This document shows positions 1-64,000 of a stretch of DNA of 64,000 nt, piece by piece. The position numbers were made by a program, and so were the translations under genes. Below the pieces are notes generated by a model. The model ran no database searches. It saw nothing but the letters and a program-made list of their open reading frames with translations, and was not told where the DNA came from. Every line of letters begins with the position of its first letter. The stretch's first letter is position 1. The stretch is from Melioribacteraceae bacterium (GTDB taxonomy: Bacteria; Bacteroidota; Ignavibacteria; Ignavibacteriales; Melioribacteraceae). Where the stretch lies: the NCBI GenBank assembly GCA_021739765.1, contig JAIPBD010000001.1, forward strand, positions 1-64,000, given 5' to 3'.

Positions 1-279
1 ACACACTCAAACGAAACCGGAATGTATGACAGATTTATTACTATAAGTCATTTACCACAAAGAGCCGTTATTCGTATATTTAATCTCGCAGGACAGTTGG
101 TTAAAAAAATCGAAAAGAATTCAACATTCCAATTTTTGCGATGGGATTTGCGAGTTGATAGTGGCTTACAGATCGGCCCCGGTGTTTATATCGCTCACAT
201 AGAAATGCCAGATTTGGGAAAAACGAAAATTCTTAAATTCTCTGTAATTCATGAACAATTCATTCCGGATCGATTCTAA
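1..279 (+). CDS. C-terminal end of a T9SS-secreted protein (5' truncated by window edge)
   Basis: The reading frame is open from base 1 to the stop at 277-279, so only about 92 C-terminal residues are visible and the true start lies upstream. The segment with VIRIFNLAGQLVKKI, then WDLR, then GPGVYIAHIE, is the usual pattern of a type IX secretion type A sorting domain: beta-strands, a 'W-D' turn and a 'G-x-Y' strand. Such tails direct export across the outer membrane and are cleaved or anchored at the surface. The passenger function cannot be told. It ends about 75 bases before the rplU start. Confidence 0.7.
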   Translation, partial: THSNETGMYDRFITISHLPQRAVIRIFNLAGQLVKKIEKNSTFQFLRWDLRVDSGLQIGPGVYIAHIEMPDLGKTKILKFSVIHEQFIPDRF

Positions 280-291
280 AATAATTTTTCA

Positions 292-320
292 TTGACTAAG
301 ACGCTTCATTTTAATATCTT
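292..320 (+). promoter_or_regulatory. Predicted housekeeping promoter for rplU-rpmA
   Basis: A -35-like TTGACT (292-297) is followed after exactly 17 bases by a -10-like TATCTT (315-320), ending 35 bases before the rplU start codon. Spacing and sequence fit a sigma-A type promoter. Assigned by eye. Confidence 0.5.
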
Positions 321-355
321 CGTAGTCTGAAAATTTTATAAACGCGGAGTTTTTG

Positions 356-667
356 ATGTACGCAGTCGTTGATATAGCTGGTCAGCAATTTAAGGTTCAA
401 GAGAAAGAAACTCATTATGTACCCAGATTACAAGCTGATGTTGATGCTAAAGTTTCGTTCGAAGATGTATTGCTTTTAACCGATGGAGATAAAACTACCA
501 TTGGTTCTCCTTCAGTGGATGGAGCCAAAGTTGAAGCAAAAGTTTTAGAACACTTAAAAGATGATAAAGTGATTGTTTTCAAGAAAAAAAGAAGAAAAGG
601 TTACAAAAAGAAAAACGGTCACAGACAATTTCTTACTAAAGTTGAAATTACAAAAATTGTAAATTAA
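356..667 (+). CDS. rplU: 50S ribosomal protein L21
   Basis: A 103-residue protein beginning MYAVVDIAGQQFKV, the classic L21 N-terminus, with the basic C-terminal block VFKKKRRKGYKKKNGHRQ that binds 23S rRNA. L21 sits in the large ribosomal subunit and contacts L20. The start is ATG 356 because GGAG at 346-349 is correctly spaced for it. An in-frame TTG one codon earlier is less likely. It is followed 14 bases later by rpmA (L27), the pairing found in most bacteria, and the two should be co-transcribed. Confidence 0.97.
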   Translation: MYAVVDIAGQQFKVQEKETHYVPRLQADVDAKVSFEDVLLLTDGDKTTIGSPSVDGAKVEAKVLEHLKDDKVIVFKKKRRKGYKKKNGHRQFLTKVEITKIVN

Positions 668-681
668 GCAGGGGATTATAA

Positions 682-942
682 ATGGCACATAAAAAAGGTC
701 AGGGTTCGTCTCGGAACGGTCGTGATAGTAATCCACAATTTCTTGGTGTAAAAGCTTTTGGCGGTGAAAGAGTTTCTGCCGGAGCAATAATCGTACGCCA
801 AAGAGGTACAAAATTTCATCCCGGTCAAAATGCAAAAAAAGCCGGCGATGATTCAATTTTTGCAACCATTGATGGTGCGGTCAAATTTGAAACCGGTCGT
901 GGTAACAGAAAATTTATTAGTGTTTATGAAGTAGCGAATTAG
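682..942 (+). CDS. rpmA: 50S ribosomal protein L27
   Basis: An 86-residue protein starting [16 protein letters not shown], with the invariant basic N-terminus that reaches the peptidyl-transferase centre and the family core [23 protein letters not shown]. It has no N-terminal cleavable extension of the kind Firmicutes L27 carries. It lies directly after rplU with AGGGGA upstream as ribosome-binding site. A strong hairpin terminator follows about 20 bases after the stop, closing the two-gene operon. Confidence 0.97.
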
Positions 943-962
943 TTTTTACTAAATTTGTTTAT

Positions 963-996
963 AAAAAACCCTCTTTTGAAGAGGGTTTTTTGTTTT
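963..996. terminator. Intrinsic terminator between convergent rpmA and mdh
   Basis: AAAAAACCCTC and GAGGGTTTTTT form an 11-bp stem around a 6-7-base loop, flanked by A and T runs, so it can work on both strands: for rpmA (+) and for mdh (-), whose stop is at 1026. Confidence 0.85.
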
Positions 997-1025
997 AAAG
1001 CATTTTGTTGGGATGATTTGGAATA

Positions 1026-2021
<996 letters not shown>

Positions 2022-2095
2022 TCAAAATATTTATAGAATTAATATAGGAAGATTAGGAGGAACTTTCATTCCAAATGGGACATCGGAAGCGGAAA

Positions 2096-2509
2096 TTATT
2101 GAAAAGGGAACTCGAAAATTATTTCGGTACCTGAATCTGAAAATTCGAAATGTAGATTTTGCGCCAGTGTATTAATTATAAAAATCCCGCGCCCGCTATC
2201 TTTTAATATATTTTCGGGAGCTGTAGGATCTGGAACTGTGGAAGGATCGAATCCTTCTCCTTGATCTTTGGATTTCGCGATTAATTTTTCATCATCGGCA
2301 ATTATTGTAAGTTTTATTGTTTTTGATTTATCACTTTTGTTGCCGTGTTTAATACTATTTGAAGCCGCTTCGCTTAGGGCAAGTGCGAGATCATTATGTT
2401 TTTCTTTATCTAATCCGACTTTTTCGGCGACAGAAAATGCGAATTCTTCAACTTGAGGAAGAAGATCATGATCACTGGGAAGGGATTTTTCAAATTTTTG
2501 ATTCGCCAA
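2096..2509 (-). CDS. RsbW/SpoIIAB-like anti-sigma serine kinase (HATPase)
   Basis: A 137-residue stand-alone GHKL ATPase domain. The N-box reads ALALSEAASNSIKHGN, the G1 box KDQGEGFD and the G2 box SGRGIFII, all in the expected order. Such proteins bind and inhibit a sigma factor or phosphorylate an STAS-domain antagonist. No partner (STAS protein, phosphatase or sigma factor) is adjacent, so its target cannot be inferred. The start is TTG 2509, supported by GAGG five bases upstream; the next in-frame ATG would remove conserved sequence. Confidence 0.85.
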   Translation of the reverse strand: MANQKFEKSLPSDHDLLPQVEEFAFSVAEKVGLDKEKHNDLALALSEAASNSIKHGNKSDKSKTIKLTIIADDEKLIAKSKDQGEGFDPSTVPDPTAPENILKDSGRGIFIINTLAQNLHFEFSDSGTEIIFEFPFQ

Positions 2510-2592
2510 AATTACCTCGGTATTTAGAATTCATCTTTCTTTGAAAAATATAATTACATTGTTATCAATGCAAGCAATAAAAAACGTACCAA

Positions 2593-4497
2593 CTAAATAT
2601 TCCAAGTTAGATTCAGACTAAAATTGGTGAGTTCCTTTTTTTCATTGCTTTCGGTCGAAATGAATTCGAACCAACCCCTAAATCCAATATCAATTTTGTT
2701 TCGGATTCTGAAATAAATCTCGGTAATAGGACCGTAACTAAGGTATTCAGCTATTTTGGTTTTCTCGGAAAGGTTACGAAAACGAAATGTACCGAGGGAA
2801 AAATATCTGAAACCGATGCCTAAATTTAGATTGTAATATCGCCGATTAATCATCGCGTCCAGAAATGTTTCCCTCAGATATCTTTCCGGTTTACTCGAAA
2901 AATTTGACCAACTAAAATCGCCTTGTTCGGATAATTTTAGATATCCGTTAATTTTAAGCGAAATTCTTTCACTAAAGTTTACTGTTGATGAATCACGGAA
3001 CGCAAACTGCCTGAATACAAAACTCCTCAAATTGGGATTGAGTTGTTCGAAATCATAAACAGTGTAATTTGCCGAAATCTCAACTTCATTAAAAGTAATT
3101 AAACTTTTAGTACGATAGTCTCCTCCGGCGGAGAGTTTTAGAACCCGGCGAATATTATTGTTACCGCTTCGTTCCGAAAAAAGATAAACTACGTGGTTAA
3201 CATTCCCTTCGAGTTGTACGAAAAAATCGAACAACGCATTAATTTTTTTTAAGTATTTAAGCGAAAAAATGGAAAGCAGCTCGTCGCGGTCATCAAAATT
3301 ATCTGAACTCGGTGTATCATAAATTAATTTTCGGTGCAGCAAGGAAATATTTAATAAGTCGTTGTCACCGATTCGAAAACTGGAATTGGAGGAGATGGTC
3401 GCAAGGTTCGAAATATTGTTTTTTCTCTTTTCGTCTTCGAGTCTTTCTTCGAAAAAGATATTATCCAATTCTTCAATTCTAACCGGTTCATGTTTTTCAT
3501 CTTCCTCTTCGATAAAAAATCTGAGATCGCTATTAAACCAATCTGATCGATATTGTAAATCAGAATTTAATTGGATTTTAAGCTCAGATATTCGAGTGTC
3601 AAGCAGTGAGGCCGAGGGTCTGTTGAAATCTTTATATCTAGTATTTCGTTCAATTTCACGCCAATCCAATCTTCCTCTCAAATTCAAAAACAATCGATTC
3701 CTGAAAGCAGTAAAATTAAGATTGTCCCTAATAGAATAAATAGTCTCATTTCGGCTTTGAATATTATTATTGACATTAAACTTTTCAGAAAGAATACTAT
3801 CGGCAGTGAAATAAAAATCTTTCTTCTGAGATGAATATTGTACGGAAATCAAATTCTGAAAATCATTTTCCAATCTGCTTTCAAGATCGAGTTTAAGAAA
3901 CCGGTCGAAATTTTTACGGGGCGAAATGTCCTCGTTTCTAAAAAATCCGTTTGCGGTGAAAAATTGATCTGAAAGTTTTATCCTTTTAGTCGAAAGTTCG
4001 GCGCCGTAATTCAGACCGTTATTTATCTCGCCTGATTGTTCATTTGAAATATATCCGAGAAAAGGCGTAAGTTTTAATCCTTCCATCGGAATTATTTTTA
4101 GATATATGTCAGCTTTGGAATCGAAAGCTTTATTTATTGCGATGCTTCGGTCATCCGAGTAAATATAATTATCAACATAGATTCCGGTGCGAAGGTAATT
4201 AGTAATTCCAGTTTCACCGATTATTGAAAGTCTTTGCTCATCTCGAATATTTTTGGTACTGCTTTTAAGCACGGTAGAATTAAACTCTTCATTAACTCCG
4301 AGAAAATAATCATCGGACTGAAAACCATAGTTCAAAAACAATTTGAGAGAGTTTACATTTAGCTTTTTGTTATAAGAGGATGAATAAACATTCTGCGAGT
4401 ATGTCTCTTCGGCAAATTTTAGAGAATCATTCGCGGATTGTGCAAACACTAAATTCCCCAGAAGTAAACCTGATATGATAAGTAAAGATTTTTTCAA
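2593..4497 (-). CDS. Predicted outer-membrane beta-barrel protein, unknown function
   Basis: A 634-residue protein with a cleavable signal peptide (hydrophobic core LLIISGLLLGNLVFA, cut before QSAND). The rest consists of alternating polar/hydrophobic strands with many aromatic residues and ends SLNLTWNI, typical of the last strand of an outer-membrane barrel. No enzyme motif or TonB plug is visible. The start is TTG 4497, because the signal peptide begins MKKSLL immediately there. It lies 11 bases downstream of a fibronectin-type lipoprotein gene, so the two probably form one operon and may form a surface complex. Confidence 0.65.
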   Translation of the reverse strand: MKKSLLIISGLLLGNLVFAQSANDSLKFAEETYSQNVYSSSYNKKLNVNSLKLFLNYGFQSDDYFLGVNEEFNSTVLKSSTKNIRDEQRLSIIGETGITNYLRTGIYVDNYIYSDDRSIAINKAFDSKADIYLKIIPMEGLKLTPFLGYISNEQSGEINNGLNYGAELSTKRIKLSDQFFTANGFFRNEDISPRKNFDRFLKLDLESRLENDFQNLISVQYSSQKKDFYFTADSILSEKFNVNNNIQSRNETIYSIRDNLNFTAFRNRLFLNLRGRLDWREIERNTRYKDFNRPSASLLDTRISELKIQLNSDLQYRSDWFNSDLRFFIEEEDEKHEPVRIEELDNIFFEERLEDEKRKNNISNLATISSNSSFRIGDNDLLNISLLHRKLIYDTPSSDNFDDRDELLSIFSLKYLKKINALFDFFVQLEGNVNHVVYLFSERSGNNNIRRVLKLSAGGDYRTKSLITFNEVEISANYTVYDFEQLNPNLRSFVFRQFAFRDSSTVNFSERISLKINGYLKLSEQGDFSWSNFSSKPERYLRETFLDAMINRRYYNLNLGIGFRYFSLGTFRFRNLSEKTKIAEYLSYGPITEIYFRIRNKIDIGFRGWFEFISTESNEKKELTNFSLNLTWNI

Positions 4498-4508
4498 GAT
4501 TCTAAGTC

Positions 4509-5495
4509 TTATTCCGGCACAATTGTAAAGGAAAACATATCGCTAATACTATTCGGATTTACTAAGTCGTTTGTGTAAGTGAATATTCGCCAATAGTACT
4601 TTTGATAACTTGTCATAAAATAAGAATTAAATTCAATACTAATTACTTCATCAGTTTTGGAACTGTTAAATGATTTCTCCTCGACAATTCCAAAATTAGG
4701 ATTGGTTTGAATTACAAGCTTATATCTCGCACTTCGGGAGACTGTTTTAAAAGTTAATTGATTGAAGTAATTCCGGTTACTGTTGTTTGAAGGGGAAATC
4801 AGTTCGGGTTTGTCCAAAATTACATCACTGTAAACTCCGCTGGGGGTACTTTTTAAGTTACCTCGATCAACCGTAATTATTTTGTAATAATATTCTGTTA
4901 ATTGCCTGAGGTTCATTTTGTCGGTGAATTGATTCGTTCCGGTAATGGCGATCAAATTGGTTGAATCATTTTGGAAATCTTTTAATTCAGAACGATAAAT
5001 TTCATAATGACTGATGTCTCCATCAATAGGTTTAGGCCAGACTAAATAAATACTCAAGCTATCAAACCAGTTTCTTGCATTTACATTAATTTCATAGGGA
5101 GCGTATGGTTTGAACCTATTTCCGGGAGTAGAACTTATAACGGAAGAAAAACCGCTCTTCATACCGCTTTGATCAACCGCTCTAATTTTGAAGAAATATT
5201 CCGTTTCATAATCCAAATCCGAAAAAACAAAGAAGATATTTGTGGTGGAATCGGTGATTATCAGATTTTGATCATTATCCTCCCCAATAAAAATTTCGTA
5301 AAGCATAACGTCAGGTTCATTATTTCTGAACCATTCTATTCCAATTTGTCCGTCTGAAGAATAATATACTTGAAATCCGGATGGAACCGAAGGGGGAATT
5401 CCGTCATCAATCATAGGATTGATTTCATCCCTTTTGCAGCTTGTAATAAGCATCGCTAAAAATAATATTGGTAAATATTTGATTTGTTGTCCCAT
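4509..5495 (-). CDS. Lipoprotein with fibronectin type III-like domains
   Basis: A 328-residue protein whose signal sequence ends in the lipobox LITSC, so Cys20 is probably lipidated. Two fibronectin III-like repeats follow: the first around PPSVPSGFQVYYSS to FKIRAVDQSG, the second around APYEINVNARNW to YKIITVDRG. A C-terminal beta-rich region (about residues 225-328) resembles a third such fold. Two ATGs are adjacent; ATG 5495 is better spaced from GGAAAG than ATG 5498. It is probably attached to an outer-membrane leaflet and co-transcribed with the beta-barrel gene that follows. No ligand can be inferred. Confidence 0.7.
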   Translation of the reverse strand: MGQQIKYLPILFLAMLITSCKRDEINPMIDDGIPPSVPSGFQVYYSSDGQIGIEWFRNNEPDVMLYEIFIGEDNDQNLIITDSTTNIFFVFSDLDYETEYFFKIRAVDQSGMKSGFSSVISSTPGNRFKPYAPYEINVNARNWFDSLSIYLVWPKPIDGDISHYEIYRSELKDFQNDSTNLIAITGTNQFTDKMNLRQLTEYYYKIITVDRGNLKSTPSGVYSDVILDKPELISPSNNSNRNYFNQLTFKTVSRSARYKLVIQTNPNFGIVEEKSFNSSKTDEVISIEFNSYFMTSYQKYYWRIFTYTNDLVNPNSISDMFSFTIVPE

Positions 5496-5573
5496 CATCT
5501 TTCCAAAATAGAAGTTTTATTATTAAGGAAATAGATTGAGTTTTGCAATGCTATTGGATGGAACGCCAACAGA

Positions 5574-6635
5574 TTAAAGCTTAATGATTTTGTAATTTTT
5601 ATAGCCGAAATATATTTCCCGGGCTGCTGTTTTTATAACCGTCGCTACAGGAACAGCAATTAACATCCCCAAAACTCCGAGTATGTTACTTCCAACGAGG
5701 ATTAAAATTATAATCATGAGCGGGTGCATATCGGTGCTTTTCGAAAATACATTGGGTTGGATGTATCCATTATCGAGTGTGTAAATGACAAGAAACATCA
5801 ACACAATTTCAACCGCCATCGAAAAATCGCCGAATTGAATAATTGAGATGATTATCGCGGGTAGACCACCGATTAGCGGCCCAAAGTAAGGAATCAGATG
5901 TCCTATTCCTGCAACCAATCCGATTGAGATCGAATTTTCGATTCCCCAGAATGTTAAACCAAGTCCCACCATTAATCCGACCAAAAAAGCATCCAGTATC
6001 CAGCCTCTCACAAAACGGCTTAATTGCTGTCCAATTTTATAAATTATCCAATAAGTGACTTCAAAATATTTATTCGGCATCAGGTTAATAATACCTTTCA
6101 CAATTTTTTCGTTATCCTTCAACAAAAAGAAGGAGATAAAAGGTACAATGACGAGGATGGCAACTATGGAAAAAATTCCGGATACAATATTGGTGAGATT
6201 ATCTATTGATGTTGCAACCAGCGAGGAGAAATATCTGCTTACTTCTTCTGCCAAATTTGTTGTTTCAACGAACGGGATAAATCTTTTTACATCACTTTCG
6301 ATGGTTTCAATAGTTTTAGTTATTTCTTCCTGAGTTATGTTGGATGTAATGGAATTCATCTGTGTGATAATTTTCGGGATTAACAGCGAAGAAGCGAGCA
6401 CAATTGTAACACCAACCAAAACGAATACAACGAGCACGGAAATAATCCTTTCGATTCCTTTCCTTTCAAGAAATGTGATCAAAGGATTAAATATCATCGT
6501 GAGAAGAATAGAGGCGATGAGCATTATAATAATGTCAAAAAAGAGGTATGAAATTAAGAGCACCATTCCGAGTATGGTAAGCAGTATCATGCCTTTTACT
6601 GATCTTCTAAGTAGTTGATCTCTTATCGGTGACAT
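5574..6635 (-). CDS. AI-2E family (PerM/TqsA-like) transporter
   Basis: A 353-residue polytopic membrane protein. It has hydrophobic segments at the N-terminus, a polar central region (about residues 60-140), and a C-terminal membrane block with GLVAGIGHLIPYFGPLIGG, the family signature, followed by DNGYIQPNVFSKSTDMHPL. Members export small molecules or ions; the name comes from autoinducer-2 export in E. coli TqsA, but the substrate here is unknown. ATG 6635 is preferred over the in-frame TTG at 6650 because it begins the family-like MSPIRDQLLRRS. It is a single gene. Confidence 0.88.
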   Translation of the reverse strand: MSPIRDQLLRRSVKGMILLTILGMVLLISYLFFDIIIMLIASILLTMIFNPLITFLERKGIERIISVLVVFVLVGVTIVLASSLLIPKIITQMNSITSNITQEEITKTIETIESDVKRFIPFVETTNLAEEVSRYFSSLVATSIDNLTNIVSGIFSIVAILVIVPFISFFLLKDNEKIVKGIINLMPNKYFEVTYWIIYKIGQQLSRFVRGWILDAFLVGLMVGLGLTFWGIENSISIGLVAGIGHLIPYFGPLIGGLPAIIISIIQFGDFSMAVEIVLMFLVIYTLDNGYIQPNVFSKSTDMHPLMIIILILVGSNILGVLGMLIAVPVATVIKTAAREIYFGYKNYKIIKL

Positions 6636-6711
6636 TAGAATAATTTCCAAGAATGATTTATTTGATAAACATAAAAATTAATATTTAATTAACCAAAAGG
6701 ACTTTTTAATT

Positions 6712-6740
6712 ATGACATGTTTGTCCTAAGGATTTAATAT
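6712..6740 (+). promoter_or_regulatory. Predicted promoter for pta
   Basis: ATGACA (6712-6717), 17 bases, then TAATAT (6735-6740), about 36 bases before the pta ATG. This fits the TTGACN-N17-TAnnnT pattern of other promoters in the window. It is a prediction by eye only. Confidence 0.4.
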
Positions 6741-6776
6741 ATTTTTAAAAAGAATTTATGAAATTTTGGAGTATTT

Positions 6777-7760
6777 ATGGCTGATTTGGAATTAATAAAC
6801 CAAATAAAAGAGAACGCAAAAAAAAGAAAAAAAACGATTGTTCTTCCCGAATCCAATGATGACAGGGTCTTAAAAGCGGCGGCAAAACTTGTCGGCGAAA
6901 AAGTAGCGTCTGTGATTACACTTGGAAATGAAGACGAAATTAGAACTCGTGCAAAAGCGCTGGATGTTGATTTAACCGGCGTGCGAATAATTGAACCGCT
7001 AAAATCAGATAAATTAAGCGATTTCACAAATGTGTTTTATAATCTTAGAAAACACAAAGGAATATCTATAGAGCAGGCGCGAAAAGTTGTAAGCAATAAT
7101 TTGTTTTTTGGCGCAATGTTGGTAAATGAAGGAATGGCTGATGGATTTGTTGCCGGATCAACAGCATCAACCGCCGATGTTTTACGTGCCGCGATTCAGT
7201 GTGTCGGAATGCCAGAAGGAATTTCGATTGTATCGAGTTTCTTTTTAATGATTTTCCCGGAAAGAGTTTTCAGCTTCGGGGATTGTGCCGTTGTACCGAA
7301 CCCGGATGCGAATCAGTTGGCCGATATTGCGATTTCCACAGCGAGAAATCATGAAAAATTGACCGGCGAAGAGCCTTTTGTCGCGATGCTTTCATTCTCA
7401 ACTAAAGGGAGCGCAAAACATGAACTTGTTGATAAAGTAACTGAAGCGACTGAAATTGTTAGGAAAAAAGCTCCTGAATTAAAAATTGACGGTGAACTTC
7501 AATTTGATGCCGCAATTGTCGATTCTATTGGTAAGAAAAAAGCTCCTGAAAGCCAAGTTGCCGGCAGAGCTAATGTTTTAATTTTCCCTGATCTTCAAGC
7601 GGGAAATATAGGGTATAAAATTGCGCAGCGATTAGGCAATGCCGAAGCTGTCGGCCCGGTAGTTCAAGGATTAAAAAAGCCGCTATTCGATCTAAGCAGA
7701 GGTTGCAGTGTTGATGATATTGTCAACACTTCCGCAATTGCGGCACTCATGGCAGACTGA
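6777..7760 (+). CDS. pta: Phosphate acetyltransferase
   Basis: A 327-residue single-domain PTA that interconverts acetyl-CoA and acetyl phosphate, usually paired with acetate kinase to make ATP from acetyl-CoA. The N-terminal KTIVLPESNDDRVLKAA, the central DGFVAGSTASTADVLRAAIQ and the C-terminal AGNIGYKIAQRLGNAEAVGPVVQGL are all family hallmarks. GGAG lies eight bases before the ATG. No acetate kinase gene is in the window, so that partner must lie elsewhere. A strong terminator follows the stop. Confidence 0.95.
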   Translation: MADLELINQIKENAKKRKKTIVLPESNDDRVLKAAAKLVGEKVASVITLGNEDEIRTRAKALDVDLTGVRIIEPLKSDKLSDFTNVFYNLRKHKGISIEQARKVVSNNLFFGAMLVNEGMADGFVAGSTASTADVLRAAIQCVGMPEGISIVSSFFLMIFPERVFSFGDCAVVPNPDANQLADIAISTARNHEKLTGEEPFVAMLSFSTKGSAKHELVDKVTEATEIVRKKAPELKIDGELQFDAAIVDSIGKKKAPESQVAGRANVLIFPDLQAGNIGYKIAQRLGNAEAVGPVVQGLKKPLFDLSRGCSVDDIVNTSAIAALMAD

Positions 7761-7768
7761 TTATCATC

Positions 7769-7800
7769 GCACGGCAGTAACATGCCGTGCTTTTATTTTT
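7769..7800 (+). terminator. Intrinsic terminator after pta
   Basis: GCACGGCA (7769-7776) and TGCCGTGC (7783-7790) form a perfect 8-bp stem with a 6-base loop, followed by TTTTATTTTT. It runs into the end of the convergent membrane-protein gene. Confidence 0.9.
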
Positions 7801-8926
7801 CTTCATAAATCCTTCCCAAAAATTTATCGGTTTGATACTCATTAATACTGAACGCAAACAAGAAAAAAGCCATTGTTAACAACTGGTAATTTTTATACAA
7901 AATAACTGATATAATATATTGATCGTTGAGCACTTGGATAAATGACAAGACTACCCAAAGACTTATAAAGAGCAAACCCGACGTAAACAATAACTCTTGC
8001 AACGTACTTAACATCCATCCGATATAAATTGTTGTGCCGAGAAATATCATCCAAAAAATCATATTTAAATCTGAATAGATGTAGCTTGCATCCGAAAAAA
8101 CGGAAAAAATTGACTCATCAAAAAAGGAGCTGAACAACATATTCGTGCCGAAAAAGATAAAGCCGACCGTAATTAAAAAAGTCAGAAACAGCTTCATTTT
8201 ATTTTTGAAGAAAAAAACTGAGACAAAGGGGATCAAAACCAAAAACTCTGATCGAGTCAAAATTATAACACCAAATAAAACCGCGATTATTTGATAATTC
8301 AGAATGGAATTACTATTTGAATTAATCATTAATCCAGAGTGTAAAAACAATAGGAAAAAAGCGAAGAAATTCAGGATGGTTCCGGCATCCGCCAATTCGG
8401 CATATATTATCGGGGGAAGGAATATCACGAATGTTCGAATTATTGAAGCTTTATCGCTTTTGGATAATCTAAAAATAAAATATGATATTATCCCGATAGA
8501 AATTGAGTTTAGAATGTTAAGTTTACCTATCAAATCGAAAGGGATGTAGAACAGATAGTAGAAAGGGAAGTGTTCCGCGATAGTTTCCCCATACGGGTAG
8601 ATATGATTATTTAGTTTGAACAACCAACTCTTAATATCATTTATATTCAGCGCAAAACTTTCGTTTATGTAAAATACCGCGAGTGAAAAAGTTAGAATTG
8701 TTGTCACTATAACAAAAGAAATTTTCACTTCTTCACTTATTTTGATAATGTTGAATTTGAGTTTGCTGATCCCGAAAACGGGAAGAAAGATGAAAGCGGA
8801 TATAAAAATTCCCGGGATGATTGGATTAAATCCTAAATTGAGAGCAAGACGAGAAATTTGGATTACAGAAATAGCGATAATAACGATTAGAGAAATAATA
8901 TTTATGTAATGGTTTTTCGTGAACAT
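7793..8926 (-). CDS. Polytopic membrane protein, possibly GT-C glycosyltransferase-like
   Basis: A 377-residue, very hydrophobic protein with roughly nine to eleven membrane segments. A loop reading SWLFKLNNHIYPYGETIAEHFPFYYLFYIPFDLIG resembles the acceptor-side loop of GT-C (GT39/GT87-type) glycosyltransferases, but no definite catalytic Asp pair could be assigned, so this is only a suggestion. The start is placed at ATG 8926 (MFTKNHYIN). A longer frame exists to 9139, but it runs antisense through the glutathione peroxidase gene and is not protein-like. The gene is divergent from that peroxidase with 52 bases between. Confidence 0.6.
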   Translation of the reverse strand: MFTKNHYINIISLIVIIAISVIQISRLALNLGFNPIIPGIFISAFIFLPVFGISKLKFNIIKISEEVKISFVIVTTILTFSLAVFYINESFALNINDIKSWLFKLNNHIYPYGETIAEHFPFYYLFYIPFDLIGKLNILNSISIGIISYFIFRLSKSDKASIIRTFVIFLPPIIYAELADAGTILNFFAFFLLFLHSGLMINSNSNSILNYQIIAVLFGVIILTRSEFLVLIPFVSVFFFKNKMKLFLTFLITVGFIFFGTNMLFSSFFDESIFSVFSDASYIYSDLNMIFWMIFLGTTIYIGWMLSTLQELLFTSGLLFISLWVVLSFIQVLNDQYIISVILYKNYQLLTMAFFLFAFSINEYQTDKFLGRIYEEK

Positions 8927-8978
8927 TGAACTAATATGTTTTTTCAAAAGTTTATACAAATAAAAGGAGATTGCAAAA

Positions 8979-9575
8979 ATGCGATTAAAAAATCTGTTAG
9001 CTATAGTTTTATTTTCAACAACATTTATTTTTTGTGCACAAGATAATAATTCAGATTCCCAGAACGAAACAGAACAAGAGAAACACCCTGTGAATACTAT
9101 TTCGGGAATAAGTGTCAAAGATATGGAAGGCAATTCCATAAAATTATCAGATTATGAAGGCAAAGTATTGTTGATTGTGAATGTTGCCAGCAAATGTGGA
9201 TTTACACCTCAATATGAAGGATTGCAGACATTATACGATACTTACAAAAGTCAGGGATTTGAAATTCTCGCTTTTCCTTGTAATGATTTTAAAGGACAAG
9301 AGCCGGGAACAAATGACGAGATTCTTGATTTTTGCTCATCCAATTATGGTGTAACATTTAAACTTTTCGATAAGATTAAAGTACTTGGCGAGGATAAAGA
9401 ACCTCTGTACAAATTGCTTACAAACAGTACCGCTGTTGAAACCGGTGACATCGGTTGGAATTTCGAGAAATTTTTAATTTCAAAAGATGGGGAAATTCTA
9501 AAACGGTTTGGAAGCTCTACCGAGCCTTTAAGCGCGGAAATTCTTAAAGAGGTGGAGTCAGCTTTAAAATCATAA
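8979..9575 (+). CDS. Exported glutathione peroxidase-family protein
   Basis: A 198-residue thiol peroxidase of the GPx family that reduces hydroperoxides, probably with thioredoxin-like donors. The catalytic site is NVASKCGFTPQYEGLQ with Cys73 (TGT, not selenocysteine). The tetrad partners are visible: Gln in CNDFKGQEPG and Trp in GWNFEKFL. An N-terminal export signal precedes about 20 acidic and polar linker residues. Cys19 sits where a lipoprotein Cys would be, but Phe at -1 is poor for a lipobox, so either periplasmic or membrane-anchored is possible. It has its own RBS (AAAGGAG) and terminator. Confidence 0.9.
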   Translation: MRLKNLLAIVLFSTTFIFCAQDNNSDSQNETEQEKHPVNTISGISVKDMEGNSIKLSDYEGKVLLIVNVASKCGFTPQYEGLQTLYDTYKSQGFEILAFPCNDFKGQEPGTNDEILDFCSSNYGVTFKLFDKIKVLGEDKEPLYKLLTNSTAVETGDIGWNFEKFLISKDGEILKRFGSSTEPLSAEILKEVESALKS

Positions 9576-9600
9576 AATTTATTTCGACCTCTTTTTACAA

Positions 9601-9630
9601 ATGCCATTCCCAAATAAGGAATGGCATTTT
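9601..9630. terminator. Bidirectional terminator between gpx and the TerB-like gene
   Basis: ATGCCATTCC and GGAATGGCAT form a perfect 10-bp stem with a 7-base loop, followed by TTTT on the plus strand. The convergent minus-strand gene stops at 9641. Confidence 0.85.
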
Positions 9631-9640
9631 CATAGCAAGG

Positions 9641-10123
9641 TTATTTTAAATTCAGCTCTTTTTTTACGATTAATTTTGAAGAAATCATATCACTGTGATC
9701 GAGATGCAAATTTCCGGTGATTTTTCTCATAAAATATTCTTCGTGCGCATCCAAACGTTTATCAACAAAAATTAATCTCCACAAATTTTTCATTATTTCG
9801 TATTTCTGATCATAATCGTAGTAGCGGTTCACTATCTCGGTAAATTCATAAATACTTACACTTTTTTGAACCGATTCATTCGACGCTTCAATAAGCATTT
9901 GTACGTGTTTATTATCGAGATCGAATATATTTTTCATTGTTTCAACAATTTTTTCTTTTTCAGTATCCAGGAATTCATCGTCCGAATTAGCAACTTCCAG
10001 AAATAAGGCGCATGTAGCTATTTGTAGTTTTTTATACTCGATCAAATCATTTTGTTCGTCACTGATTTGTTCGGAAACAGTTTCATCAGTTTGGCCGAAA
10101 ATACTCATCAATTTTTTTAGCAA
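9641..10123 (-). CDS. TerB-like protein
   Basis: A 160-residue, mostly helical soluble protein. The stretch LQIATCALFLEVANSDDEFLDTEKEKIVETM and the later LWRLIFVDKRLDAHEEYFMRKI match the TerB (tellurite resistance/DjlA N-domain) fold, including the acidic metal-binding-type turns 'D-x-E-x-x-x-E'. The function of such stand-alone TerB proteins is not established. The start is TTG 10123, strongly supported by GGAG with 7-base spacing; ATG 10108 has no such site. It lies 15 bases after malQ, so the two are probably co-transcribed. Confidence 0.75.
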   Translation of the reverse strand: MLKKLMSIFGQTDETVSEQISDEQNDLIEYKKLQIATCALFLEVANSDDEFLDTEKEKIVETMKNIFDLDNKHVQMLIEASNESVQKSVSIYEFTEIVNRYYDYDQKYEIMKNLWRLIFVDKRLDAHEEYFMRKITGNLHLDHSDMISSKLIVKKELNLK

Positions 10124-10138
10124 TTTGTTACTCCTTCT

Positions 10139-11671
10139 CTAATCAATTGACTCATTTTTTATTTCTTCGGTAGGCGGACGTTGGTACATAATTGTCATAT
10201 CTTTAAAATCATTTGCCAAGTTTTCATACACTTGATCCCAAGTGAAACGCCAGCACCAGTTACCGCCTAATTTCCCGGGAAAGTTCATTCTCGCTTCAGT
10301 TCCCAGGTTTAGAGCATCTTGCATTGGAATTACCACCATATCAGCCGTGGATGAATACGCTAATTTAATAACCGCATAGCACATATCATCTCCATAATAA
10401 TTGAGATATTTTTGTGCCCACTCATAAATTTCCCTATCCTCTGTTTTGGCTTTGTCGAAAAATCCTTTTGTCGTATCATTATCATGTGATCCACTGTACA
10501 CAACACAATTGGGAATATAATTATGCGGAAGAAATTTTTTATCGCCCTCGGCACCAAATGCAAACTGCAAAATTTTCATACCCGGAAATCCGAACTTATC
10601 TCTGAGGGCTTCCACAGAATCCGTGATTACTCCCAGATCTTCGGCGATTATCGGTACTTCTCCCAAATTTTTCTTCAATGATTCAAAGAGCTTTTCGCCA
10701 GGCGCTTTTTTCCATTTACCGGTTTGAGCCGTTGGTGCATCGCCGGGAATTTCGTAATACGCGTCAAATCCGCGAAAATGATCAATTCTTACAATATCAT
10801 TTAATGTGTACATTTGTGAGAATCTTTTATGCCACCATTCAAAATTGTTCTGTTCCATTTTTTCCCACTTGTAGAGCGGATTGCCCCAAAGTTGACCCGT
10901 TTTGGAGAAATAATCCGGTGGAACTCCAGCAACCGTAATTAATTTGCCTTTATCATCCACATTAAACAAATCTCTGTTCGCCCATAAATCAGAACTGTCA
11001 TAAGCTATAAAAATGGGTAAATCTCCTACTATTTTAATTCCCTTATCATTTGCATACGATTTTACGGAGAGCCATTGTTCAAAAAACAAAAACTGAACAA
11101 ACTTTTGGTAAGCAATCGCGTCTTCGAGTTTAACTCGCCATTCTGCGATCGAGTTATTTCTGCGGAAAGCTATTTCTTCATCCCATTCGGTCCAAAGTTT
11201 CCCACCGTGATATTCCTTGCAAGCCATAAAAAGCGAATAATCTTCCAACCAATCTTTCTGTTCGGATATAAATTTTTCCAGTTTGGCTGTAAGCGCCTCA
11301 TCTTTCTTGGTTTTATAATTCTCGAAAGATTTTTTTAGGAGATCATTTTTATAGTTTATAACTAATCCATAATCAATATGATGAGGATTGAATTCAGGTT
11401 TTTTATTTAAATCATCTTCTGAAAGAAGATTAATATCCTTTAATAAATTTGGACTAATAAGAAGAGGATTTCCGGCGAATGCAGAAAAACATTGATAGGG
11501 TGAATCACCGTAACCGGTTGGGCCAAGCGGAAAAACTTGCCAAAGCGATTGTCTGGCTGAAACTAAAAAATCAACAAAATCATAAGCTGATTGGCCTAAA
11601 TCCCCAATTCCAAATTCCCCTGGAAGTGAAGTAGGATGCAGCAGAATTCCTGCCGAACGATTATTTCTCAT
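10139..11671 (-). CDS. malQ: 4-alpha-glucanotransferase (amylomaltase)
   Basis: A 510-residue GH77 enzyme that transfers alpha-1,4-glucan segments in glycogen or maltodextrin metabolism. Visible family blocks are GILLHPTSLPGEFGIGDLG (N-terminal), VGDLPIFIAYDSSDLWAN, the nucleophile region VRIDHFRGFDAYYEIP, IIAEDLGVIT with the acid/base Glu, and SGSHDNDTTKGF. ATG 11671 (MRNNRSAG) is chosen because GAGGA precedes it at the right distance; an upstream in-frame TTG has none. No glycogen or maltose genes are nearby; the only partner is the TerB-like gene. Confidence 0.96.
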   Translation of the reverse strand: MRNNRSAGILLHPTSLPGEFGIGDLGQSAYDFVDFLVSARQSLWQVFPLGPTGYGDSPYQCFSAFAGNPLLISPNLLKDINLLSEDDLNKKPEFNPHHIDYGLVINYKNDLLKKSFENYKTKKDEALTAKLEKFISEQKDWLEDYSLFMACKEYHGGKLWTEWDEEIAFRRNNSIAEWRVKLEDAIAYQKFVQFLFFEQWLSVKSYANDKGIKIVGDLPIFIAYDSSDLWANRDLFNVDDKGKLITVAGVPPDYFSKTGQLWGNPLYKWEKMEQNNFEWWHKRFSQMYTLNDIVRIDHFRGFDAYYEIPGDAPTAQTGKWKKAPGEKLFESLKKNLGEVPIIAEDLGVITDSVEALRDKFGFPGMKILQFAFGAEGDKKFLPHNYIPNCVVYSGSHDNDTTKGFFDKAKTEDREIYEWAQKYLNYYGDDMCYAVIKLAYSSTADMVVIPMQDALNLGTEARMNFPGKLGGNWCWRFTWDQVYENLANDFKDMTIMYQRPPTEEIKNESID

Positions 11672-11973
11672 TATATTCCTCAAAATTAACCTTTATACCA
11701 ACCGATAAATTAATTAAAAAATGAGACTTAAGTTCACTTTTTAATCGAATTTATAAACTTGCGAAAGGACTCAAAAGTAAATCAATTGAATTATCTAAAA
11801 TCTTATGTTAAGATTTACTCAGGAAATTGCTTCACTTATGAAAATTCTATAACTTGTCAGCCACTCTTTGAAAACAGTTTCACTGCTAAGATTTTCAGAT
11901 AGCTCCTTGTAGCAGTTTCAAATAAGATAGAAATTAGACTTATCATAAAATTATTGATCGGGAAGAAAAGTAT
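11672..11973. other. Intergenic region upstream of nrdJ
   Basis: About 300 bases between divergent malQ and nrdJ with no gene. It must hold both promoters, but no convincing -35/-10 pair or NrdR box could be picked. The only structure seen is a 7-bp inverted repeat, ACTGCTA (11882-11888) and TAGCAGT (11910-11916), with a 21-base loop. It has no following T run, so it is not a terminator. No cobalamin riboswitch core was found. Confidence 0.4.
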
Positions 11974-14900
11974 ATGGAAATAAAACGAAAATTTACCGTT
12001 GAGGGACTTGACCCTCTTGCTTCGGTGGACTTTGTAAAACGGACCTCGGAAATCAAAAATCCAGACGGTTCTATAGTTTTTAAAATGGAAGATGTAGAAG
12101 TTCCAAAGTCATGGTCGCAAGTCGCAACGGATATCATAGCGCAAAAATATTTTCGTAAAGCCGGCGTTCCACGCTTGCTTAAAAAAGCAAAAGAAAAAGA
12201 TATCCCAAACTGGCTTCAACCATCATTAGCCGACACGAAAAAATTAGAAGAACTTCCGGAAAAGGAAAGATATTCTTCAGAAACAAGCTCCAAACAAGTT
12301 TTCCATAGATTGGCAGGAACTTGGACCTATTGGGGTTTCAAAGCAGGTTATTTCAATTCTGAAATTGACGCCAAAGTTTACTACGACGAATTAGTCTATA
12401 TGTTAGCGACACAAATGACGGCTCCAAACAGTCCTCAATGGTTCAATACCGGTTTGTATTGGGCTTATGGGATAAACGGACCCTCACAAGGTCATTATTA
12501 CGTCGACTGGAAGACGGGTGAACTCACCACTTCGGTTGATGCTTACACACATCCACAACCACACGCTTGTTTTATTCAATCAGTTTCTGATGATTTAGTG
12601 AATGATGGCGGGATAATGGATCTTTGGGTTCGTGAAGCCAGATTATTTAAATATGGTTCAGGAACGGGAAGTAATTTTTCGAACATTCGAGGTGAAAACG
12701 AACCGCTCAGCGGCGGCGGAAAATCTTCCGGATTAATGTCATTTTTGAAAATCGGTGATCGTTCCGCCGGGGCTATAAAATCGGGTGGAACAACGAGACG
12801 CGCTGCCAAAATGGTCACGCTCGATATTGATCATCCGGATATTGAAGAGTATGTGAACTGGAAAGTAAGGGAAGAGCAAAAAGTCGCCTCCTTAGTTACG
12901 GGATCCAAGTTATGTAATCTTCATTTGAATAAAATAATGAAAGCGTGTTACGATGAACATCCTGAAAATGACCGGTTTAATAAAAAGGCTAATTTAAAAT
13001 TAAAAGGCGCAGTAATTGAAGCTCGCAAAGCGCTTGTTCCGGAAAATTACATTGAACGTGTAATTCATCTTGCAAAATTAGGATTTAAATCAATAGAATT
13101 CCCAACTTACGATACCGATTGGAATTCCGAGGCATACGCGACTGTTTCAGGTCAAAATTCGAATAACAGTGTTCGAGTTACGAATGAATTTATGGAAGCG
13201 GTTTTAAATGATGACGACTGGAATCTTTACTTCCGTGTTGAACTTGAGAAAGCAAAAGAGCAAAATCGAAAGCCGGAAGCTTGCAAAACATTAAAAAGCC
13301 GTGATTTATGGGACGATATTTCTTATGCAGCATGGTCTTCTGCCGATCCCGGTCTTCAGTATCACACAACCATAAATGAATGGCACACTTGTAAAAATGA
13401 CGGAGAAATAAGGGCTTCCAATCCATGTTCCGAATATATGTTCCTCGATGATACCGCATGTAATCTGGCCTCGCTAAATCTGGTAAAATTTTATAACGTG
13501 GAAAAACAGGCATTTGATATAGATTCTTTTAGGCATGCAACAAGATTGTGGACGATAGTTCTTGAAATCAGTGTTCTGATGGCACAATACCCGAGCAAAG
13601 AAATCGCTCAAAGAAGTTATGACTATAGAACACTCGGATTAGGTTATGCAAATCTGGGCTCTTTATTGATGCGCCAAGGTATTCCTTACGACAGTAAAGA
13701 AGCGGTCTCCATTTGTGGTGCGATAACAGCAATTATGCACATGAGAGCTTACACTACTTCTGCGGAAATGGCCAAAGAACATGGACCGTTTCCAAGATAC
13801 GAAGCAAACCGTGAAAGCATGCTTGGCGTGATTCGAAATCATAGAAGAGCAGCATATAACGTACCTAAGGAAGAATATGAATCGTTAAAAATTTATCCTA
13901 TGGGCATTAATCCTGAACATTGCTCTTCAGATCTTTTAGAAGCGGCAAAGGAGGATGCGGATAATGCACTCGAAATGGGTAAAAAATATGGTTTCAAAAA
14001 TGCACAAGTTACCGTAATCGCCCCAACCGGTACAATAGGTTTAGTTATGGATTGTGACACAACCGGAATTGAACCGGATTTTGCATTGGTTAAATTCAAA
14101 AAATTAGCCGGTGGAGGTTATTTCAAAATAATCAATCAGTCAATTCCTCCGGCATTGTTAAAATTAGGATACAATGCGGATCAAATTGATGCCATTGTCA
14201 AATACGCGAAAGGTTCCGGCACTTTTGAAGGTTGTCCTCACATTAACGAAGAATCATTAAAAGCAAAAGGATTTACACAAGAGGCTATTAACAAAATAGA
14301 AGCTCAATTACCCGCAACGTTTGAATTGGGATTTGCATTTAACAAATTTACTTTGGGCGAAAGTTTTCTAACTGATAAATTGGGCGTGACAAAAGAGCAG
14401 CTCGGTGATTTCAGTTTTAATTTACTCTCTTATTTAGGCTTTTCAAAAAATGATATCGCTTCGGCAAATGATTATGTCTGTGGAACAATGACAATTGAGG
14501 GTGCGCCATTCCTAAAACGTGAACATTATCCGGTTTTTGACTGCGCAAATAAATGTGGTAAAAAAGGATCTCGCTTTATCCATCCTGAAGCACATATCAG
14601 AATGATGGCGGGAGCACAACCGTTTATTTCAGGTGCTATTTCAAAAACAATAAATTTCCCCAACAATGCTTCACTTGATGATGTGAAAAACGCGTACTTG
14701 CTTTCATGGAAATTGGGAATTAAAGCTAATGCGCTTTATCGTGACGGGTCAAAACTTTCACAACCACTTAATTCTGTTAGTGAGGATGATTTCGAAGAAT
14801 TGATCGAGCATGAGGAGAGTGATATTGTAAAAATTGCCGAAAAAATCATTCATAGATATATAGCTAAAAGACGACGTTTACCTGATCGCAGAACGGGTTA

Positions 14901-15543
14901 CACTCAAAAAGCAAAAATAAATGGGCAAACGGTTTACATCCGAACCGGTGAGTATCAAAACGGGCAAATTGGCGAAATTTTTATTGATATGGCCAAAGAG
15001 GGTGCGGCGTTCCGAAGTTTGTTAAACAGCTTTGCGATCGCGATCTCTTTAGGACTTCAACACGGTGTTCCGTTAGAAGAGTTTGTTGATGCATTCGTAT
15101 TCACCAGATTTGAACCGAGCGGTATTGTTTCCGGAAATAATCGAATCAAAATGTCAACTTCTGTAATTGATTATATTTTCAGAGAATTGGCAGTTACATA
15201 TCTTGGCAGAAATGATCTTTCACATGTCGATGAACAAGATTTGATGACAGTTAAAGATCGTTTGCACAAAGATGATGATTATGAAAGTGAAGAGATTGTC
15301 AGCCATCGAATGATCGATTTGGATACGGAAGTTCAAAAAGAATCCGTTCCGCAAAACGGGAACGGTTCCAAAGAAATCGGTTCAGAGAGAGGAAAGGCCT
15401 TAGCGTTTCATCAGAAGAGGATAAGCGCAAGGGAGAGAGGATACACGGGTGATATTTGCCCTGAGTGCGGAAGTATGACTATGGTTAGAAATGGAACTTG
15501 TTTGAAATGTAACACATGCGGATCTACAACAGGTTGCAGTTAA
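11974..15543 (+). CDS. nrdJ: Adenosylcobalamin-dependent (class II) ribonucleotide reductase
   Basis: An 1189-residue enzyme reducing ribonucleotides to deoxyribonucleotides with B12 as radical source, so no oxygen is needed. Recognisable blocks are the substrate region [42 protein letters not shown] containing the active-site Cys, Asn and Glu residues, [21 protein letters not shown], and the C-terminal [28 protein letters not shown] with paired Cys. That tail is probably a zinc-binding and thiol-shuttle segment. GGAAG lies upstream of the ATG. No intein is seen. No class I or III reductase is present in this window. Confidence 0.96.
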
Positions 15544-15570
15544 CCGCGATTATACATTTATTTAGTTGAA

Positions 15571-15606
15571 AGAAGTGGGGCTGAGAAGCCCCATTTCTGC
15601 TTTTAA
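15571..15606 (+). terminator. Terminator after nrdJ
   Basis: TGGGGCT and AGCCCCA form a 7-bp stem with a 4-base loop, extended by AGAA/TTCT outside, then GCTTTT. It lies 28 bases after the nrdJ stop. Confidence 0.75.
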
Positions 15607-15682
15607 AGTGATTGTTTAATCCGGTTAAATTAATTGATTTTTCAGACCAAAAACGATAGATTTCCAGACTTGATTAGAATAT

Positions 15683-16363
15683 ATGATTTCTTCAAATATC
15701 AATAGAATTCGCGAAAGTATTCGCGTTAAGTGTGAACAATCCGGCAGAGATCCGGAGGAAGTTAAATTAATCGCCGTTTCAAAAACAAAACCGGTTTCTG
15801 AAATTTTGGATGCGTTTGAAAATGGAATAATCCATTTTGGCGAAAATAAAGCTCAAGAATTACGTGATAAGAACGAAACGATTAACAAAGAAGTTTCGTG
15901 GCATTTTGTAGGTCATTTACAAAAAAATAAAGCAAAGTATGTTGTAAAAGCCGCTGAATATTTTCATGGCTTAGATTCAATAGCATTAGCCGTTGAGATT
16001 TCAAAAAGGGCAAAGCAAGAAGGAAAAATCCAGAAAGTACTGCTCGAAATTAAAACTAGTGATGAAGAATCAAAATTTGGTTTGGAAGATAAATCGGAAA
16101 TAATTGATTTACTTACGTATTGTAAAAATGATGAATATTTAGATTCGATTGGATTAATGACAATGGCACCTTATACTGATGACGAGAGTAGAATTCGTAA
16201 AAGTTTTAGATCACTTAGGATGCTTAAGAACGAATTAAATGATTTGGGCTTTACTCTTCGGGAATTATCGATGGGTATGACGTCGGATTATTTGTTAGCG
16301 ATTGAAGAGGGAGCTACTATGGTTAGAATTGGAACAGGAATATTTGGTTCGAGGAATTATTAA
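15683..16363 (+). CDS. YggS/PLPBP family pyridoxal-phosphate homeostasis protein
   Basis: A 226-residue PLP-binding single-domain TIM-barrel protein. VKLIAVSKTKP carries the PLP Lys; other family motifs are HFGENKAQEL, WHFVGHLQKNKAKYVV, LSMGMTSDYLLAIEEGATMVRIGTGIFG. Members buffer free PLP and affect amino-acid pools; no catalytic activity is established. It is the first gene of a tight operon. Its stop abuts the divIVA ATG without a gap, the same order seen for ylmE near divIVA in Firmicutes. Confidence 0.93.
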   Translation: MISSNINRIRESIRVKCEQSGRDPEEVKLIAVSKTKPVSEILDAFENGIIHFGENKAQELRDKNETINKEVSWHFVGHLQKNKAKYVVKAAEYFHGLDSIALAVEISKRAKQEGKIQKVLLEIKTSDEESKFGLEDKSEIIDLLTYCKNDEYLDSIGLMTMAPYTDDESRIRKSFRSLRMLKNELNDLGFTLRELSMGMTSDYLLAIEEGATMVRIGTGIFGSRNY

Positions 16364-16903
16364 ATGAAATTCACTCCACATAGTATCAAAAATCAAGAGT
16401 TTAGCAAATCCGTAAGGGGTTTCGATAAAGACGAAGTTCAAGTTTTTCTTGAAAAGGTTTCCGATGAAGTAGAAATCTTATTAAACGAAAACGAAAAACT
16501 TAAAAAGCAAATCGATAACGATAAAGAGAAAATTGAAGAGTACAAGAATATTGAGCAGAACTTAAAAGAGACCTTACTCAACGCTAACGAAAGTAGTACT
16601 AAAGCAATTGAAACTGCCAAAAAACAAACATCTGTTATTGTTAAAGAAGCGGAATTAAAAGCGAAACAGATTCTGTCGAAAGCAAGAAATGAAGCCGAGG
16701 AAATACGCAATACAGTTATTGAACTAATTGAAAGAAGAAATCTACTTATTTCAAAACTTAAAGTAATGGTTGAGTCTCAAGAATCTGTTTATGGTGATTT
16801 TGTTAGAAAGGTAAGTTTCGAATCAAAAAAAGATTCGAAGGTTGATGAGAAAAAGGATGAACCACGTAACGATGTTGACGATATTCTGGAGAAATTATTA
16901 TGA
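16364..16903 (+). CDS. DivIVA-domain coiled-coil protein
   Basis: A 179-residue protein beginning KFTPHSIKNQEFSKSVRGFDKDEVQVFLEKV, the DivIVA/GpsB lipid-binding N-domain. A long coiled coil (about residues 35-150) and an acidic-basic tail follow. In Gram-positives DivIVA senses curved membrane at poles and septa. DivIVA-domain proteins also occur in the Chlorobi/Ignavibacteria group, where the role is not established. It sits between yggS and the purine phosphorylase, overlapping the latter by 4 bases. Its coil segment VKEAELKAKQIL closely resembles a segment of the membrane protein two genes downstream. Confidence 0.85.
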   Translation: MKFTPHSIKNQEFSKSVRGFDKDEVQVFLEKVSDEVEILLNENEKLKKQIDNDKEKIEEYKNIEQNLKETLLNANESSTKAIETAKKQTSVIVKEAELKAKQILSKARNEAEEIRNTVIELIERRNLLISKLKVMVESQESVYGDFVRKVSFESKKDSKVDEKKDEPRNDVDDILEKLL

Positions 16904-17724
16904 TCGATTTGATTAGCAAAATTGACGATGCAGTAAAAAAGATTCGCTCGTACACCACTGATAATTTCGAGATTGGAATTATTCTTGGAACCGGTTTGGG
17001 TGGACTGGTTAAGGATATCGAGATTAAACACGAAATAAATTATGATGAACTACCTCATTTTCCCCTATCAACTGTGGAGTCGCACAAGGGAAAGTTGATA
17101 CTGGGACAATTGGGCGGCAAAAATGTTGTTGCAATGCAAGGCCGGTTTCATTTTTACGAGGGATATTCAATGCAGCAAATTACATTCCCGGTCAGGGTGA
17201 TGAAATATCTCGGTGTAAAAACCTTGCTGGTTTCAAATGCCTGTGGTGGAATGAATCCCCAGTTTGGAAGGGGTGATATTATGATCATGCAAGATCATAT
17301 TAATTTGCTGGGTGATAACCCGTTAATTGGAAAAAACTACGATGAACTTGGGCCGAGATTTCCCGACATGAGCGAGCCTTACTCCAACGAGTTAATAAAA
17401 TTAGCGGAAAAGGTTGCGATCGAAAACAAAGTGAAAGTACAGAAGGGTGTTTATGTTGCTGTTCCCGGTCCCAATTTAGAAACTCGAGCGGAATATCGTT
17501 TTCTGAGAGCAATTGGGGCTGATGTTGTCGGTATGTCAACAGTTCCAGAAAATATTGTTGCAAACCATATGGGAATGAAGGTATTAGGTTTTAGTATCGT
17601 CACAGACGAATGTTTTCCCGATGCTTTAAAACCTGTTAATGTTGAAGAGATAATTCAAACCGCGATGGAAACAGAGCCCAAAATGACTTTAATAATGAGG
17701 GAGGTAGTAAAACAACTACCGTGA
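16900..17724 (+). CDS. Purine-nucleoside phosphorylase (PNP family 1)
   Basis: A 274-residue trimeric-type PNP that splits inosine or guanosine with phosphate. Family blocks are IILGTGLGGLVKDIE (phosphate loop), GRFHFYEGYSMQQITFPVRVMK, LLVSNACGGMNP, GVYVAVPGPNLETRAEYRFLRAIGADVVGMSTVPE, and the substrate-contacting Glu in GVYVAVPGPNLETRAEY. ATG 16900 overlaps the divIVA stop by 4 bases (ATGA), indicating translational coupling. It interrupts what is otherwise a division-type gene order, so its presence there is probably just operon placement. Confidence 0.94.
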   Translation: MIDLISKIDDAVKKIRSYTTDNFEIGIILGTGLGGLVKDIEIKHEINYDELPHFPLSTVESHKGKLILGQLGGKNVVAMQGRFHFYEGYSMQQITFPVRVMKYLGVKTLLVSNACGGMNPQFGRGDIMIMQDHINLLGDNPLIGKNYDELGPRFPDMSEPYSNELIKLAEKVAIENKVKVQKGVYVAVPGPNLETRAEYRFLRAIGADVVGMSTVPENIVANHMGMKVLGFSIVTDECFPDALKPVNVEEIIQTAMETEPKMTLIMREVVKQLP

Positions 17725-18341
17725 AAAAAAATATAAATTATCTGACGCCTTCTATATTATCTTTGATTATCTTCTTCTCGAATTTTCTGGGTACAGAGAT
17801 ATTTAATTTAAATGCTCATAATTTTAGCATCTGGTTTGTTCTTTCTGTTTTTGCTTTCGCCTGTGGATGGTTAATAAACAAAACTTTAGGATATGTACAT
17901 GGCGGCAAAATTGTATTCGCTGTTGTAATCGGAACAATTTTTATCTCGTTAATAATGATTTCCTTAATGAAAAATTATTTCGGCACGGATAAGTTATTAT
18001 CGGAAAATCTGGTCCTTTACACGCTTAGAAATGTTATTGTCGGAGCCATGGGATTTTTTGGGATGGCAGTATCTGAAGTCATTTTGTTGGGAGAAAAACT
18101 TAACTCAGAATTAGAGAGAAATAGAAACCAAGAAAATATTATTAAGAATGCCAATAAAGAGGCTGAATTAATTGTTAAAGAAGCTGAGATAAAAGCTTCG
18201 GAAATAGTTTTAGATGCGAACAAAGAAGCAATTCAAGTATTTAAAGATAAAGCAATAGTAGAGCAGCAATTGTCAGACCTTGTTGCCACTGAAAAAGAAT
18301 TACTAAATAAATATATCAAAACTGTAACTAAACCTGAATAA
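17721..18341 (+). CDS. Membrane protein with C-terminal coiled coil, unknown
   Basis: A 206-residue protein with three or four membrane helices in residues 1-120 and then a charged coiled coil (about 125-200). It starts at GTG 17721, overlapping the PNP stop (GTGA). I do not recognise a family. The cytoplasmic coil contains LIVKEAEIKASEIV, strikingly like VIVKEAELKAKQIL of the DivIVA-domain protein encoded two genes upstream, with the same alternation of Ala/Glu/Lys heptads. A membrane anchor that interacts with the DivIVA protein is a plausible but untested reading. Confidence 0.6.
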   Translation: MKKNINYLTPSILSLIIFFSNFLGTEIFNLNAHNFSIWFVLSVFAFACGWLINKTLGYVHGGKIVFAVVIGTIFISLIMISLMKNYFGTDKLLSENLVLYTLRNVIVGAMGFFGMAVSEVILLGEKLNSELERNRNQENIIKNANKEAELIVKEAEIKASEIVLDANKEAIQVFKDKAIVEQQLSDLVATEKELLNKYIKTVTKPE

Positions 18342-18355
18342 ATGTCCGGTGACTA

Positions 18356-21300
18356 ATGTTTAAGCAATACCCTGAAAAGATTACATATCCCAAAATTGAA
18401 GAAGAAATCTTAGAGTTTTGGAAGAAGAATGAAATATTCGAAAAAAGTATTTCGACACGAGAAGGTAAAGAGAGTTTTACATTTTATGAAGGACCTCCTA
18501 CCGCAAATGGAAAACCCGGGATTCATCATGTGCTGGCCCGTACGTTAAAGGATTTGGTTTGTCGGTACAAAACTATAAAAGGTTTTCAAGTTCACCGAAA
18601 AGCGGGTTGGGATACTCATGGTCTCCCTGTTGAAATCGAAGTTGAGAAACAACTGGGAATAAAAGATAAAAAAGAGATTCCCGAATTTGGTGTCGCGAAA
18701 TACAACGCTGCTTGCCGTGAATCAGTTTTCACATACAAGGATTTATGGGATCAGCTTACGACGCGTATGGGATATTGGATTAATCTCGACGAAGCTTATG
18801 TAACATGTACAAACGAATATATTGAATCAGTCTGGTGGGCGCTAAAAACACTTTTTGATAAAGGATTAGTATACCAGGATTATAAAATTGTTCCTCAATG
18901 TCCTCGTTCACAAACAGTATTATCCTCTCACGAATTAGCTCTTGGGTACCGGGACACAAAAGATCCGTCTGTTTACGTCAAAATGGAAATCCTTGATCAG
19001 GAAAACACCTTTTTCTTGGTTTGGACTACTACTCCTTGGACTCTCATCTCAAATGTCGGGCTTGCAGTTGGACCAAAGATCGAGTATGTAAAAATCAAAA
19101 CTGATGAGCAATATTTAATTCTGGCCAAAGAGCGACTTTCTGTTATTCAGAATGAGTATGAAATTGTTGAGAATTTTACCGGGAAAGAGCTGTTAGGAAT
19201 ACATTACAAACAGTTATTCGATTATGTTAAAGTTGAGAAAGACGCATTTTTTGTTATCGAGGCTGATTTTGTCAGTACCGAGGACGGGTCGGGAATTGTT
19301 CACATCGCCCCGGCATTTGGAGCGGATGATTATGAAATTTCAAAGAAAAATGATCTTCCGTTTATGCAACCGGTTGATCGAGGTGGAAAGTTTACTGAAG
19401 AGGTAAATGATTTTGTCGGGCAATTTGTTAAAGATGCCGATCTCGGAATTATTATCAAATTGAAGGAATCCGGTAATCTTTACAGAAAAGAAACCATTGT
19501 TCACTCCTATCCTTTTAGCTGGCGATACGATGATGTACCGGTAATATATTATGCTCGTGAATCCTGGTTTATCAAAACAACTTCAATTTCAGATAAAATG
19601 GTTGAATTGAATAAAACCATCAATTGGTATCCGCCGGAAGTCGGTTCAGGTCGGTTTGGCAATTGGCTTGAGGACAATAAAGATTGGGCTTTATCGCGAG
19701 ATAGATTTTGGGCTACTCCGCTTCCAATTTGGCTTTCTGAAGATGGGGAAATGTTCGCGGTTGGAAGTATTGAAGAATTAAAGAATGGATTTGTCGAAAG
19801 GGATGGAAAAAGGGTTACCGTTGGTGATCTTCCGGAGGAAGAAATTGACCTTCACAAACCATTTGTTGATGATGTAAAATTTGAAAGAAATGGAAAAGTA
19901 TTTGTTCGAACTCCCGAATTGATTGATGTCTGGTTTGATTCAGGTTGTATGCCCTTTGCTCAGTGGCATTACCCCTTTGAAAATAAAGAAACCTTCGAGA
20001 AAAGTTTCCCGGCGGATTATATCTGTGAAGGTATTGATCAAACGAGGGGATGGTTTTATACGATGCATGCAATAGCAACAATGCTTTTTGATTCCGTGGC
20101 TTACAAGAATTTGGTGGTTAATGAATTAATACTGGACAAAAACGGACTCAAAATGTCCAAATCGAAAGGGAATTCTGTTGATCCTTTTGAATTGTTCAGT
20201 AAATACGGAGCCGATGCAACAAGATGGTATTTGGTAACTACAAGTCCACCCTGGCGCCCCACACTTTTTGATGAAGAGGGTATTCTCGAAGTTCAAAGAA
20301 AGTATTTTGGAACCCTGCTAAACACATACGCGTTTTTTGCTTTATATGCTAATATCGACAAATTTGATTTTTCCGATGGTTCAATTCCTTTTAATGAAAG
20401 ACCCGAAATTGATAGATGGATTATTTCAAAACTTCATGCTTTGGTAGAAGAATATGAATTATACATGGATGGTTACGATATTACCAAAGCGGCTAGAGCT
20501 GTTTCAACATTTACGATTGATCATCTCTCTAATTGGTATGTGAGAAGAAGCAGAAGGCGATTCTGGAAATCGGAAGTAAACAAAAATAAAATGTCCGCTT
20601 ATCAATCACTATATGAATGTTTAAATACTATCGCGAAGTTAACCGCGCCATTCGCTCCATTTCTTGCTGAAGAACTATATCAGAACTTAAACCAACATAC
20701 AAAGAAAGAGAATTACGATTCCGTTCATTTAGCCGATTACCCACAGAAAGGTGAAAGAGATATTGAATTGGAAGAAAGAATGGGGATCGCCCAAAAAGTA
20801 GTTTATCTTACTCGTTCCATGAGGGCAAAAAATAATTTGAAAGTAAGACAACCGCTCAAAAAAATTATGATTGCTTCGGATAATTTTAGCTCCTCTTCTC
20901 TATCCGCAATGAAGGAAGTAATACTTGAGGAAGTTAACATTAAAGAATTGGAAGTACTTGAGGATGATAATGGAATTGTAAATAAATCCGCAAAAGCGAA
21001 TTTTAAAGTTATCGGTCCCAAATATGGCAAAATGGTAAAACAAATTGCCGCTGAAATCTCAAAACTGGATAAACAGCAAATCGCAAAACTAACTTCTGAT
21101 AAATTTCTTGATATTACGATAAATGAAGAAATCATAAAAATATCGGTGGAGGACGTTGAAATTATCTCCTCCGAAATTGAAGGTTGGTTGGTTGAAACTG
21201 AAGATGGAATAACCGTTGGAATAGATATTGAATTAACGGATGATTTAATTGCCGAAGGATACGCAAGAGAATTTGTTAATCGTGTTCAAAATATGAGGAA

Positions 21301-21511
21301 AGACGGCGGCTTTGATGTCGTGGATAGAATAATTATAAAAGTTAATGCAGAAAATGCATTCTTGAGTTTCATAAATCAATTTTCTGATTATATTAAGACC
21401 GAAGTTCTTGCAGAATCAATTCTAACCGATAATTATTCTTCCGATGGATTTGAGAAAGAATTGGAGGTCGGAGAATATAAATGCAAGATTGCGGTGGAAA
21501 AATCAGAATGA
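18356..21511 (+). CDS. ileS: Isoleucyl-tRNA synthetase
   Basis: A 1051-residue class I synthetase. The HIGH-type motif appears in [20 protein letters not shown], the CP1 editing domain carries [17 protein letters not shown], and the catalytic loop [29 protein letters not shown] holds KMSKS. The C-terminal part (about 850-1051) has a beta/alpha extension ending in [14 protein letters not shown], and there is no C-terminal Cys-rich zinc finger, as in the eukaryote-like IleS2 type common in Bacteroidota. It follows the membrane protein with 14 bases between and GGTGA as RBS, in the operon with lspA. Confidence 0.96.
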   Translation: [1051 protein letters not shown]

Positions 21512-21535
21512 TAAAAAATTGTCTCGGAGGAAAAA

Positions 21536-22090
21536 ATGGCTGCTAAAAGTGCCAATAAAAAAAATGGTGAAGCAGTAAAATCTGCTTCGACGAAAAAATC
21601 GACTAAGAAGACGGTTGCTTCAAAAGAGAAAAAAAGTGTTGCTGCTTCGACTGCAGTGAAACCGGTAAAAGCAAAAAAAGTAAAAGGATATTCAAAAAAG
21701 GAATTACAAGAGTTTAAACAAATAATTCTTGATAAAAGAACTGAAATCATTGACCAACTTCAAGCACTGAAAGACCAGATGATGGATCCCACAACGGGGC
21801 AGTACGTTAATGAAAACTCTCCATATTCTTTACACATGGCCGAGCAAGGAACCGACGCGCAGGAAAGAGAAAAATTATATCTATGGGCTCAAAGAGAAAA
21901 TAAATTCCTTGGCTATTTGGAAGATGCTCTTCAAAGAATTGAATTGGGAACATACGGCATCTGTATCGAATGTCAGGATGAACCTCAGGGCTTATGTGAT
22001 ACTTGTCCGCTGATTCCAAAGGAACGCCTGAACGCAGTACCGCACACTCAACATTGTTTACAGATTAAACAAAGAATGCAAAAGAAATAA
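21536..22090 (+). CDS. TraR/DksA-family protein with Lys/Ala-rich N-terminus
   Basis: A 184-residue protein. Residues 1-50 are Lys/Ala/Ser-rich (histone H1-like, disordered). Residues 50-135 form the helical hairpin with MAEQGTDAQEREKLY at the tip (DksA-type Asp), and a Cys-rich module follows. Cys143-x2-Cys146 is a normal first half, but Cys154-x2-Cys157 is inserted, and the usual second CxxC is reduced to one Cys174. DksA proteins bind the RNA polymerase secondary channel. The same place in Bacillus, between ileS and lspA, is held by ylyA. GGAGG precedes the ATG. Confidence 0.85.
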   Translation: MAAKSANKKNGEAVKSASTKKSTKKTVASKEKKSVAASTAVKPVKAKKVKGYSKKELQEFKQIILDKRTEIIDQLQALKDQMMDPTTGQYVNENSPYSLHMAEQGTDAQEREKLYLWAQRENKFLGYLEDALQRIELGTYGICIECQDEPQGLCDTCPLIPKERLNAVPHTQHCLQIKQRMQKK

Positions 22091-22099
22091 GGGATATTT

Positions 22100-22804
22100 T
22101 TGAAAGTACTTTATTTATCCCTATTTATAGTTTTATCTGATCAAGCAACAAAGTTATTGATTAAAGGATTTTCCATTCCATTCCTGGGCTTTGAGTATAC
22201 AGGAATGGATTATGCTTCAAGTATTAATATTATCGGGGATTTCTTCAAATTCACTTTTGTTGAAAATCCCGGCATGGCTTTTGGGATTGACGTAGGTATC
22301 GAAGCAAAACTATTACTATCGATATTCTCACTTATTGCAAGCATTGGAATATTTTATTATCTGTACCAATCCAGAGATCAGCACATTGGATTTAGAATTG
22401 CATTAGCCTTAATATTAGGTGGGGCTGTCGGTAATTTAATAGACCGATCACTTTACGGGGTTTTCTATGGCTACGCTCCTTTGTTCTATGGGAGAGTGGT
22501 TGATTTTCTAAATGTTGAATTTTTTGATTTCACGATATTTGGAAAAACATTTGATCGTTGGCCAATTTTTAATATTGCTGATTCAGCCGTAACCATAGGT
22601 GTTGTGATACTTTTATTTTTTAATCATTCTAACCACAAGAAGAATGATGCCGCGACCGAAAATGAAGAGAAGATTGATAAATTAGAAATGGAGGCCTCAC
22701 CTGTGGAGGAGCCTCAAAATCAAACAGAAGATAATGTCGAAGATAATTACAGAGAAAAAAATAGTTCTGACGATAACGGAAGGGAAGAAGAAAGAAAGAC
22801 TTGA
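22100..22804 (+). CDS. lspA: Signal peptidase II (lipoprotein-specific)
   Basis: A 234-residue inner-membrane aspartyl protease that removes signal peptides of prolipoproteins. Visible motifs are SDQATK, VENPGMAFGI, the catalytic Asp in GRVVDFLNVEFF, and FNIADSAVTIGVVIL with the second Asp. It starts at TTG 22100 with AAGGGA upstream; no ATG fits. The normal protein ends near residue 175. The remaining about 55 residues (HKKNDAATENEEK onward) are a highly acidic, disordered cytoplasmic tail, the last part of which overlaps rluD. Substrates in this window include the lipoproteins at 4509 and 27364. Confidence 0.93.
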   Translation: MKVLYLSLFIVLSDQATKLLIKGFSIPFLGFEYTGMDYASSINIIGDFFKFTFVENPGMAFGIDVGIEAKLLLSIFSLIASIGIFYYLYQSRDQHIGFRIALALILGGAVGNLIDRSLYGVFYGYAPLFYGRVVDFLNVEFFDFTIFGKTFDRWPIFNIADSAVTIGVVILLFFNHSNHKKNDAATENEEKIDKLEMEASPVEEPQNQTEDNVEDNYREKNSSDDNGREEERKT

Positions 22805-23714
22805 TGTTTATCTAGCCAACAATATTGAGAGAGCGACCCGCTCAAGAATTCAGAAATTAATAAAAGCCAACCTTGTAACTGTTAACGGTTCTTTTGCAAA
22901 ACCAAATCATATTGTAATCCCTAATGATAAAATAGAATTAGTGATTCCCGTATCACCGAGACCGGAAGAAACCGAAGCCGAGGACATCCCACTTGAAATT
23001 ATCTACGAGGACGAATTTCTTCTAATCGTAAATAAACCACCGGGAATGGTTGCGCATCCCTCGCTCGGAAATTATACAGGTACGCTTGTTAATGCGCTTC
23101 TGCACCACACCCAAAAATTGAGCGAATTAAATGAACCGGGACGTCCCGGAATTGTTCATAGAATCGATAAAGAAACCAGCGGATTACTTCTCGTCGCTAA
23201 AGATGAGTGGACACATGCACAATTAGCCAAACAATTTGCCGATCATTCACTCGATCGCGAATATTGGGCGGTTTGCTGGGGGATTCCCAAAAACAGCAGC
23301 GGTGAGATCATCGGGAATATTGCCCGTTCAAAAAAAGATCGGAAGGTTTTTACAGTTTCAGAAGAGGAGGGCAAACATGCTCACACGTTTTACGAAGTTA
23401 TTGAGGAATTTGAATTTGCCTCGCTAATAAAACTGAAATTAAAAACCGGCAGAACACATCAAATACGTGTTCATCTTTCACATATTAAACATCCTATTTT
23501 TGGTGATCCGACTTACAACGGTAGAAGGATTAATTATGGCGGCGATTTGGCAAAAATGAAAAATAGAGTAAACAACCTGTTGGAAATTATGCCGCGCCAA
23601 GCTCTTCACGCAAAAACTCTCGGATTTTATCATCCGCACCTAAAAGAAAGAGTTTTTTTTAATTCTGAGTTACCGGAGGACATTCAAGAGTTAATTTCGG
23701 AATTAAAAACATAA
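22734..23714 (+). CDS. 23S rRNA pseudouridine synthase, RluA/RluD family
   Basis: A 326-residue enzyme with an N-terminal S4 RNA-binding domain (about residues 18-75) and the catalytic core HRIDKETSGLLLVAKD with the nucleophile Asp. TGRTHQIRVHLSHIKHPIFGDPTYNG is the second family block. It corresponds to RluD/ylyB, which modifies 23S rRNA. The start ATG 22734 overlaps lspA by 71 bases in a different frame; only a weak AGAAG site precedes it. It is the last gene of the operon; a terminator follows. Confidence 0.9.
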   Translation: MSKIITEKKIVLTITEGKKKERLDVYLANNIERATRSRIQKLIKANLVTVNGSFAKPNHIVIPNDKIELVIPVSPRPEETEAEDIPLEIIYEDEFLLIVNKPPGMVAHPSLGNYTGTLVNALLHHTQKLSELNEPGRPGIVHRIDKETSGLLLVAKDEWTHAQLAKQFADHSLDREYWAVCWGIPKNSSGEIIGNIARSKKDRKVFTVSEEEGKHAHTFYEVIEEFEFASLIKLKLKTGRTHQIRVHLSHIKHPIFGDPTYNGRRINYGGDLAKMKNRVNNLLEIMPRQALHAKTLGFYHPHLKERVFFNSELPEDIQELISELKT

Positions 23715-23766
23715 CTTTTTCCTTTAATTATATTTGAACTAATTGGTATGGATTTTATTTAGGCAA

Positions 23767-23805
23767 AAAAATACCCCGTAATATAAATAGAACGGGGTAT
23801 TTCAA
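23767..23805. terminator. Bidirectional terminator between rluD and T9SS cargo gene
   Basis: AAATACCCCGT and ACGGGGTATTT form a stem around an AT-rich loop with A and T runs on either side; it serves both convergent genes. Confidence 0.8.
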
Positions 23806-23839
23806 TTTCAACTGAACGTTCAATTTATTAAGATCAATT

Positions 23840-25702
23840 TTATTTCATAAGAATCATTTTTCTTGTAATTGTATTTCCCGCCGCATTAAGCGTGTAAAAA
23901 TAAACACCGCTGGTTAAATATTTCGCATCGAATTCAAAATTATAGTTTCCTTCATTTTGAAATTTATTTACAAGTGTAGCGACTTCCTGTCCAATTAAAT
24001 TAAATACTTTCAGTTGAACAACTCCGGATTCGGGAAGTTGATAGCTGATTATAGTTGTCGGATTGAACGGATTGGGGTAATTCTGGGACAACTTATATTC
24101 AATAGGATTTTGGATTTCATTTTCATTTGACGTAACAGAAGATTCTTGGGAAAGTACTAAATCAACCTTTGCCTCAATGGTCTGTGTATAATCAACATTT
24201 ACATCATTTTTACCGGCAGTATCAAATTGGAATTTACTCGAAATAACCGAATATACTCCGGGAACCAGATTCGACAACTGATATCTGCCATTTTCATCTG
24301 TTGTTGTATAAGAAACTGTTCTGTTGTTTTTATCCACCGCGTAAACCCTTGCTCCATGAAGCGGAAGGTTCTGGCCATCATTTACAACTCCTTCAATCCG
24401 GGCAAAGCCAGAATCCGGAATTGGAATTAAGCTAAAATTAATATCTGAAATAATTGAATTCTCTTCAACCAGTATTGTATCAGCTTCACGCCAGTTTAAC
24501 GTAGCCAAACTGTCTGTTACAAAATATGAAGGAACATAGCGCCCTTTAGCAAATGCGAAAGCCAAATATTGTCCCGGATGTATGTTCGAAAATTCAAAAT
24601 TTCCTAACGAATCCGAAAGAACGGTTCTTCTGAATCTTGGCCGGCGCGCATCGTCCTTTATTTTGAATAACGAAACAACAGCGGAGAGAGAGGAATCTTC
24701 AATATTTGTGACCTGTCCTTTAACAATGTTTTCATAAACCGGTTTTCCATCCAGAATAATATCGATATTGGAAATGTTTGTATTCGCCACAAGGATATCA
24801 GCTTCTGAATATTCGGTTTTGTTATCATAAAACTCAGGCATTAATGCACGATTCTTGGGATGGATATACAAAGCTACCGAATCTCCTTCCAAAACTTTTA
24901 CTGAATAATTCCCCAGTGAGTCGGTTCTACCATATTTTAGAAGATGTTTAAACATTCTTCCTTCAATCCCGATCGGCTTAACAACAGCCTGCACCGGTTG
25001 CCCTGCTGTATCGGTTACAGTACCTGAAATTGTATGGTAGATTGATGAATCAATTTTAGTAATTCCGGCGCTTATATCTAAAGAATCATTTTCAGAAAAG
25101 GTCAATACACCGGCGTTTTTGAAATAGCGCTGGTTATCATAAAATTCGGTTAAATAACCCCACTTAGCGAAACTCACATAGTACTCGCCAGGCACAAGTT
25201 TGATTTTGTAGTTACCGTTGCTATCGGTTACGGCTACTTCCGGTCCGAATGATTCTTTTGGTATAAAATGAACCAACGCACGTTTTAAGCCATCGTTTGA
25301 TTTATCGTTCGAGATTTTTCCGGTCACAATAACAGATCGATCTATTCTTACAATTTCTGATGTTACCGTATCGGATGGCTGGCTTTCTCCATTTAAATTT
25401 TTAGATATAACATAGTAATTGTAAATATTGCCTGGTTTCACATCATAATCGTGGTAAGCATTGTGGAAAATGGGGAATCGCAAATTTTTGAATTCGGAAG
25501 AAGTGGTGTCCTTCACTATTTGGCGATATATCTCATATCGAATGCCCCTTTCGTCAATCTTATCCCAGGATAATTTAACGTGGGTGTAACCTCGCCATTC
25601 ATTTATTTCTGCTTTTAAGTTTTGAGGGGTTGCCGGTTGGGAATAAATAAAGATGCTGCTGAAAACAAATAAAGCCATTAAAAGTAATAACCTGGTCTTC
25701 AT
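23840..25702 (-). CDS. T9SS-secreted protein with carboxypeptidase-regulatory-like repeats
   Basis: A 620-residue protein with a signal peptide (LLLLMALFVFSSIFIYSQ). A fibronectin III-like domain (about residues 23-120) is followed by several CarboxypepD_reg-like beta-sandwich repeats, each with a pattern such as VTDSNGNYKIKLVPGEYYVSF or TTDENGRYQLSNLVPGVYSV. The C-terminal type A sorting domain (from about residue 535) has SQNYPNPFNPTT and ends KMILMK. No catalytic site is seen. It is probably a surface-exposed adhesion or scaffold protein. AAAGGAG precedes the ATG. Confidence 0.85.
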   Translation of the reverse strand: MKTRLLLLMALFVFSSIFIYSQPATPQNLKAEINEWRGYTHVKLSWDKIDERGIRYEIYRQIVKDTTSSEFKNLRFPIFHNAYHDYDVKPGNIYNYYVISKNLNGESQPSDTVTSEIVRIDRSVIVTGKISNDKSNDGLKRALVHFIPKESFGPEVAVTDSNGNYKIKLVPGEYYVSFAKWGYLTEFYDNQRYFKNAGVLTFSENDSLDISAGITKIDSSIYHTISGTVTDTAGQPVQAVVKPIGIEGRMFKHLLKYGRTDSLGNYSVKVLEGDSVALYIHPKNRALMPEFYDNKTEYSEADILVANTNISNIDIILDGKPVYENIVKGQVTNIEDSSLSAVVSLFKIKDDARRPRFRRTVLSDSLGNFEFSNIHPGQYLAFAFAKGRYVPSYFVTDSLATLNWREADTILVEENSIISDINFSLIPIPDSGFARIEGVVNDGQNLPLHGARVYAVDKNNRTVSYTTTDENGRYQLSNLVPGVYSVISSKFQFDTAGKNDVNVDYTQTIEAKVDLVLSQESSVTSNENEIQNPIEYKLSQNYPNPFNPTTIISYQLPESGVVQLKVFNLIGQEVATLVNKFQNEGNYNFEFDAKYLTSGVYFYTLNAAGNTITRKMILMK

Positions 25703-25780
25703 TTTTTCTCCTTTAAATTGGTTTAGTATAGAGACACCAACTTTTATTGAAAAGTTTAATTATGAGCGCAATATTGGATA

Positions 25781-25810
25781 AAAAAATACCCTCGCCTGTG
25801 ACGAGGGTAA
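25781..25810 (-). terminator. Terminator after the FadL/PorV-like gene
   Basis: On the minus strand TACCCTCG and CGAGGGTA form a stem with a short loop, followed by a run of seven T. It lies 26 bases after the stop codon of the barrel gene. Confidence 0.85.
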
Positions 25811-25835
25811 CAAATCTAGAATAATTCTCGTGGAA

Positions 25836-27266
25836 TTAATAATGATAAGTAAAACCTACCAAAACATTTGTCATGCTTATATCTTGAAAATTTCTTGAAA
25901 TTCCACTAGAATAATTGTCTCCGAAATTTTGCCACCAGCCTTTAACATAAGCTACATCAATTGATAGAGCATTACCAGCCTCAAATCCGGCACCAAAAGT
26001 GAGATATTTCCGGTCATATTCTGAAGGGTCGCCGTCATACGGCGATTGCTGATACATAAATCCACCACGAAGTTTAACGCCTCCGACCGGCAATTTATAT
26101 TCTAGTCCGGTGTTGTAATTTAAAGTTCCACGCATCAATTCTTTAATATCTTTGTTATTGATTCCCATGGTTGTTAACTCAAGCCCATCGGTAAATTCCA
26201 TTTCTGAGTAGTCAATAAATGCGATTTGTCCGCTCATTATAACATCAGCAATTTCAAATGCGGCACCGGCAGTAAACTCAAACGGAGTTTGGATTGAATA
26301 TTCAACTTCACTTATTACAGGAGGATCGAGGAAAAAACCATCGGTCGCAAAATCTGAAGTTGCTTCGATAACATAAACCTCTTTAATACTGTAATCAGTG
26401 GGGAATTTTATCGATGCACCAACCTGAGAGAAAGTATTAATTTTATATAAGAAACCAAGATTTAAGTCCCAGCCCGATATTTCCCAATCAAAAATATCGT
26501 TATAGGTGTATTCTAGAAAATCCGTTGTTCTTGAATCCATTGGGTCAAGCGGTGATGAATAAATATTATTGATATCCCACTCGGTAAATTCCCGGTTATG
26601 TGAAAATGATCCTGTTTTTAAGTTCAGTGAAGCTCCAATATACAAGTTCGGAGCAACTTCAATGGAACCGCCGAAATTCCAACTGTCGAGACTCCCATCT
26701 TCAATAGTTTTCCCAATTTGTTGAAGTTTTCCGTTCAGCAAAGTTCCATAAGTGGATGAAAGAGTGTCAAAATAGGCTAAACCTAATTCATAGGCATAAT
26801 TATCACCGTCCGAATTCGCAAGGACTTGCGCAAATGAATGGCTTGAATTGTTGTAACTATCAAAAGAGACTACTTTGTTAAAATCTTTTCCAGTTGTATA
26901 TCCAAAAGCAAAAACCAAACTTCCTCTAAATGTTGGAACAGGAAAGACGAAACCGACATCTCTCAATGAAGTGTTAGATTGGTCGTCAATTGTTGTTGTA
27001 TTATAAAGCGTGGTTGTGTTTTCGATAGAATTATAATTAAAACTTCCGGTCACTTGATAATTGCCCACTAATCCTAATCCCGCCGGATTGTGAAGCGTTG
27101 CGGAAAAATCGTTACTCAAAGCTACGTAACTGTTGCCCATCGCCAACGCTCGGGCTCCTGAAAGCAGACCCGGTTGGGATAATCGCAAAGCGTCATTGTA
27201 ATTTTGTGCTTGGAAAAGGGAAGAGATTCCCAAAATCATCAGAATTGTAAAACTCTTAATTTTCAT
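25836..27266 (-). CDS. FadL/PorV-like outer-membrane barrel protein
   Basis: A 476-residue protein with a signal peptide cut before QNYNDA. The N-terminal block SGARALAMGNSYVALSNDFSATLHNPAGLG is characteristic of the OmpP1/FadL and PorV/PorQ outer-membrane families. The remainder is strand-rich, with many glycines and aromatics, and ends VLVGFTYHY. FadL transports hydrophobic compounds; PorV shuttles T9SS cargo. The sequence alone does not decide, but a T9SS cargo gene lies directly downstream on the same strand. ATG 27266 is best spaced from GGAG; in-frame starts at 27269 and 27272 are too close. Confidence 0.75.
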   Translation of the reverse strand: MKIKSFTILMILGISSLFQAQNYNDALRLSQPGLLSGARALAMGNSYVALSNDFSATLHNPAGLGLVGNYQVTGSFNYNSIENTTTLYNTTTIDDQSNTSLRDVGFVFPVPTFRGSLVFAFGYTTGKDFNKVVSFDSYNNSSHSFAQVLANSDGDNYAYELGLAYFDTLSSTYGTLLNGKLQQIGKTIEDGSLDSWNFGGSIEVAPNLYIGASLNLKTGSFSHNREFTEWDINNIYSSPLDPMDSRTTDFLEYTYNDIFDWEISGWDLNLGFLYKINTFSQVGASIKFPTDYSIKEVYVIEATSDFATDGFFLDPPVISEVEYSIQTPFEFTAGAAFEIADVIMSGQIAFIDYSEMEFTDGLELTTMGINNKDIKELMRGTLNYNTGLEYKLPVGGVKLRGGFMYQQSPYDGDPSEYDRKYLTFGAGFEAGNALSIDVAYVKGWWQNFGDNYSSGISRNFQDISMTNVLVGFTYHY

Positions 27267-27363
27267 CACCATACTCCAACAAATATAAAATATTGTATTA
27301 TCTGAAATTAAAATTTGAAGCTACTTTATATAATTAACCCGATTCCACTTTTGTTATCTCACT

Positions 27364-28350
27364 CTATCTTTTACGCGAAGATGAGCTTGATCGTGAACTA
27401 CTTGATCTCGATGAAGAAGAGCTGCTTTTCGAAGATGACGACCGCGACGGTGAACTGTAAGATCGTGAACTTGAACTGCTCCTTCCATTTGAAACAGATG
27501 AGGACCGGCTGCTACTTGATTTTGGCGGACTGTAACTTTTAGAACGCGATGCACTGCTTGAACCCGAAGAATATGATTTTCCGTTATTGCTTCTGGATCG
27601 AGTTGTATAAGTTCGGCTTGAGCTCTTGCTCGCAGATTTTCTATCATAACTCTGATTGCGAGAAGTAGTTGAATAAGATCTTGAACTACTTCTTCCTGCC
27701 CGGCTTACAGTAGAACTTCTATCAGTTCCGGATCTTGTTGATCTTTTTACGGTACTATTGTCATTCCCGGATTTATTCAATCGCGAAGTAACTGAACTGC
27801 TTCTTCCAACCGAAAGGTCATTCAAATTATTTCGAGATGCAGTCCTGTATCCTCTTCCGCTTCCCGAATTTCGAAGATCGGTTACATACGAATCCCTTCT
27901 CGTTTTGGGTGCACCGAAATAATCATATCCATAACCATAATGGTTGCCGTAATAATAAGAACTGTATCCATATCCGTAATGGTTATAGTAATGCGGAGAA
28001 TACCAGCTGTAACCTAAATACGGAAAGCCAAAAATTATTGTTGTGTAATAGGGATCGTTATAATACCATCCATAATTAGGGTAGTAGTAATCGTAATATC
28101 CATAGTTAAACCTTCTGCTCGGAGGGTAAAATCCGTAGTCATTCGGATAGTATTCGTAATATTCATCTTGGTAATAATTGTTGACGATTACATCTGAGCT
28201 GTCATCGGTGTATAGAGTATCTGAATCTTGGTAAGAATACTCACGGTATCTTTTATAATCATCATAGTCATAAGTCCTTCCGATCTGGGTGTAACATCCG
28301 GTAAGAGAAGCGACAAAGACAAGTAGTAATATTTTTAATCCAGTTTTCAT
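27364..28350 (-). CDS. Tyr-rich then Ser/Arg-rich lipoprotein, unknown
   Basis: A 328-residue protein with lipobox LTGC (Cys19). Residues about 20-145 are remarkably rich in Tyr, with Gly, Asp, Asn and His (patches such as YGYGYSSYYYGNHYGYGYDY). Residues about 150-328 are dominated by Ser with Arg/Lys, ending in repeated SSSSRSSS units, resembling eukaryotic SR proteins in composition only. It is probably an outer-membrane-anchored disordered or beta-aggregating surface protein. GGAG precedes the ATG with 7 bases. Function is unknown; neighbours are barrels on the same strand. Confidence 0.7.
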   Translation of the reverse strand: MKTGLKILLLVFVASLTGCYTQIGRTYDYDDYKRYREYSYQDSDTLYTDDSSDVIVNNYYQDEYYEYYPNDYGFYPPSRRFNYGYYDYYYPNYGWYYNDPYYTTIIFGFPYLGYSWYSPHYYNHYGYGYSSYYYGNHYGYGYDYFGAPKTRRDSYVTDLRNSGSGRGYRTASRNNLNDLSVGRSSSVTSRLNKSGNDNSTVKRSTRSGTDRSSTVSRAGRSSSRSYSTTSRNQSYDRKSASKSSSRTYTTRSRSNNGKSYSSGSSSASRSKSYSPPKSSSSRSSSVSNGRSSSSSRSYSSPSRSSSSKSSSSSSRSSSSRSSSSSRKR

Positions 28351-28487
28351 TTTATAACTCCATTCTCAATCTTTACCATATTAAAGCAATCATCATGCCG
28401 TTAATAAACGAGTTTTATAACCAAAAATGAATACTTCTGTATATAATACTGGAATAAAACTCTATTAACTGTACACTTTAATATACA

Positions 28488-29264
28488 CTAGAAAATGCCT
28501 TTTATGTATTCAAAAAATATTGCCCTATCAGCTTTACTGCTTGTGAATTTTTTATTATCGAGCATATCTCTGAGATCCAATCCAAGTGTAAATCCGCTTC
28601 CCGGGGACCATCGAACACCGACATTCATAAAACCCGAACCATCACCCAAAGAAGCTGAAGTATTATCATTGTTTGCAAAGCTATACTCAGCAACAAGACT
28701 GACAGTACTTCCTATAGTTTTTTCTAAACCGACTGCAAGATTGAGATCCTGATCACCATCCTTTCTCTCGAAGGAGTAATTTGCCATTCCGTGCACACTC
28801 AAAAATCCAAGGAAATTGAAATTCTTTGCAGCCGCGACAAAAATACCGGGTGACTTTATCGCGAATCTTTCTTGGGACTCAAAATAGCGGCCTTTGCCTT
28901 GTGAATCGAATCCAACCGTTACTGCCGGTCTTTCTTCGGTTTCGTTAATTATTCTTACGCGGAAGTTTACGCCCGGGTATTTATACCAGTCAACTTCACC
29001 AACACCTATAATGTTTCCGCCGCCGTATGAAACTCCGAAACTGATATTATCAAAAACTCCCACTTCGATTTTAGGAATTACGACTCCGAGAGGCATTACA
29101 TCTACCGAAACTCCTACGAAACCCTTTTCAAGAATCCCGGCAGAAGGAACATCGATTAAATACCGGTATTCGTACTTGGCATCCTCGCCTGATGAACCTT
29201 GCGCGAATGAATTGATGGATATCAGTGTAAATATTATCAAAAAAGATGCGAACGATTTTTTCAT
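28488..29264 (-). CDS. Small outer-membrane barrel-like protein, YjbH-type
   Basis: A 258-residue protein with a signal peptide (FLIIFTLISINSFAQ). The strand pattern IPKIEVGVFDNISFGVSYGGGNIIG, GVNFRVRIINETEERPAVTVGFDSQG resembles YjbH/group-4 capsule lipoprotein-associated barrels, but the match is by eye only. It lies 13 bases after cysS on the same strand and so is probably expressed from the cysS promoter, an unexplained pairing. No clear Shine-Dalgarno site is seen. Confidence 0.6.
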   Translation of the reverse strand: MKKSFASFLIIFTLISINSFAQGSSGEDAKYEYRYLIDVPSAGILEKGFVGVSVDVMPLGVVIPKIEVGVFDNISFGVSYGGGNIIGVGEVDWYKYPGVNFRVRIINETEERPAVTVGFDSQGKGRYFESQERFAIKSPGIFVAAAKNFNFLGFLSVHGMANYSFERKDGDQDLNLAVGLEKTIGSTVSLVAEYSFANNDNTSASLGDGSGFMNVGVRWSPGSGFTLGLDLRDMLDNKKFTSSKADRAIFFEYIKGIF

Positions 29265-29277
29265 TTTATACCCGGAT

Positions 29278-30678
29278 TTATTTAATCTTAAAGGTTGTTC
29301 CTTCCTTAGAATCTTTCAACTCAATCCCAAGTTCGGTTAATTTATCTCTTATTTCATCTGAAAGTGCAAAATTCTTCTCCGCTCTCGCTTTCTGTCGTAC
29401 ATCCAATAATAATTTTACCAAATCATTTTCGAGGGATTTTTGCATTTTAACTTTTTCCAGATCAATTATACCCAATACGTTCTGCGCTGTTTTGTTTAGA
29501 AATTCGAGAACTTTGCTGTAAAAATTTTTGCCTACTTGCTCTGTTTCATTTATTGCCTTGTTTGCCGCTTTAATAAAATCAAATATTACCGCTGTTGCTT
29601 GAGGCGTATTAAAATCATTATCCATCGCGTCTGAAAATAATCTAAAATAACTCTCGAAATCGAATGTAGTTTCAGAATCGCCACCGGATGTCGCAGAATT
29701 TTCTTTAATTAAATCGACGAAATTCTCAACCTTTATTAAAGCGGATTGAGATGTTTTTAATAGATCCTCGGAAAACGCAAGTGGTCCGCTATAATGCGTT
29801 TGACTGAAGAATAATCTGATTGTTTCGGCAGAATAATTCTCAAGGATTTCCCGAGCGGTGAAAAAATTACCGAGGGATTTGGACATTTTTTCTTCTTTCA
29901 TATTTAGAAATCCAAAATGCATCCAATATCTGGCAAATTGTTTTCCGGTAACGGCTTCGCTCTGGGCGATCTCATTTTCATGGTGCGGGAATATTAAATC
30001 GTTTCCTCCGGCATGGATATCAATTGTTTCCCCAAAATGTTTCATACTCATTGCGGAACATTCGGTATGCCATCCCGGTCTTCCTTTTCCCCAAGGACTA
30101 TCCCAGCTCGGTTCGTTTTCTTTGGCTTTTTTCCATAAAGAAAAATCGAATGGATTCTCTTTTTCGGTGTTCACTTCAACCCTGGAACCGGATTCCAACT
30201 CATCAATTTTTTTACCGCTTAGTTTACCATAGCCGGCAAAACTTTCTACACGGTAGAAGACATTTCCGTTTATATTATAAGCGTTACCTTTTTGAACCAG
30301 ACTATCTATCAACCCAACAATTTCATCCATATGTTCGGTGGCTTTTGGATGAATATTAGCTTCCCTAATCCCAAGTTTCTTTATATCCTCATAAAAAGCT
30401 TGTGTGAATTTTTTGGCTACTTCGTTGGAATCAATTTTTTCTTCATTTGCCTTGTTAATTATCTTATCATCGATATCAGTCAAATTCATTGCGTATCTGA
30501 CGTTATAGCCAATATATTCGAGATAACGCCTTATAATATCCGCCATTACAAACGAGCGAGCATTGCCGATATGGAAGAAATCATACACAGTCGGACCGCA
30601 AACGTACATAGTAACAACACCCGGGTTTAGCGGGACAAATTCTTCTTTCTTCTTCGTAAGTGTATTGTAGATTTGCAT
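29278..30678 (-). CDS. cysS: Cysteinyl-tRNA synthetase
   Basis: A 466-residue class I synthetase. The zinc-binding Cys is in MYVCGPTVYDFFHIGNARSF with HIGN as the HIGH motif. GWHTECSAMSMKHFG and HAGGNDLIFPHHENEIAQSEA carry the other zinc ligands, and KMSKSLGNFFTAREIL is the KMSKS loop. A C-terminal DALR-like helical region follows. AAGG precedes the ATG. It has its own upstream promoter and is followed by an outer-membrane protein gene 13 bases later. Confidence 0.97.
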   Translation of the reverse strand: MQIYNTLTKKKEEFVPLNPGVVTMYVCGPTVYDFFHIGNARSFVMADIIRRYLEYIGYNVRYAMNLTDIDDKIINKANEEKIDSNEVAKKFTQAFYEDIKKLGIREANIHPKATEHMDEIVGLIDSLVQKGNAYNINGNVFYRVESFAGYGKLSGKKIDELESGSRVEVNTEKENPFDFSLWKKAKENEPSWDSPWGKGRPGWHTECSAMSMKHFGETIDIHAGGNDLIFPHHENEIAQSEAVTGKQFARYWMHFGFLNMKEEKMSKSLGNFFTAREILENYSAETIRLFFSQTHYSGPLAFSEDLLKTSQSALIKVENFVDLIKENSATSGGDSETTFDFESYFRLFSDAMDNDFNTPQATAVIFDFIKAANKAINETEQVGKNFYSKVLEFLNKTAQNVLGIIDLEKVKMQKSLENDLVKLLLDVRQKARAEKNFALSDEIRDKLTELGIELKDSKEGTTFKIK

Positions 30679-30703
30679 GAATATACCTTATAAATCAACT
30701 TGA

Positions 30704-30732
30704 AATATAGCCATTGCTTTTACCTTTATCAA
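30704..30732 (-). promoter_or_regulatory. Predicted promoter for cysS
   Basis: On the minus strand TTGATA, 17 bases, TATATT, followed by TTCAAG; it ends 26 bases before the cysS ATG. It is one of a divergent pair with the cytochrome promoter about 100 bases away. Confidence 0.55.
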
Positions 30733-30823
30733 TTCAATCAGGCTTTAGTTATAAGAGAGAATAAACTGAAACACAATTCTGATTAAATGAGATAATCGCA
30801 TATTCAATCCTCTTAAAAAGATT

Positions 30824-30851
30824 TTGACATCGTTTTATTTTTTTATATATT
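30824..30851 (+). promoter_or_regulatory. Predicted promoter for the nonaheme cytochrome gene
   Basis: A perfect TTGACA (30824-30829), 16 bases, then TATATT (30846-30851). This would leave a 5' leader of about 150 bases before the ATG at 31010, in which only a strong GGAGG ribosome-binding site is obvious. The other bases between cysS and this gene (30733-30823) show nothing recognisable. Confidence 0.55.
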
Positions 30852-31009
30852 TTAATAAGAAAAAAGAACACTAATATCTATTTAATAATTCTGATGATAA
30901 TGCAACAATCAAACCTTCAAAAAACACTAAATAATTTGGCTGTTCTTTACCTTTTCGAAAACTACCTAACTAATATTAACTATCTAATTAACAATTCTCG
31001 GAGGATTAA

Positions 31010-33745
31010 ATGAAACGCTTTTCTACTCTATTTGCGCTTATTCTATTTATCGGCGCAATGGGTTTGCAAGCTCAAACTCTTACAACATTTGGTGTTTCCC
31101 CGAGGGAAGCAAGTAATGATGTCGATGACATCTTCACAATGGCTTTCAACGGAAACACAAACGTTGGTGTTCAAACTCAGATGTATCTTAAAGGTACAAT
31201 TCCTTCTGATTTAGGAACTCCAGCTCTTAAACTAACCACAAAACCTACCGGTTCTACCAATACTGTTCCAACAGCTACTATTGATTCTGAAACCGGTGAT
31301 TATTACTATGTTTTTACACCCGACAAAACCGGTAAATATGTTTTCACTTTTGGCGTTGCAGGAAACGAAACTGAATTAGTTGTTAACTCGGCTAAATATG
31401 TTGGTTTTGGTTCAGGCGCAACATGTGCAACTTGCCATAGTGAAAAGAACAATATGTACCAAGAAACCGGCCATGCAACCGGCTTAACCTTAAAATTAAA
31501 TGGTTTTGAAACAGATCATTTCGCATCATATTGCGTCAGTTGTCACTCAACAGGATATGACACAAATGCAGACAACGATGGATTTGATGATTTTGATTTT
31601 ACTTTCCCGGATTCATTACAATTAGCAAACTGGGGACACCCTGGCGGACATTTATTTGATGGTGTTGCCGATTCTTTGGCAGCTCTTTATCCTGATGCGA
31701 TGTCTCGCGGTAATATTCAATGCGAATCTTGTCATGGTCCCGGAAGCGGTCACTACGGTCAAGTTGGCGACAGCAAAATTACTTCCATGCTGGATTCAAA
31801 AATATGCGCACAATGCCATGATAGCGGAACACATCATGTTTATCCTGCACAATGGGATGTTTCCGGACATGCCAATCCTCCGGGTAGAGCTGAATGGTCG
31901 GGATCTTGTGCAAGATGTCATACGACTAGCGGTTTCATAGCTTATGCAGCTGGCGAAGAAGTTCCTGCAGTTCCGGGTGGTGTAGAAGCAATTTCTTGTG
32001 TTGCTTGTCATAATCCTCACAGCGTTGCTAACGAAAATCAAATTAGAAAAGTCACCGCTGTTCTAAATAACGGTGTTGAAGTTGAAGCCGGTGATCAAGG
32101 TGAAGGCGGAAAAGGTATTCTTTGTATGAACTGCCATCAAAGTAGAAGAGATGCTGTTACTTATGTTCCTGTTTCTAGTGGTGGACACTTTGGACCTCAC
32201 TACGTGCCACAAGCGGATATGTTGTTGGGAACAAACGTAATTACTTTCGGTCAGGATTTGCCAACTTCTCCACATGCAACCGCAGTTGAAAATACTTGCG
32301 TTGACTGTCACATGGCTCCTGGTCATGTTGATGAAGATAATAATGTAATCTTAGCTGGTGCTCACTCATTCCAGGTTAACTTCCCAAATGGAAGCAGTAA
32401 TGTTGCTATCTGTGAAGATTGTCATGGTGATGTTGGGGATGACTTTGATGTTAAGAAGTATTATGTAAACGGAAATGCTGATCATGACGGTGATGGAACT
32501 GAAGAAGGATTACAAGATGAAGTACACGGCTTGATGGATAATCTTGCTGCAATGTTACCACATGCTGATTCTGTTGCTGGATGGGATCCCCACGATGGTG
32601 TACCAAGCGATTGGTCATTCGCCAAAAAAGGGGCAGCGTATAACTTAGATATGGTTTACTATGATCACAGTTATGGTATTCATAACCCGGCATTCACAGT
32701 AGCGTTATTGAAAGTTTCAATCAAAGCTCTTGAAGTTGAAGAAGCTGGTCCCGGACAAATTATGGAAATTATGGATATTCCAAACGATCAAGGATATTCA
32801 GTTGGAGTTGTTTGGTCTAAATTTGCCGGTGAAGGATTCGGAACAAACCCATTAGTTAAATATGGTGTTTGGAGAATCGAAGAAATGGGTGATGGAGGAG
32901 CAAAATCTGCTAATTTCAAATCATTCTCTTCTTCTGATCTAAAAATTGGCGACAAAGTTCAAGATGGACATTTAGTTTATGTATTCAGCGGTGAAGTACC
33001 TGCAGCTAACCAAATGACTTATGGATTCCATGCAGCAACCGTATTCAACGCAATGCCAGAAGATACAACATGGCATACATTCAGAGTTTCTGCTCATTCT
33101 CTTGACGGAACAAACGTTGAGTGGAGTAATGAAATGAGTGGTTATTCTGTTGATAATCTAATGCCGATGGCTCCAACTAACCTAGCAGGTCAAGTTGAAG
33201 GCTCAAGTATTAAATTAGCTTGGGACGAACCGGTTGATGAAGATTTCCAATATTTCGCGGTTTACCGAGGCGAAAGCACCGGATTTACACCAAACGCTCA
33301 AAATATGATTGCTCAAGTAAGTAATATTGAATTTACAGATAATTCACTTACAGCAAATAAATCTTACTACTACGTAGTTTCTGCATTCGATTTCAGCGGT
33401 AACGAAAGTGAGTTCTCACAAGAGATTTCAGCTTCTGTAACCGGTGTTGAAGAAGGCGGAATTCCTACAGAGTTTGAATTAAGTCAAAACTATCCAAACC
33501 CATTCAACCCAACTACTTATATCAAATATGGTATTCCTGAAGCAGCTGATGTAAATATCACTATTTACAATGCTCTAGGTAAAGAAGTTAAAACGTTGGT
33601 TAGAAAAGCTCAAGATTCCGGCTTCTATTCAGTACAATGGGATGCTAAAGATAGCATGGGTAATATTTTACCAAGTGGTATTTACTTCTACAGAATTCAA
33701 GCTGGCGACTTTGTTGACAGTAAAAAAATGATTCTACTCAAGTAA
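31010..33745 (+). CDS. Secreted nine-heme c-type cytochrome with T9SS sorting domain
   Basis: A 911-residue protein with a signal peptide (cut near LQAQT). Nine CXXCH heme-binding motifs lie between residues 139 and 472: CATCH, CVSCH, CESCH, CAQCH, CARCH, CVACH, CMNCH, CVDCH, CEDCH. Extra His residues around them can serve as distal ligands. Residues about 505-700 have no heme; a fibronectin III-like domain (about 720-805) and a T9SS type A sorting domain with SQNYPNPFNPTT follow. Multiheme cytochromes carry electrons across the envelope; export by T9SS would put this one on the cell surface. It is monocistronic, with a strong RBS and terminator. Confidence 0.93.
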   Translation: MKRFSTLFALILFIGAMGLQAQTLTTFGVSPREASNDVDDIFTMAFNGNTNVGVQTQMYLKGTIPSDLGTPALKLTTKPTGSTNTVPTATIDSETGDYYYVFTPDKTGKYVFTFGVAGNETELVVNSAKYVGFGSGATCATCHSEKNNMYQETGHATGLTLKLNGFETDHFASYCVSCHSTGYDTNADNDGFDDFDFTFPDSLQLANWGHPGGHLFDGVADSLAALYPDAMSRGNIQCESCHGPGSGHYGQVGDSKITSMLDSKICAQCHDSGTHHVYPAQWDVSGHANPPGRAEWSGSCARCHTTSGFIAYAAGEEVPAVPGGVEAISCVACHNPHSVANENQIRKVTAVLNNGVEVEAGDQGEGGKGILCMNCHQSRRDAVTYVPVSSGGHFGPHYVPQADMLLGTNVITFGQDLPTSPHATAVENTCVDCHMAPGHVDEDNNVILAGAHSFQVNFPNGSSNVAICEDCHGDVGDDFDVKKYYVNGNADHDGDGTEEGLQDEVHGLMDNLAAMLPHADSVAGWDPHDGVPSDWSFAKKGAAYNLDMVYYDHSYGIHNPAFTVALLKVSIKALEVEEAGPGQIMEIMDIPNDQGYSVGVVWSKFAGEGFGTNPLVKYGVWRIEEMGDGGAKSANFKSFSSSDLKIGDKVQDGHLVYVFSGEVPAANQMTYGFHAATVFNAMPEDTTWHTFRVSAHSLDGTNVEWSNEMSGYSVDNLMPMAPTNLAGQVEGSSIKLAWDEPVDEDFQYFAVYRGESTGFTPNAQNMIAQVSNIEFTDNSLTANKSYYYVVSAFDFSGNESEFSQEISASVTGVEEGGIPTEFELSQNYPNPFNPTTYIKYGIPEAADVNITIYNALGKEVKTLVRKAQDSGFYSVQWDAKDSMGNILPSGIYFYRIQAGDFVDSKKMILLK

Positions 33746-33767
33746 GATAATATCACATCTCACTTTT

Positions 33768-33796
33768 AAGGGCAGCTTAGGCTGCCCTTTTTTTTG
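33768..33796 (+). terminator. Terminator after the cytochrome gene
   Basis: AAGGGCAGC and GCTGCCCTT form a 9-bp stem with a TTAG loop followed by a run of T; 22 bases after the stop. Confidence 0.92.
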
Positions 33797-34146
33797 CCCA
33801 TTTTCAAACTTGCCGAACATCTGATACGTGTAGGTTACATTCTTGCAGTCAACATTTAATTTATTAATACAATTCCCAAATTCTCTTCAACGCAATATTA
33901 GTAATACAAATCTTTTTGAATTTTTTTCTATCAAATCCTATTGAAGGGATTCCATCTTTACAACTTCAGCCAATTCTTGAATTTATAATCATATATTGTA
34001 ATCCGATTATTTGAAATTTGATTGCGCTTCATTATACCTATCTTTAAGTTTCTTTAGTGCAATAAAAATTGTTTGCTCAATATTATTGTTTACTAAATAT
34101 ATAATTTGTCTTTCAAAAATAGTCTGACTTTCAAAGAGGTGGAAGA
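33797..34146. other. 350-base non-coding region upstream of the glutamate dehydrogenase gene
   Basis: No reading frame of useful length on either strand, no tRNA and no clear hairpin. The last 100 bases are very AT-rich and include TATAAT at 34100-34105 without a matching -35 box. Short peptide-like stretches on the minus strand are broken by stops. It must contain the promoter of the dehydrogenase gene; AAAGAGGTGG at its end is the ribosome-binding site. Confidence 0.4.
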
Positions 34147-35433
34147 ATGCAAACGAAAGAATTTAATCCATTCGATATGGCGCAATCACAATTTGATAAG
34201 GTTGCCGAAATCTTGGGATTGGATGACGGTACGCGCCAACTATTACGAAATCCGTTAAGAGAATATCATTTTGGAATTCCGGTTCGAATGGATGACGGGA
34301 CTTTTCAAGTTTTTAGAGGATTTAGAGTTCAACACAACGATGCAAGGGGGCCAAGCAAAGGGGGAATCAGATTTCACCCGCAAGAAACCGCGGATACGGT
34401 AAAAGCCTTGTCAATGTGGATGACATGGAAATGTGCGGTTGTCGGAATCCCGCTCGGGGGTGGAAAAGGCGGAGTGATTTGTGATCCGCATAATTTAAGT
34501 ATGAGGGAACAAGAACAAATCTGCCGTGGCTGGGTTCGACAAATGTCGAAAAATGTTGGACCACTAAACGATGTTCCTGCTCCTGATGTAATGACTTCAG
34601 CACAACATATGCTTTGGATGCTCGATGAATATGAAGTTATCGAGGGATCCAAAAACCCAGGATTTATAACCGGAAAACCTGTCGGAATGGGCGGTTCTTT
34701 GGGGAGAACCGAAGCTACCGGATATGGTGTAATTTTTACCGTCAGGGAAGCATTAAACGATATGGGAATTTCACCCGAAGATACAAGGGCAAGCGTTCAA
34801 GGATTCGGAAACGTTGCACAGCACGCAATCCGTTTGTATAGCCAAATGGGTGGAACAGTTGTTTGTGTCTCATCCTGGGATCAACAAGATCAAAAATCTT
34901 ATTCTTTTAAAAAATTGAGTGGTGTAGATATTGACGAACTACTCAAAATAACGGATCGATTTGGTGGAATTGATAAAGCCAAAGCTACAAATTTAGGATA
35001 TGAAGTTTTAGATGGAGATGCATGGATTGAGCAAGATGTAGAGATACTTCTTCCTGCTGCCCTCGAGAATCAGATTCGTGAAGATAATGTTGATAAAATC
35101 TCTGCGAAGGTGAAAATTATTGCCGAAGGTGCAAACGGGCCGACCACTCCAGCAGCTGATAAAGTTATTCAAGAACGTGGAATTTTCTTAATTCCGGATT
35201 TCCTTGCAAATGCGGGCGGAGTTACTTGCAGTTATTTTGAACAAGTTCAAAGTAATATGAATTACTTTTGGGAAAAAGATGAAGTGCTCGGTAAATTAGA
35301 TGTTAAGATGACTGCGGCATTTCAGGCCGTTAACGACTTGGCCAAAAAAAGAAATATGTACATGCGTGATGCGGCTTACGTTATTTCGATTAGCCGGGTT
35401 GCTCAGGCTTGCAAAGATCGCGGTTGGGTCTAA
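34147..35433 (+). CDS. gdhA: Glutamate dehydrogenase
   Basis: A 428-residue hexameric-type enzyme converting glutamate and 2-oxoglutarate/ammonia. Conserved parts are FRGFRVQHNDARGPSKGGIRFHP, KCAVVGIPLGGGKGGV with the catalytic Lys, DVPAPDV, the Rossmann stretch SVQGFGNVAQHAIRLY, and IAEGANGPTTPAAD with FLANAGGV near the C-terminus. Whether it uses NAD or NADP cannot be read with certainty. AGAGGTGG lies upstream of the ATG. It ends with a terminator just before the ATP-grasp pair. Confidence 0.95.
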   Translation: MQTKEFNPFDMAQSQFDKVAEILGLDDGTRQLLRNPLREYHFGIPVRMDDGTFQVFRGFRVQHNDARGPSKGGIRFHPQETADTVKALSMWMTWKCAVVGIPLGGGKGGVICDPHNLSMREQEQICRGWVRQMSKNVGPLNDVPAPDVMTSAQHMLWMLDEYEVIEGSKNPGFITGKPVGMGGSLGRTEATGYGVIFTVREALNDMGISPEDTRASVQGFGNVAQHAIRLYSQMGGTVVCVSSWDQQDQKSYSFKKLSGVDIDELLKITDRFGGIDKAKATNLGYEVLDGDAWIEQDVEILLPAALENQIREDNVDKISAKVKIIAEGANGPTTPAADKVIQERGIFLIPDFLANAGGVTCSYFEQVQSNMNYFWEKDEVLGKLDVKMTAAFQAVNDLAKKRNMYMRDAAYVISISRVAQACKDRGWV

Positions 35434-35457
35434 TTTTGTTCATTTTTTGCGGTGCTT

Positions 35458-35495
35458 AACCGGGATTGATTTTTTCTTTCCCGGTTTATTTTTTT
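35458..35495 (+). terminator. Terminator after the glutamate dehydrogenase gene
   Basis: AACCGGGA (35458-35465) and TCCCGGTT (35479-35486) form an 8-bp stem with a 13-base T-rich loop followed by TATTTTTTT. It ends five bases before the next start codon, so that gene either depends on readthrough or has its promoter inside this region. Confidence 0.75.
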
Positions 35496-35499
35496 AGAT

Positions 35500-37254
35500 A
35501 TGACTTTCCACAATCCAAACATATCGAAAATGGAAGTTCCTCATTATCATCGAGGATTCTTCAATTCTGATGAAACTTTATGTAAAATCGGAGATGGTGA
35601 AATCGGCGGAAAGGCATCCGGTTTATTTTCGTTTCAAGAATTATTAAAAAATCATCTCAACAAATCAAAATACACGTCAATAAATATAAAAATACCTAAG
35701 TTTGTTGTAATTGCAACCGATCATTTCGATGGTTTTATGAAGATGAATAATCTTTATGAAGCTGCCCTCTCGGATTTAAGCGATAAAAGAAAAGCTAAAC
35801 TTTTCCAGGATTCTCAACTGCCTCCGGAGATAGTGGGTGATTTGAGGACAATCATCACCAACACTTCAACTCCTCTCGCTATACGTTCCTCAAGTTTGCT
35901 TGAGGATAGTCTTAATGAACCTTTTGCCGGAGTTTACGCGACAAAAATGATTGCGAACCATGAAGCCAGTCAGGATAAACGATTTCAGAAATTCGTTGAA
36001 GCGATCAAATTTGTTTATTCCTCCACATTTTTTAAGTCGGCTTTACAATATTTTGAAGCCACAAAAAACGATCCTCGCAAAGAAAAAATGGCGATAATTA
36101 TTCAAGAAGTTATCGGCACAAAACGAAATAAAAGATTTTATCCTTCAATTTCCGGTGTTGCTCGTTCACACAATTACTATCCTTTTGGGAGGTCAAAATC
36201 TGAGGATGGAGTTGTAAATCTCGCTCTTGGGCTAGGAAAAACTATTGTTGATGGTGGAATCAGTTGGATGTATAATCCAAAATACCCGAAAATATCAGCT
36301 CCTTTTGCGAGTCCGAAAGAGTTGATGAAGAATACACAAAATAAATTTTTGGCTGTAAACATAAATCCCATTATTAATTATGATCCTTTAGTTGAATCTG
36401 AATATCTGATTGAATTGGATTTATCGGATTCGGATTTTGATCATTCCAATGAATATTCGGCTTCGACATTTGATTTTCACTCCAACAAGATTATTATGGG
36501 AACAGGTTCCGAAGGCGCAAGAGTATTGGATTTTGGAAGGCTGCTTAAACTGGACGAATTCAAATACAACCTGCTCATAAATGATTTACTTCAAACTTGT
36601 TCCAATTACTTTCAATCTCCCGTCGAAATTGAATTTGCGTTTGATATTGATAAAAGAACCAAAAAAAACGAGTTTGCGCTTCTTCAGGTTAGAGCGATGT
36701 TTGTTTCGAATGAAATAATTGAAATAGAAGAAAATGAGTTTAATTCTCCAAAGGCTATAATCAGAACCAAACAAGCTTTGGGGAATGATAAAATCAGTGA
36801 AATAAAAGATGTGGTTTATGTTGATCCGAAAAAATTTGAGAGTAAGTTTACAAAACAAATTGCTTCCGAAGTTGAAGGGTTCAATCGGGAATTTGTTAAA
36901 ATCGGGTTAAAATATTTACTAATTGGTTTTGGAAGATGGGGAAGTTCCGATGAATGGCTCGGAATTCCTGTTGATTGGAGTCAAGTTTCAAATGCAAAAG
37001 TAATTGTTGAATCAAGCCTGCCGAATTTTAACGTGGATTTTAGTCAAGGCTCTCATTTTTTTCACAACATCGCTGCTTTTAAAGTTTTGTATTTTTCTGT
37101 AAAAAATAGCGGCTCAAATATGATAAATTGGGATTGGCTTTTGAGGCAGAATTTGTCCTCTCAGAAACAATTTGTTAAACATATTAGTCTTACCGATCCG
37201 CTAAAAATAAAAGTAGACGGAAGAACTGGAAACGGGATAATTTCTTATGAATAA
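35500..37254 (+). CDS. PEP/pyruvate-binding (PPDK N-domain) ATP-grasp protein, short paralogue
   Basis: A 584-residue protein with the ATP-grasp fold of PEP synthase/pyruvate phosphate dikinase. GGKASGL is at 36-42, PLAIRSSSLLEDSLNEPFAG near 125-145, QEVIGTKRNKRFYPSISGVARS, and VEIEFAFDI ... LLQVRAM. It lacks the swivelling phospho-His domain and the PEP-binding barrel. After the ATP-grasp part comes a C-terminal module with LLIGFGRWGSSDEWLGIPVDW (GRWGS at 478-482) and SQGSHFFHN that is shared with the next gene. No Shine-Dalgarno site is seen before ATG 35500. True substrate unknown. Confidence 0.75.
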   Translation: MTFHNPNISKMEVPHYHRGFFNSDETLCKIGDGEIGGKASGLFSFQELLKNHLNKSKYTSINIKIPKFVVIATDHFDGFMKMNNLYEAALSDLSDKRKAKLFQDSQLPPEIVGDLRTIITNTSTPLAIRSSSLLEDSLNEPFAGVYATKMIANHEASQDKRFQKFVEAIKFVYSSTFFKSALQYFEATKNDPRKEKMAIIIQEVIGTKRNKRFYPSISGVARSHNYYPFGRSKSEDGVVNLALGLGKTIVDGGISWMYNPKYPKISAPFASPKELMKNTQNKFLAVNINPIINYDPLVESEYLIELDLSDSDFDHSNEYSASTFDFHSNKIIMGTGSEGARVLDFGRLLKLDEFKYNLLINDLLQTCSNYFQSPVEIEFAFDIDKRTKKNEFALLQVRAMFVSNEIIEIEENEFNSPKAIIRTKQALGNDKISEIKDVVYVDPKKFESKFTKQIASEVEGFNREFVKIGLKYLLIGFGRWGSSDEWLGIPVDWSQVSNAKVIVESSLPNFNVDFSQGSHFFHNIAAFKVLYFSVKNSGSNMINWDWLLRQNLSSQKQFVKHISLTDPLKIKVDGRTGNGIISYE

Positions 37255-40200
37255 AGATTATAGATCGCTCGACGACCTTGTTTATGATTTACAAGAACGC
37301 GCGAAAGAACTTAATTGTGTTTATAAAATTGAAGAGGCAATCGGAAATCGTGAATTAAATAATCAGCAGGTTTTTGAAGAGGTTGTAGCAGCTATCCCGC
37401 CCGGATGGCAATATCCGCATACTTGTTGCGCAAAAATATTGCTGGACAACAAAATTTTCGTCTCACCTCAATTCCAAGAAACAATTTATTCGATGCATGA
37501 AAATATCATTGTTCAGGAAAAACCGATTGGAAAAATTTCGGTTTATTATAAAGATAAAATGCCCGAGTCAGATTTCGGACCGTTTCTAAAAGAAGAGAAA
37601 AAATTAATTAAAACAATTGCTGACCGTTTAAGTCATTTTATTCTCCACCAAAAACTAAAAGGTGTTTTTGACGAATTGCAATCTGTTCGAAATGGAAGTG
37701 TGAACCGAGATTTCAAAAACGAATGGCGAATAGTTCTTGATATGCTTCGTAAAACTGATCCAAATCTTTTCGCGAGTATTCTTCGAAAAATGCTTCACAA
37801 TTTATGCTGGAACGGAATTGAGGAAGCCGAAAATATCATGAAACAATCGGTCATGGATCAGAAACAATCTGAGAATGAAGGTCGCTACGACGAAAACAAA
37901 CCGATGAAGAAACGAAAGGTGGATAATTACGATGCGTATATTGAAGCAATTTTAACCATCGCTGATAACAATTTACCGGATGAACAAATCCTCGCAAAAA
38001 TTCAAAAATGGATTAAAGAAGATAAAGCGAGCGCGCTTGTAAAAGCAGTAGAAAGTTTAGATACTTCATTGACTGAAATCAGCGATGCAATCCGAAAATT
38101 CTATCACCTTGCTCCGGAGAAATTCGAGCTTTCACCTTCAACAATTAAAGGACTTCGGGTTTCGCTTTTGCGAAGGTTCTTCACCGATAAAATCGATTTT
38201 ATTTCAATCGCAAAAGAGTATATCAAATTAACCGATTTTTATGATTTGATCGATAACATGATTTTCCCACCAAAAAGTCATGGAAAGTTGGGTGGTAAAA
38301 GTTCGGGTTTGTTCTTAGCCTATCATATTCTCAAAAAGAATGCCGACACGAAAGAACTCGTTGGCGATATACAAATTCCCAAGACTTGGTATATTGCGTC
38401 TGATGCCGTCATGCATTTTATGCATTATAATGATCTTGAAGAAGTGATTGAACAAAAATATAAAGATATTGATGAGGTACGATTAGAATACCCACACATT
38501 GTTCAAGTATTTAAAAATTCTGAATTTCCCCCCGACATGGTAAAAGGCCTTTCCCAGGCAATGGATGATTTTGGTGAAAAACCGATTGTTGTCCGGAGCT
38601 CAAGTCTTATGGAAGACCAGATGGGAGCAGCATTCTCCGGAAAATATAAAAGCCTATTTTTAGCAAATCAAGGAAGCAAATCGGAACGGTTAAGCGCATT
38701 AATGGATGCAATCGCGGAGGTTTATGCGTCTACATTTAGCCCTGATCCGATTGAATATCGCGCTGAAAGAGGGTTGATAGATTTCCACGAAGAGATGGGA
38801 ATTATGCTGCAAGAAGTTGTCGGTACAAAAATGGGTAAATATTTTCTTCCTGCATTTGCGGGCGTGGCATTCAGCAAGAATGAATTCCGCTGGTCTCCGA
38901 GAATCAAAAGAGAAGACGGATTGATAAGAATTGTTGCCGGACTCGGTACGAGGGCTGTTGACAGATTGGGTGACGATTATCCGGTTCTGATTGCGCCGGG
39001 GCAGCCGTCGCTTCGTGTAAATGTCTCATTGGAAGAACAAATAAAATATGCACCGAAATACATCGATGTAATAAATCTTGAAACCAATGATTTTGAAACA
39101 ATTGATATTAAAGATATGTTTTTGGAAGCCGGAAATGACTTCCCAAGAATTACTGATGTTGTTTCGGTTTTTGAAAATAAAATGATCAGACCGGTCTCCG
39201 CCCTCGGAATTGATTTTGATAAGGATGATCTTCTGGTAACTTTTGACGGATTAATGAAAAAGGGAGTTTTTATTCGTCAAGTCGATACAATTCTAAAAAC
39301 TCTAGAGAAAAAACTCCAAACACCGATCGATATTGAGTTTGCTCATGACGGTAAAAATTTCTATTTACTCCAATGCCGCCCACAAAGCTTTGCGGGAACT
39401 CAAATATCCGATCAAATACCAAAAGATATTCCGGTTGATAAATTGCTTTTCAATGCAAAAAGATATGTTTCAAATGGTCATATGCTCGATATAACTCATG
39501 TAGTTTATGTTGATCCTGTGGAATATGCTCAAGTTCAGGATCGAGAAATGATGATCCAAATTGGAAGAGCTGTGGGAAAGCTGAATAAACTGTTACCCAA
39601 GAGGCAGTTTGTTTTAATCGGACCCGGCAGATGGGGAAGCAGAGGCGATATTAAATTAGGAGTGAGTGTAACTTACTCGGATATTAACAACACCGCGATG
39701 TTAATCGAAGTTGCAAAAAAGAAGGGAAATTATGTTCCCGATTTATCATTCGGCACGCATTTCTTCCAGGATCTTGTTGAAGCCCAAATCCGATATCTAC
39801 CATTATATCCAGATGATAAAGGGATTATTTTCCGCGAAGATTTCTTTCTAAACGCACCGAATATGTTATCGGAGTTGCTTCCGGAATTCGACTACCTCAG
39901 CCGCAAAATTAGAGTTATTGATATACCTTCAACTTCAAATGGTCAAATACTAAAAATATTACTAAACGCTGATCTTGATCAGGCTGTTGGTCTGCTTTCA
40001 AATCCTTCCTCCGAAGAACAACAAGATCATGAAAAAGTGGATTATTCGGAATGGCAGCCTTCAGACCAATGGAAATGGCGCTATAAAATGGCAGAAAAAA
40101 TAGCGAAAAGAATTGATCCGGAAAAACAAGGCGTAAAAGGTATTTATATTTTCGGATCGACAAAGAATGCAACCGCTGGACCCGGAAGCGATATTGATTT

Positions 40201-40432
40201 GCTTTTTCATATCGAAGATGATTTGGAAAAACGAAAAGCTTTGGAAAATTACCTGCACGGCTGGAGCCAAGCACTTAGCGAATTAAATTATCTTCGAACA
40301 GGTTATAAAACTGACGGCTTATTAGATTTTCATTTTGTTACCGATGAGGATATAAAAAAGCAGACAAGTTATGCCATTAAAATTGGTGCCGTTACTGATT
40401 CTGCAAAACCTTTAAAGCTTGGGACGACTTAG
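37247..40432 (+). CDS. Sensor-like/ATP-grasp/nucleotidyltransferase fusion protein
   Basis: A 1061-residue protein overlapping the previous gene by 8 bases. Residues 15-135 (VYKIEEAIG, IPPGWQYPHTCC, GPFLKEEKKLIKTIADRL) resemble a GAF-like sensory domain seen in some signalling proteins. A helical region is followed by a PPDK N-type ATP-grasp domain (GGKSSGLF at 349, VVRSSSLMEDQMGAAFSG near 448, IEFAHDGKNFYLLQCRPQ) and the same GRWGS/HFF module as its neighbour (793). At the C-terminus is a polymerase-beta-type nucleotidyltransferase with FGSTKNATAGPGSDIDLL (969-986). No phospho-His domain. Function unknown; the two genes surely act together. Confidence 0.75.
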   Translation: MNKDYRSLDDLVYDLQERAKELNCVYKIEEAIGNRELNNQQVFEEVVAAIPPGWQYPHTCCAKILLDNKIFVSPQFQETIYSMHENIIVQEKPIGKISVYYKDKMPESDFGPFLKEEKKLIKTIADRLSHFILHQKLKGVFDELQSVRNGSVNRDFKNEWRIVLDMLRKTDPNLFASILRKMLHNLCWNGIEEAENIMKQSVMDQKQSENEGRYDENKPMKKRKVDNYDAYIEAILTIADNNLPDEQILAKIQKWIKEDKASALVKAVESLDTSLTEISDAIRKFYHLAPEKFELSPSTIKGLRVSLLRRFFTDKIDFISIAKEYIKLTDFYDLIDNMIFPPKSHGKLGGKSSGLFLAYHILKKNADTKELVGDIQIPKTWYIASDAVMHFMHYNDLEEVIEQKYKDIDEVRLEYPHIVQVFKNSEFPPDMVKGLSQAMDDFGEKPIVVRSSSLMEDQMGAAFSGKYKSLFLANQGSKSERLSALMDAIAEVYASTFSPDPIEYRAERGLIDFHEEMGIMLQEVVGTKMGKYFLPAFAGVAFSKNEFRWSPRIKREDGLIRIVAGLGTRAVDRLGDDYPVLIAPGQPSLRVNVSLEEQIKYAPKYIDVINLETNDFETIDIKDMFLEAGNDFPRITDVVSVFENKMIRPVSALGIDFDKDDLLVTFDGLMKKGVFIRQVDTILKTLEKKLQTPIDIEFAHDGKNFYLLQCRPQSFAGTQISDQIPKDIPVDKLLFNAKRYVSNGHMLDITHVVYVDPVEYAQVQDREMMIQIGRAVGKLNKLLPKRQFVLIGPGRWGSRGDIKLGVSVTYSDINNTAMLIEVAKKKGNYVPDLSFGTHFFQDLVEAQIRYLPLYPDDKGIIFREDFFLNAPNMLSELLPEFDYLSRKIRVIDIPSTSNGQILKILLNADLDQAVGLLSNPSSEEQQDHEKVDYSEWQPSDQWKWRYKMAEKIAKRIDPEKQGVKGIYIFGSTKNATAGPGSDIDLLFHIEDDLEKRKALENYLHGWSQALSELNYLRTGYKTDGLLDFHFVTDEDIKKQTSYAIKIGAVTDSAKPLKLGTT

Positions 40433-41280
40433 AGAATAAGTCTTTTTGCACAATCTAAATCGTTAAGATCGAATTGGATTAAGGATAATTCATTCCCATG
40501 ATGAGCTGCGTTAAAAGAATAAGTATCACCAATTCTATCAGACCAGGAACCGGTTATTTTTGTCGATTCATGAATGTGTCCGTGCAGAGTCAATAGTGGC
40601 TGTTTCTCTTCGATAAATTTCTTGATTGCAATCGATCCGACGTGTACATCCACTTTCACAAAATCGATTACTTTGTTATCTAATGCGGCTCTATCCAAAT
40701 TTGTTTTGTAAGGTGGTGAATGGAATAGAAAAATTGACTTTCTCCTATCTTCGCCGATCGTAAAAAATTCCAAATCTATTTTGATTGTTGAGAACTTTGC
40801 ATCATTTTCCTCAATTTCAACAGTACGAATTCCTTCTTCCGGACTGACACATCCCGGATCAACAAAGCGTGAAACATCATATTTTTCCCAGTCTTTTAAA
40901 CGGAATGGGGATGGAGGACAGTATGAATAACCACAAATTAAGTAATCACCAATTTGTATCTTTTTCAGATGACTGTATTTCCAGAGTCCTTTTACTTCAC
41001 CTTCAATTAGCTTCGTTTCTTCATTTTTTGGGTCGTCATTACCCATAATAATAAATACATCAGGATAGTCCGATTGCATCAGTTTTTTTAATTTCTGAAA
41101 CTCCGGGATCAAGAAATTGTCGTAAAAATTTGGCTCCGAGTTTTTTGAGAATCTGGAAAGGTTTCCGCCTAAATCTCCACCGATAAATATCAAATTTGGC
41201 TTTACTGATTTGATTCGTTCGAATAGCTTTGAGTAGTTTGCTAAGTTACCGTGTAAGTCTGAGACAAAAAATGCTAACAT
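40429..41280 (-). CDS. Calcineurin-like metallophosphoesterase
   Basis: A 283-residue cytoplasmic phosphoesterase. Metal motifs are in order: FVSDLHGN (D-x-H), IFIGGDLGG (G-D), IIMGNDD (G-N-D instead of GNHD), FLFHSPPY, and TLHGHIHES (G-H-x-H). The substrate is unknown. ATG 41280 begins the conserved MLAFFVSDLHGN; the longer frame to 41325 adds nothing conserved. No Shine-Dalgarno site is visible. Its stop overlaps by 4 bases the end of the convergent ATP-grasp gene. Confidence 0.85.
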   Translation of the reverse strand: MLAFFVSDLHGNLANYSKLFERIKSVKPNLIFIGGDLGGNLSRFSKNSEPNFYDNFLIPEFQKLKKLMQSDYPDVFIIMGNDDPKNEETKLIEGEVKGLWKYSHLKKIQIGDYLICGYSYCPPSPFRLKDWEKYDVSRFVDPGCVSPEEGIRTVEIEENDAKFSTIKIDLEFFTIGEDRRKSIFLFHSPPYKTNLDRAALDNKVIDFVKVDVHVGSIAIKKFIEEKQPLLTLHGHIHESTKITGSWSDRIGDTYSFNAAHHGNELSLIQFDLNDLDCAKRLIL

Positions 41281-41397
41281 ATTTACATAAATTGTTTGAT
41301 CAAATATAGTGCTGATTAGCACCAAATAAAATAAGGGATTTCGAGATTGACATTATCAATTTTTATAGGGATTTTTGTTGATATTAATTTTAAGAAA

Positions 41398-41460
41398 ATG
41401 TTAGGCACACATCGCACATATCATCATGATAATAACTTTCAGCGGAAAGTGTCGGTGTGA
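41398..41460 (+). CDS. Histidine operon leader peptide
   Basis: A 20-codon reading frame, M-L-G-T-H-R-T-Y-H-H-D-N-N-F-Q-R-K-V-S-V, with three His codons (41410-41412, 41422-41427), two of them adjacent, just upstream of hisG. It overlaps RNA segments 1 and 2 of the attenuator. A ribosome stalled at the His codons would cover segment 1. No clear Shine-Dalgarno site precedes the ATG. TTGACA at 41347-41352 could be the -35 of the operon promoter, but no good -10 was found. Confidence 0.7.
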   Translation: MLGTHRTYHHDNNFQRKVSV

Positions 41461-41512
41461 TTTAAATCGAAATTAGGATATCACAAAACCCCGGCACTTG
41501 TCGGGGTTTTTT
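41406..41512 (+). promoter_or_regulatory. his operon transcription attenuator
   Basis: Four pairing segments can be read. Segment 1 is CACACATCGCAC (41406-41417) and segment 2 is GTGTCGGTGTG (41449-41459); they form CACAC:GTGTG, CG:CG and CAC:GTG. AAGTGTCGG (41447-41455) also pairs over 9 bases (one G-U) with CCGGCACTT (41491-41499), segment 3, making the antiterminator. Segment 3 with 4 makes the terminator: AAAACCCCGGC (41485-41495) and GTCGGGGTTTT (41500-41510), loop ACTT, followed by T. Low His charging would stall the ribosome on segment 1 and free 2:3. Confidence 0.8.
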
Positions 41513-41530
41513 GCTTTAAAGGAGAATTTA

Positions 41531-42400
41531 ATGTCGCAAGAAAATTTGAAATTGGCTATTCAGAAAAAAGGTCGGTTAACAGAAAAATCGCTGCAAATAC
41601 TTAGAAATTGCGGACTGGATATTGATAATTATTCGGATCGGTTAATGATTTCCGCAAGAAATTTTCCGTTGGATATTTTATTTCTGCGGGATGACGATAT
41701 TCCTGAATACGTTCAAGATGGAGTTGCGGATATTGGAATTCTTGGCGAAAACGTTGTCGTTGAGAAAAAAGCAAATATTGAAATTGTTAAAAAACTCGGA
41801 TTCAGCAGATGTGAACTTTTGATTGGAGTACCGGAAAATAAAACCTTAAACGAAGTTAAGGACTTAAATGGTAAAACCATCGCGACTTCGTATCCGGTAA
41901 TTACTCAAAAATTTTTGGATGATAACAAGATTACGGCAAAAATAGTGGAGATCAGCGGATCAGTTGAAATTACTACTTCACTTGGCGTTTCAGATTGTAT
42001 ATGCGATATTGTTTCCACCGGAAATACTCTCAGAATGAATAAATTGAAAAAATCATTTCCGGTATTTAAATCAGAAGCGGTTTTAGTCGCATCAAAATCA
42101 GTTGAATTAAATAGTGAGAAGAATCAACTATTGGCCGATTTATTAAAAAGAATTTCGTCAGCCTTAAATGCAAAACATTCTAAATACATTATGATGAACT
42201 CTCCGAAAGACTCGGTCGAGAAAGTACTTCAAATTATCCCTTCATTAAAAAGTCCAACAGTTCTCTCATTGGCCGATGAAAAATCTGTCGCGATTCACGC
42301 GGTTATTCCATCCGAGAAATTTTGGAAGATAGTTGATGAACTTAAGGCCGCCGGTGCAAGCGGAATATTATTATTACCAATAGAGAACATGATTTTATGA
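41531..42400 (+). CDS. hisG: ATP phosphoribosyltransferase, long form
   Basis: A 289-residue enzyme for the first step of histidine synthesis (ATP plus PRPP). Catalytic domains include LAIQKKGRLTEKSLQIL, GVADIGILGENVV and the PRPP loop ISGSVEITTSLGVSDCICDIVSTGNTL. A C-terminal ACT-like regulatory domain (about 215-289) makes it the HisZ-independent, feedback-inhibited long form. ATG 41531 is chosen because AAAGGAG is ideally placed and the sequence begins there; the frame continues upstream without homology, through the attenuator hairpin. Stop overlaps hisD by 4 bases. Confidence 0.96.
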   Translation: MSQENLKLAIQKKGRLTEKSLQILRNCGLDIDNYSDRLMISARNFPLDILFLRDDDIPEYVQDGVADIGILGENVVVEKKANIEIVKKLGFSRCELLIGVPENKTLNEVKDLNGKTIATSYPVITQKFLDDNKITAKIVEISGSVEITTSLGVSDCICDIVSTGNTLRMNKLKKSFPVFKSEAVLVASKSVELNSEKNQLLADLLKRISSALNAKHSKYIMMNSPKDSVEKVLQIIPSLKSPTVLSLADEKSVAIHAVIPSEKFWKIVDELKAAGASGILLLPIENMIL

Positions 42401-43689
42401 GAGTATTCAATGTATCCGATTTAAGTGAAGACGGATTAAATGACATTTTAAAAAGACCATTAATTGATTCGGACAAAATTTTTGCGGATGTAAAAAATAT
42501 TCTTGATGATGTTAAAGTCAACGGTTTAAAAGCCGCTCAAAAATATGCTTCCCGTTTCGATGGATTCGAAAAGGAATCAATAAAAATTTCCGAGCAAGAA
42601 TTCGAAATTGCCGAGCAAAGGCTGGCACAGAAAGTTAAAAATGCAATTTTATTCTCTAAAGAAAACATCGAAAAATTTCATTCAATTCAAGTTCCAAATA
42701 ACTATTCCATTGAAACTCAAGCGGGTGTGAATTGCTCCAGAGAATTTCGCGCGATAGAAAACGTTGGCCTTTACATTCCCGGCGGAACCGCAATACTGCC
42801 TTCAACTGTTTTGATGCTGGGGATTCCGGCAAAATTAGCGGGTTGCAAAAGAATTGTTGCTTTTTCTCCTTCAAAAAATGGTGAAATAAGTGACGCTGTT
42901 TTATTCGCGGCTAAAGTTTGTGGAATTGATGAATTTTACAAACTCGGCGGCGCCCAGGCCGTTGCTCTATTTGGGTATGGATCGAAGGAAGTTAAAAAGG
43001 TTGATAAAATATTCGGTCCCGGAAATCAATACGTGACCGCGGCGAAAAGTTTAATTAGTATAGATCCGGAAGGATGCGCAATCGATATGCCCGCAGGACC
43101 AAGCGAAGTTTTGGTAATTGCTGATCAAAATGCTAACCCCGATTTTATTGCCTCCGATTTACTTTCACAAGCCGAGCATGGAATTGATTCACAAGTGCTT
43201 CTTTTTTCAGATAGTAAATCACTTATAAAAAGTGTGAGCAAAAAATTAATCGAGCAATTGGAAAAGTTACCTCGCCGCGAAATTGCCGAAAAGGCACTTA
43301 ATAATTCCTTCGCTTTGAAGGTCAGCTCGATTGATGAAGCTATTGATTTGAGCAATAAATACGCACCCGAACACCTTATATTAAATTTTAATGATGCAGA
43401 ATCAGCTTTGAAAAAAATTACAAATGCCGGTTCCGTTTTTGTCGGCTCGTTTACACCGGAAAGTGCCGGGGATTATTCATCAGGTACAAACCATTCACTC
43501 CCGACCAATGGTTATACAAAAGTATTTGGTGGAGTAAGTGTCGAATCGTTTATGAAACAGATTACTTTTCAGCAAATCTCGAAAGAGGGTTTGTTAAATC
43601 TTGCCGATTCCATTATAACACTCGCTGAAGAAGAAGGATTGGACGGACACGCAAACGCGGTAAGAATTAGGTTGGAAAATGGATATTGA
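42397..43689 (+). CDS. hisD: Histidinol dehydrogenase
   Basis: A 430-residue zinc enzyme oxidising histidinol to histidine in two NAD steps, the end of the pathway. Family blocks are NVGLYIPGGTAILPSTVLMLGIPAKLAGC, KIFGPGNQYVTAAK, IDMPAGPSEVLVIAD, LLSQAEHGIDSQ (zinc ligands Gln/His), and SSGTNHSLPTNGYTKVFGGVSVESFMK. The start overlaps the hisG stop (ATGA) and its end overlaps hisC by 11 bases, so translation is coupled. Confidence 0.96.
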   Translation: MRVFNVSDLSEDGLNDILKRPLIDSDKIFADVKNILDDVKVNGLKAAQKYASRFDGFEKESIKISEQEFEIAEQRLAQKVKNAILFSKENIEKFHSIQVPNNYSIETQAGVNCSREFRAIENVGLYIPGGTAILPSTVLMLGIPAKLAGCKRIVAFSPSKNGEISDAVLFAAKVCGIDEFYKLGGAQAVALFGYGSKEVKKVDKIFGPGNQYVTAAKSLISIDPEGCAIDMPAGPSEVLVIADQNANPDFIASDLLSQAEHGIDSQVLLFSDSKSLIKSVSKKLIEQLEKLPRREIAEKALNNSFALKVSSIDEAIDLSNKYAPEHLILNFNDAESALKKITNAGSVFVGSFTPESAGDYSSGTNHSLPTNGYTKVFGGVSVESFMKQITFQQISKEGLLNLADSIITLAEEEGLDGHANAVRIRLENGY

Positions 43690-44722
43690 TAATTTAGTTA
43701 GAGAAAATATAAAAAGGTTGAAGCCCTACACTTCGGCCAGGGATCAATTTGAAAAAGGGATTTTGCTTGATGCAAACGAAAATGGATTAGGTTCAGTTGT
43801 TGAATCAAAACTTGAATTAAACCGATATCCCGACCCCAAACACAAAGAAATCAAAATTCATCTATCTAAAATTACCGGAGCAAAATCTGAAAATTTGTTT
43901 ATCGGAGTTGGTTCGGATGAAATTATTGATTTGATGATAAGAATATTTTGTGAGCCTACTGTCGATAACCTGTTAATTCTTGAGCCAACTTACGGGATGT
44001 ACAAAGTTTCAGCAGATATAAATAATGTTCACGCGATTTCCGCAAATTTATCCCCCGATTTCCAGATTGATTTTGCTGAAATTGATTCCAAAATAAAATC
44101 GAACACGAAACTGATATTTTTATGTTCGCCGAATAATCCTACCGGAAATCTGTTAAGAGTTGATGATATTCGAAAATTATGCCAATATCAAAAATCCATT
44201 ATAGTAGTTGATGAGGCTTATATTGATTTTACCCCTGAAGGCAGTGTTTTGGAATTGATCGGCGAGCACACAAATTTAGTTGTGATGCGCACACTTTCTA
44301 AAGCTTGGGGCCTAGCCGGTATTCGAGCGGGGTATTGTGCAGCTGATCCGTTAATAATCAATTATTTGTATAAAGTTAAAGCACCCTATAATTTGAACAA
44401 ACTTACCGGTAGAACGATTATTAGCGCTTTAAACAACAAAGAACAAATGGAAAAATTCCGTTTCATAATTGTTGAAGAAAGGAAACGATTTGTAAATGCC
44501 ATTTCGAATTTGCCCGGAGTAATAAAAATTTTTCCGAGTGACGCGAACTTTCTACTTGTAAAATTTTCGGATGCCAATACGGTTTTTAATAAATTGATAG
44601 AGAAAAATATTATCATCAGAAACCGTTCAAATATGTTGGGTTTAGAAAATTGCTTGAGGATTACAATCGGCAATAAAAGTGAAAACGACCAGTTGATTAA
44701 TGCTTTGAAAGAGATTTTATGA
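43679..44722 (+). CDS. hisC: Histidinol-phosphate aminotransferase
   Basis: A 347-residue fold type I PLP aminotransferase making histidinol phosphate. Seen are LLDANENGLG, NRYPDP, GVGSDEIIDL, LCSPNNPTGN, IVVDEAYIDF (PLP Asp/Tyr) and MRTLSKAWGLAGIRAGY with the PLP Lys, then NCLRITIG with the substrate Arg. It overlaps hisD by 11 bases and hisB by 4. Confidence 0.95.
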   Translation: MDIDNLVRENIKRLKPYTSARDQFEKGILLDANENGLGSVVESKLELNRYPDPKHKEIKIHLSKITGAKSENLFIGVGSDEIIDLMIRIFCEPTVDNLLILEPTYGMYKVSADINNVHAISANLSPDFQIDFAEIDSKIKSNTKLIFLCSPNNPTGNLLRVDDIRKLCQYQKSIIVVDEAYIDFTPEGSVLELIGEHTNLVVMRTLSKAWGLAGIRAGYCAADPLIINYLYKVKAPYNLNKLTGRTIISALNNKEQMEKFRFIIVEERKRFVNAISNLPGVIKIFPSDANFLLVKFSDANTVFNKLIEKNIIIRNRSNMLGLENCLRITIGNKSENDQLINALKEIL

Positions 44723-45600
44723 AAAAAATATTTATTGATTCACAATTACTACAGCTTGGTTTCCCACAAAGTCGTGGTCTGATTTCTTCATTGCTAAAAA
44801 TGAATGAGCGGGCTTTCTCAATTTATACCGAGCGAATGGATTCATTGACTGAAACAATACTGCAATCGGAAAATATTGAAATCAGCAGCGCAGCGAATAA
44901 TGATAAATGTGATTTTTCACTTAAGTTTTTAGATGGTAAAATTCAGCTCATAAATTCAAACTTCGCTGAAACTGTTTTTAACAATCTAATGGACGCGATT
45001 GAATCACTCCTAAGAAATGAACGATTTGCGGAAATTTCTAGAAAGACGAAAGAGACTGATATCTCAGTAAAAATATTTTTAGATGGGAAAGGGGAAAACG
45101 AGATCTCGACCGGAATCGGTTTTTTTGATCACATGTTGGAACAAATCGCGCGGCATGCAAATGTTGATCTTTTTATCAACACGAAAGGTGATTTGCACAT
45201 TGATGAGCATCATACCGTTGAAGATACGGGTATTGCATTGGGCGAGGCGATTAGCAAAGCACTCGGTGATAAAAAAGGAATTACCCGGTACGGCTTTTTC
45301 CTCCCGATGGATGAAACGATCGCGCAATGTGGCTTAGATTTCAGCGGAAGAATCTTTCTGAATTTCAAATGTAAATTTGAACGCGAAAAAGTGGGGGATT
45401 TTCCAACTGAATTAACAGAAGAATTTTTCCGTGCTTTAGCGTCAGGTATGAAAGTGAATTTATATTTACGTTCAAAAGGGAAAAACGACCATCACAAAAT
45501 CGAATCGATGTTCAAAGCTTTTGCAAAATCATTGAATGATGCCGTTAGGTTTGACGAACGGACTCAAAATAGATTACCTTCCACGAAAGGAATGTTATGA
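44719..45600 (+). CDS. hisB: Imidazoleglycerol-phosphate dehydratase with unusual N-terminal extension
   Basis: A 293-residue protein whose C-terminal part (about 103-293) is a complete dehydratase: GIGFFDHMLEQIARHANVDL, DLHIDEHHTVEDTGIALGEA and KNDHHKIESMFKAFAKSL supply the Mn ligands. The N-terminal about 100 residues are not the HAD phosphatase of bifunctional HisB (no DxDGT, no zinc loop) and are too long for a normal monofunctional enzyme (about 195 residues). Their role is unknown. The histidinol-phosphate phosphatase step therefore has no candidate within this operon. ATGA overlaps on both sides. Confidence 0.93.
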   Translation: MKKIFIDSQLLQLGFPQSRGLISSLLKMNERAFSIYTERMDSLTETILQSENIEISSAANNDKCDFSLKFLDGKIQLINSNFAETVFNNLMDAIESLLRNERFAEISRKTKETDISVKIFLDGKGENEISTGIGFFDHMLEQIARHANVDLFINTKGDLHIDEHHTVEDTGIALGEAISKALGDKKGITRYGFFLPMDETIAQCGLDFSGRIFLNFKCKFEREKVGDFPTELTEEFFRALASGMKVNLYLRSKGKNDHHKIESMFKAFAKSLNDAVRFDERTQNRLPSTKGML

Positions 45601-46184
45601 TCGCGATAATTGATTACGGAGCCGGAAACACAGCCTCTGTTGCGAACGCTCTTGAGGAACTAAATGTTAAATTTAGAATCGCTAAGACAGAAGGAGTAAT
45701 TTGCAAAGCGGAAAAAATTATTTTTCCAGGTGTCGGTCATGCGGCATCCGCTGTAAGGAATCTCCACATATTGAATTTATTTAATCTTTTAAGAATTTTA
45801 AAACGACCATTGCTGGGCATCTGTTTGGGAATGCAATTGTTCTCTGAAAAATCTATTGAAGGCGACACAGCTTGCCTGGGAGTTCTACCCGTTGATACGA
45901 AAAAATTTGATGAAACAAAAGTAACGGTTCCTAATATGGGATGGTCGAAAGTGAAATCGATTAAAGAGAGTAAATTGTTTGAAGGATTGCAGAATGAGGA
46001 ATTCTTCTATTTTGCCCATACTTATTTTGTGCCGATAAATGAATTTACAATCGCGACCGCGAACCATGATGTGAATTTTACGGCGGCCATCGAAAAAAAC
46101 AACTTTTACGGAGTTCAATTTCATCCGGAAAAATCCGGGAAAGCGGGGCTTCAAATTCTCGAAAATTTTGTTGAAAAATGTTAG
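45597..46184 (+). CDS. hisH: Imidazole glycerol phosphate synthase, glutaminase subunit
   Basis: A 195-residue class I glutamine amidotransferase that feeds ammonia to HisF. DYGAGNTASVANAL at the start, the oxyanion strand IIFPGVGHAAS, nucleophile Cys in LLGICLGMQLFSE, and the His/Glu pair in GVQFHPEKSG are all intact. It overlaps hisB (ATGA) and hisA (7 bases). Confidence 0.95.
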   Translation: MIAIIDYGAGNTASVANALEELNVKFRIAKTEGVICKAEKIIFPGVGHAASAVRNLHILNLFNLLRILKRPLLGICLGMQLFSEKSIEGDTACLGVLPVDTKKFDETKVTVPNMGWSKVKSIKESKLFEGLQNEEFFYFAHTYFVPINEFTIATANHDVNFTAAIEKNNFYGVQFHPEKSGKAGLQILENFVEKC

Positions 46185-46894
46185 CAATACCCGCTATTGA
46201 TATCCTTGATAATAAAGTAGTCCGGCTTATAAAAGGGGACTACAATCAAAAAAAAATCTATGCTGAATCGGTTATAGAACAAGCCAATACTTTTTATTCG
46301 TTTGGTTTTAAGAGAATACATATTGTTGATTTGGGTGGCTCCCGCGATGGTCGAATTAATGTTTTAGAATCACTTTCCGAGATAAAGAATAAAATCGATA
46401 TTGAGATTGAATTCGGTGGCGGAATTCGCTCCATTGATGATATTCAAAATTTAATCGAAATAGGTATTGATCAAATAATTGTCGGGTCGTTTTCAGTCAG
46501 TTCCAAAGAAGATCTCGTTGAGTCTTTCCAAACGATTGATCCTTCAAAAATCATAATCGCTGCAGATGTAAAAGAGGAAATGATTGCGATAAAAGGTTGG
46601 ACCGAAAAATCGAGTATTTCGCTGTTCGAGCATATTCAATTTTATTCGGAATGTGGAGTTAATTCTTTTCTTTGCACGGATATTGCGAAGGACGGTTTAC
46701 TGATGGGGCCTTCAATCAATCTTTATAAAAACGTGTTGGCAAAATTTCCAAATATCGATTTGATTGCCTCGGGAGGAGTTTCTTCAATGAACGATTTACA
46801 TGAATTGGAGAGAGCCAATTGCAAAAAAGCGATTGTCGGTAAAGCTATTTATGAAAATAAGATCACATTAAAGGAGTTATCAAAGTTTGCCTAG
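46178..46894 (+). CDS. hisA: ProFAR isomerase
   Basis: A 238-residue TIM barrel performing the Amadori rearrangement of ProFAR to PRFAR. Catalytic Asp lies in IPAIDILDNKVVRLIKGDYNQKK; the second is in FLCTDIAKDGLLMGPS. The phosphate motifs EFGGGIRS and LIASGGVSS are both present, as expected of the two-fold repeated HisA/HisF barrel. Overlaps hisH by 7 bases and hisF by 8. Confidence 0.95.
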   Translation: MLAIPAIDILDNKVVRLIKGDYNQKKIYAESVIEQANTFYSFGFKRIHIVDLGGSRDGRINVLESLSEIKNKIDIEIEFGGGIRSIDDIQNLIEIGIDQIIVGSFSVSSKEDLVESFQTIDPSKIIIAADVKEEMIAIKGWTEKSSISLFEHIQFYSECGVNSFLCTDIAKDGLLMGPSINLYKNVLAKFPNIDLIASGGVSSMNDLHELERANCKKAIVGKAIYENKITLKELSKFA

Positions 46895-47642
46895 CAGAAG
46901 AATAATACCATGCCTCGATGTTAAAGACGGACGGGTAGTAAAAGGAACAAATTTTGTTAATCTGCGAGACGCAGGTTCTGCGGTGGAATTAGCCCGACGT
47001 TATTACGAAGAAGGAGCCGATGAATTGGTATTCCTCGATATTACCGCAACTGTCGAGAAGCGTAAAGCGCTAATAAAACTTGTTGAAGAGGTTGCAAAAG
47101 TTATTCGAATTCCTTTTACGGTAGGCGGAGGAATATCTTCAGTTGAAGATATTGATGTTTTATTAAAAGCTGGAGCTGATAAGGTTTCCTTAAATTCTGC
47201 AATTGTTAAGAATCCGGAATTAATCTCAGAGGCCGCTACAAGATTTGGCAGTCAAGCGGTGGTTGTCGCGATTGACATCAAAAAAATTGATGATGAATAC
47301 AAAGTTTTTGTTAAAGGTGGTCGCGAAAATACTTTTATCGAAGGATTTGGCTGGGTTAAGAAAACAGTGGAACTTGGAGCCGGGGAATTATTGATTACAT
47401 CGATGGATAAAGACGGCACAAAAGACGGATATGATTTAGATTTTTTATCTAAAGTTAAAGAAATGGTAACCGTTCCAATTATAGCATCGGGTGGAGCGGG
47501 AAATCAGCAACATTTTGCGGACGCTTTTAATTCCGCTAATGTAGATGCGTGTTTAGCCGCAAGTTTATTTCACTATCAAGAAATGAAAATTTCTGATCTA
47601 AAAAATTATCTTAAAAGTGTAAACGTGGATATGAGAATATGA
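46887..47642 (+). CDS. hisF: Imidazole glycerol phosphate synthase, cyclase subunit
   Basis: A 251-residue TIM barrel that closes the imidazole ring, releasing AICAR. Key parts are RRIIPCLDVKDGRVVKG with the first catalytic Asp, PFTVGGGISS, SLNSAIVKNPELI, and LLITSMDKDGTKDGYDLD with the second Asp. It starts at TTG 46887; AAGGAG (46871-46876) lies upstream and the product begins with the expected position, so the rare start is well supported. Overlaps hisA by 8 and hisIE by 4. Confidence 0.94.
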   Translation: MPSRRIIPCLDVKDGRVVKGTNFVNLRDAGSAVELARRYYEEGADELVFLDITATVEKRKALIKLVEEVAKVIRIPFTVGGGISSVEDIDVLLKAGADKVSLNSAIVKNPELISEAATRFGSQAVVVAIDIKKIDDEYKVFVKGGRENTFIEGFGWVKKTVELGAGELLITSMDKDGTKDGYDLDFLSKVKEMVTVPIIASGGAGNQQHFADAFNSANVDACLAASLFHYQEMKISDLKNYLKSVNVDMRI

Positions 47643-48247
47643 AATTTCCTAATATTGATGATCTTAATTTTGAAAAATTAAATGGATTGCTTCCGGCAAT
47701 TGTCAGCGATAGTGAATCCGGACAAGTCTTGATGCTTGGTTTTATGAACCAAAACGCTTACGAACAAACTACTAATTCCGGGAAAGTAACATTTTTCAGT
47801 CGAACAAAAAATCGACTATGGACTAAAGGTGAAACTTCCGGTAACTTTTTGAATGTTGTAAATATTAAATCCGACTGCGATAATGACACAATTCTTATCT
47901 CAGCTCAGCCACTCGGAAACACATGTCATCTTGATCAATTTTCTTGTTTTGGAGAAGAAAAGAAACGAACAGCAGATTTTCTAATCCATTTAAATGATCT
48001 CGTAAAGGATAGAAAGAAAACGCTCCCAGAAGGTTCATATACGACCGAACTTTTTAAGTCCGGTGAAAACCGAATAATTCAAAAAGTTGGTGAAGAGGCG
48101 ATTGAAACTGTAATCGCCGCAAAGAATTATAGGAATGAATTAATTGAAGAATCATCGGATCTGGTATTTCATCTTCTTGTCTTACTGGCTGAAAAGGAGA
48201 TTGATTTAATGGATATTGTCGAGAATCTAAAGAAACGGCACAAATAA
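47639..48247 (+). CDS. hisIE: Bifunctional phosphoribosyl-AMP cyclohydrolase / phosphoribosyl-ATP pyrophosphatase
   Basis: A 202-residue fusion performing steps 2 and 3 of the pathway. The HisI half (1 to about 105) has VLMLGFMNQNAYEQT, FFSRTKNRLWTKGETSGN and the zinc Cys pattern in DCDNDTILISAQPLGNTCH. The HisE half has LPEGSYTTELFKSGENRIIQKVGEEAIETVIAAK and EESSDLVFHLLVLL with pyrophosphatase acidic residues. Last gene of the his operon (order G-D-C-B-H-A-F-IE, as in E. coli). No clear terminator follows. Confidence 0.95.
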   Translation: MKFPNIDDLNFEKLNGLLPAIVSDSESGQVLMLGFMNQNAYEQTTNSGKVTFFSRTKNRLWTKGETSGNFLNVVNIKSDCDNDTILISAQPLGNTCHLDQFSCFGEEKKRTADFLIHLNDLVKDRKKTLPEGSYTTELFKSGENRIIQKVGEEAIETVIAAKNYRNELIEESSDLVFHLLVLLAEKEIDLMDIVENLKKRHK

Positions 48248-48308
48248 AATCGATCGATATTTTGTAGCAAACTGCTAGAAAGAATGAATTATAATCGAAA
48301 TCTGATTT

Positions 48309-50345
48309 TCAAATTATAATTCTTGCAACAATTCCACCAATCAAGAACGCTGTAAACCAGGTCCCGAACCAGATTGCCCAACCTTCTTTCCAACCTCTTT
48401 CTTTTAACATAACGACAAAAGCTGCAATACAGGGCACAAATAATGTAATTGTAATTATTGCCACTGTAATTTGTTCGATAGTCATATTCATATCAAATAA
48501 TCCCGCAGCCCCAAAATCACGTCTTACCATTCCCATCACAAATGCAGTCGAAGCCTCTTTTGGTAACAATAACCATTTTGTAGTAAGGGGAGCCAGGACT
48601 TCTTGAATGTAGAATAACAAGCCTGTAATATCGAGAATTCCAACACCGAGAGCGCCGACAAAAAACCATGCCCCGGCTTCTTGCATAAATCCCCACGAAC
48701 GAAACGCGGTTTTTTTCAAAACATTATCAAATCGGGGAATATTTATGTTTGGAAGATCAATCAACAATGGAGAACTTTCTCCGGGAAGGGATTTATTTAG
48801 TATTGTTGAAAGAACAACTAAAACCGAAAAAATTGTAACAACATAAATTATTAACGGCATCGGTCCGGCCCCACTAAGCAGTGCCGCGATTACAGCCAGT
48901 TGAGCTGAGCAAGGTATTACAAATTGTAGAATGGCGGTCACAATAGATCTTTCACGGTTTGTTCCAAGTATTCGAGTAGTAACATTTGCCATTGTGATAC
49001 AACCAAAACCAAGCATAATAGGAATTACAGCTTTACCGTTTAATCCGATTTTATTTAATGTTCGATCCAACATCGTAGCTAAACGAGGCAAGTATCCGCT
49101 GTCTTCAAGAAGAGCCATCACGAAGTAGAAGCCCATTACAAGAGGCAGCAACAAGAATATTAAATATGTTACCGTCATTGTAATAACACCGAATTCACCA
49201 AAAAACACCCTTACGATTGGATTTCCGAATTGAAAATCCGTGCTGCTTCCATTCTGAGATGAAAAATCCTTGAATTCATTTTTCAAATTTTCATCTGAGT
49301 TCATTCCATCCGGGAATAAAAATTCTTTTGATGAGATGATTTCATCATTCGAATCAACAATATCAACCGTGATAGTCGTTTCACTAAAATCCGCGATAAA
49401 TGATTTTACATGATATTCAAATAAATTTACACCAATTTCAGTTTCAGTAAATCCAACAACTCGTTGCGAAATGAAATCACCAATAAAAAAGTAGAGTAAA
49501 ATTAGTATAAAAGCCAGAATCGGAATACCTGTGAGTGGTTGAAGTGACCATCTTCCGATCTTATTAAAAAGTTCACCTTTTTTTGAGTCCTCAAATTCAA
49601 CTGCGTCAACAATTTCACTTACTCTGTTCCGTCGTTCAATATAAATTTTTTCACGTTTATCAGCGGATCCGGGATATGTATTATTCTTTTTCGAGATGTC
49701 TTCATCACCTTCAAGAATCAACAATGCTTCCGCCTCCGATGCCGCCTCATGCATTGTTTGCTGAATCATGATCTTAATATCAAAATTCCTTTGTCCGGTG
49801 GCTGCACTGGCTATTGCGAGATCAAGCTGATCAAATCCTTGCTTATTAACTGCGGAAGTTTCATATACCTCAACCCCAAGCAAATTTGAAAGCTTTGCGG
49901 AATCAATTTTTATTCCTTTCCGCTTAATTTCATCCATAAAGTTGAGAACGACAGTGACTTTTTTACCCATCTCAATAAGTTGCAGGGTTAAGAATAAATC
50001 CCGTTCAAGGTAAAGTGCGTTTACCACATTGATGACTTTATCCGCTTTGAGGATAATATCCCGGGCAACTTTTTCTTCCTCATTAAATCCTGAAACTCCA
50101 TACACACCCGGTGTATCGATTATTTCAATTTCTTTATAATCTGCTTTTGAGATGCTGACAGTTGTTCCCGGGAAATTGGAAACATCCACATACAATCCGC
50201 TGAAATGGTTGAAAAAAACAGATTTCCCAACATTCGGGTTTCCGCATAAAACAACTGTTTCTTTTTTGTCTGAAATTAAATTAGTGAGAAGACTCAAATT
50301 ATCCGCTGATCTTGAGTCTCTTGAGGTTGAATCAGAATTGTTCAT
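48309..50345 (-). CDS. feoB: FeoB-type ferrous iron transporter, variant core
   Basis: A 678-residue protein. The N-terminal G domain has GNPNVGKS, NFPGTT, DTPGVYG and NFMDE as the GTPase signatures; helices and a polytopic membrane part follow. In the core the usual GCNVPAI is replaced by GFGCITMANVTTRILGTNRER and the second gate reads VIPCSAQL rather than SCSARLP. A soluble insertion of about 90 residues (VDIVDSNDEI ... FSSQNGSS) lies after the first membrane helix. It is probably a Feo transporter of the variant class with altered selectivity filter. Co-transcribed with feoA (8 bases apart). Confidence 0.85.
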   Translation of the reverse strand: MNNSDSTSRDSRSADNLSLLTNLISDKKETVVLCGNPNVGKSVFFNHFSGLYVDVSNFPGTTVSISKADYKEIEIIDTPGVYGVSGFNEEEKVARDIILKADKVINVVNALYLERDLFLTLQLIEMGKKVTVVLNFMDEIKRKGIKIDSAKLSNLLGVEVYETSAVNKQGFDQLDLAIASAATGQRNFDIKIMIQQTMHEAASEAEALLILEGDEDISKKNNTYPGSADKREKIYIERRNRVSEIVDAVEFEDSKKGELFNKIGRWSLQPLTGIPILAFILILLYFFIGDFISQRVVGFTETEIGVNLFEYHVKSFIADFSETTITVDIVDSNDEIISSKEFLFPDGMNSDENLKNEFKDFSSQNGSSTDFQFGNPIVRVFFGEFGVITMTVTYLIFLLLPLVMGFYFVMALLEDSGYLPRLATMLDRTLNKIGLNGKAVIPIMLGFGCITMANVTTRILGTNRERSIVTAILQFVIPCSAQLAVIAALLSGAGPMPLIIYVVTIFSVLVVLSTILNKSLPGESSPLLIDLPNINIPRFDNVLKKTAFRSWGFMQEAGAWFFVGALGVGILDITGLLFYIQEVLAPLTTKWLLLPKEASTAFVMGMVRRDFGAAGLFDMNMTIEQITVAIITITLFVPCIAAFVVMLKERGWKEGWAIWFGTWFTAFLIGGIVARIII

Positions 50346-50353
50346 TTTGCTTT

Positions 50354-50638
50354 CTAGTGGATATAAATATCGATTTGCCTTGCCAGATCTGAACCGATTG
50401 CAATTTCTTGACGGTGTTTTTGTAAAATTATTGTTCCGCCCGGTAATCTTTCAAGACATTCGGCATTCTGTCCTTTTAGTAGGCCTAACCTGATAAGCTG
50501 AGATCTGATATTGCCTTCCGGGAGTTGAGTAATTGTGAGGAAATTACCTTTTTTTGCATTATTCAAAGTGGCATTTGATATGCCTGTTGAATCATTTACA
50601 AAGTTTTCTATTTTTCGTTCGGCAACTAAAGTATTCAT
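50354..50638 (-). CDS. feoA: FeoA-like protein
   Basis: A 94-residue (alternatively 100) SH3-like protein. The FeoA core is readable: GNFLTITQLPEGNIRSQLIRLGLLKGQNAECLERLPGGTIILQKHRQEIAIGSDLARQIDI. FeoA helps or regulates FeoB. ATG 50638 follows AAGAGA at usable distance; GTG 50656 would add six residues. The N-terminal about 30 residues are not part of the usual domain. Confidence 0.85.
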   Translation of the reverse strand: MNTLVAERKIENFVNDSTGISNATLNNAKKGNFLTITQLPEGNIRSQLIRLGLLKGQNAECLERLPGGTIILQKHRQEIAIGSDLARQIDIYIH

Positions 50639-50841
50639 ATAAACAATCTCTTTCACTTATCTTAAAAGTGTTATGTAATTCTATAAATAGTTATGCACAA
50701 TATACATCGATTATATATGTATTACAAACAAAATCTTGGTGTCTTATTATAAAAAACTTGCACTATTATCACCTTTTTGTACTTTTGCATTGTGCTATAA
50801 ATTTAATTCAAATGAACTAATTAAGTAAAAAAGGAGTTTTT

Positions 50842-51042
50842 ATGTCAGACACATTTGAGATAATAGAAAGAGTTGGAATTTCGAACCATTCGATTACGGA
50901 AGCCGTTGAGAAAGTGGTTAAAGAAGCTAACGAAGAAAAAAAGGTCGGTTGGTTCGAAGTTATTGAGCAACGCGGCAGAGTAACAAATGAAGGAAGTTTA
51001 GAATTTCAAATAAAAGTTAGAATAGGCAGAAAATATAAATAA
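50842..51042 (+). CDS. Dodecin
   Basis: A 66-residue protein with FEIIERVGISNHSITEAVEKVV, the stacking Trp in KKVGWFEVIEQRG and EFQIKVRIGRKYK. Dodecins form 12-mers that store or buffer flavins or CoA derivatives. AAAGGAG precedes the ATG. It is followed 25 bases later by a peroxiredoxin gene; the pairing hints at flavin or redox housekeeping. The divergent 200-base region toward feoA has no further feature I could read. Confidence 0.92.
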   Translation: MSDTFEIIERVGISNHSITEAVEKVVKEANEEKKVGWFEVIEQRGRVTNEGSLEFQIKVRIGRKYK

Positions 51043-51067
51043 TCATTTAACAAATAGGAGAATTAGT

Positions 51068-51547
51068 ATGGCGGTTAACGTTGGAAATGCAGCACCAGAT
51101 TTTACACTGAAGAATTATAATTTAGAAGATGTCACTTTAAGTTCATTTAAGGGAAACAAAAATGTTGTTCTACTCTTTTTCCCTTTTGTAAATACCGGAG
51201 TTTGTGAAAAAGAACTTTGCCAAACCCGCGATGGAATGGGACAATACGAAGAATTAAACGCAGAAGTGCTTGCGATTAGTGTCGACAGCCCCTTTTCTCA
51301 TAAATTATGGGTTGATAAGCATAAGTTTAATTTCCAATTATTGAGTGATTTTAATAAGGAAGTTTCAGAAAAATATGGTGTGCTTGGCGTTTTTGTGCCG
51401 GGTAAGTTCGATTATAATGGTGTCTCAAAAAGATCAGTTTTTGTATTGGATAAAGATCAAAATGTTACTCATGTGGAAATTCTTGATTCACCCGGGGATG
51501 AACCGGATTATAATGCAATTCAAGATGCTCTTAAAAAATTGAGCTAA
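51068..51547 (+). CDS. Peroxiredoxin, AhpE-like
   Basis: A 159-residue thiol peroxidase. The peroxidatic motif PFVNTGVCEKELC has Pro39, Thr43 and Cys46; Cys51 sits where a nearby resolving Cys could be. LFFPF and GVSKRSVFVLDKD are in the AhpE/1-Cys-like group. It removes hydroperoxides; the reductant is unknown. It shares the dodecin transcript and ends with a strong terminator. Confidence 0.92.
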   Translation: MAVNVGNAAPDFTLKNYNLEDVTLSSFKGNKNVVLLFFPFVNTGVCEKELCQTRDGMGQYEELNAEVLAISVDSPFSHKLWVDKHKFNFQLLSDFNKEVSEKYGVLGVFVPGKFDYNGVSKRSVFVLDKDQNVTHVEILDSPGDEPDYNAIQDALKKLS

Positions 51548-51562
51548 GATTAAAATTATTTC

Positions 51563-51606
51563 GCGGTCTTCTGCAATCAAATCTTGATTGTGCAAGACCG
51601 CTTTTT
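51563..51606 (+). terminator. Terminator after the first peroxiredoxin gene
   Basis: GCGGTCTT...AATCAA and TTGATT...AAGACCGC form an about 18-bp stem with two mismatches and a short loop, followed by TTTTTA. Confidence 0.85.
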
Positions 51607-51658
51607 ATCATGAAACTGTAACCTCATATTCAACGGTTTACAATTAAGAGGAAATTAA

Positions 51659-52117
51659 ATGTTAGAAGAAGGAAAAAAAGCACCTGAATTTACTCTTTCA
51701 GATAGTGATGGGAAAAAACATTCTCTGAAAGATTATAGCGGAAAAAAAGTTATAATCTATTTTTATCCAAAAGACAATACTCCTGGTTGTACCAAAGAGT
51801 CATGCGAATTTAGAGACAATTTGCCAAATTTTAATAATACAAATGCCGTTGTTATTGGAGTCAGTCCCGATTCTGAAAAATCGCACCGAAAATTCGCGGA
51901 TAAGTATGAATTGCCCTTTACATTATTAAGTGATGAGAGCAAAGAAATGCTAATGAAATACGGTGTTTGGAAAGAAAAAAGTATGTATGGAAGAAAATAT
52001 ATGGGGGTTGAGAGAACTACCGTTATAATTGATGAAAAGGGGAACGTACAAAAAATCTATCCAAAAGTTAAAGTAAGCGGTCATGTGGAACAAGTGCTAA
52101 AAGATATTAATCAATAG
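51659..52117 (+). CDS. bcp: Thiol peroxidase of the Bcp/PrxQ family
   Basis: A 152-residue peroxiredoxin with YFYPKDNTPGCTKESCEFRD: peroxidatic Cys44 and resolving Cys49, the same spacing as Bcp (45 and 50). It belongs to the thioredoxin-dependent family and begins LEEGKKAPEFTLSDSDGK. AGAGGAAA precedes the ATG. It is followed 7 bases later by a PTPS-like gene, so it may be the first gene of that operon. Confidence 0.94.
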   Translation: MLEEGKKAPEFTLSDSDGKKHSLKDYSGKKVIIYFYPKDNTPGCTKESCEFRDNLPNFNNTNAVVIGVSPDSEKSHRKFADKYELPFTLLSDESKEMLMKYGVWKEKSMYGRKYMGVERTTVIIDEKGNVQKIYPKVKVSGHVEQVLKDINQ

Positions 52118-52124
52118 GAAAATA

Positions 52125-52538
52125 ATGGTTTACGTAACAAGAAGAGAAGTCTTTAGTGCTTCACACCGCTTACATAATCCTCAGTTGAGCGAAGAAGAGA
52201 ATGAGGAGTTATTTGATAAATGTAATAATTATTACGGTCACGGACATAATTACGTTTTGGAAGTTGTAGTTGCCGGAAATCCTGATCCCAAAACCGGTTA
52301 TGTGATTGATCTGAAAATTTTAAAAAAAATTATTGTAGAAAATGTAATTCGCAAAGTTGATCACAAACATTTGAATTTCGATGTAGATTTTTTGAAAGGA
52401 ATTAATCCGACTGCCGAAAATATCGCGATTGGAATATGGGAGCAATTGGATGGTAAAATCACTTCAGGGAAGTTACACAGCATTAAATTATATGAAACAG
52501 AAAATAATTACGTAGAATATTTTGGTGATAAAAAGTGA
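52125..52538 (+). CDS. 6-pyruvoyl-tetrahydropterin synthase/QueD family protein
   Basis: A 137-residue T-fold enzyme. The zinc site is complete: His14 in FSASHRLH and His39/His41 in GHGHNY; the catalytic Cys33 is in DKCNNYYGHGHNY, which is closer to eukaryotic/PTPS-type CNN than to typical QueD. Also VDHKHLNFD and PTAENIAIGIWEQL (Glu near the end binds pterin). It could make 6-pyruvoyl-tetrahydropterin, 6-carboxytetrahydropterin (queuosine) or a related product. No queC, queE or folE is nearby; two short-chain dehydrogenases follow directly. Confidence 0.88.
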   Translation: MVYVTRREVFSASHRLHNPQLSEEENEELFDKCNNYYGHGHNYVLEVVVAGNPDPKTGYVIDLKILKKIIVENVIRKVDHKHLNFDVDFLKGINPTAENIAIGIWEQLDGKITSGKLHSIKLYETENNYVEYFGDKK

Positions 52539-53239
52539 AAAAAAAAGTTTTTGTAGTCACCGGAGCCAGTTCGGGAATCGGTAAATCAATTTGTAAAAAT
52601 CTACTCGACAATGGAATTACGGTAATTGGAATCGCGAGGAACAAAGGACGACTTGATAATCTGAAAAAGGAGTTCAAACATTTTGGTGATCAATTTAAAG
52701 CTCTCGAAATAGACCTTTCTAATTTTGCAGATATGGAAAGTAAATTTAATGAACTTCAAAATTCCGTTTCAATAATCGGGGTGGTTAATAATGCCGGAAT
52801 TACGTCCTTTCAATCCGCACGGGAAACAACCGCAAAAGAAACTATCGATATAATTAATATTAACCTACTGGGAGCAATAATCACCATCAAGTCATCTCTC
52901 GAATCACTTATTGAGAATAAAGGAATCTTAATTAATATACTTTCCGTTGCCGCGACTAAAATTTTTACAAATAGTTCGGTATATGCCGCTTCTAAGGCCG
53001 GTTTATTGGCATACACCAATGTTCTTCGCGAAGAGCTTAGGGAGAAGTCGGTTAGAATTATCAACATTCTTCCGGGTGCGACGAAAACGCCAATTTGGCC
53101 CAACGATGCTTTAGAAAAATTTTCTGAAAGAATGATGGACCCGGTTGATATCGCTGATATTGTTTACTCGGTCATTTCGAACAGAAAAAATATAGTTCAG
53201 GAAGAAATTGTACTTCGACCAATAAAAGGAGATTTGTAG
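52535..53239 (+). CDS. Short-chain dehydrogenase/reductase (SDR)
   Basis: A 234-residue NAD(P)-dependent Rossmann protein with TGASSGIG, VVNNAGIT and YAASK (catalytic Tyr/Lys), preceded by LSVAA. It starts at GTG 52535 overlapping the PTPS stop (GTGA), so translation is coupled. By context it may be a sepiapterin-reductase-like enzyme acting on the PTPS product, which is known in the Chlorobi. The sequence alone does not identify the substrate. Confidence 0.88.
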   Translation: MKKKVFVVTGASSGIGKSICKNLLDNGITVIGIARNKGRLDNLKKEFKHFGDQFKALEIDLSNFADMESKFNELQNSVSIIGVVNNAGITSFQSARETTAKETIDIININLLGAIITIKSSLESLIENKGILINILSVAATKIFTNSSVYAASKAGLLAYTNVLREELREKSVRIINILPGATKTPIWPNDALEKFSERMMDPVDIADIVYSVISNRKNIVQEEIVLRPIKGDL

Positions 53240-53944
53240 ATGGCTCAAGTTTCGATTGTAACCGGAGCGAGTAGAGGAATAGGGAGAGCGATCGCTTTAA
53301 AATTTGCTTCTGAAAATCATAAAATAGCAATTTTCGGTAGAGACAGAACAAGATTAAATTCGGTAGAATCTGAGCTCAATAAACTCGGAGCTGAGGTTTT
53401 ATCTTTTTCCGGAGATGTTGCGGATCAAAAATTTGTCAATGATTCGATTGCGGAGATATATAAAAAATTTGGCACCGTTGATAACTTAATTAATAACGCG
53501 GGAATCGCACACTTTGATACCTTTCTCGAATCATCTCTCGAAAGATTTAAAGAACAAATCGACGCAAATATTCTAGGAGTTTACAATTTTACAAAAGCGG
53601 TAATTGATAAAATGATCGCTCAAAACTCGGGTTCAATCGTTAACATTGCGTCACTTGCCGGGAAAAACGGATTTGTAAGGGGAACAACCTACGCAGCAAC
53701 AAAACATGCGGTGATGGGATTTTCCAAATCACTTTTACTAGAAGTAAGAAAGCATAATATTAGGGTGATAGCCATTTGCCCCGGATCAGTCGCAACTGAA
53801 ATGATAACTGATTCAATTATGAATCCCCAAAAATTGGAAAATATTCTGAACCAGAAAGATATCGCGGATACGGTAAGTTCAGTATTAAAATTACCGGCTC
53901 GGGCTCTGGTTAGCGAGTTAGAGATCAGACCGACAAATCCCTAA
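53240..53944 (+). CDS. Short-chain dehydrogenase/reductase (SDR)
   Basis: Also 234 residues, beginning MAQVSIVTGASRGIGRAIA, with LINNAGIA, NIASLAG and YAATK. It starts directly after the first SDR's stop; AGGAG inside the upstream gene serves as ribosome-binding site. It is clearly divergent from its neighbour, closer to FabG-type SDRs. Likely substrate: an intermediate of the same pathway as the PTPS gene, or unrelated fatty-acid chemistry. Ends before a 100-base gap and a small membrane-protein gene. Confidence 0.87.
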   Translation: MAQVSIVTGASRGIGRAIALKFASENHKIAIFGRDRTRLNSVESELNKLGAEVLSFSGDVADQKFVNDSIAEIYKKFGTVDNLINNAGIAHFDTFLESSLERFKEQIDANILGVYNFTKAVIDKMIAQNSGSIVNIASLAGKNGFVRGTTYAATKHAVMGFSKSLLLEVRKHNIRVIAICPGSVATEMITDSIMNPQKLENILNQKDIADTVSSVLKLPARALVSELEIRPTNP

Positions 53945-54044
53945 TATTTGAGAATTTTACCCTCGATTACGCCACTAGAAATAAATTGATTTTTAACTCT
54001 TTTTTGCTAATATTTATTTCCCAGTCACTAAAAAAGAACAGCCG

Positions 54045-54182
54045 ATGTATCAAGAAAAATCAAATACCTTTGGATGCCTAAAATTAATACTTATGTTAAT
54101 AGGGGTCTTAATACTTTTTGCAGTTGTTATAGTTGGAGTTGGACTTGCACTGGATCATTTTTATCCGGATGCGTTACCATAG
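54045..54182 (+). CDS. 45-residue single-span membrane protein, unknown
   Basis: A short frame MYQEKSNTFGCLKLIL... with one membrane helix (LMLIGVLILFAVVIVGVGLAL, about residues 16-36) and the end DHFYPDALP. It is plausible as a small inner-membrane protein because it starts with ATG, has a clean hydrophobic helix with polar flanks and is followed by a terminator. A Shine-Dalgarno site is not obvious. Homologues are not known to me. Confidence 0.45.
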   Translation: MYQEKSNTFGCLKLILMLIGVLILFAVVIVGVGLALDHFYPDALP

Positions 54183-54194
54183 AATTCAAGACTT

Positions 54195-54228
54195 AAAAAA
54201 ATAGCCGGCTATAAACCGGCTATTAAAT
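54195..54228. terminator. Bidirectional terminator
   Basis: ATAGCCGG and CCGGCTAT form an 8-bp stem with a five-base loop and A/T runs on either side, between the convergent small membrane-protein gene and the Spy-like gene. Confidence 0.75.
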
Positions 54229-54233
54229 TCAAC

Positions 54234-54734
54234 TTAATCAAATCTGTTTGGTCGGAACATGCCTCTGTTCTTACCCAAATGATTTCGTTGTCCAAATCTG
54301 TTATGTTGTCCAAATGCCATGCAGTTCATTCCACGTCCTTGACCAAAGTGTTCTGTCCAAATCTCTTTTTGGGTTTCATCAAGTAAATTATAAACATCAA
54401 TCCAATGTTGAGTTTGAAGTTTTTTCATTTTTGAATGCAGAGCCAGACCCTCTTCAGTTTTTTCCATCAAATTATCAGGCAATATATCGCCGCTTTGCAT
54501 CATTTTTTTTACCGATAATTTATGCTTCTCCAGCTCTGCTTTTAGCTCTATCATTTCTTCGGCGTGATTGAACCGTAAATTCTCGAGATTGGTTTCTTGA
54601 TCGTCGGTCAACTTCAACATCTCCTTCATTTTCTCTTGTCCAAATTTCTGACAAGTATTAAAGGGTTGTGCAATTATAGAAATAGCGGGACTAATTATAA
54701 TTGCGATTAGTAAAATTAATATTGTTTTCTTCAT
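54234..54734 (-). CDS. Spy/CpxP-like periplasmic protein
   Basis: A 166-residue protein with a signal peptide (ILILLIAIIISPAISIIA). The helical body has two LTxxQ-like motifs: LKLTDDQETNLENLRF and LLDETQKEIW, the signature of the Spy/CpxP family, which act as periplasmic chaperones or stress sensors. The tail is rich in Asn, His, Gly, Arg and Met (metal-binding-like). GGAGG precedes the ATG. It is divergent from the ECF sigma gene, which fits envelope-stress control. Confidence 0.8.
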   Translation of the reverse strand: MKKTILILLIAIIISPAISIIAQPFNTCQKFGQEKMKEMLKLTDDQETNLENLRFNHAEEMIELKAELEKHKLSVKKMMQSGDILPDNLMEKTEEGLALHSKMKKLQTQHWIDVYNLLDETQKEIWTEHFGQGRGMNCMAFGQHNRFGQRNHLGKNRGMFRPNRFD

Positions 54735-54878
54735 TTTGAACCTCCAAAGTTTTTATGTATTATTTTGTTGTGCGATTTAGACAGGGTAATTTTAGACTCG
54801 GTTTAATCGGTGTAAAAATTGGATATCAATTAAACTAAAATGGATGGAAGGCTGTCTAATAGCTGATTAGCACTTAAT

Positions 54879-55430
54879 ATGGATCACGAAAGAGAATTTA
54901 AATTAATACGTGAGTTTCTGGATGGAAGTGAATCGGCTTTCAACGAAATTGTTAGAAATTACCAGAAAACGATTTATTGGCATGCAAGGAAAATGCTTGG
55001 TAATCATATTGATGCTGATGATGTTACACAAGAAGTAATTATCATTTTATATCGGAAACTTTCTAGTTTTAAATTTAATTCATCGCTTTCAACTTGGATT
55101 TATAGGATTACATCAAACAAGTGTATTAATCATATTAGAAGTCAAAAAGTAAGGCGATTTTTTAGCATTGATGACGATGAAGCAAATGAATTAAGAGAAA
55201 ATTCGGACTTAATTAATGATGTTGAAAATAAAGAAAAATTGGAATTATTGGATAATGTATTACAAAAATTGCCCGCAAAGCAAAGAGAAGTATTTATTTT
55301 GAGAAATTATAAAGAACTTTCATATGAAGAGATTTCAGAGATCTCAGGAAAGTCAGTAGGTGGATTAAAAGCCAACTATTTTCACGCTCTTCGAAAAGTA
55401 ATGGAGTTGATGGAAAATGAAAAATCGTGA
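54879..55430 (+). CDS. ECF RNA polymerase sigma factor
   Basis: A 183-residue sigma-70 family protein with region 2 (AFNEIVRNYQKTIYWHARKMLGNHIDADDVTQEVIIILY) and region 4 (LPAKQREVFILRNYKELSYEEISEISGKSVGGLKANYFHALRKV). No C-terminal extension. The gene overlaps the anti-sigma gene by 14 bases. It probably recognises promoters of envelope proteins, including perhaps the flanking Spy-like genes. No Shine-Dalgarno sequence is obvious at ATG 54879. Confidence 0.92.
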   Translation: MDHEREFKLIREFLDGSESAFNEIVRNYQKTIYWHARKMLGNHIDADDVTQEVIIILYRKLSSFKFNSSLSTWIYRITSNKCINHIRSQKVRRFFSIDDDEANELRENSDLINDVENKEKLELLDNVLQKLPAKQREVFILRNYKELSYEEISEISGKSVGGLKANYFHALRKVMELMENEKS

Positions 55431-56028
55431 AATAATATTGAAATATTTATCAGATCTTATGTCTGAAAAAGAAAGATCAGATTTAGAGAAAAGATTAGAT
55501 GAAGATGATAATTTGAAATCTGAATTACTTTTATTCCAAAATAAAATGAATCTTTTACAAATAGATGAAAACGCGGTTGATGATCGATATTTTAGTTCGC
55601 TCATTCCCAAAATACGAGAAAAATTGGATGAAAAAGTAAGCCGACCAATGTACAAATTGATTTTTCCGTTATCCGGAGTTGTAACCACTTTATTAATTTT
55701 TCTGATTGGATTTAATAATACTAAGGACATTAAAGAATTCGATAATTATTTGATCAGCGAGGATGAATTTGAAATTTTCTCTGACGAAAGTGTATCTTTT
55801 ATGATCGAATCGGAATTAGCATTTAATAATTCCATTAGAGAGATTTCACGAAGCGATGGTTATATCGATAATAATCTGATTAATAAAATATCAACATCCG
55901 ATTCTGAGATCGAAATGATGGAATTACCCGTTGTTGATGATTACTACATTTATAATGAAATTGCTTCAGATGATTTAGAAGAAATTTACTCAAATATTAA
56001 TGAAATAGATTTTTTTGAAGGTGGTTAA
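55417..56028 (+). CDS. Putative transmembrane anti-sigma factor
   Basis: A 203-residue protein with a cytoplasmic N-domain (about residues 1-85), a single membrane helix (FPLSGVVTTLLIFLIGF, about 85-103) and a strongly acidic periplasmic domain rich in Asp, Glu, Ser and Ile. The N-part does not show the HxxxCxxC zinc motif. It overlaps the sigma gene by 14 bases, the usual arrangement for a cognate anti-sigma. The name is by position and topology, not homology. Confidence 0.7.
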   Translation: MKNREIILKYLSDLMSEKERSDLEKRLDEDDNLKSELLLFQNKMNLLQIDENAVDDRYFSSLIPKIREKLDEKVSRPMYKLIFPLSGVVTTLLIFLIGFNNTKDIKEFDNYLISEDEFEIFSDESVSFMIESELAFNNSIREISRSDGYIDNNLINKISTSDSEIEMMELPVVDDYYIYNEIASDDLEEIYSNINEIDFFEGG

Positions 56029-56029
56029 T

Positions 56030-56500
56030 ATGAAAATAAATATACTTTTTTTGATGATTGTTCTCCCTCTAATTGCAAATGCACAACGCCGGGGTGGCGA
56101 TATGCCCGGTGAGCATCTGGAAGCATTTGAACAATCAAAACTGATTGAAGTTCTCAACCTCGATGAAGAAACCGCAATTAGATTTTTTGCCAGAAGAAAT
56201 TCATCCATGAATGAAATCAAACAGATTATTGAAAAGCGAGATGATCTTCTAAAAAGTTTGAAGGATGACATTCAAGATGATGAGGTAGAGACAGGTGAAA
56301 AAATAATTTCCGAAGTTTTTAAATTAGAAAAGGAAATTCTGAATAAACGTGAGTCCTTCGTTCGTTCACTGAGTGATATTCTGGATAGAAAACAAATTCT
56401 AAAATTGGTCTTTTTTGATTATAAATTCAAAAAAGAGGTGAAAGATATCCTTCTCGATCGCCGCCGTCGAGGACCTCCACCCAATAGGGGTTTTGATTGA
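56030..56500 (+). CDS. Spy-like periplasmic protein
   Basis: A 156-residue protein with a signal peptide cut after NAQ. The body is helical with charged pairs (LIEVLNLDEETAIRFFARRNSSMNEIKQII, EKIISEVFKLEKEIL) and the tail ends RRRRGPPPNRGFD. This is similar in layout to Spy/CpxP and to the Spy-like protein encoded on the other side of the sigma gene. The start is ATG 56030, after GAAGGTGG; an earlier TTG at 56015 is less likely. It starts one base after the anti-sigma stop, so it is the third gene of the sigma operon. Confidence 0.7.
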   Translation: MKINILFLMIVLPLIANAQRRGGDMPGEHLEAFEQSKLIEVLNLDEETAIRFFARRNSSMNEIKQIIEKRDDLLKSLKDDIQDDEVETGEKIISEVFKLEKEILNKRESFVRSLSDILDRKQILKLVFFDYKFKKEVKDILLDRRRRGPPPNRGFD

Positions 56501-56613
56501 TGGAACAAAATTCTCCATAGTTTGTTTTATTAATTAAAATTGCACAACCTCCATAGAGATTATTTCGGTGTTGCTTTTCTGCATCTCACCTAATATTTTT
56601 GTTTCTGCCTTTT

Positions 56614-56697
56614 GCGGAAGTGGTGAAATTGGTATACACGCTATCTTGAGGGGGTAGTGCTCGCAAGGGCGTACGGGTTCGAGTCCCGTCTTCCGCA
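56614..56697 (+). tRNA. tRNA-Leu (anticodon GAG)
   Basis: A complete 84-base tRNA can be folded. The acceptor is GCGGAAG/CTTCCGC with discriminator A; the D-arm carries GTGAAATTGGTATACAC. The anticodon stem CTATC/GGTAG encloses loop TTGAGGG, giving anticodon GAG. A long variable arm GCTCGCAAGGGC, typical of class II Leu tRNA, and T-arm ACGGG-TTCGAGT-CCCGT follow. The 3' CCA is not encoded. Confidence 0.95.
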
Positions 56698-56735
56698 CAC
56701 AAAATGTTACTTTTTAAGAAAATGAGGAAATCGTA

Positions 56736-57572
56736 ATGAAAAAAATGTTTTTTGCAATCTTTATGATCGTCACATCATTAGCCATAATTGCACAACCAAG
56801 TCTGGATGATCTTGATAACGACACTAGAGGTTTATATAATGAAGGTATCCAGTTAAAAAACTCCGGTGATTTTTTATCTGCCGTGAAAAAATTTGAAGCA
56901 GTTAATAAAAAAACGAACAACTATTTGGTTCACTATCAAATTGGCGAATGTTATCAAAAATATTCTAAAACAGCCAGTTCCTCGGAACGCGACAATTATA
57001 TTCGTCAAGCAATCGAATCATTCAACAAATGTTTTGAAACATATCCTTCATACGATTTAGCTTATTTCAAAATTGCGGCGGCTCATTATGGACTCGGCGA
57101 ATATGACAAAGCCATAGAATTTTTTGAAAAGACCAAAGAATCAACGAAGAATAAAAAGTATGTAAAAGTTGCTGATAAAAATATCGATAAAGCAAAGGAA
57201 AAACTTGCATATCCATTTTTGTTAACCGCTAATGAAGAACTTTCACGGAAGAACTTTAACCAAGCAATACAAAGTTTTAATAAAGTCCTTGAATATACCA
57301 CTTCAGATGTTGCTTATTTAGGATTAGCAGATGCTTACAGTGAAATGGGAGAATGGCAAAAATCATTGGAAGCGGCAGAAAATGCAAACACATACCGTAA
57401 ATCTATTCCTAAAGGCGGACCATCTTATTACATGGGACATGCATTCAATAAACTGGGCGATGCTCAAAAAGCTGTGAATCATTATAAAGAATGTATCAGC
57501 GACAAAAGTTCAAAGAATACTTACAAAGCTCGTGCGGCTCACGAATTAGAGCAATTAGAAAAAAAGAATTAA
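56736..57572 (+). CDS. Exported TPR protein
   Basis: A 278-residue protein with a signal peptide (MKKMFFAIFMIVTSLAIIAQ) followed by about five TPR units, e.g. NEGIQLKNSGDFLSAVKKFEAV, YFKIAAAHYGLGEYDKAIEFFEK and YLGLADAYSEMGEWQKSLEAAEN. TPRs provide protein-protein contacts in the periplasm; the partner is unknown. It begins shortly after the tRNA-Leu and ends with a strong terminator. Confidence 0.85.
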   Translation: MKKMFFAIFMIVTSLAIIAQPSLDDLDNDTRGLYNEGIQLKNSGDFLSAVKKFEAVNKKTNNYLVHYQIGECYQKYSKTASSSERDNYIRQAIESFNKCFETYPSYDLAYFKIAAAHYGLGEYDKAIEFFEKTKESTKNKKYVKVADKNIDKAKEKLAYPFLLTANEELSRKNFNQAIQSFNKVLEYTTSDVAYLGLADAYSEMGEWQKSLEAAENANTYRKSIPKGGPSYYMGHAFNKLGDAQKAVNHYKECISDKSSKNTYKARAAHELEQLEKKN

Positions 57573-57580
57573 TATTAATT

Positions 57581-57604
57581 ACCCCCGTTTTTACGGGGGT
57601 TTTC
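57581..57604 (+). terminator. Terminator after the TPR gene
   Basis: ACCCCCGT and ACGGGGGT form a perfect 8-bp stem with a TTTT loop followed by TTTCT. Confidence 0.9.
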
Positions 57605-57659
57605 TCGATTCACCTTACCTCGTGCTCCAATTTATTGTTAGCTTCTGCAAGGTTCAATT

Positions 57660-59138
57660 ATATCATCTGACTACACATATCTAATCTTCTACTTTTGCGT
57701 AATTGCGATTACTGCCATAATTACAGAATTTTTAGCGAAAAAAAACTTTCTCAACCGGGAAATATCCAGAAAAATACTACATACTCTCAGTTCAACTATT
57801 GCCGCGTTTGCTGCATTACAAATAACTGGGAAATACATTCTGTTATTTACGGCATCTGGTTTAGTCGGTTTGTCATTTTTGATTGTCAAATTCAATTTGC
57901 TGCCATCAATCCACGGATCCAGAAAAAGCTGGGGTGTGTTTTTTATGGCGTTTGCATATTTTTTGTTAGTTCTGATCGCCGACGAAAATAGATCATTTAT
58001 TTTCACTTCGTTTATAATCCTCGGATTTGCTGATTCATCCGCTGCTATTGTTGGTCAGAAGTATTCAAAATCCTTTTTTAATTTGACCAATGACCGCAAA
58101 AGTATAATCGGCTCAGCAGCATTTTTTCTGGTAAGCATTTTATCGATTCTGTTATCAATCATGTTTCTCGAGATGAATTCACAAAATCCATTTTTTAGTC
58201 AAAATTTATTTGATTTGCTCTGGTTGTCGATCATAATTTCAATACTACTTACATTTATTGAAGCAATTAGCTCCTACGGTTCGGATAATTTATTTATTCC
58301 TCTATTCGCGTCACTGTTACTTTATATTTTTTCGATCGATGATGGAAATTATCTCGCGCCTTTTACTTTAGCTTTACTTTTGGCGGCTATTGTATCCGTA
58401 CTATCATATCGAGCTAAATTTTTAACACTTAACGGGAGCGTCGCAACTTTTCTTTTGGCAATTTTTGTTTTAGGACTTGGGGGATGGAAATGGGCGATTC
58501 CAATCACAACTTTTTTTGTTTTTTCCAGCCTTCTTTCAAAAGTTAGGAAAAGTAAAAATCGTAATATTGAACAATATTTCGAAAAATCCGGAATCCGGGA
58601 TATTTGGCAAGTTTTAGCAAACGGCGGCCTTGCGGGTATTTTGGTTATTTTACATTTATTTTTCCCATCTCAGCTTCTATTCTATATTTACCTTGGTTCA
58701 CTCGCGGCGGTTTGTTCGGATACATGGGCAACGGAATTCGGAACATTAAATCCTGGTAAAACGTATAATGTGTTAAACTTCAAATTGGTTCAGCCGGGTG
58801 TTTCGGGGGGAGTTTCGTTACTTGGAACAATTGGCGCTGCGTTAGGTGGATTGATAATTGCCCTTTCCGGTTTGTTCTGGAGTGAGATAGGCATAATTTT
58901 TTATTTTGCTTTAATTATCTTAAGTGGTTTGTTTGGAAGTTTCTTGGATAGCTTGCTCGGAGCTACAATTCAACATCAGCGAAAGTGTTCTGTTTGTGAA
59001 AAAGTTACTGAGAGGAAGTATCACTGCAAAAGGGAATCCGATTATTTGAGTGGTGTCGTCTGGTTCAAGAATGATGTCGTTAATTTATTTGCCGGGATTG
59101 CCGGTTCAATTTTTATTCTGATTATTTTGTCAATATGA
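57660..59138 (+). CDS. Phytol/dolichol-kinase-like and DUF92 fusion membrane protein
   Basis: A frame of about 490 residues. The N-terminal half has EFLAKKNFLNREISRKILHTL (57726-57788), the hallmark of the phytol/dolichol kinase family, plus FADSSAAIVGQKYSKS. The C-terminal half is DUF92: ATFLLAIFVLGLGGWKWAI, CSDTWATEFGTLNPGKTYN and SFLDSLLGATIQHQRKCSVCE. The first ATG, GTG or TTG in frame is the TTG at 57870, after the conserved motif. AAGG (57649-57652) precedes ATT 57657 and ATA 57660, so a rare start (or a sequence error) is suspected; the given start is a guess. Confidence 0.7.
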   Translation: MSSDYTYLIFYFCVIAITAIITEFLAKKNFLNREISRKILHTLSSTIAAFAALQITGKYILLFTASGLVGLSFLIVKFNLLPSIHGSRKSWGVFFMAFAYFLLVLIADENRSFIFTSFIILGFADSSAAIVGQKYSKSFFNLTNDRKSIIGSAAFFLVSILSILLSIMFLEMNSQNPFFSQNLFDLLWLSIIISILLTFIEAISSYGSDNLFIPLFASLLLYIFSIDDGNYLAPFTLALLLAAIVSVLSYRAKFLTLNGSVATFLLAIFVLGLGGWKWAIPITTFFVFSSLLSKVRKSKNRNIEQYFEKSGIRDIWQVLANGGLAGILVILHLFFPSQLLFYIYLGSLAAVCSDTWATEFGTLNPGKTYNVLNFKLVQPGVSGGVSLLGTIGAALGGLIIALSGLFWSEIGIIFYFALIILSGLFGSFLDSLLGATIQHQRKCSVCEKVTERKYHCKRESDYLSGVVWFKNDVVNLFAGIAGSIFILIILSI

Positions 59139-62107
59139 AATTTATAAAACTTATTCTGCTTTTTATTTTCCTCAGCGTGAGCATCTTTGCGCAAAGTCCC
59201 TCAATCATATTTGAAAAGGGGATGTCTGAATTCAAAAACGGAAACTATTCGAAAGCGTTTCAGACTTTTTCAAAACTCGATAACTTAGAACCTACTCCGA
59301 AAGAAATATATTCGGCCTCATATTATTACAGCGCACTATGCCTGATCGAGATCAATCAGATAGAAGGAGCGCTTGTTAAACTCGAAGATTTTGTTTCATC
59401 TTTCAAATCTTCCAATTATAGAAAAGACGCGTTATATAAGCTTGGTACGATCTATTACCTAAGGAAAGAATATGAGAGAAGTAGAAGGAGTTTGTTTACA
59501 CTTTCTCGAGATTATCCGGATGATGACCTTGTGGGAGCGGCTTATTATTGGATTGGGGAATCATTTATCACCGAAGGTAAATTAGGTGAAGCCGAGGAAT
59601 TCCTAAAGGAATCCATTTCGCTTCGGGAAAAAAATAAATATTTGGATTACAGTATTTATACACTTGGAAATTTGTATGAAAAAGTTGGTAAATACTCTGA
59701 AGCGGTTGCATACTACGATGAACTTCTTACTTACTACAGATCGAGTGATTTGGCAAAACTTGCCCAGCTTCGTATTGGAATCAGTTATTTCAAACTCGAA
59801 GAATATGACGCGGCAATTCTTGAATTAACAAGTCCGCTTATTGAGGAATTACCGTTTGAGCAACAAACGGAAGCCCAATATGTGCTTGCCAATTCATTAT
59901 TCAAGCAGAATCAGTTTGCGGAAGCCGAAGCTAAGTTTGAGCAACTTTTAAATGAATCTAGCGAAAAAGAGAAGAAGGACAAAATTCAATACGGACTAGC
60001 CTGGGTTCGATTCCAAACAGGACAATTCGAAAGCGCGTATGAATTATTTGATTTGCTTTCCATTACTGCTGTTGATAAAGTTGCCGAAAGTGGTCTGTTC
60101 TGGAGCGGTGAATGTAAACGATATTTAGGGAATTTAAGTGCTGCGAGGAGAATCTACACAAAGTTCCTAACAGATTATCCCATGAGTGATTTAGTACCGC
60201 AAGTTCGTTTAAATTTAGGTCTGATTGATTTTAATGAAGGTAATGTTGAGAGTGCTAAAAGTCATTTAGAATACGCGACTAAATCGCAGGATAATTTTGC
60301 AAAAGCGAAAGCGTTGACAGTACTGGGCGAAATTAATTTGCGAGGAAATAATTACAATCAGGCCAGAGATTCTTTTAATGAAGCCGTTCAGTTAAAAGAT
60401 ATTTCTGCCGAACTTACAAACAGAGCCAAGCTAGGATTTTACATTTCGCAATACTATTTGAAAAATTATGGAGATGTGATTGAAAATCTCTCCAAATTAC
60501 TCCGGAACAATAATCGTTTTGAAAAGGAAAAAGTTAGCTTTTATCTTGCTGAATCGTACTATCAGCTCGGCAATTTTTTAGATGCCTCAAAGTTTTACTC
60601 AAATATCGATCCCAACAACGGAGAAATAGGGGAACAAGCACTTTATGGCAAAGCCTACTCTCATTTTAATATGAAAGATTATCCTAACTCATCATACTTT
60701 TTCGGAGAATATGTTAAGAAATTTAAGAATTCGGAAAACTATATTGATGCTTCTCTGAGATTGGCTGATAGTTTCTATGGCATCAAAAATTTTGAAAAGT
60801 CTGCCGAAATATTTGATGAATTGTTCAGAAAAAATAAAAGCAAAATTCAAAGTGATTTTTCTTATTTCCAATACGCACAAACACTTTTTAACATTGGACG
60901 AAATGAAGAAGCAATCAGAATCGCCAAAGAATTACAGCGAACTTTTTACAAATCAAAATATTCTGACGATGCACAATATTTGATTGGTTGGATCTATTTC
61001 CAAAATTATCAGTATCAAAAAGCCATCGAAAATTATCAAGAACTATTAGACCGCTATCCGTCATCTCCTTTTCAACCGGTTATGTACTCTTCAATTGGCG
61101 ACGCATATTATAATCTAGGTGAATACGATGTTTCGGTGGATTATTACAGTTTGATAATTGATCGTTTCCCAAGGACAAAATTTATTTTTGATGCTATTAC
61201 AGGTATTCAATATTGTTATGTAGCGAAAAACGAACCGGAAAAAGCTGCCGATTTTATTGATCGTTACGTAGTTAATAATCCTAAGAATGAATTTGCCGAA
61301 GAGGTCTACTTCAAAAAAGGTGAGATTTATTATAGTGTCGGCAATTATGAAATGGCAAAAGTTAGTTACAAAGAGTTTATAGCGACTTTCCCCAATAGTA
61401 ATCTGGTAGCGGACGCATATTACTGGATTGGAAAATGTGCCATGCTTTCGGGGAATAATCAAGAAGCGGAATACAACCTTTCTATTCTCATCGAAAAATA
61501 TCCTTACACTGAAATGGGTGTGACGGGAGCGCTTGAATTAAGTGAAATCTTAGCGGAACGGGGTGAGAATGAAGAAGCGCTGAATATAATTAATAACATA
61601 TTGGAGTCTGCTCCGGAAACAAAGTCCTTGCCTGAAGTAATTTATACGAAAGGCAGATACCATATTAAGCTCAATCAATTGGATGACGCGTATAAAGCTT
61701 TAAATGAAGTCGCCACTTATCATCCCGAATCGGTATTTGGTGCTAAAGCTAAAATTGAGTTGGGATTATTAGAATTAGCTAAGAAAAGTTATAGAAATGC
61801 TGAGATTCTTTTTAGCGAATTAGGCACAGAAAGACTCGATGATATCGGTGCTCAAGCTCAGTTCTATTACGGTGAATCACTTTTTGATCAGGACAGAATT
61901 GAGGAAGCCGTATCAGCATTTGTAAGGGTTCGAACAGTTTTCAGTAATTACGATGAATGGTTTACACGATCGCTTTTAAGGTTGGGTGATTGCTATATAA
62001 AAATGAAGGAATGGCAAAAAGCCCGCGATATGTTCAGATCGGTTTTGCAACGACATAAAAATGATGATTTCGGGTATGAAGCCCGCAAGAAATTGAGCAC
62101 GTTATGA
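59135..62107 (+). CDS. Large exported TPR protein
   Basis: A 990-residue protein with a signal peptide (FIFLSVSIFAQ), then tandem TPR/SEL-like helical repeats throughout: AYYWIGESFITEGKLGEAEEFL, SIYTLGNLYEKVGKYSEAVAYYDEL, YSSIGDAYYNLGEYDVSVDYY and others. Repeats such as DRYPSSPFQPVMY are like YbgF/BamD TPRs. It is probably a periplasmic or outer-membrane scaffold. ATG overlaps the preceding stop (ATGA) and its own stop overlaps the next gene (ATGA), so three genes form one translationally coupled operon. Confidence 0.85.
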   Translation: MKFIKLILLFIFLSVSIFAQSPSIIFEKGMSEFKNGNYSKAFQTFSKLDNLEPTPKEIYSASYYYSALCLIEINQIEGALVKLEDFVSSFKSSNYRKDALYKLGTIYYLRKEYERSRRSLFTLSRDYPDDDLVGAAYYWIGESFITEGKLGEAEEFLKESISLREKNKYLDYSIYTLGNLYEKVGKYSEAVAYYDELLTYYRSSDLAKLAQLRIGISYFKLEEYDAAILELTSPLIEELPFEQQTEAQYVLANSLFKQNQFAEAEAKFEQLLNESSEKEKKDKIQYGLAWVRFQTGQFESAYELFDLLSITAVDKVAESGLFWSGECKRYLGNLSAARRIYTKFLTDYPMSDLVPQVRLNLGLIDFNEGNVESAKSHLEYATKSQDNFAKAKALTVLGEINLRGNNYNQARDSFNEAVQLKDISAELTNRAKLGFYISQYYLKNYGDVIENLSKLLRNNNRFEKEKVSFYLAESYYQLGNFLDASKFYSNIDPNNGEIGEQALYGKAYSHFNMKDYPNSSYFFGEYVKKFKNSENYIDASLRLADSFYGIKNFEKSAEIFDELFRKNKSKIQSDFSYFQYAQTLFNIGRNEEAIRIAKELQRTFYKSKYSDDAQYLIGWIYFQNYQYQKAIENYQELLDRYPSSPFQPVMYSSIGDAYYNLGEYDVSVDYYSLIIDRFPRTKFIFDAITGIQYCYVAKNEPEKAADFIDRYVVNNPKNEFAEEVYFKKGEIYYSVGNYEMAKVSYKEFIATFPNSNLVADAYYWIGKCAMLSGNNQEAEYNLSILIEKYPYTEMGVTGALELSEILAERGENEEALNIINNILESAPETKSLPEVIYTKGRYHIKLNQLDDAYKALNEVATYHPESVFGAKAKIELGLLELAKKSYRNAEILFSELGTERLDDIGAQAQFYYGESLFDQDRIEEAVSAFVRVRTVFSNYDEWFTRSLLRLGDCYIKMKEWQKARDMFRSVLQRHKNDDFGYEARKKLSTL

Positions 62108-63690
62108 AAAAATTAATATTGATTAGTTTGTTTGTCACCGGCAACTTTTTTGCCCAATCTAACCCGGGTAATCAAAGTATTGAATTGCCGGATTTTGTAA
62201 TTACTGGTGTGCAGAGTGTAAATATTCCGTTTATTGAGAAGAATCAGCCAAAAATGATCACGGTTCTTTCCAAAGAATTTTTTACGCCAAAATTTAATCC
62301 TGAAGATTTTTCACCGACTGATATTTCAAATCCACTTAAAGATGAAATTACTTTATACAATGAAAAACCGCGGACGAGTGGAATTCTGAAACTTGGTGCA
62401 GGACTCGAAACGTTGCCGGTGGGTTCGTTAAATATGGGATGGAATTTCGACAATGGATTTATTAACGCCAATTTATTCGGTTACAACGAAAACGAATATG
62501 TCGAAAACGCCGGCGAAAATGTATCGGGTGGAAAGATATCTTCGGAGTTTTTTGTGAATACACAATCTTCCTTTTTACCGGGCTCAAGAATCTCGGCTGA
62601 CATCGGATTCGATCAGAATACATTTAAGTTTTTCGCCTCTACATCTCCACAGTTGGAGAGAAGGATCAGAAATCTAAGCGCAAATATTGGATTTGAAAAC
62701 AAATACTACGATTTATTTAATTTCGGTTTAAATATAAACCCAATTAAATCTGAACTGGAAAATGAAAGTTACGATGAGACTTTATTAAATTTGAACGGAT
62801 TTTTGACGCTAAAATTCAGAAGTTTCGGAATTCAATTAGATGCGAGATATATAAGTCAATCTTCAAATTTGAGCTCATTTTCGCATGAAGGTTCTTTTAT
62901 TAGTGCAAAACCTTTTATTTATTTCTCGCCAACAAATTCAATTTTGCTAAAGGTTGGTGTTAATTACAATAAAGCTGATACAACCGATTCTTTTTCCCCG
63001 TATGCATTTATGAAAATATCATTTACAAACGAATTGGAATTAATCGCCGATTACTCACCACGCATGGAATATTTATCCTATGCGCAAATTGTCGGCTCAA
63101 ATCAGTATTTAGGTTTTGGCGAATACTTTCATTTGAACGAAATTGACGCGGACATCAATATTGCTCTAAAGTATGAGTTTGAAACATATTTTGGTTTCAG
63201 CGGAGGAATTAATCTAAAAAAGGCAGATAATTATTTAGTGTTTCAAGATACCGATTACAATGGAATCTTTGAGATGGGAGGAATTAATGATGCCTCAATA
63301 TTTACCGGATTCATTTCAGCAATGTTTAATCCGGGTCCCATGGGAAGATTTTATGGCGAACTAAAGTTTTCCAAAGCCGAAACCGGAGGCGGATTAAAAC
63401 TGCCGTATCATCCTAATCTATCGCTTAATGCTACTTATGGAAATAATATCGCCGGATTTTTGGGTCTATCGGTCGGTTATGAACTTAAAACCGGGATGTA
63501 TGGAGATTTGATTGGCCTGGATGAAATTCCCGCTTATCATAATTTTTACACCGAATTAGATTTTAATATTACCAAACAATTTTCGATAGTAGCGGAGTTT
63601 AATAACTTGCTGAACCGTGAAAATTATTCCTTTTATAATTACCAAAAGAAACCATTTGATGTTATCGGATCAATAATATATACTTGGTAA
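62104..63690 (+). CDS. Outer-membrane beta-barrel protein
   Basis: A 528-residue protein with a signal peptide cut after FFA. The short N-terminal piece SIELPDFVITGVQSVNIP resembles the TonB-receptor 'VITG' element, but a full plug is not present. The rest is strand after strand, e.g. YFEFETYFGFSGGINLKKADNY-like patterns and GRFYGELKFSKAETGG, ending FDVIGSIIYTW with terminal aromatic. It is translationally coupled to the TPR gene, so the two may form an outer-membrane complex. Confidence 0.75.
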   Translation: MKKLILISLFVTGNFFAQSNPGNQSIELPDFVITGVQSVNIPFIEKNQPKMITVLSKEFFTPKFNPEDFSPTDISNPLKDEITLYNEKPRTSGILKLGAGLETLPVGSLNMGWNFDNGFINANLFGYNENEYVENAGENVSGGKISSEFFVNTQSSFLPGSRISADIGFDQNTFKFFASTSPQLERRIRNLSANIGFENKYYDLFNFGLNINPIKSELENESYDETLLNLNGFLTLKFRSFGIQLDARYISQSSNLSSFSHEGSFISAKPFIYFSPTNSILLKVGVNYNKADTTDSFSPYAFMKISFTNELELIADYSPRMEYLSYAQIVGSNQYLGFGEYFHLNEIDADINIALKYEFETYFGFSGGINLKKADNYLVFQDTDYNGIFEMGGINDASIFTGFISAMFNPGPMGRFYGELKFSKAETGGGLKLPYHPNLSLNATYGNNIAGFLGLSVGYELKTGMYGDLIGLDEIPAYHNFYTELDFNITKQFSIVAEFNNLLNRENYSFYNYQKKPFDVIGSIIYTW

Positions 63691-63752
63691 GTATCAAATC
63701 ATTTCAGCAGATAAATTATTATATTTCCTAAATATTTGAATTTACGTGGCAG

Positions 63753-64000
63753 ATGAAAACCGAAGATCTCAAAAAAAGAATTTTAGAATTTTTCCAAATG
63801 GAGGAATCAGATTCCGAACTTGCATATAAGTTATTTATGCAACGTATCACTCAGGATTTGTCTCCAAATGATGCCTTAAAAATTGAAGGACTCGGAGTTT
63901 TCCAATTAAAAAAGGATCCGCTTCCGAGAGCTGAAAGAGGAAATGATTATTCACGCAGTGCCAGAGTAAAAGAATCGCTTATTTATTGTCCGCCTTTGGA
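63753..64000 (+). CDS. HU-family-like DNA-binding protein (3' truncated by window edge)
   Basis: The first 82 codons of a gene that runs off the window. The visible part begins MKTEDLKKRILEFFQMEESDSELAY and contains LKIEGLGVFQLKKDPLPRAERG, resembling the HU/IHF 'IxGxGxFxxxxxxxR' beta-arm region. HU proteins bend DNA. The longer N-terminal segment before the core suggests one of the variant HU-like proteins of Bacteroidota. Start ATG 63753 has no strong Shine-Dalgarno. Confidence 0.5.
   Translation, partial: MKTEDLKKRILEFFQMEESDSELAYKLFMQRITQDLSPNDALKIEGLGVFQLKKDPLPRAERGNDYSRSARVKESLIYCPPL

Follow-up and report, generated by a model that had tools for sequence, protein, structure and literature searches.

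The his operon of this Melioribacteraceae bacterium is very probably controlled by a ribosome-mediated transcription attenuator, in which the supply of charged histidyl-tRNA would set the expression of the operon. Comparison of the nucleotide sequences of related genomes shows the parts of the element, their conservation, the conservation of both alternative pairings, and the geometry of the leader stop codon. The element was found in a window of 64,000 nucleotides (the whole stretch of DNA that was analyzed; contig JAIPBD010000001.1), which comes from a genome of 4.54 Mb in 37 contigs.

The his operon and its putative promoter

Judged from its open reading frames, the his operon downstream of the attenuator region is complete, with the gene order hisGDCBHAFIE. 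The long form of hisG (41531 to 42400, plus strand) scored above the cut-offs of NCBIfam models TIGR00070 and TIGR03455 and is followed by hisD, hisC, hisB, hisH, hisA, hisF, and hisIE (42397 to 48247, plus strand), all seven of which matched an NCBIfam model above its own cut-off. The genes from hisG to hisIE form a single run to 48247, in which neighbors from hisD to hisIE overlap by a few bases. A Shine-Dalgarno-like AAAGGAG (41518 to 41524, plus strand) precedes hisG, and a divergent gene encoding a calcineurin-like phosphoesterase lies upstream of it. An N-terminal extension of about 100 residues in HisB (44719 to 45030) precedes the IGPD domain, gave no Pfam match up to an E value of 0.1, and is shorter than the matching part of the bifunctional HisB profile NF003937. 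Located 3' of the operon on the minus strand (48309 to 50656) are FeoB-like and small FeoA-like frames, which were named by eye from their translations.

Promoters of the Bacteroidota type have the consensus TTGnnn, followed at 16 to 20 nt by TAnnTTTG. The window contained a -33-like hexamer, TTGACA (41347 to 41352, plus strand), and, 17 nt after it, a -7-like box, GATTTTTG (41370 to 41377, plus strand), which agrees with five of the six specified positions of TAnnTTTG and so comes near the exact pattern without passing it. Across the order Ignavibacteriales, the exact pattern of TTGnnn and TAnnTTTG separated by 16 to 20 nt was present within 90 nt before the leader at 49 of 98 loci, compared with 1.0 expected. 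The transcript would start near 41383, some 15 nt upstream of the leader ATG. When the region was scanned for plain sigma-70 promoters, the best plus-strand site fell elsewhere than these two boxes, at 41282 to 41310, and five sites were reported on both strands compared with 3.9 expected by chance. The leader frame extends upstream to a TTG at 41347, which was rejected as an earlier start because it falls inside the putative promoter; the ATG at 41398 was kept for that reason.

Leader peptide, terminator, and alternative pairings in the window

The leader peptide frame, MLGTHRTYHHDNNFQRKVSV, occupies 41398 to 41460 on the plus strand, with its ATG at 41398 and its TGA stop codon at 41458 to 41460. 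It comprises 20 codons, of which three encode His: codon 5 (CAT, 41410 to 41412) and the tandem codons 9 and 10 (CATCAT, 41422 to 41427), which are the predicted stall site. No Shine-Dalgarno site is visible for the leader, just as the original prediction had said, and the motif given above belongs to hisG.

The frame overlaps an RNA with four segments, all on the plus strand. Segment 1 (41408 to 41417) pairs with 41449 to 41459 to form the 1:2 duplex (-14.1 kcal/mol). Segment 2 (41447 to 41459) is the antiterminator strand and overlaps the leader stop codon; its bases 41447 to 41455 pair with 41491 to 41499 to form the 2:3 duplex (-15.7 kcal/mol). Segment 3 (41485 to 41499), identified by the terminator scan, the pairing test, and the duplex computation, comprises the 5' arm of the terminator and part of its loop, and segment 4 (41500 to 41512) comprises the 3' arm, which ends at 41510, and a T run at 41507 to 41512. 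The 3:4 duplex joins 41485 to 41496 with 41499 to 41510 (-19.5 kcal/mol), and the intrinsic terminator as a whole (41485 to 41512) has a stem of 11 pairs at 41485 to 41510, followed by the T run. The frame with its three His codons and the overlapping four-segment RNA had been proposed beforehand; both were confirmed in the sequence, all three pairings were computed as duplexes, and the proposed segment borders proved right to within a few bases.

A simple scan of 40800 to 41900 returned two terminator-like sites, the window terminator among them, compared with a mean of 0.6 in shuffles, and a 141-nt region folded more stably than all of 200 shuffles (z = -3.25). For the complete transcript without translation, the most stable fold combined 1:2 with 3:4. 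When the cut transcript was folded, the 2:3 helix was lengthened by pairing of 41456 to 41461 with 41480 to 41485.

Leader translation, termination, and the response to histidine are steps that we infer, in the following form. Transcription would start near 41383. With enough histidine, the ribosome would reach the stop codon at 41458 and cover segment 2, which would leave segment 3 free to form the 3:4 terminator, and RNA polymerase would stop near 41512. With charged tRNA-His scarce, the ribosome would wait at 41422 to 41427, and segment 2 could then pair with segment 3 ahead of the synthesis of segment 4, such that the terminator would be absent and the operon would be transcribed from hisG onward. 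The 1:2 pairing is probably an early hairpin with a role in pausing or coupling, and it would be the default when the leader is untranslated.

Conservation across the Ignavibacteriales

hisG was found in 102 of the 165 genomes of the order. Three of these (G399, G407, and G481) were left out for want of the hisG start, which gave 99 upstream regions, including that of the window; a second, weak, stop-ridden match in G453 was ignored. A leader frame of 8 to 45 codons with at least three His codons was present upstream of hisG at 98 of the 99 loci, starting with ATG in 96 and with GTG in 2. The number of His codons per leader was 3 (10 loci), 4 (37 loci), 5 (34 loci), 6 (16 loci), or 9 (1 locus), and every one of the 98 leaders contained tandem His codons. 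The window leader, for which the original prediction had remarked on a count of just three His codons, is thus at the low end of the range of 3 to 9; one of its three His codons stands separate from the tandem pair.

A hairpin with a T run, read as a terminator, was present between leader and hisG at 96 of the 99 loci. The hairpin rule itself reported something at all 99, but the hairpins of L026 (-7.9 kcal/mol, overlapping the leader) and L087 (-6.8 kcal/mol) were weak and were excluded by eye. These two loci and L088, in which the leader was absent, were dropped from the pairing tests, leaving 96 loci. At L026 (genome G302), the leader upstream of hisG contains nine His codons, and a convincing terminator is absent.

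Among 36 pairs of leaders from the same genus, which are not independent of one another, His columns were kept in 148 of 199 cases compared with 323 of 579 for other columns, and there were 42 silent changes between CAT and CAC. Substitutions in these pairs numbered 181, 201, and 248 at the three codon positions, a mild bias, which would be expected if these leader bases take part in RNA pairing as well. By eye, the sequence from leader to terminator differs widely among relatives, and the His codons recur.

Five loci from genera g20 and g22 of the order (L095 and L098 to L101) encode a HisG that is only 48 to 52% identical to that of the window. Their leader and terminator (of the CCCGTCTGAGTAAAT type, in which the peptide has QARW or RARWK at its end) are similar to those of family f30, which lies outside the class. 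From these sequence likenesses, the his operon and attenuator of the five loci may have moved together by horizontal transfer.

Tests of the alternative pairings

The antiterminator pairing, which is exclusive with the terminator, was kept while the sequence changed, as judged by a pairing test and a search for pairing partners. The pairing test was alignment-free, with no covariance model or multiple alignment, and compared duplex energies of segments from the same genome with those of permuted partners at the 96 loci. Segment 2 was taken as the stretch around the leader stop codon, segment 1 as the stretch before it, and segment 3 as the terminator 5' arm plus loop; segment 2 was placed relative to the stop codon in the permutation, per-genus, and masked-ribosome tests alike. 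The 2:3 duplex energy was -13.73 for matched compared with -10.93 for permuted partners (z = -12.0), and the 1:2 duplex energy was -14.44 compared with -11.23 (z = -11.8); none of 2,000 permutations was as low in either case. The 1:3 pairing, a control with no role in the model, showed no excess at the same 96 loci (-3.90 compared with -4.07; z = +1.3). With one locus per genus (48 genera), the z values were -7.7 for 2:3 and -9.6 for 1:2, with 0 of 5,000 permutations as low for each, and +1.9, again no excess, for the 1:3 control.

Where the 2:3 helix varies, several kinds of standard pair occur. The pairs at offset 4, counted from the anchor, were A-T (33), G-C (18), T-A (11), C-G (5), G-T (2), and T-G (2), counts that lean toward pairing because the register is that of the best duplex at each locus; the permutation test allows for this choice of register.

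Ribosome position and the folding model

A partner for the terminator 5' arm was also sought without restriction, in a search that began 40 nt upstream of the leader start. At 92 of the 96 loci the best partner lay wholly between 18 nt before and 11 nt after the stop codon, the footprint assumed for a ribosome positioned there, compared with 15.8 loci expected at random, and at 86 of the 96 its energy was more than 2 standard deviations below that of shuffles (window z = -2.41). Segment 2, sought near the stop codon, began 19 to 37 nt past the first base of the first tandem His codon at all 96 loci, so that a ribosome waiting at His should leave it free. With the stop codon at segment 2, a terminating ribosome would hide this segment and a ribosome waiting at His would free it.

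In the folding model, transcripts ended before segment 4 and the bases under an assumed ribosome footprint of -18 to +11 around the A-site codon were blocked. The probability of 2:3 exceeded 0.5 at 93 of the 96 loci with the ribosome at the first tandem His codon, at 5 with the ribosome at the stop codon, and at 62 without a ribosome; the corresponding probabilities for the window were 1.00, 0.01, and 0.97. Within this model, masked folding at 91 of the 96 loci agreed with the stop-codon geometry, and a switch greater than 0.3 was absent in L031, L033, L037, L048, and L059. For L031, the closest relative of the window (HisG 78% identical), a ribosome at the stop codon still left a modeled 2:3 probability of 0.81.

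The original prediction, in which a ribosome at His frees segment 2 to pair with 3, is consistent with the modeled 2:3 pairing at the 93 loci. In the equilibrium model of the window, 1:2 alone failed to block 2:3 in a transcript ending at segment 3: without a ribosome, the cut transcript folded 2:3 rather than 1:2. Since 2:3 forms without a ribosome both in the window and at 62 of the 96 loci, a default-off role of 1:2 is unsupported by the folding model. The main switch seems to be the position of the stop codon at segment 2. The complete window transcript formed the terminator at equilibrium in all five of the ribosome states modeled, and the switch must therefore be kinetic. Attenuators in general are assumed to decide kinetically.

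Alternative explanations

Read alone, the window, with just three His codons and no Shine-Dalgarno site, would also suit a constitutive partial terminator that tunes or insulates the his operon, together with an untranslated frame that arose by chance. The relatives make this explanation very unlikely. A His leader is found at 98 of the 99 loci, and ATG frames with at least three His codons occurred at 96 of the 99 compared with 2.4% of 4,950 dinucleotide shuffles and with 2 of 99 regions read on the reverse strand (with at least four His codons, 87 of 99 compared with 0.5% of the 4,950 shuffles and 0 of 99). Because His frames recur in this way in relatives, a chance origin of the window frame is ruled out; the conserved complementarity of 1:2 and 2:3 and the stop codon held at segment 2 argue in the same direction. 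A riboswitch or T-box that senses histidine or tRNA-His directly, with the peptide incidental, is barely credible. PMC9413887 describes T-boxes that precede his genes in other phyla, but no Rfam family reached its gathering score in the leader region, and neither the T-box model nor His_leader (RF00514) gave a match up to an E value of 10 in 41300 to 41560. The 22 Rfam matches that were obtained up to that E value (rimP, PsrR1, STnc180, Leu_leader, Thr_leader, and others) were all below gathering score and were taken as chance or terminator-like. Direct sensing is also opposed by the wide variation, by eye, of the sequence between leader and terminator while the His codons recur.

It is more conceivable, although still unlikely, that the relatives work and that the window holds a decaying copy of much reduced sensitivity. 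With three His codons, the window leader is at the family minimum, a count found at 10 of the 98 loci; the promoter box is a near match, and the closest relative, L031, has three His codons, a GTG start, and no modeled switch. All of the pairings in the window are intact, however, and its modeled switch is clean (1.00 compared with 0.01). The ribosome-mediated attenuator is the reading that we prefer, and the comparison with relatives, in which the leader frame, the His codons, and the alternative pairings were all conserved, supports that part of the original prediction. The missing match to Rfam His_leader agrees with the suggestion that the element may be an independently evolved variant.

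His leaders elsewhere in the phylum

hisG was found in 332 of 395 genomes of the phylum, of which 28 belong to the order. From the 304 others, 76 upstream regions were taken, which cover the better-scoring of the listed hits only, leaving lineages with a distant HisG unrepresented. A frame with at least three His codons, with GTG and TTG starts allowed and without a shuffle control, was present at 55 of 60 of these loci outside the order (55 genera for the 60), and a T-run hairpin of -9 kcal/mol or lower followed the leader start at 33 of the 60. Within the same class but outside the order, 2 of 8 loci (L109 and L111) had a frame with at least three His codons, and the element is thus not universal in the class. 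Such a frame was present at all eight of a further set of phylum loci (L027 to L030 and L112 to L115), of which L028, L112, and L115 have His-rich leaders and no terminator.

Families f32, f47, and f52 (15 loci among L142 to L201) have leaders with up to 11 His codons, and 9 of the 15 end in His. The RNA after the leader contained at least twice as much C as G at all 15 loci, compared with 0 of 98 in the Ignavibacteriales; mean contents were 25.0% C and 6.9% G in the three families and 13.5% C and 18.2% G in the Ignavibacteriales. By the same hairpin rule, none of the 15 loci had a T-run hairpin. At 10 of the 15, a -7-like box (relaxed pattern) ended 4 to 5 nt before the start codon, which means that the start of the leader in these families may lie at or close to the 5' end of the transcript. 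The Ignavibacteriales and several other families have an intrinsic terminator as the output stage. We tentatively suggest, as a possibility that falls somewhat short of an even chance, that His-leader control of hisG is widespread in the phylum with its output stage exchanged, and that the version in f32, f47, and f52 is His sensing and Rho dependent. In these families, a Rho loading site would be shielded by a ribosome that stalls close to the end of the peptide. A search of the open-licence literature for Rho-dependent His attenuation returned only a paper on another system.

Other leaders in the same genome and significance

A second locus in the source genome (L206; G000:C4, gene at 22714) contained a leader, MKSNTTYGKFYFFFWWWFTITFGQE, with three tandem Trp codons (WWW), upstream of a trpE-like gene that scored below the TIGR00564 cut-off (507 compared with 517.7 bits). 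Ahead of the gene lie a promoter-like TTGACA and a terminator (-18.9 kcal/mol), and no Rfam family matched the locus at gathering score. By its layout, L206 is a probable Trp attenuator and a counterpart in outline of the His element. At a third locus (L212; G000:C24:61900-63700), an Ile/Leu-rich frame ending in MLLLGIILISLLGIIILG lies about 100 nt before the putative start of an ilvD-like gene, which was named by eye and adjoins ilvB; leuA also lies downstream of the frame. A simple rule found no T-run hairpin close after this frame. A SAM riboswitch (RF00162, 88 bits) is present near the ilv genes on the minus strand (L212:346-458).

The his attenuator is conserved across an order that is known here mainly from metagenome-assembled genomes (MAGs), which make up all 26 of the named relatives (these entered none of the counts), and its presence suggests that histidine synthesis in the Ignavibacteriales is under RNA-level control. 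A covariance model could be built from the 98 diverged leaders, which also offer material for following how switches of this sort originate and alter their parts.

Comparison with known systems

The element resembles the enterobacterial his attenuator (hisL; RF00514) in its His leader peptide, its mutually exclusive hairpins, and its terminator ahead of hisG. The E. coli his leader has seven His codons, and the enterobacterial his attenuator has six segments. In contrast to hisL, leaders of the order have three to six His codons (nine at one locus), the element has four segments, and the stop codon is at the antiterminator strand. In a search of 162 genomes of the order, none had an RF00514 match over the gathering cut-off under strict filters that lose some weak matches; the five weak matches included one, in G479, immediately upstream of hisG. 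Among 14 controls for this search, E. coli and Corynebacterium glutamicum matched, and one of these two was over the cut-off.

The four-segment logic and the tandem pair of regulatory codons are like those of the E. coli trp attenuator. That attenuator has four segments, a tandem pair of regulatory codons, and a stop codon between segments 1 and 2, whereas the stop codon of the window leader is in or next to segment 2. Flavobacteriaceae belong to the same phylum as the Ignavibacteriales under GTDB. A structured element 5' of hisG in Flavobacteriaceae, without an Rfam hit, is described in PMC9723704, which suggests leader-peptide attenuation for amino acid operons; for this element, the available portions of that paper mention no His leader sequence, mechanism, or covariation, and they do not mention the Ignavibacteriales. 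Bacteroid-trp RNA (RF01692), which by its name is a trp-related RNA motif of Bacteroidetes (PMC2864571, as far as its available text goes), concerns Trp whereas the window element concerns His, and it gave no match at gathering score in the window or at L206.

PMC9413887 sets out predicted His attenuators for the Bacillus cereus group, Eubacteriales, and Erysipelotrichales, whose leaders carry runs of three to five consecutive His codons. They share with the element described here a short His leader, alternative terminator and antiterminator structures, and a prediction based on comparison, and they come from another phylum (Firmicutes). The gene order of the his operon here is the enterobacterial order as given in PMC8305728. 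That survey of his genes in the superphylum includes Ignavibacterium album and Melioribacter roseus, and in its accessible text attenuation is mentioned once, for enterobacteria, and "leader" never. The open-licence literature, to the extent accessible, returned no report of a his attenuator in the Ignavibacteriales. The type of attenuator is itself already known, and the element would work like that of the enterobacteria but has no match to RF00514.
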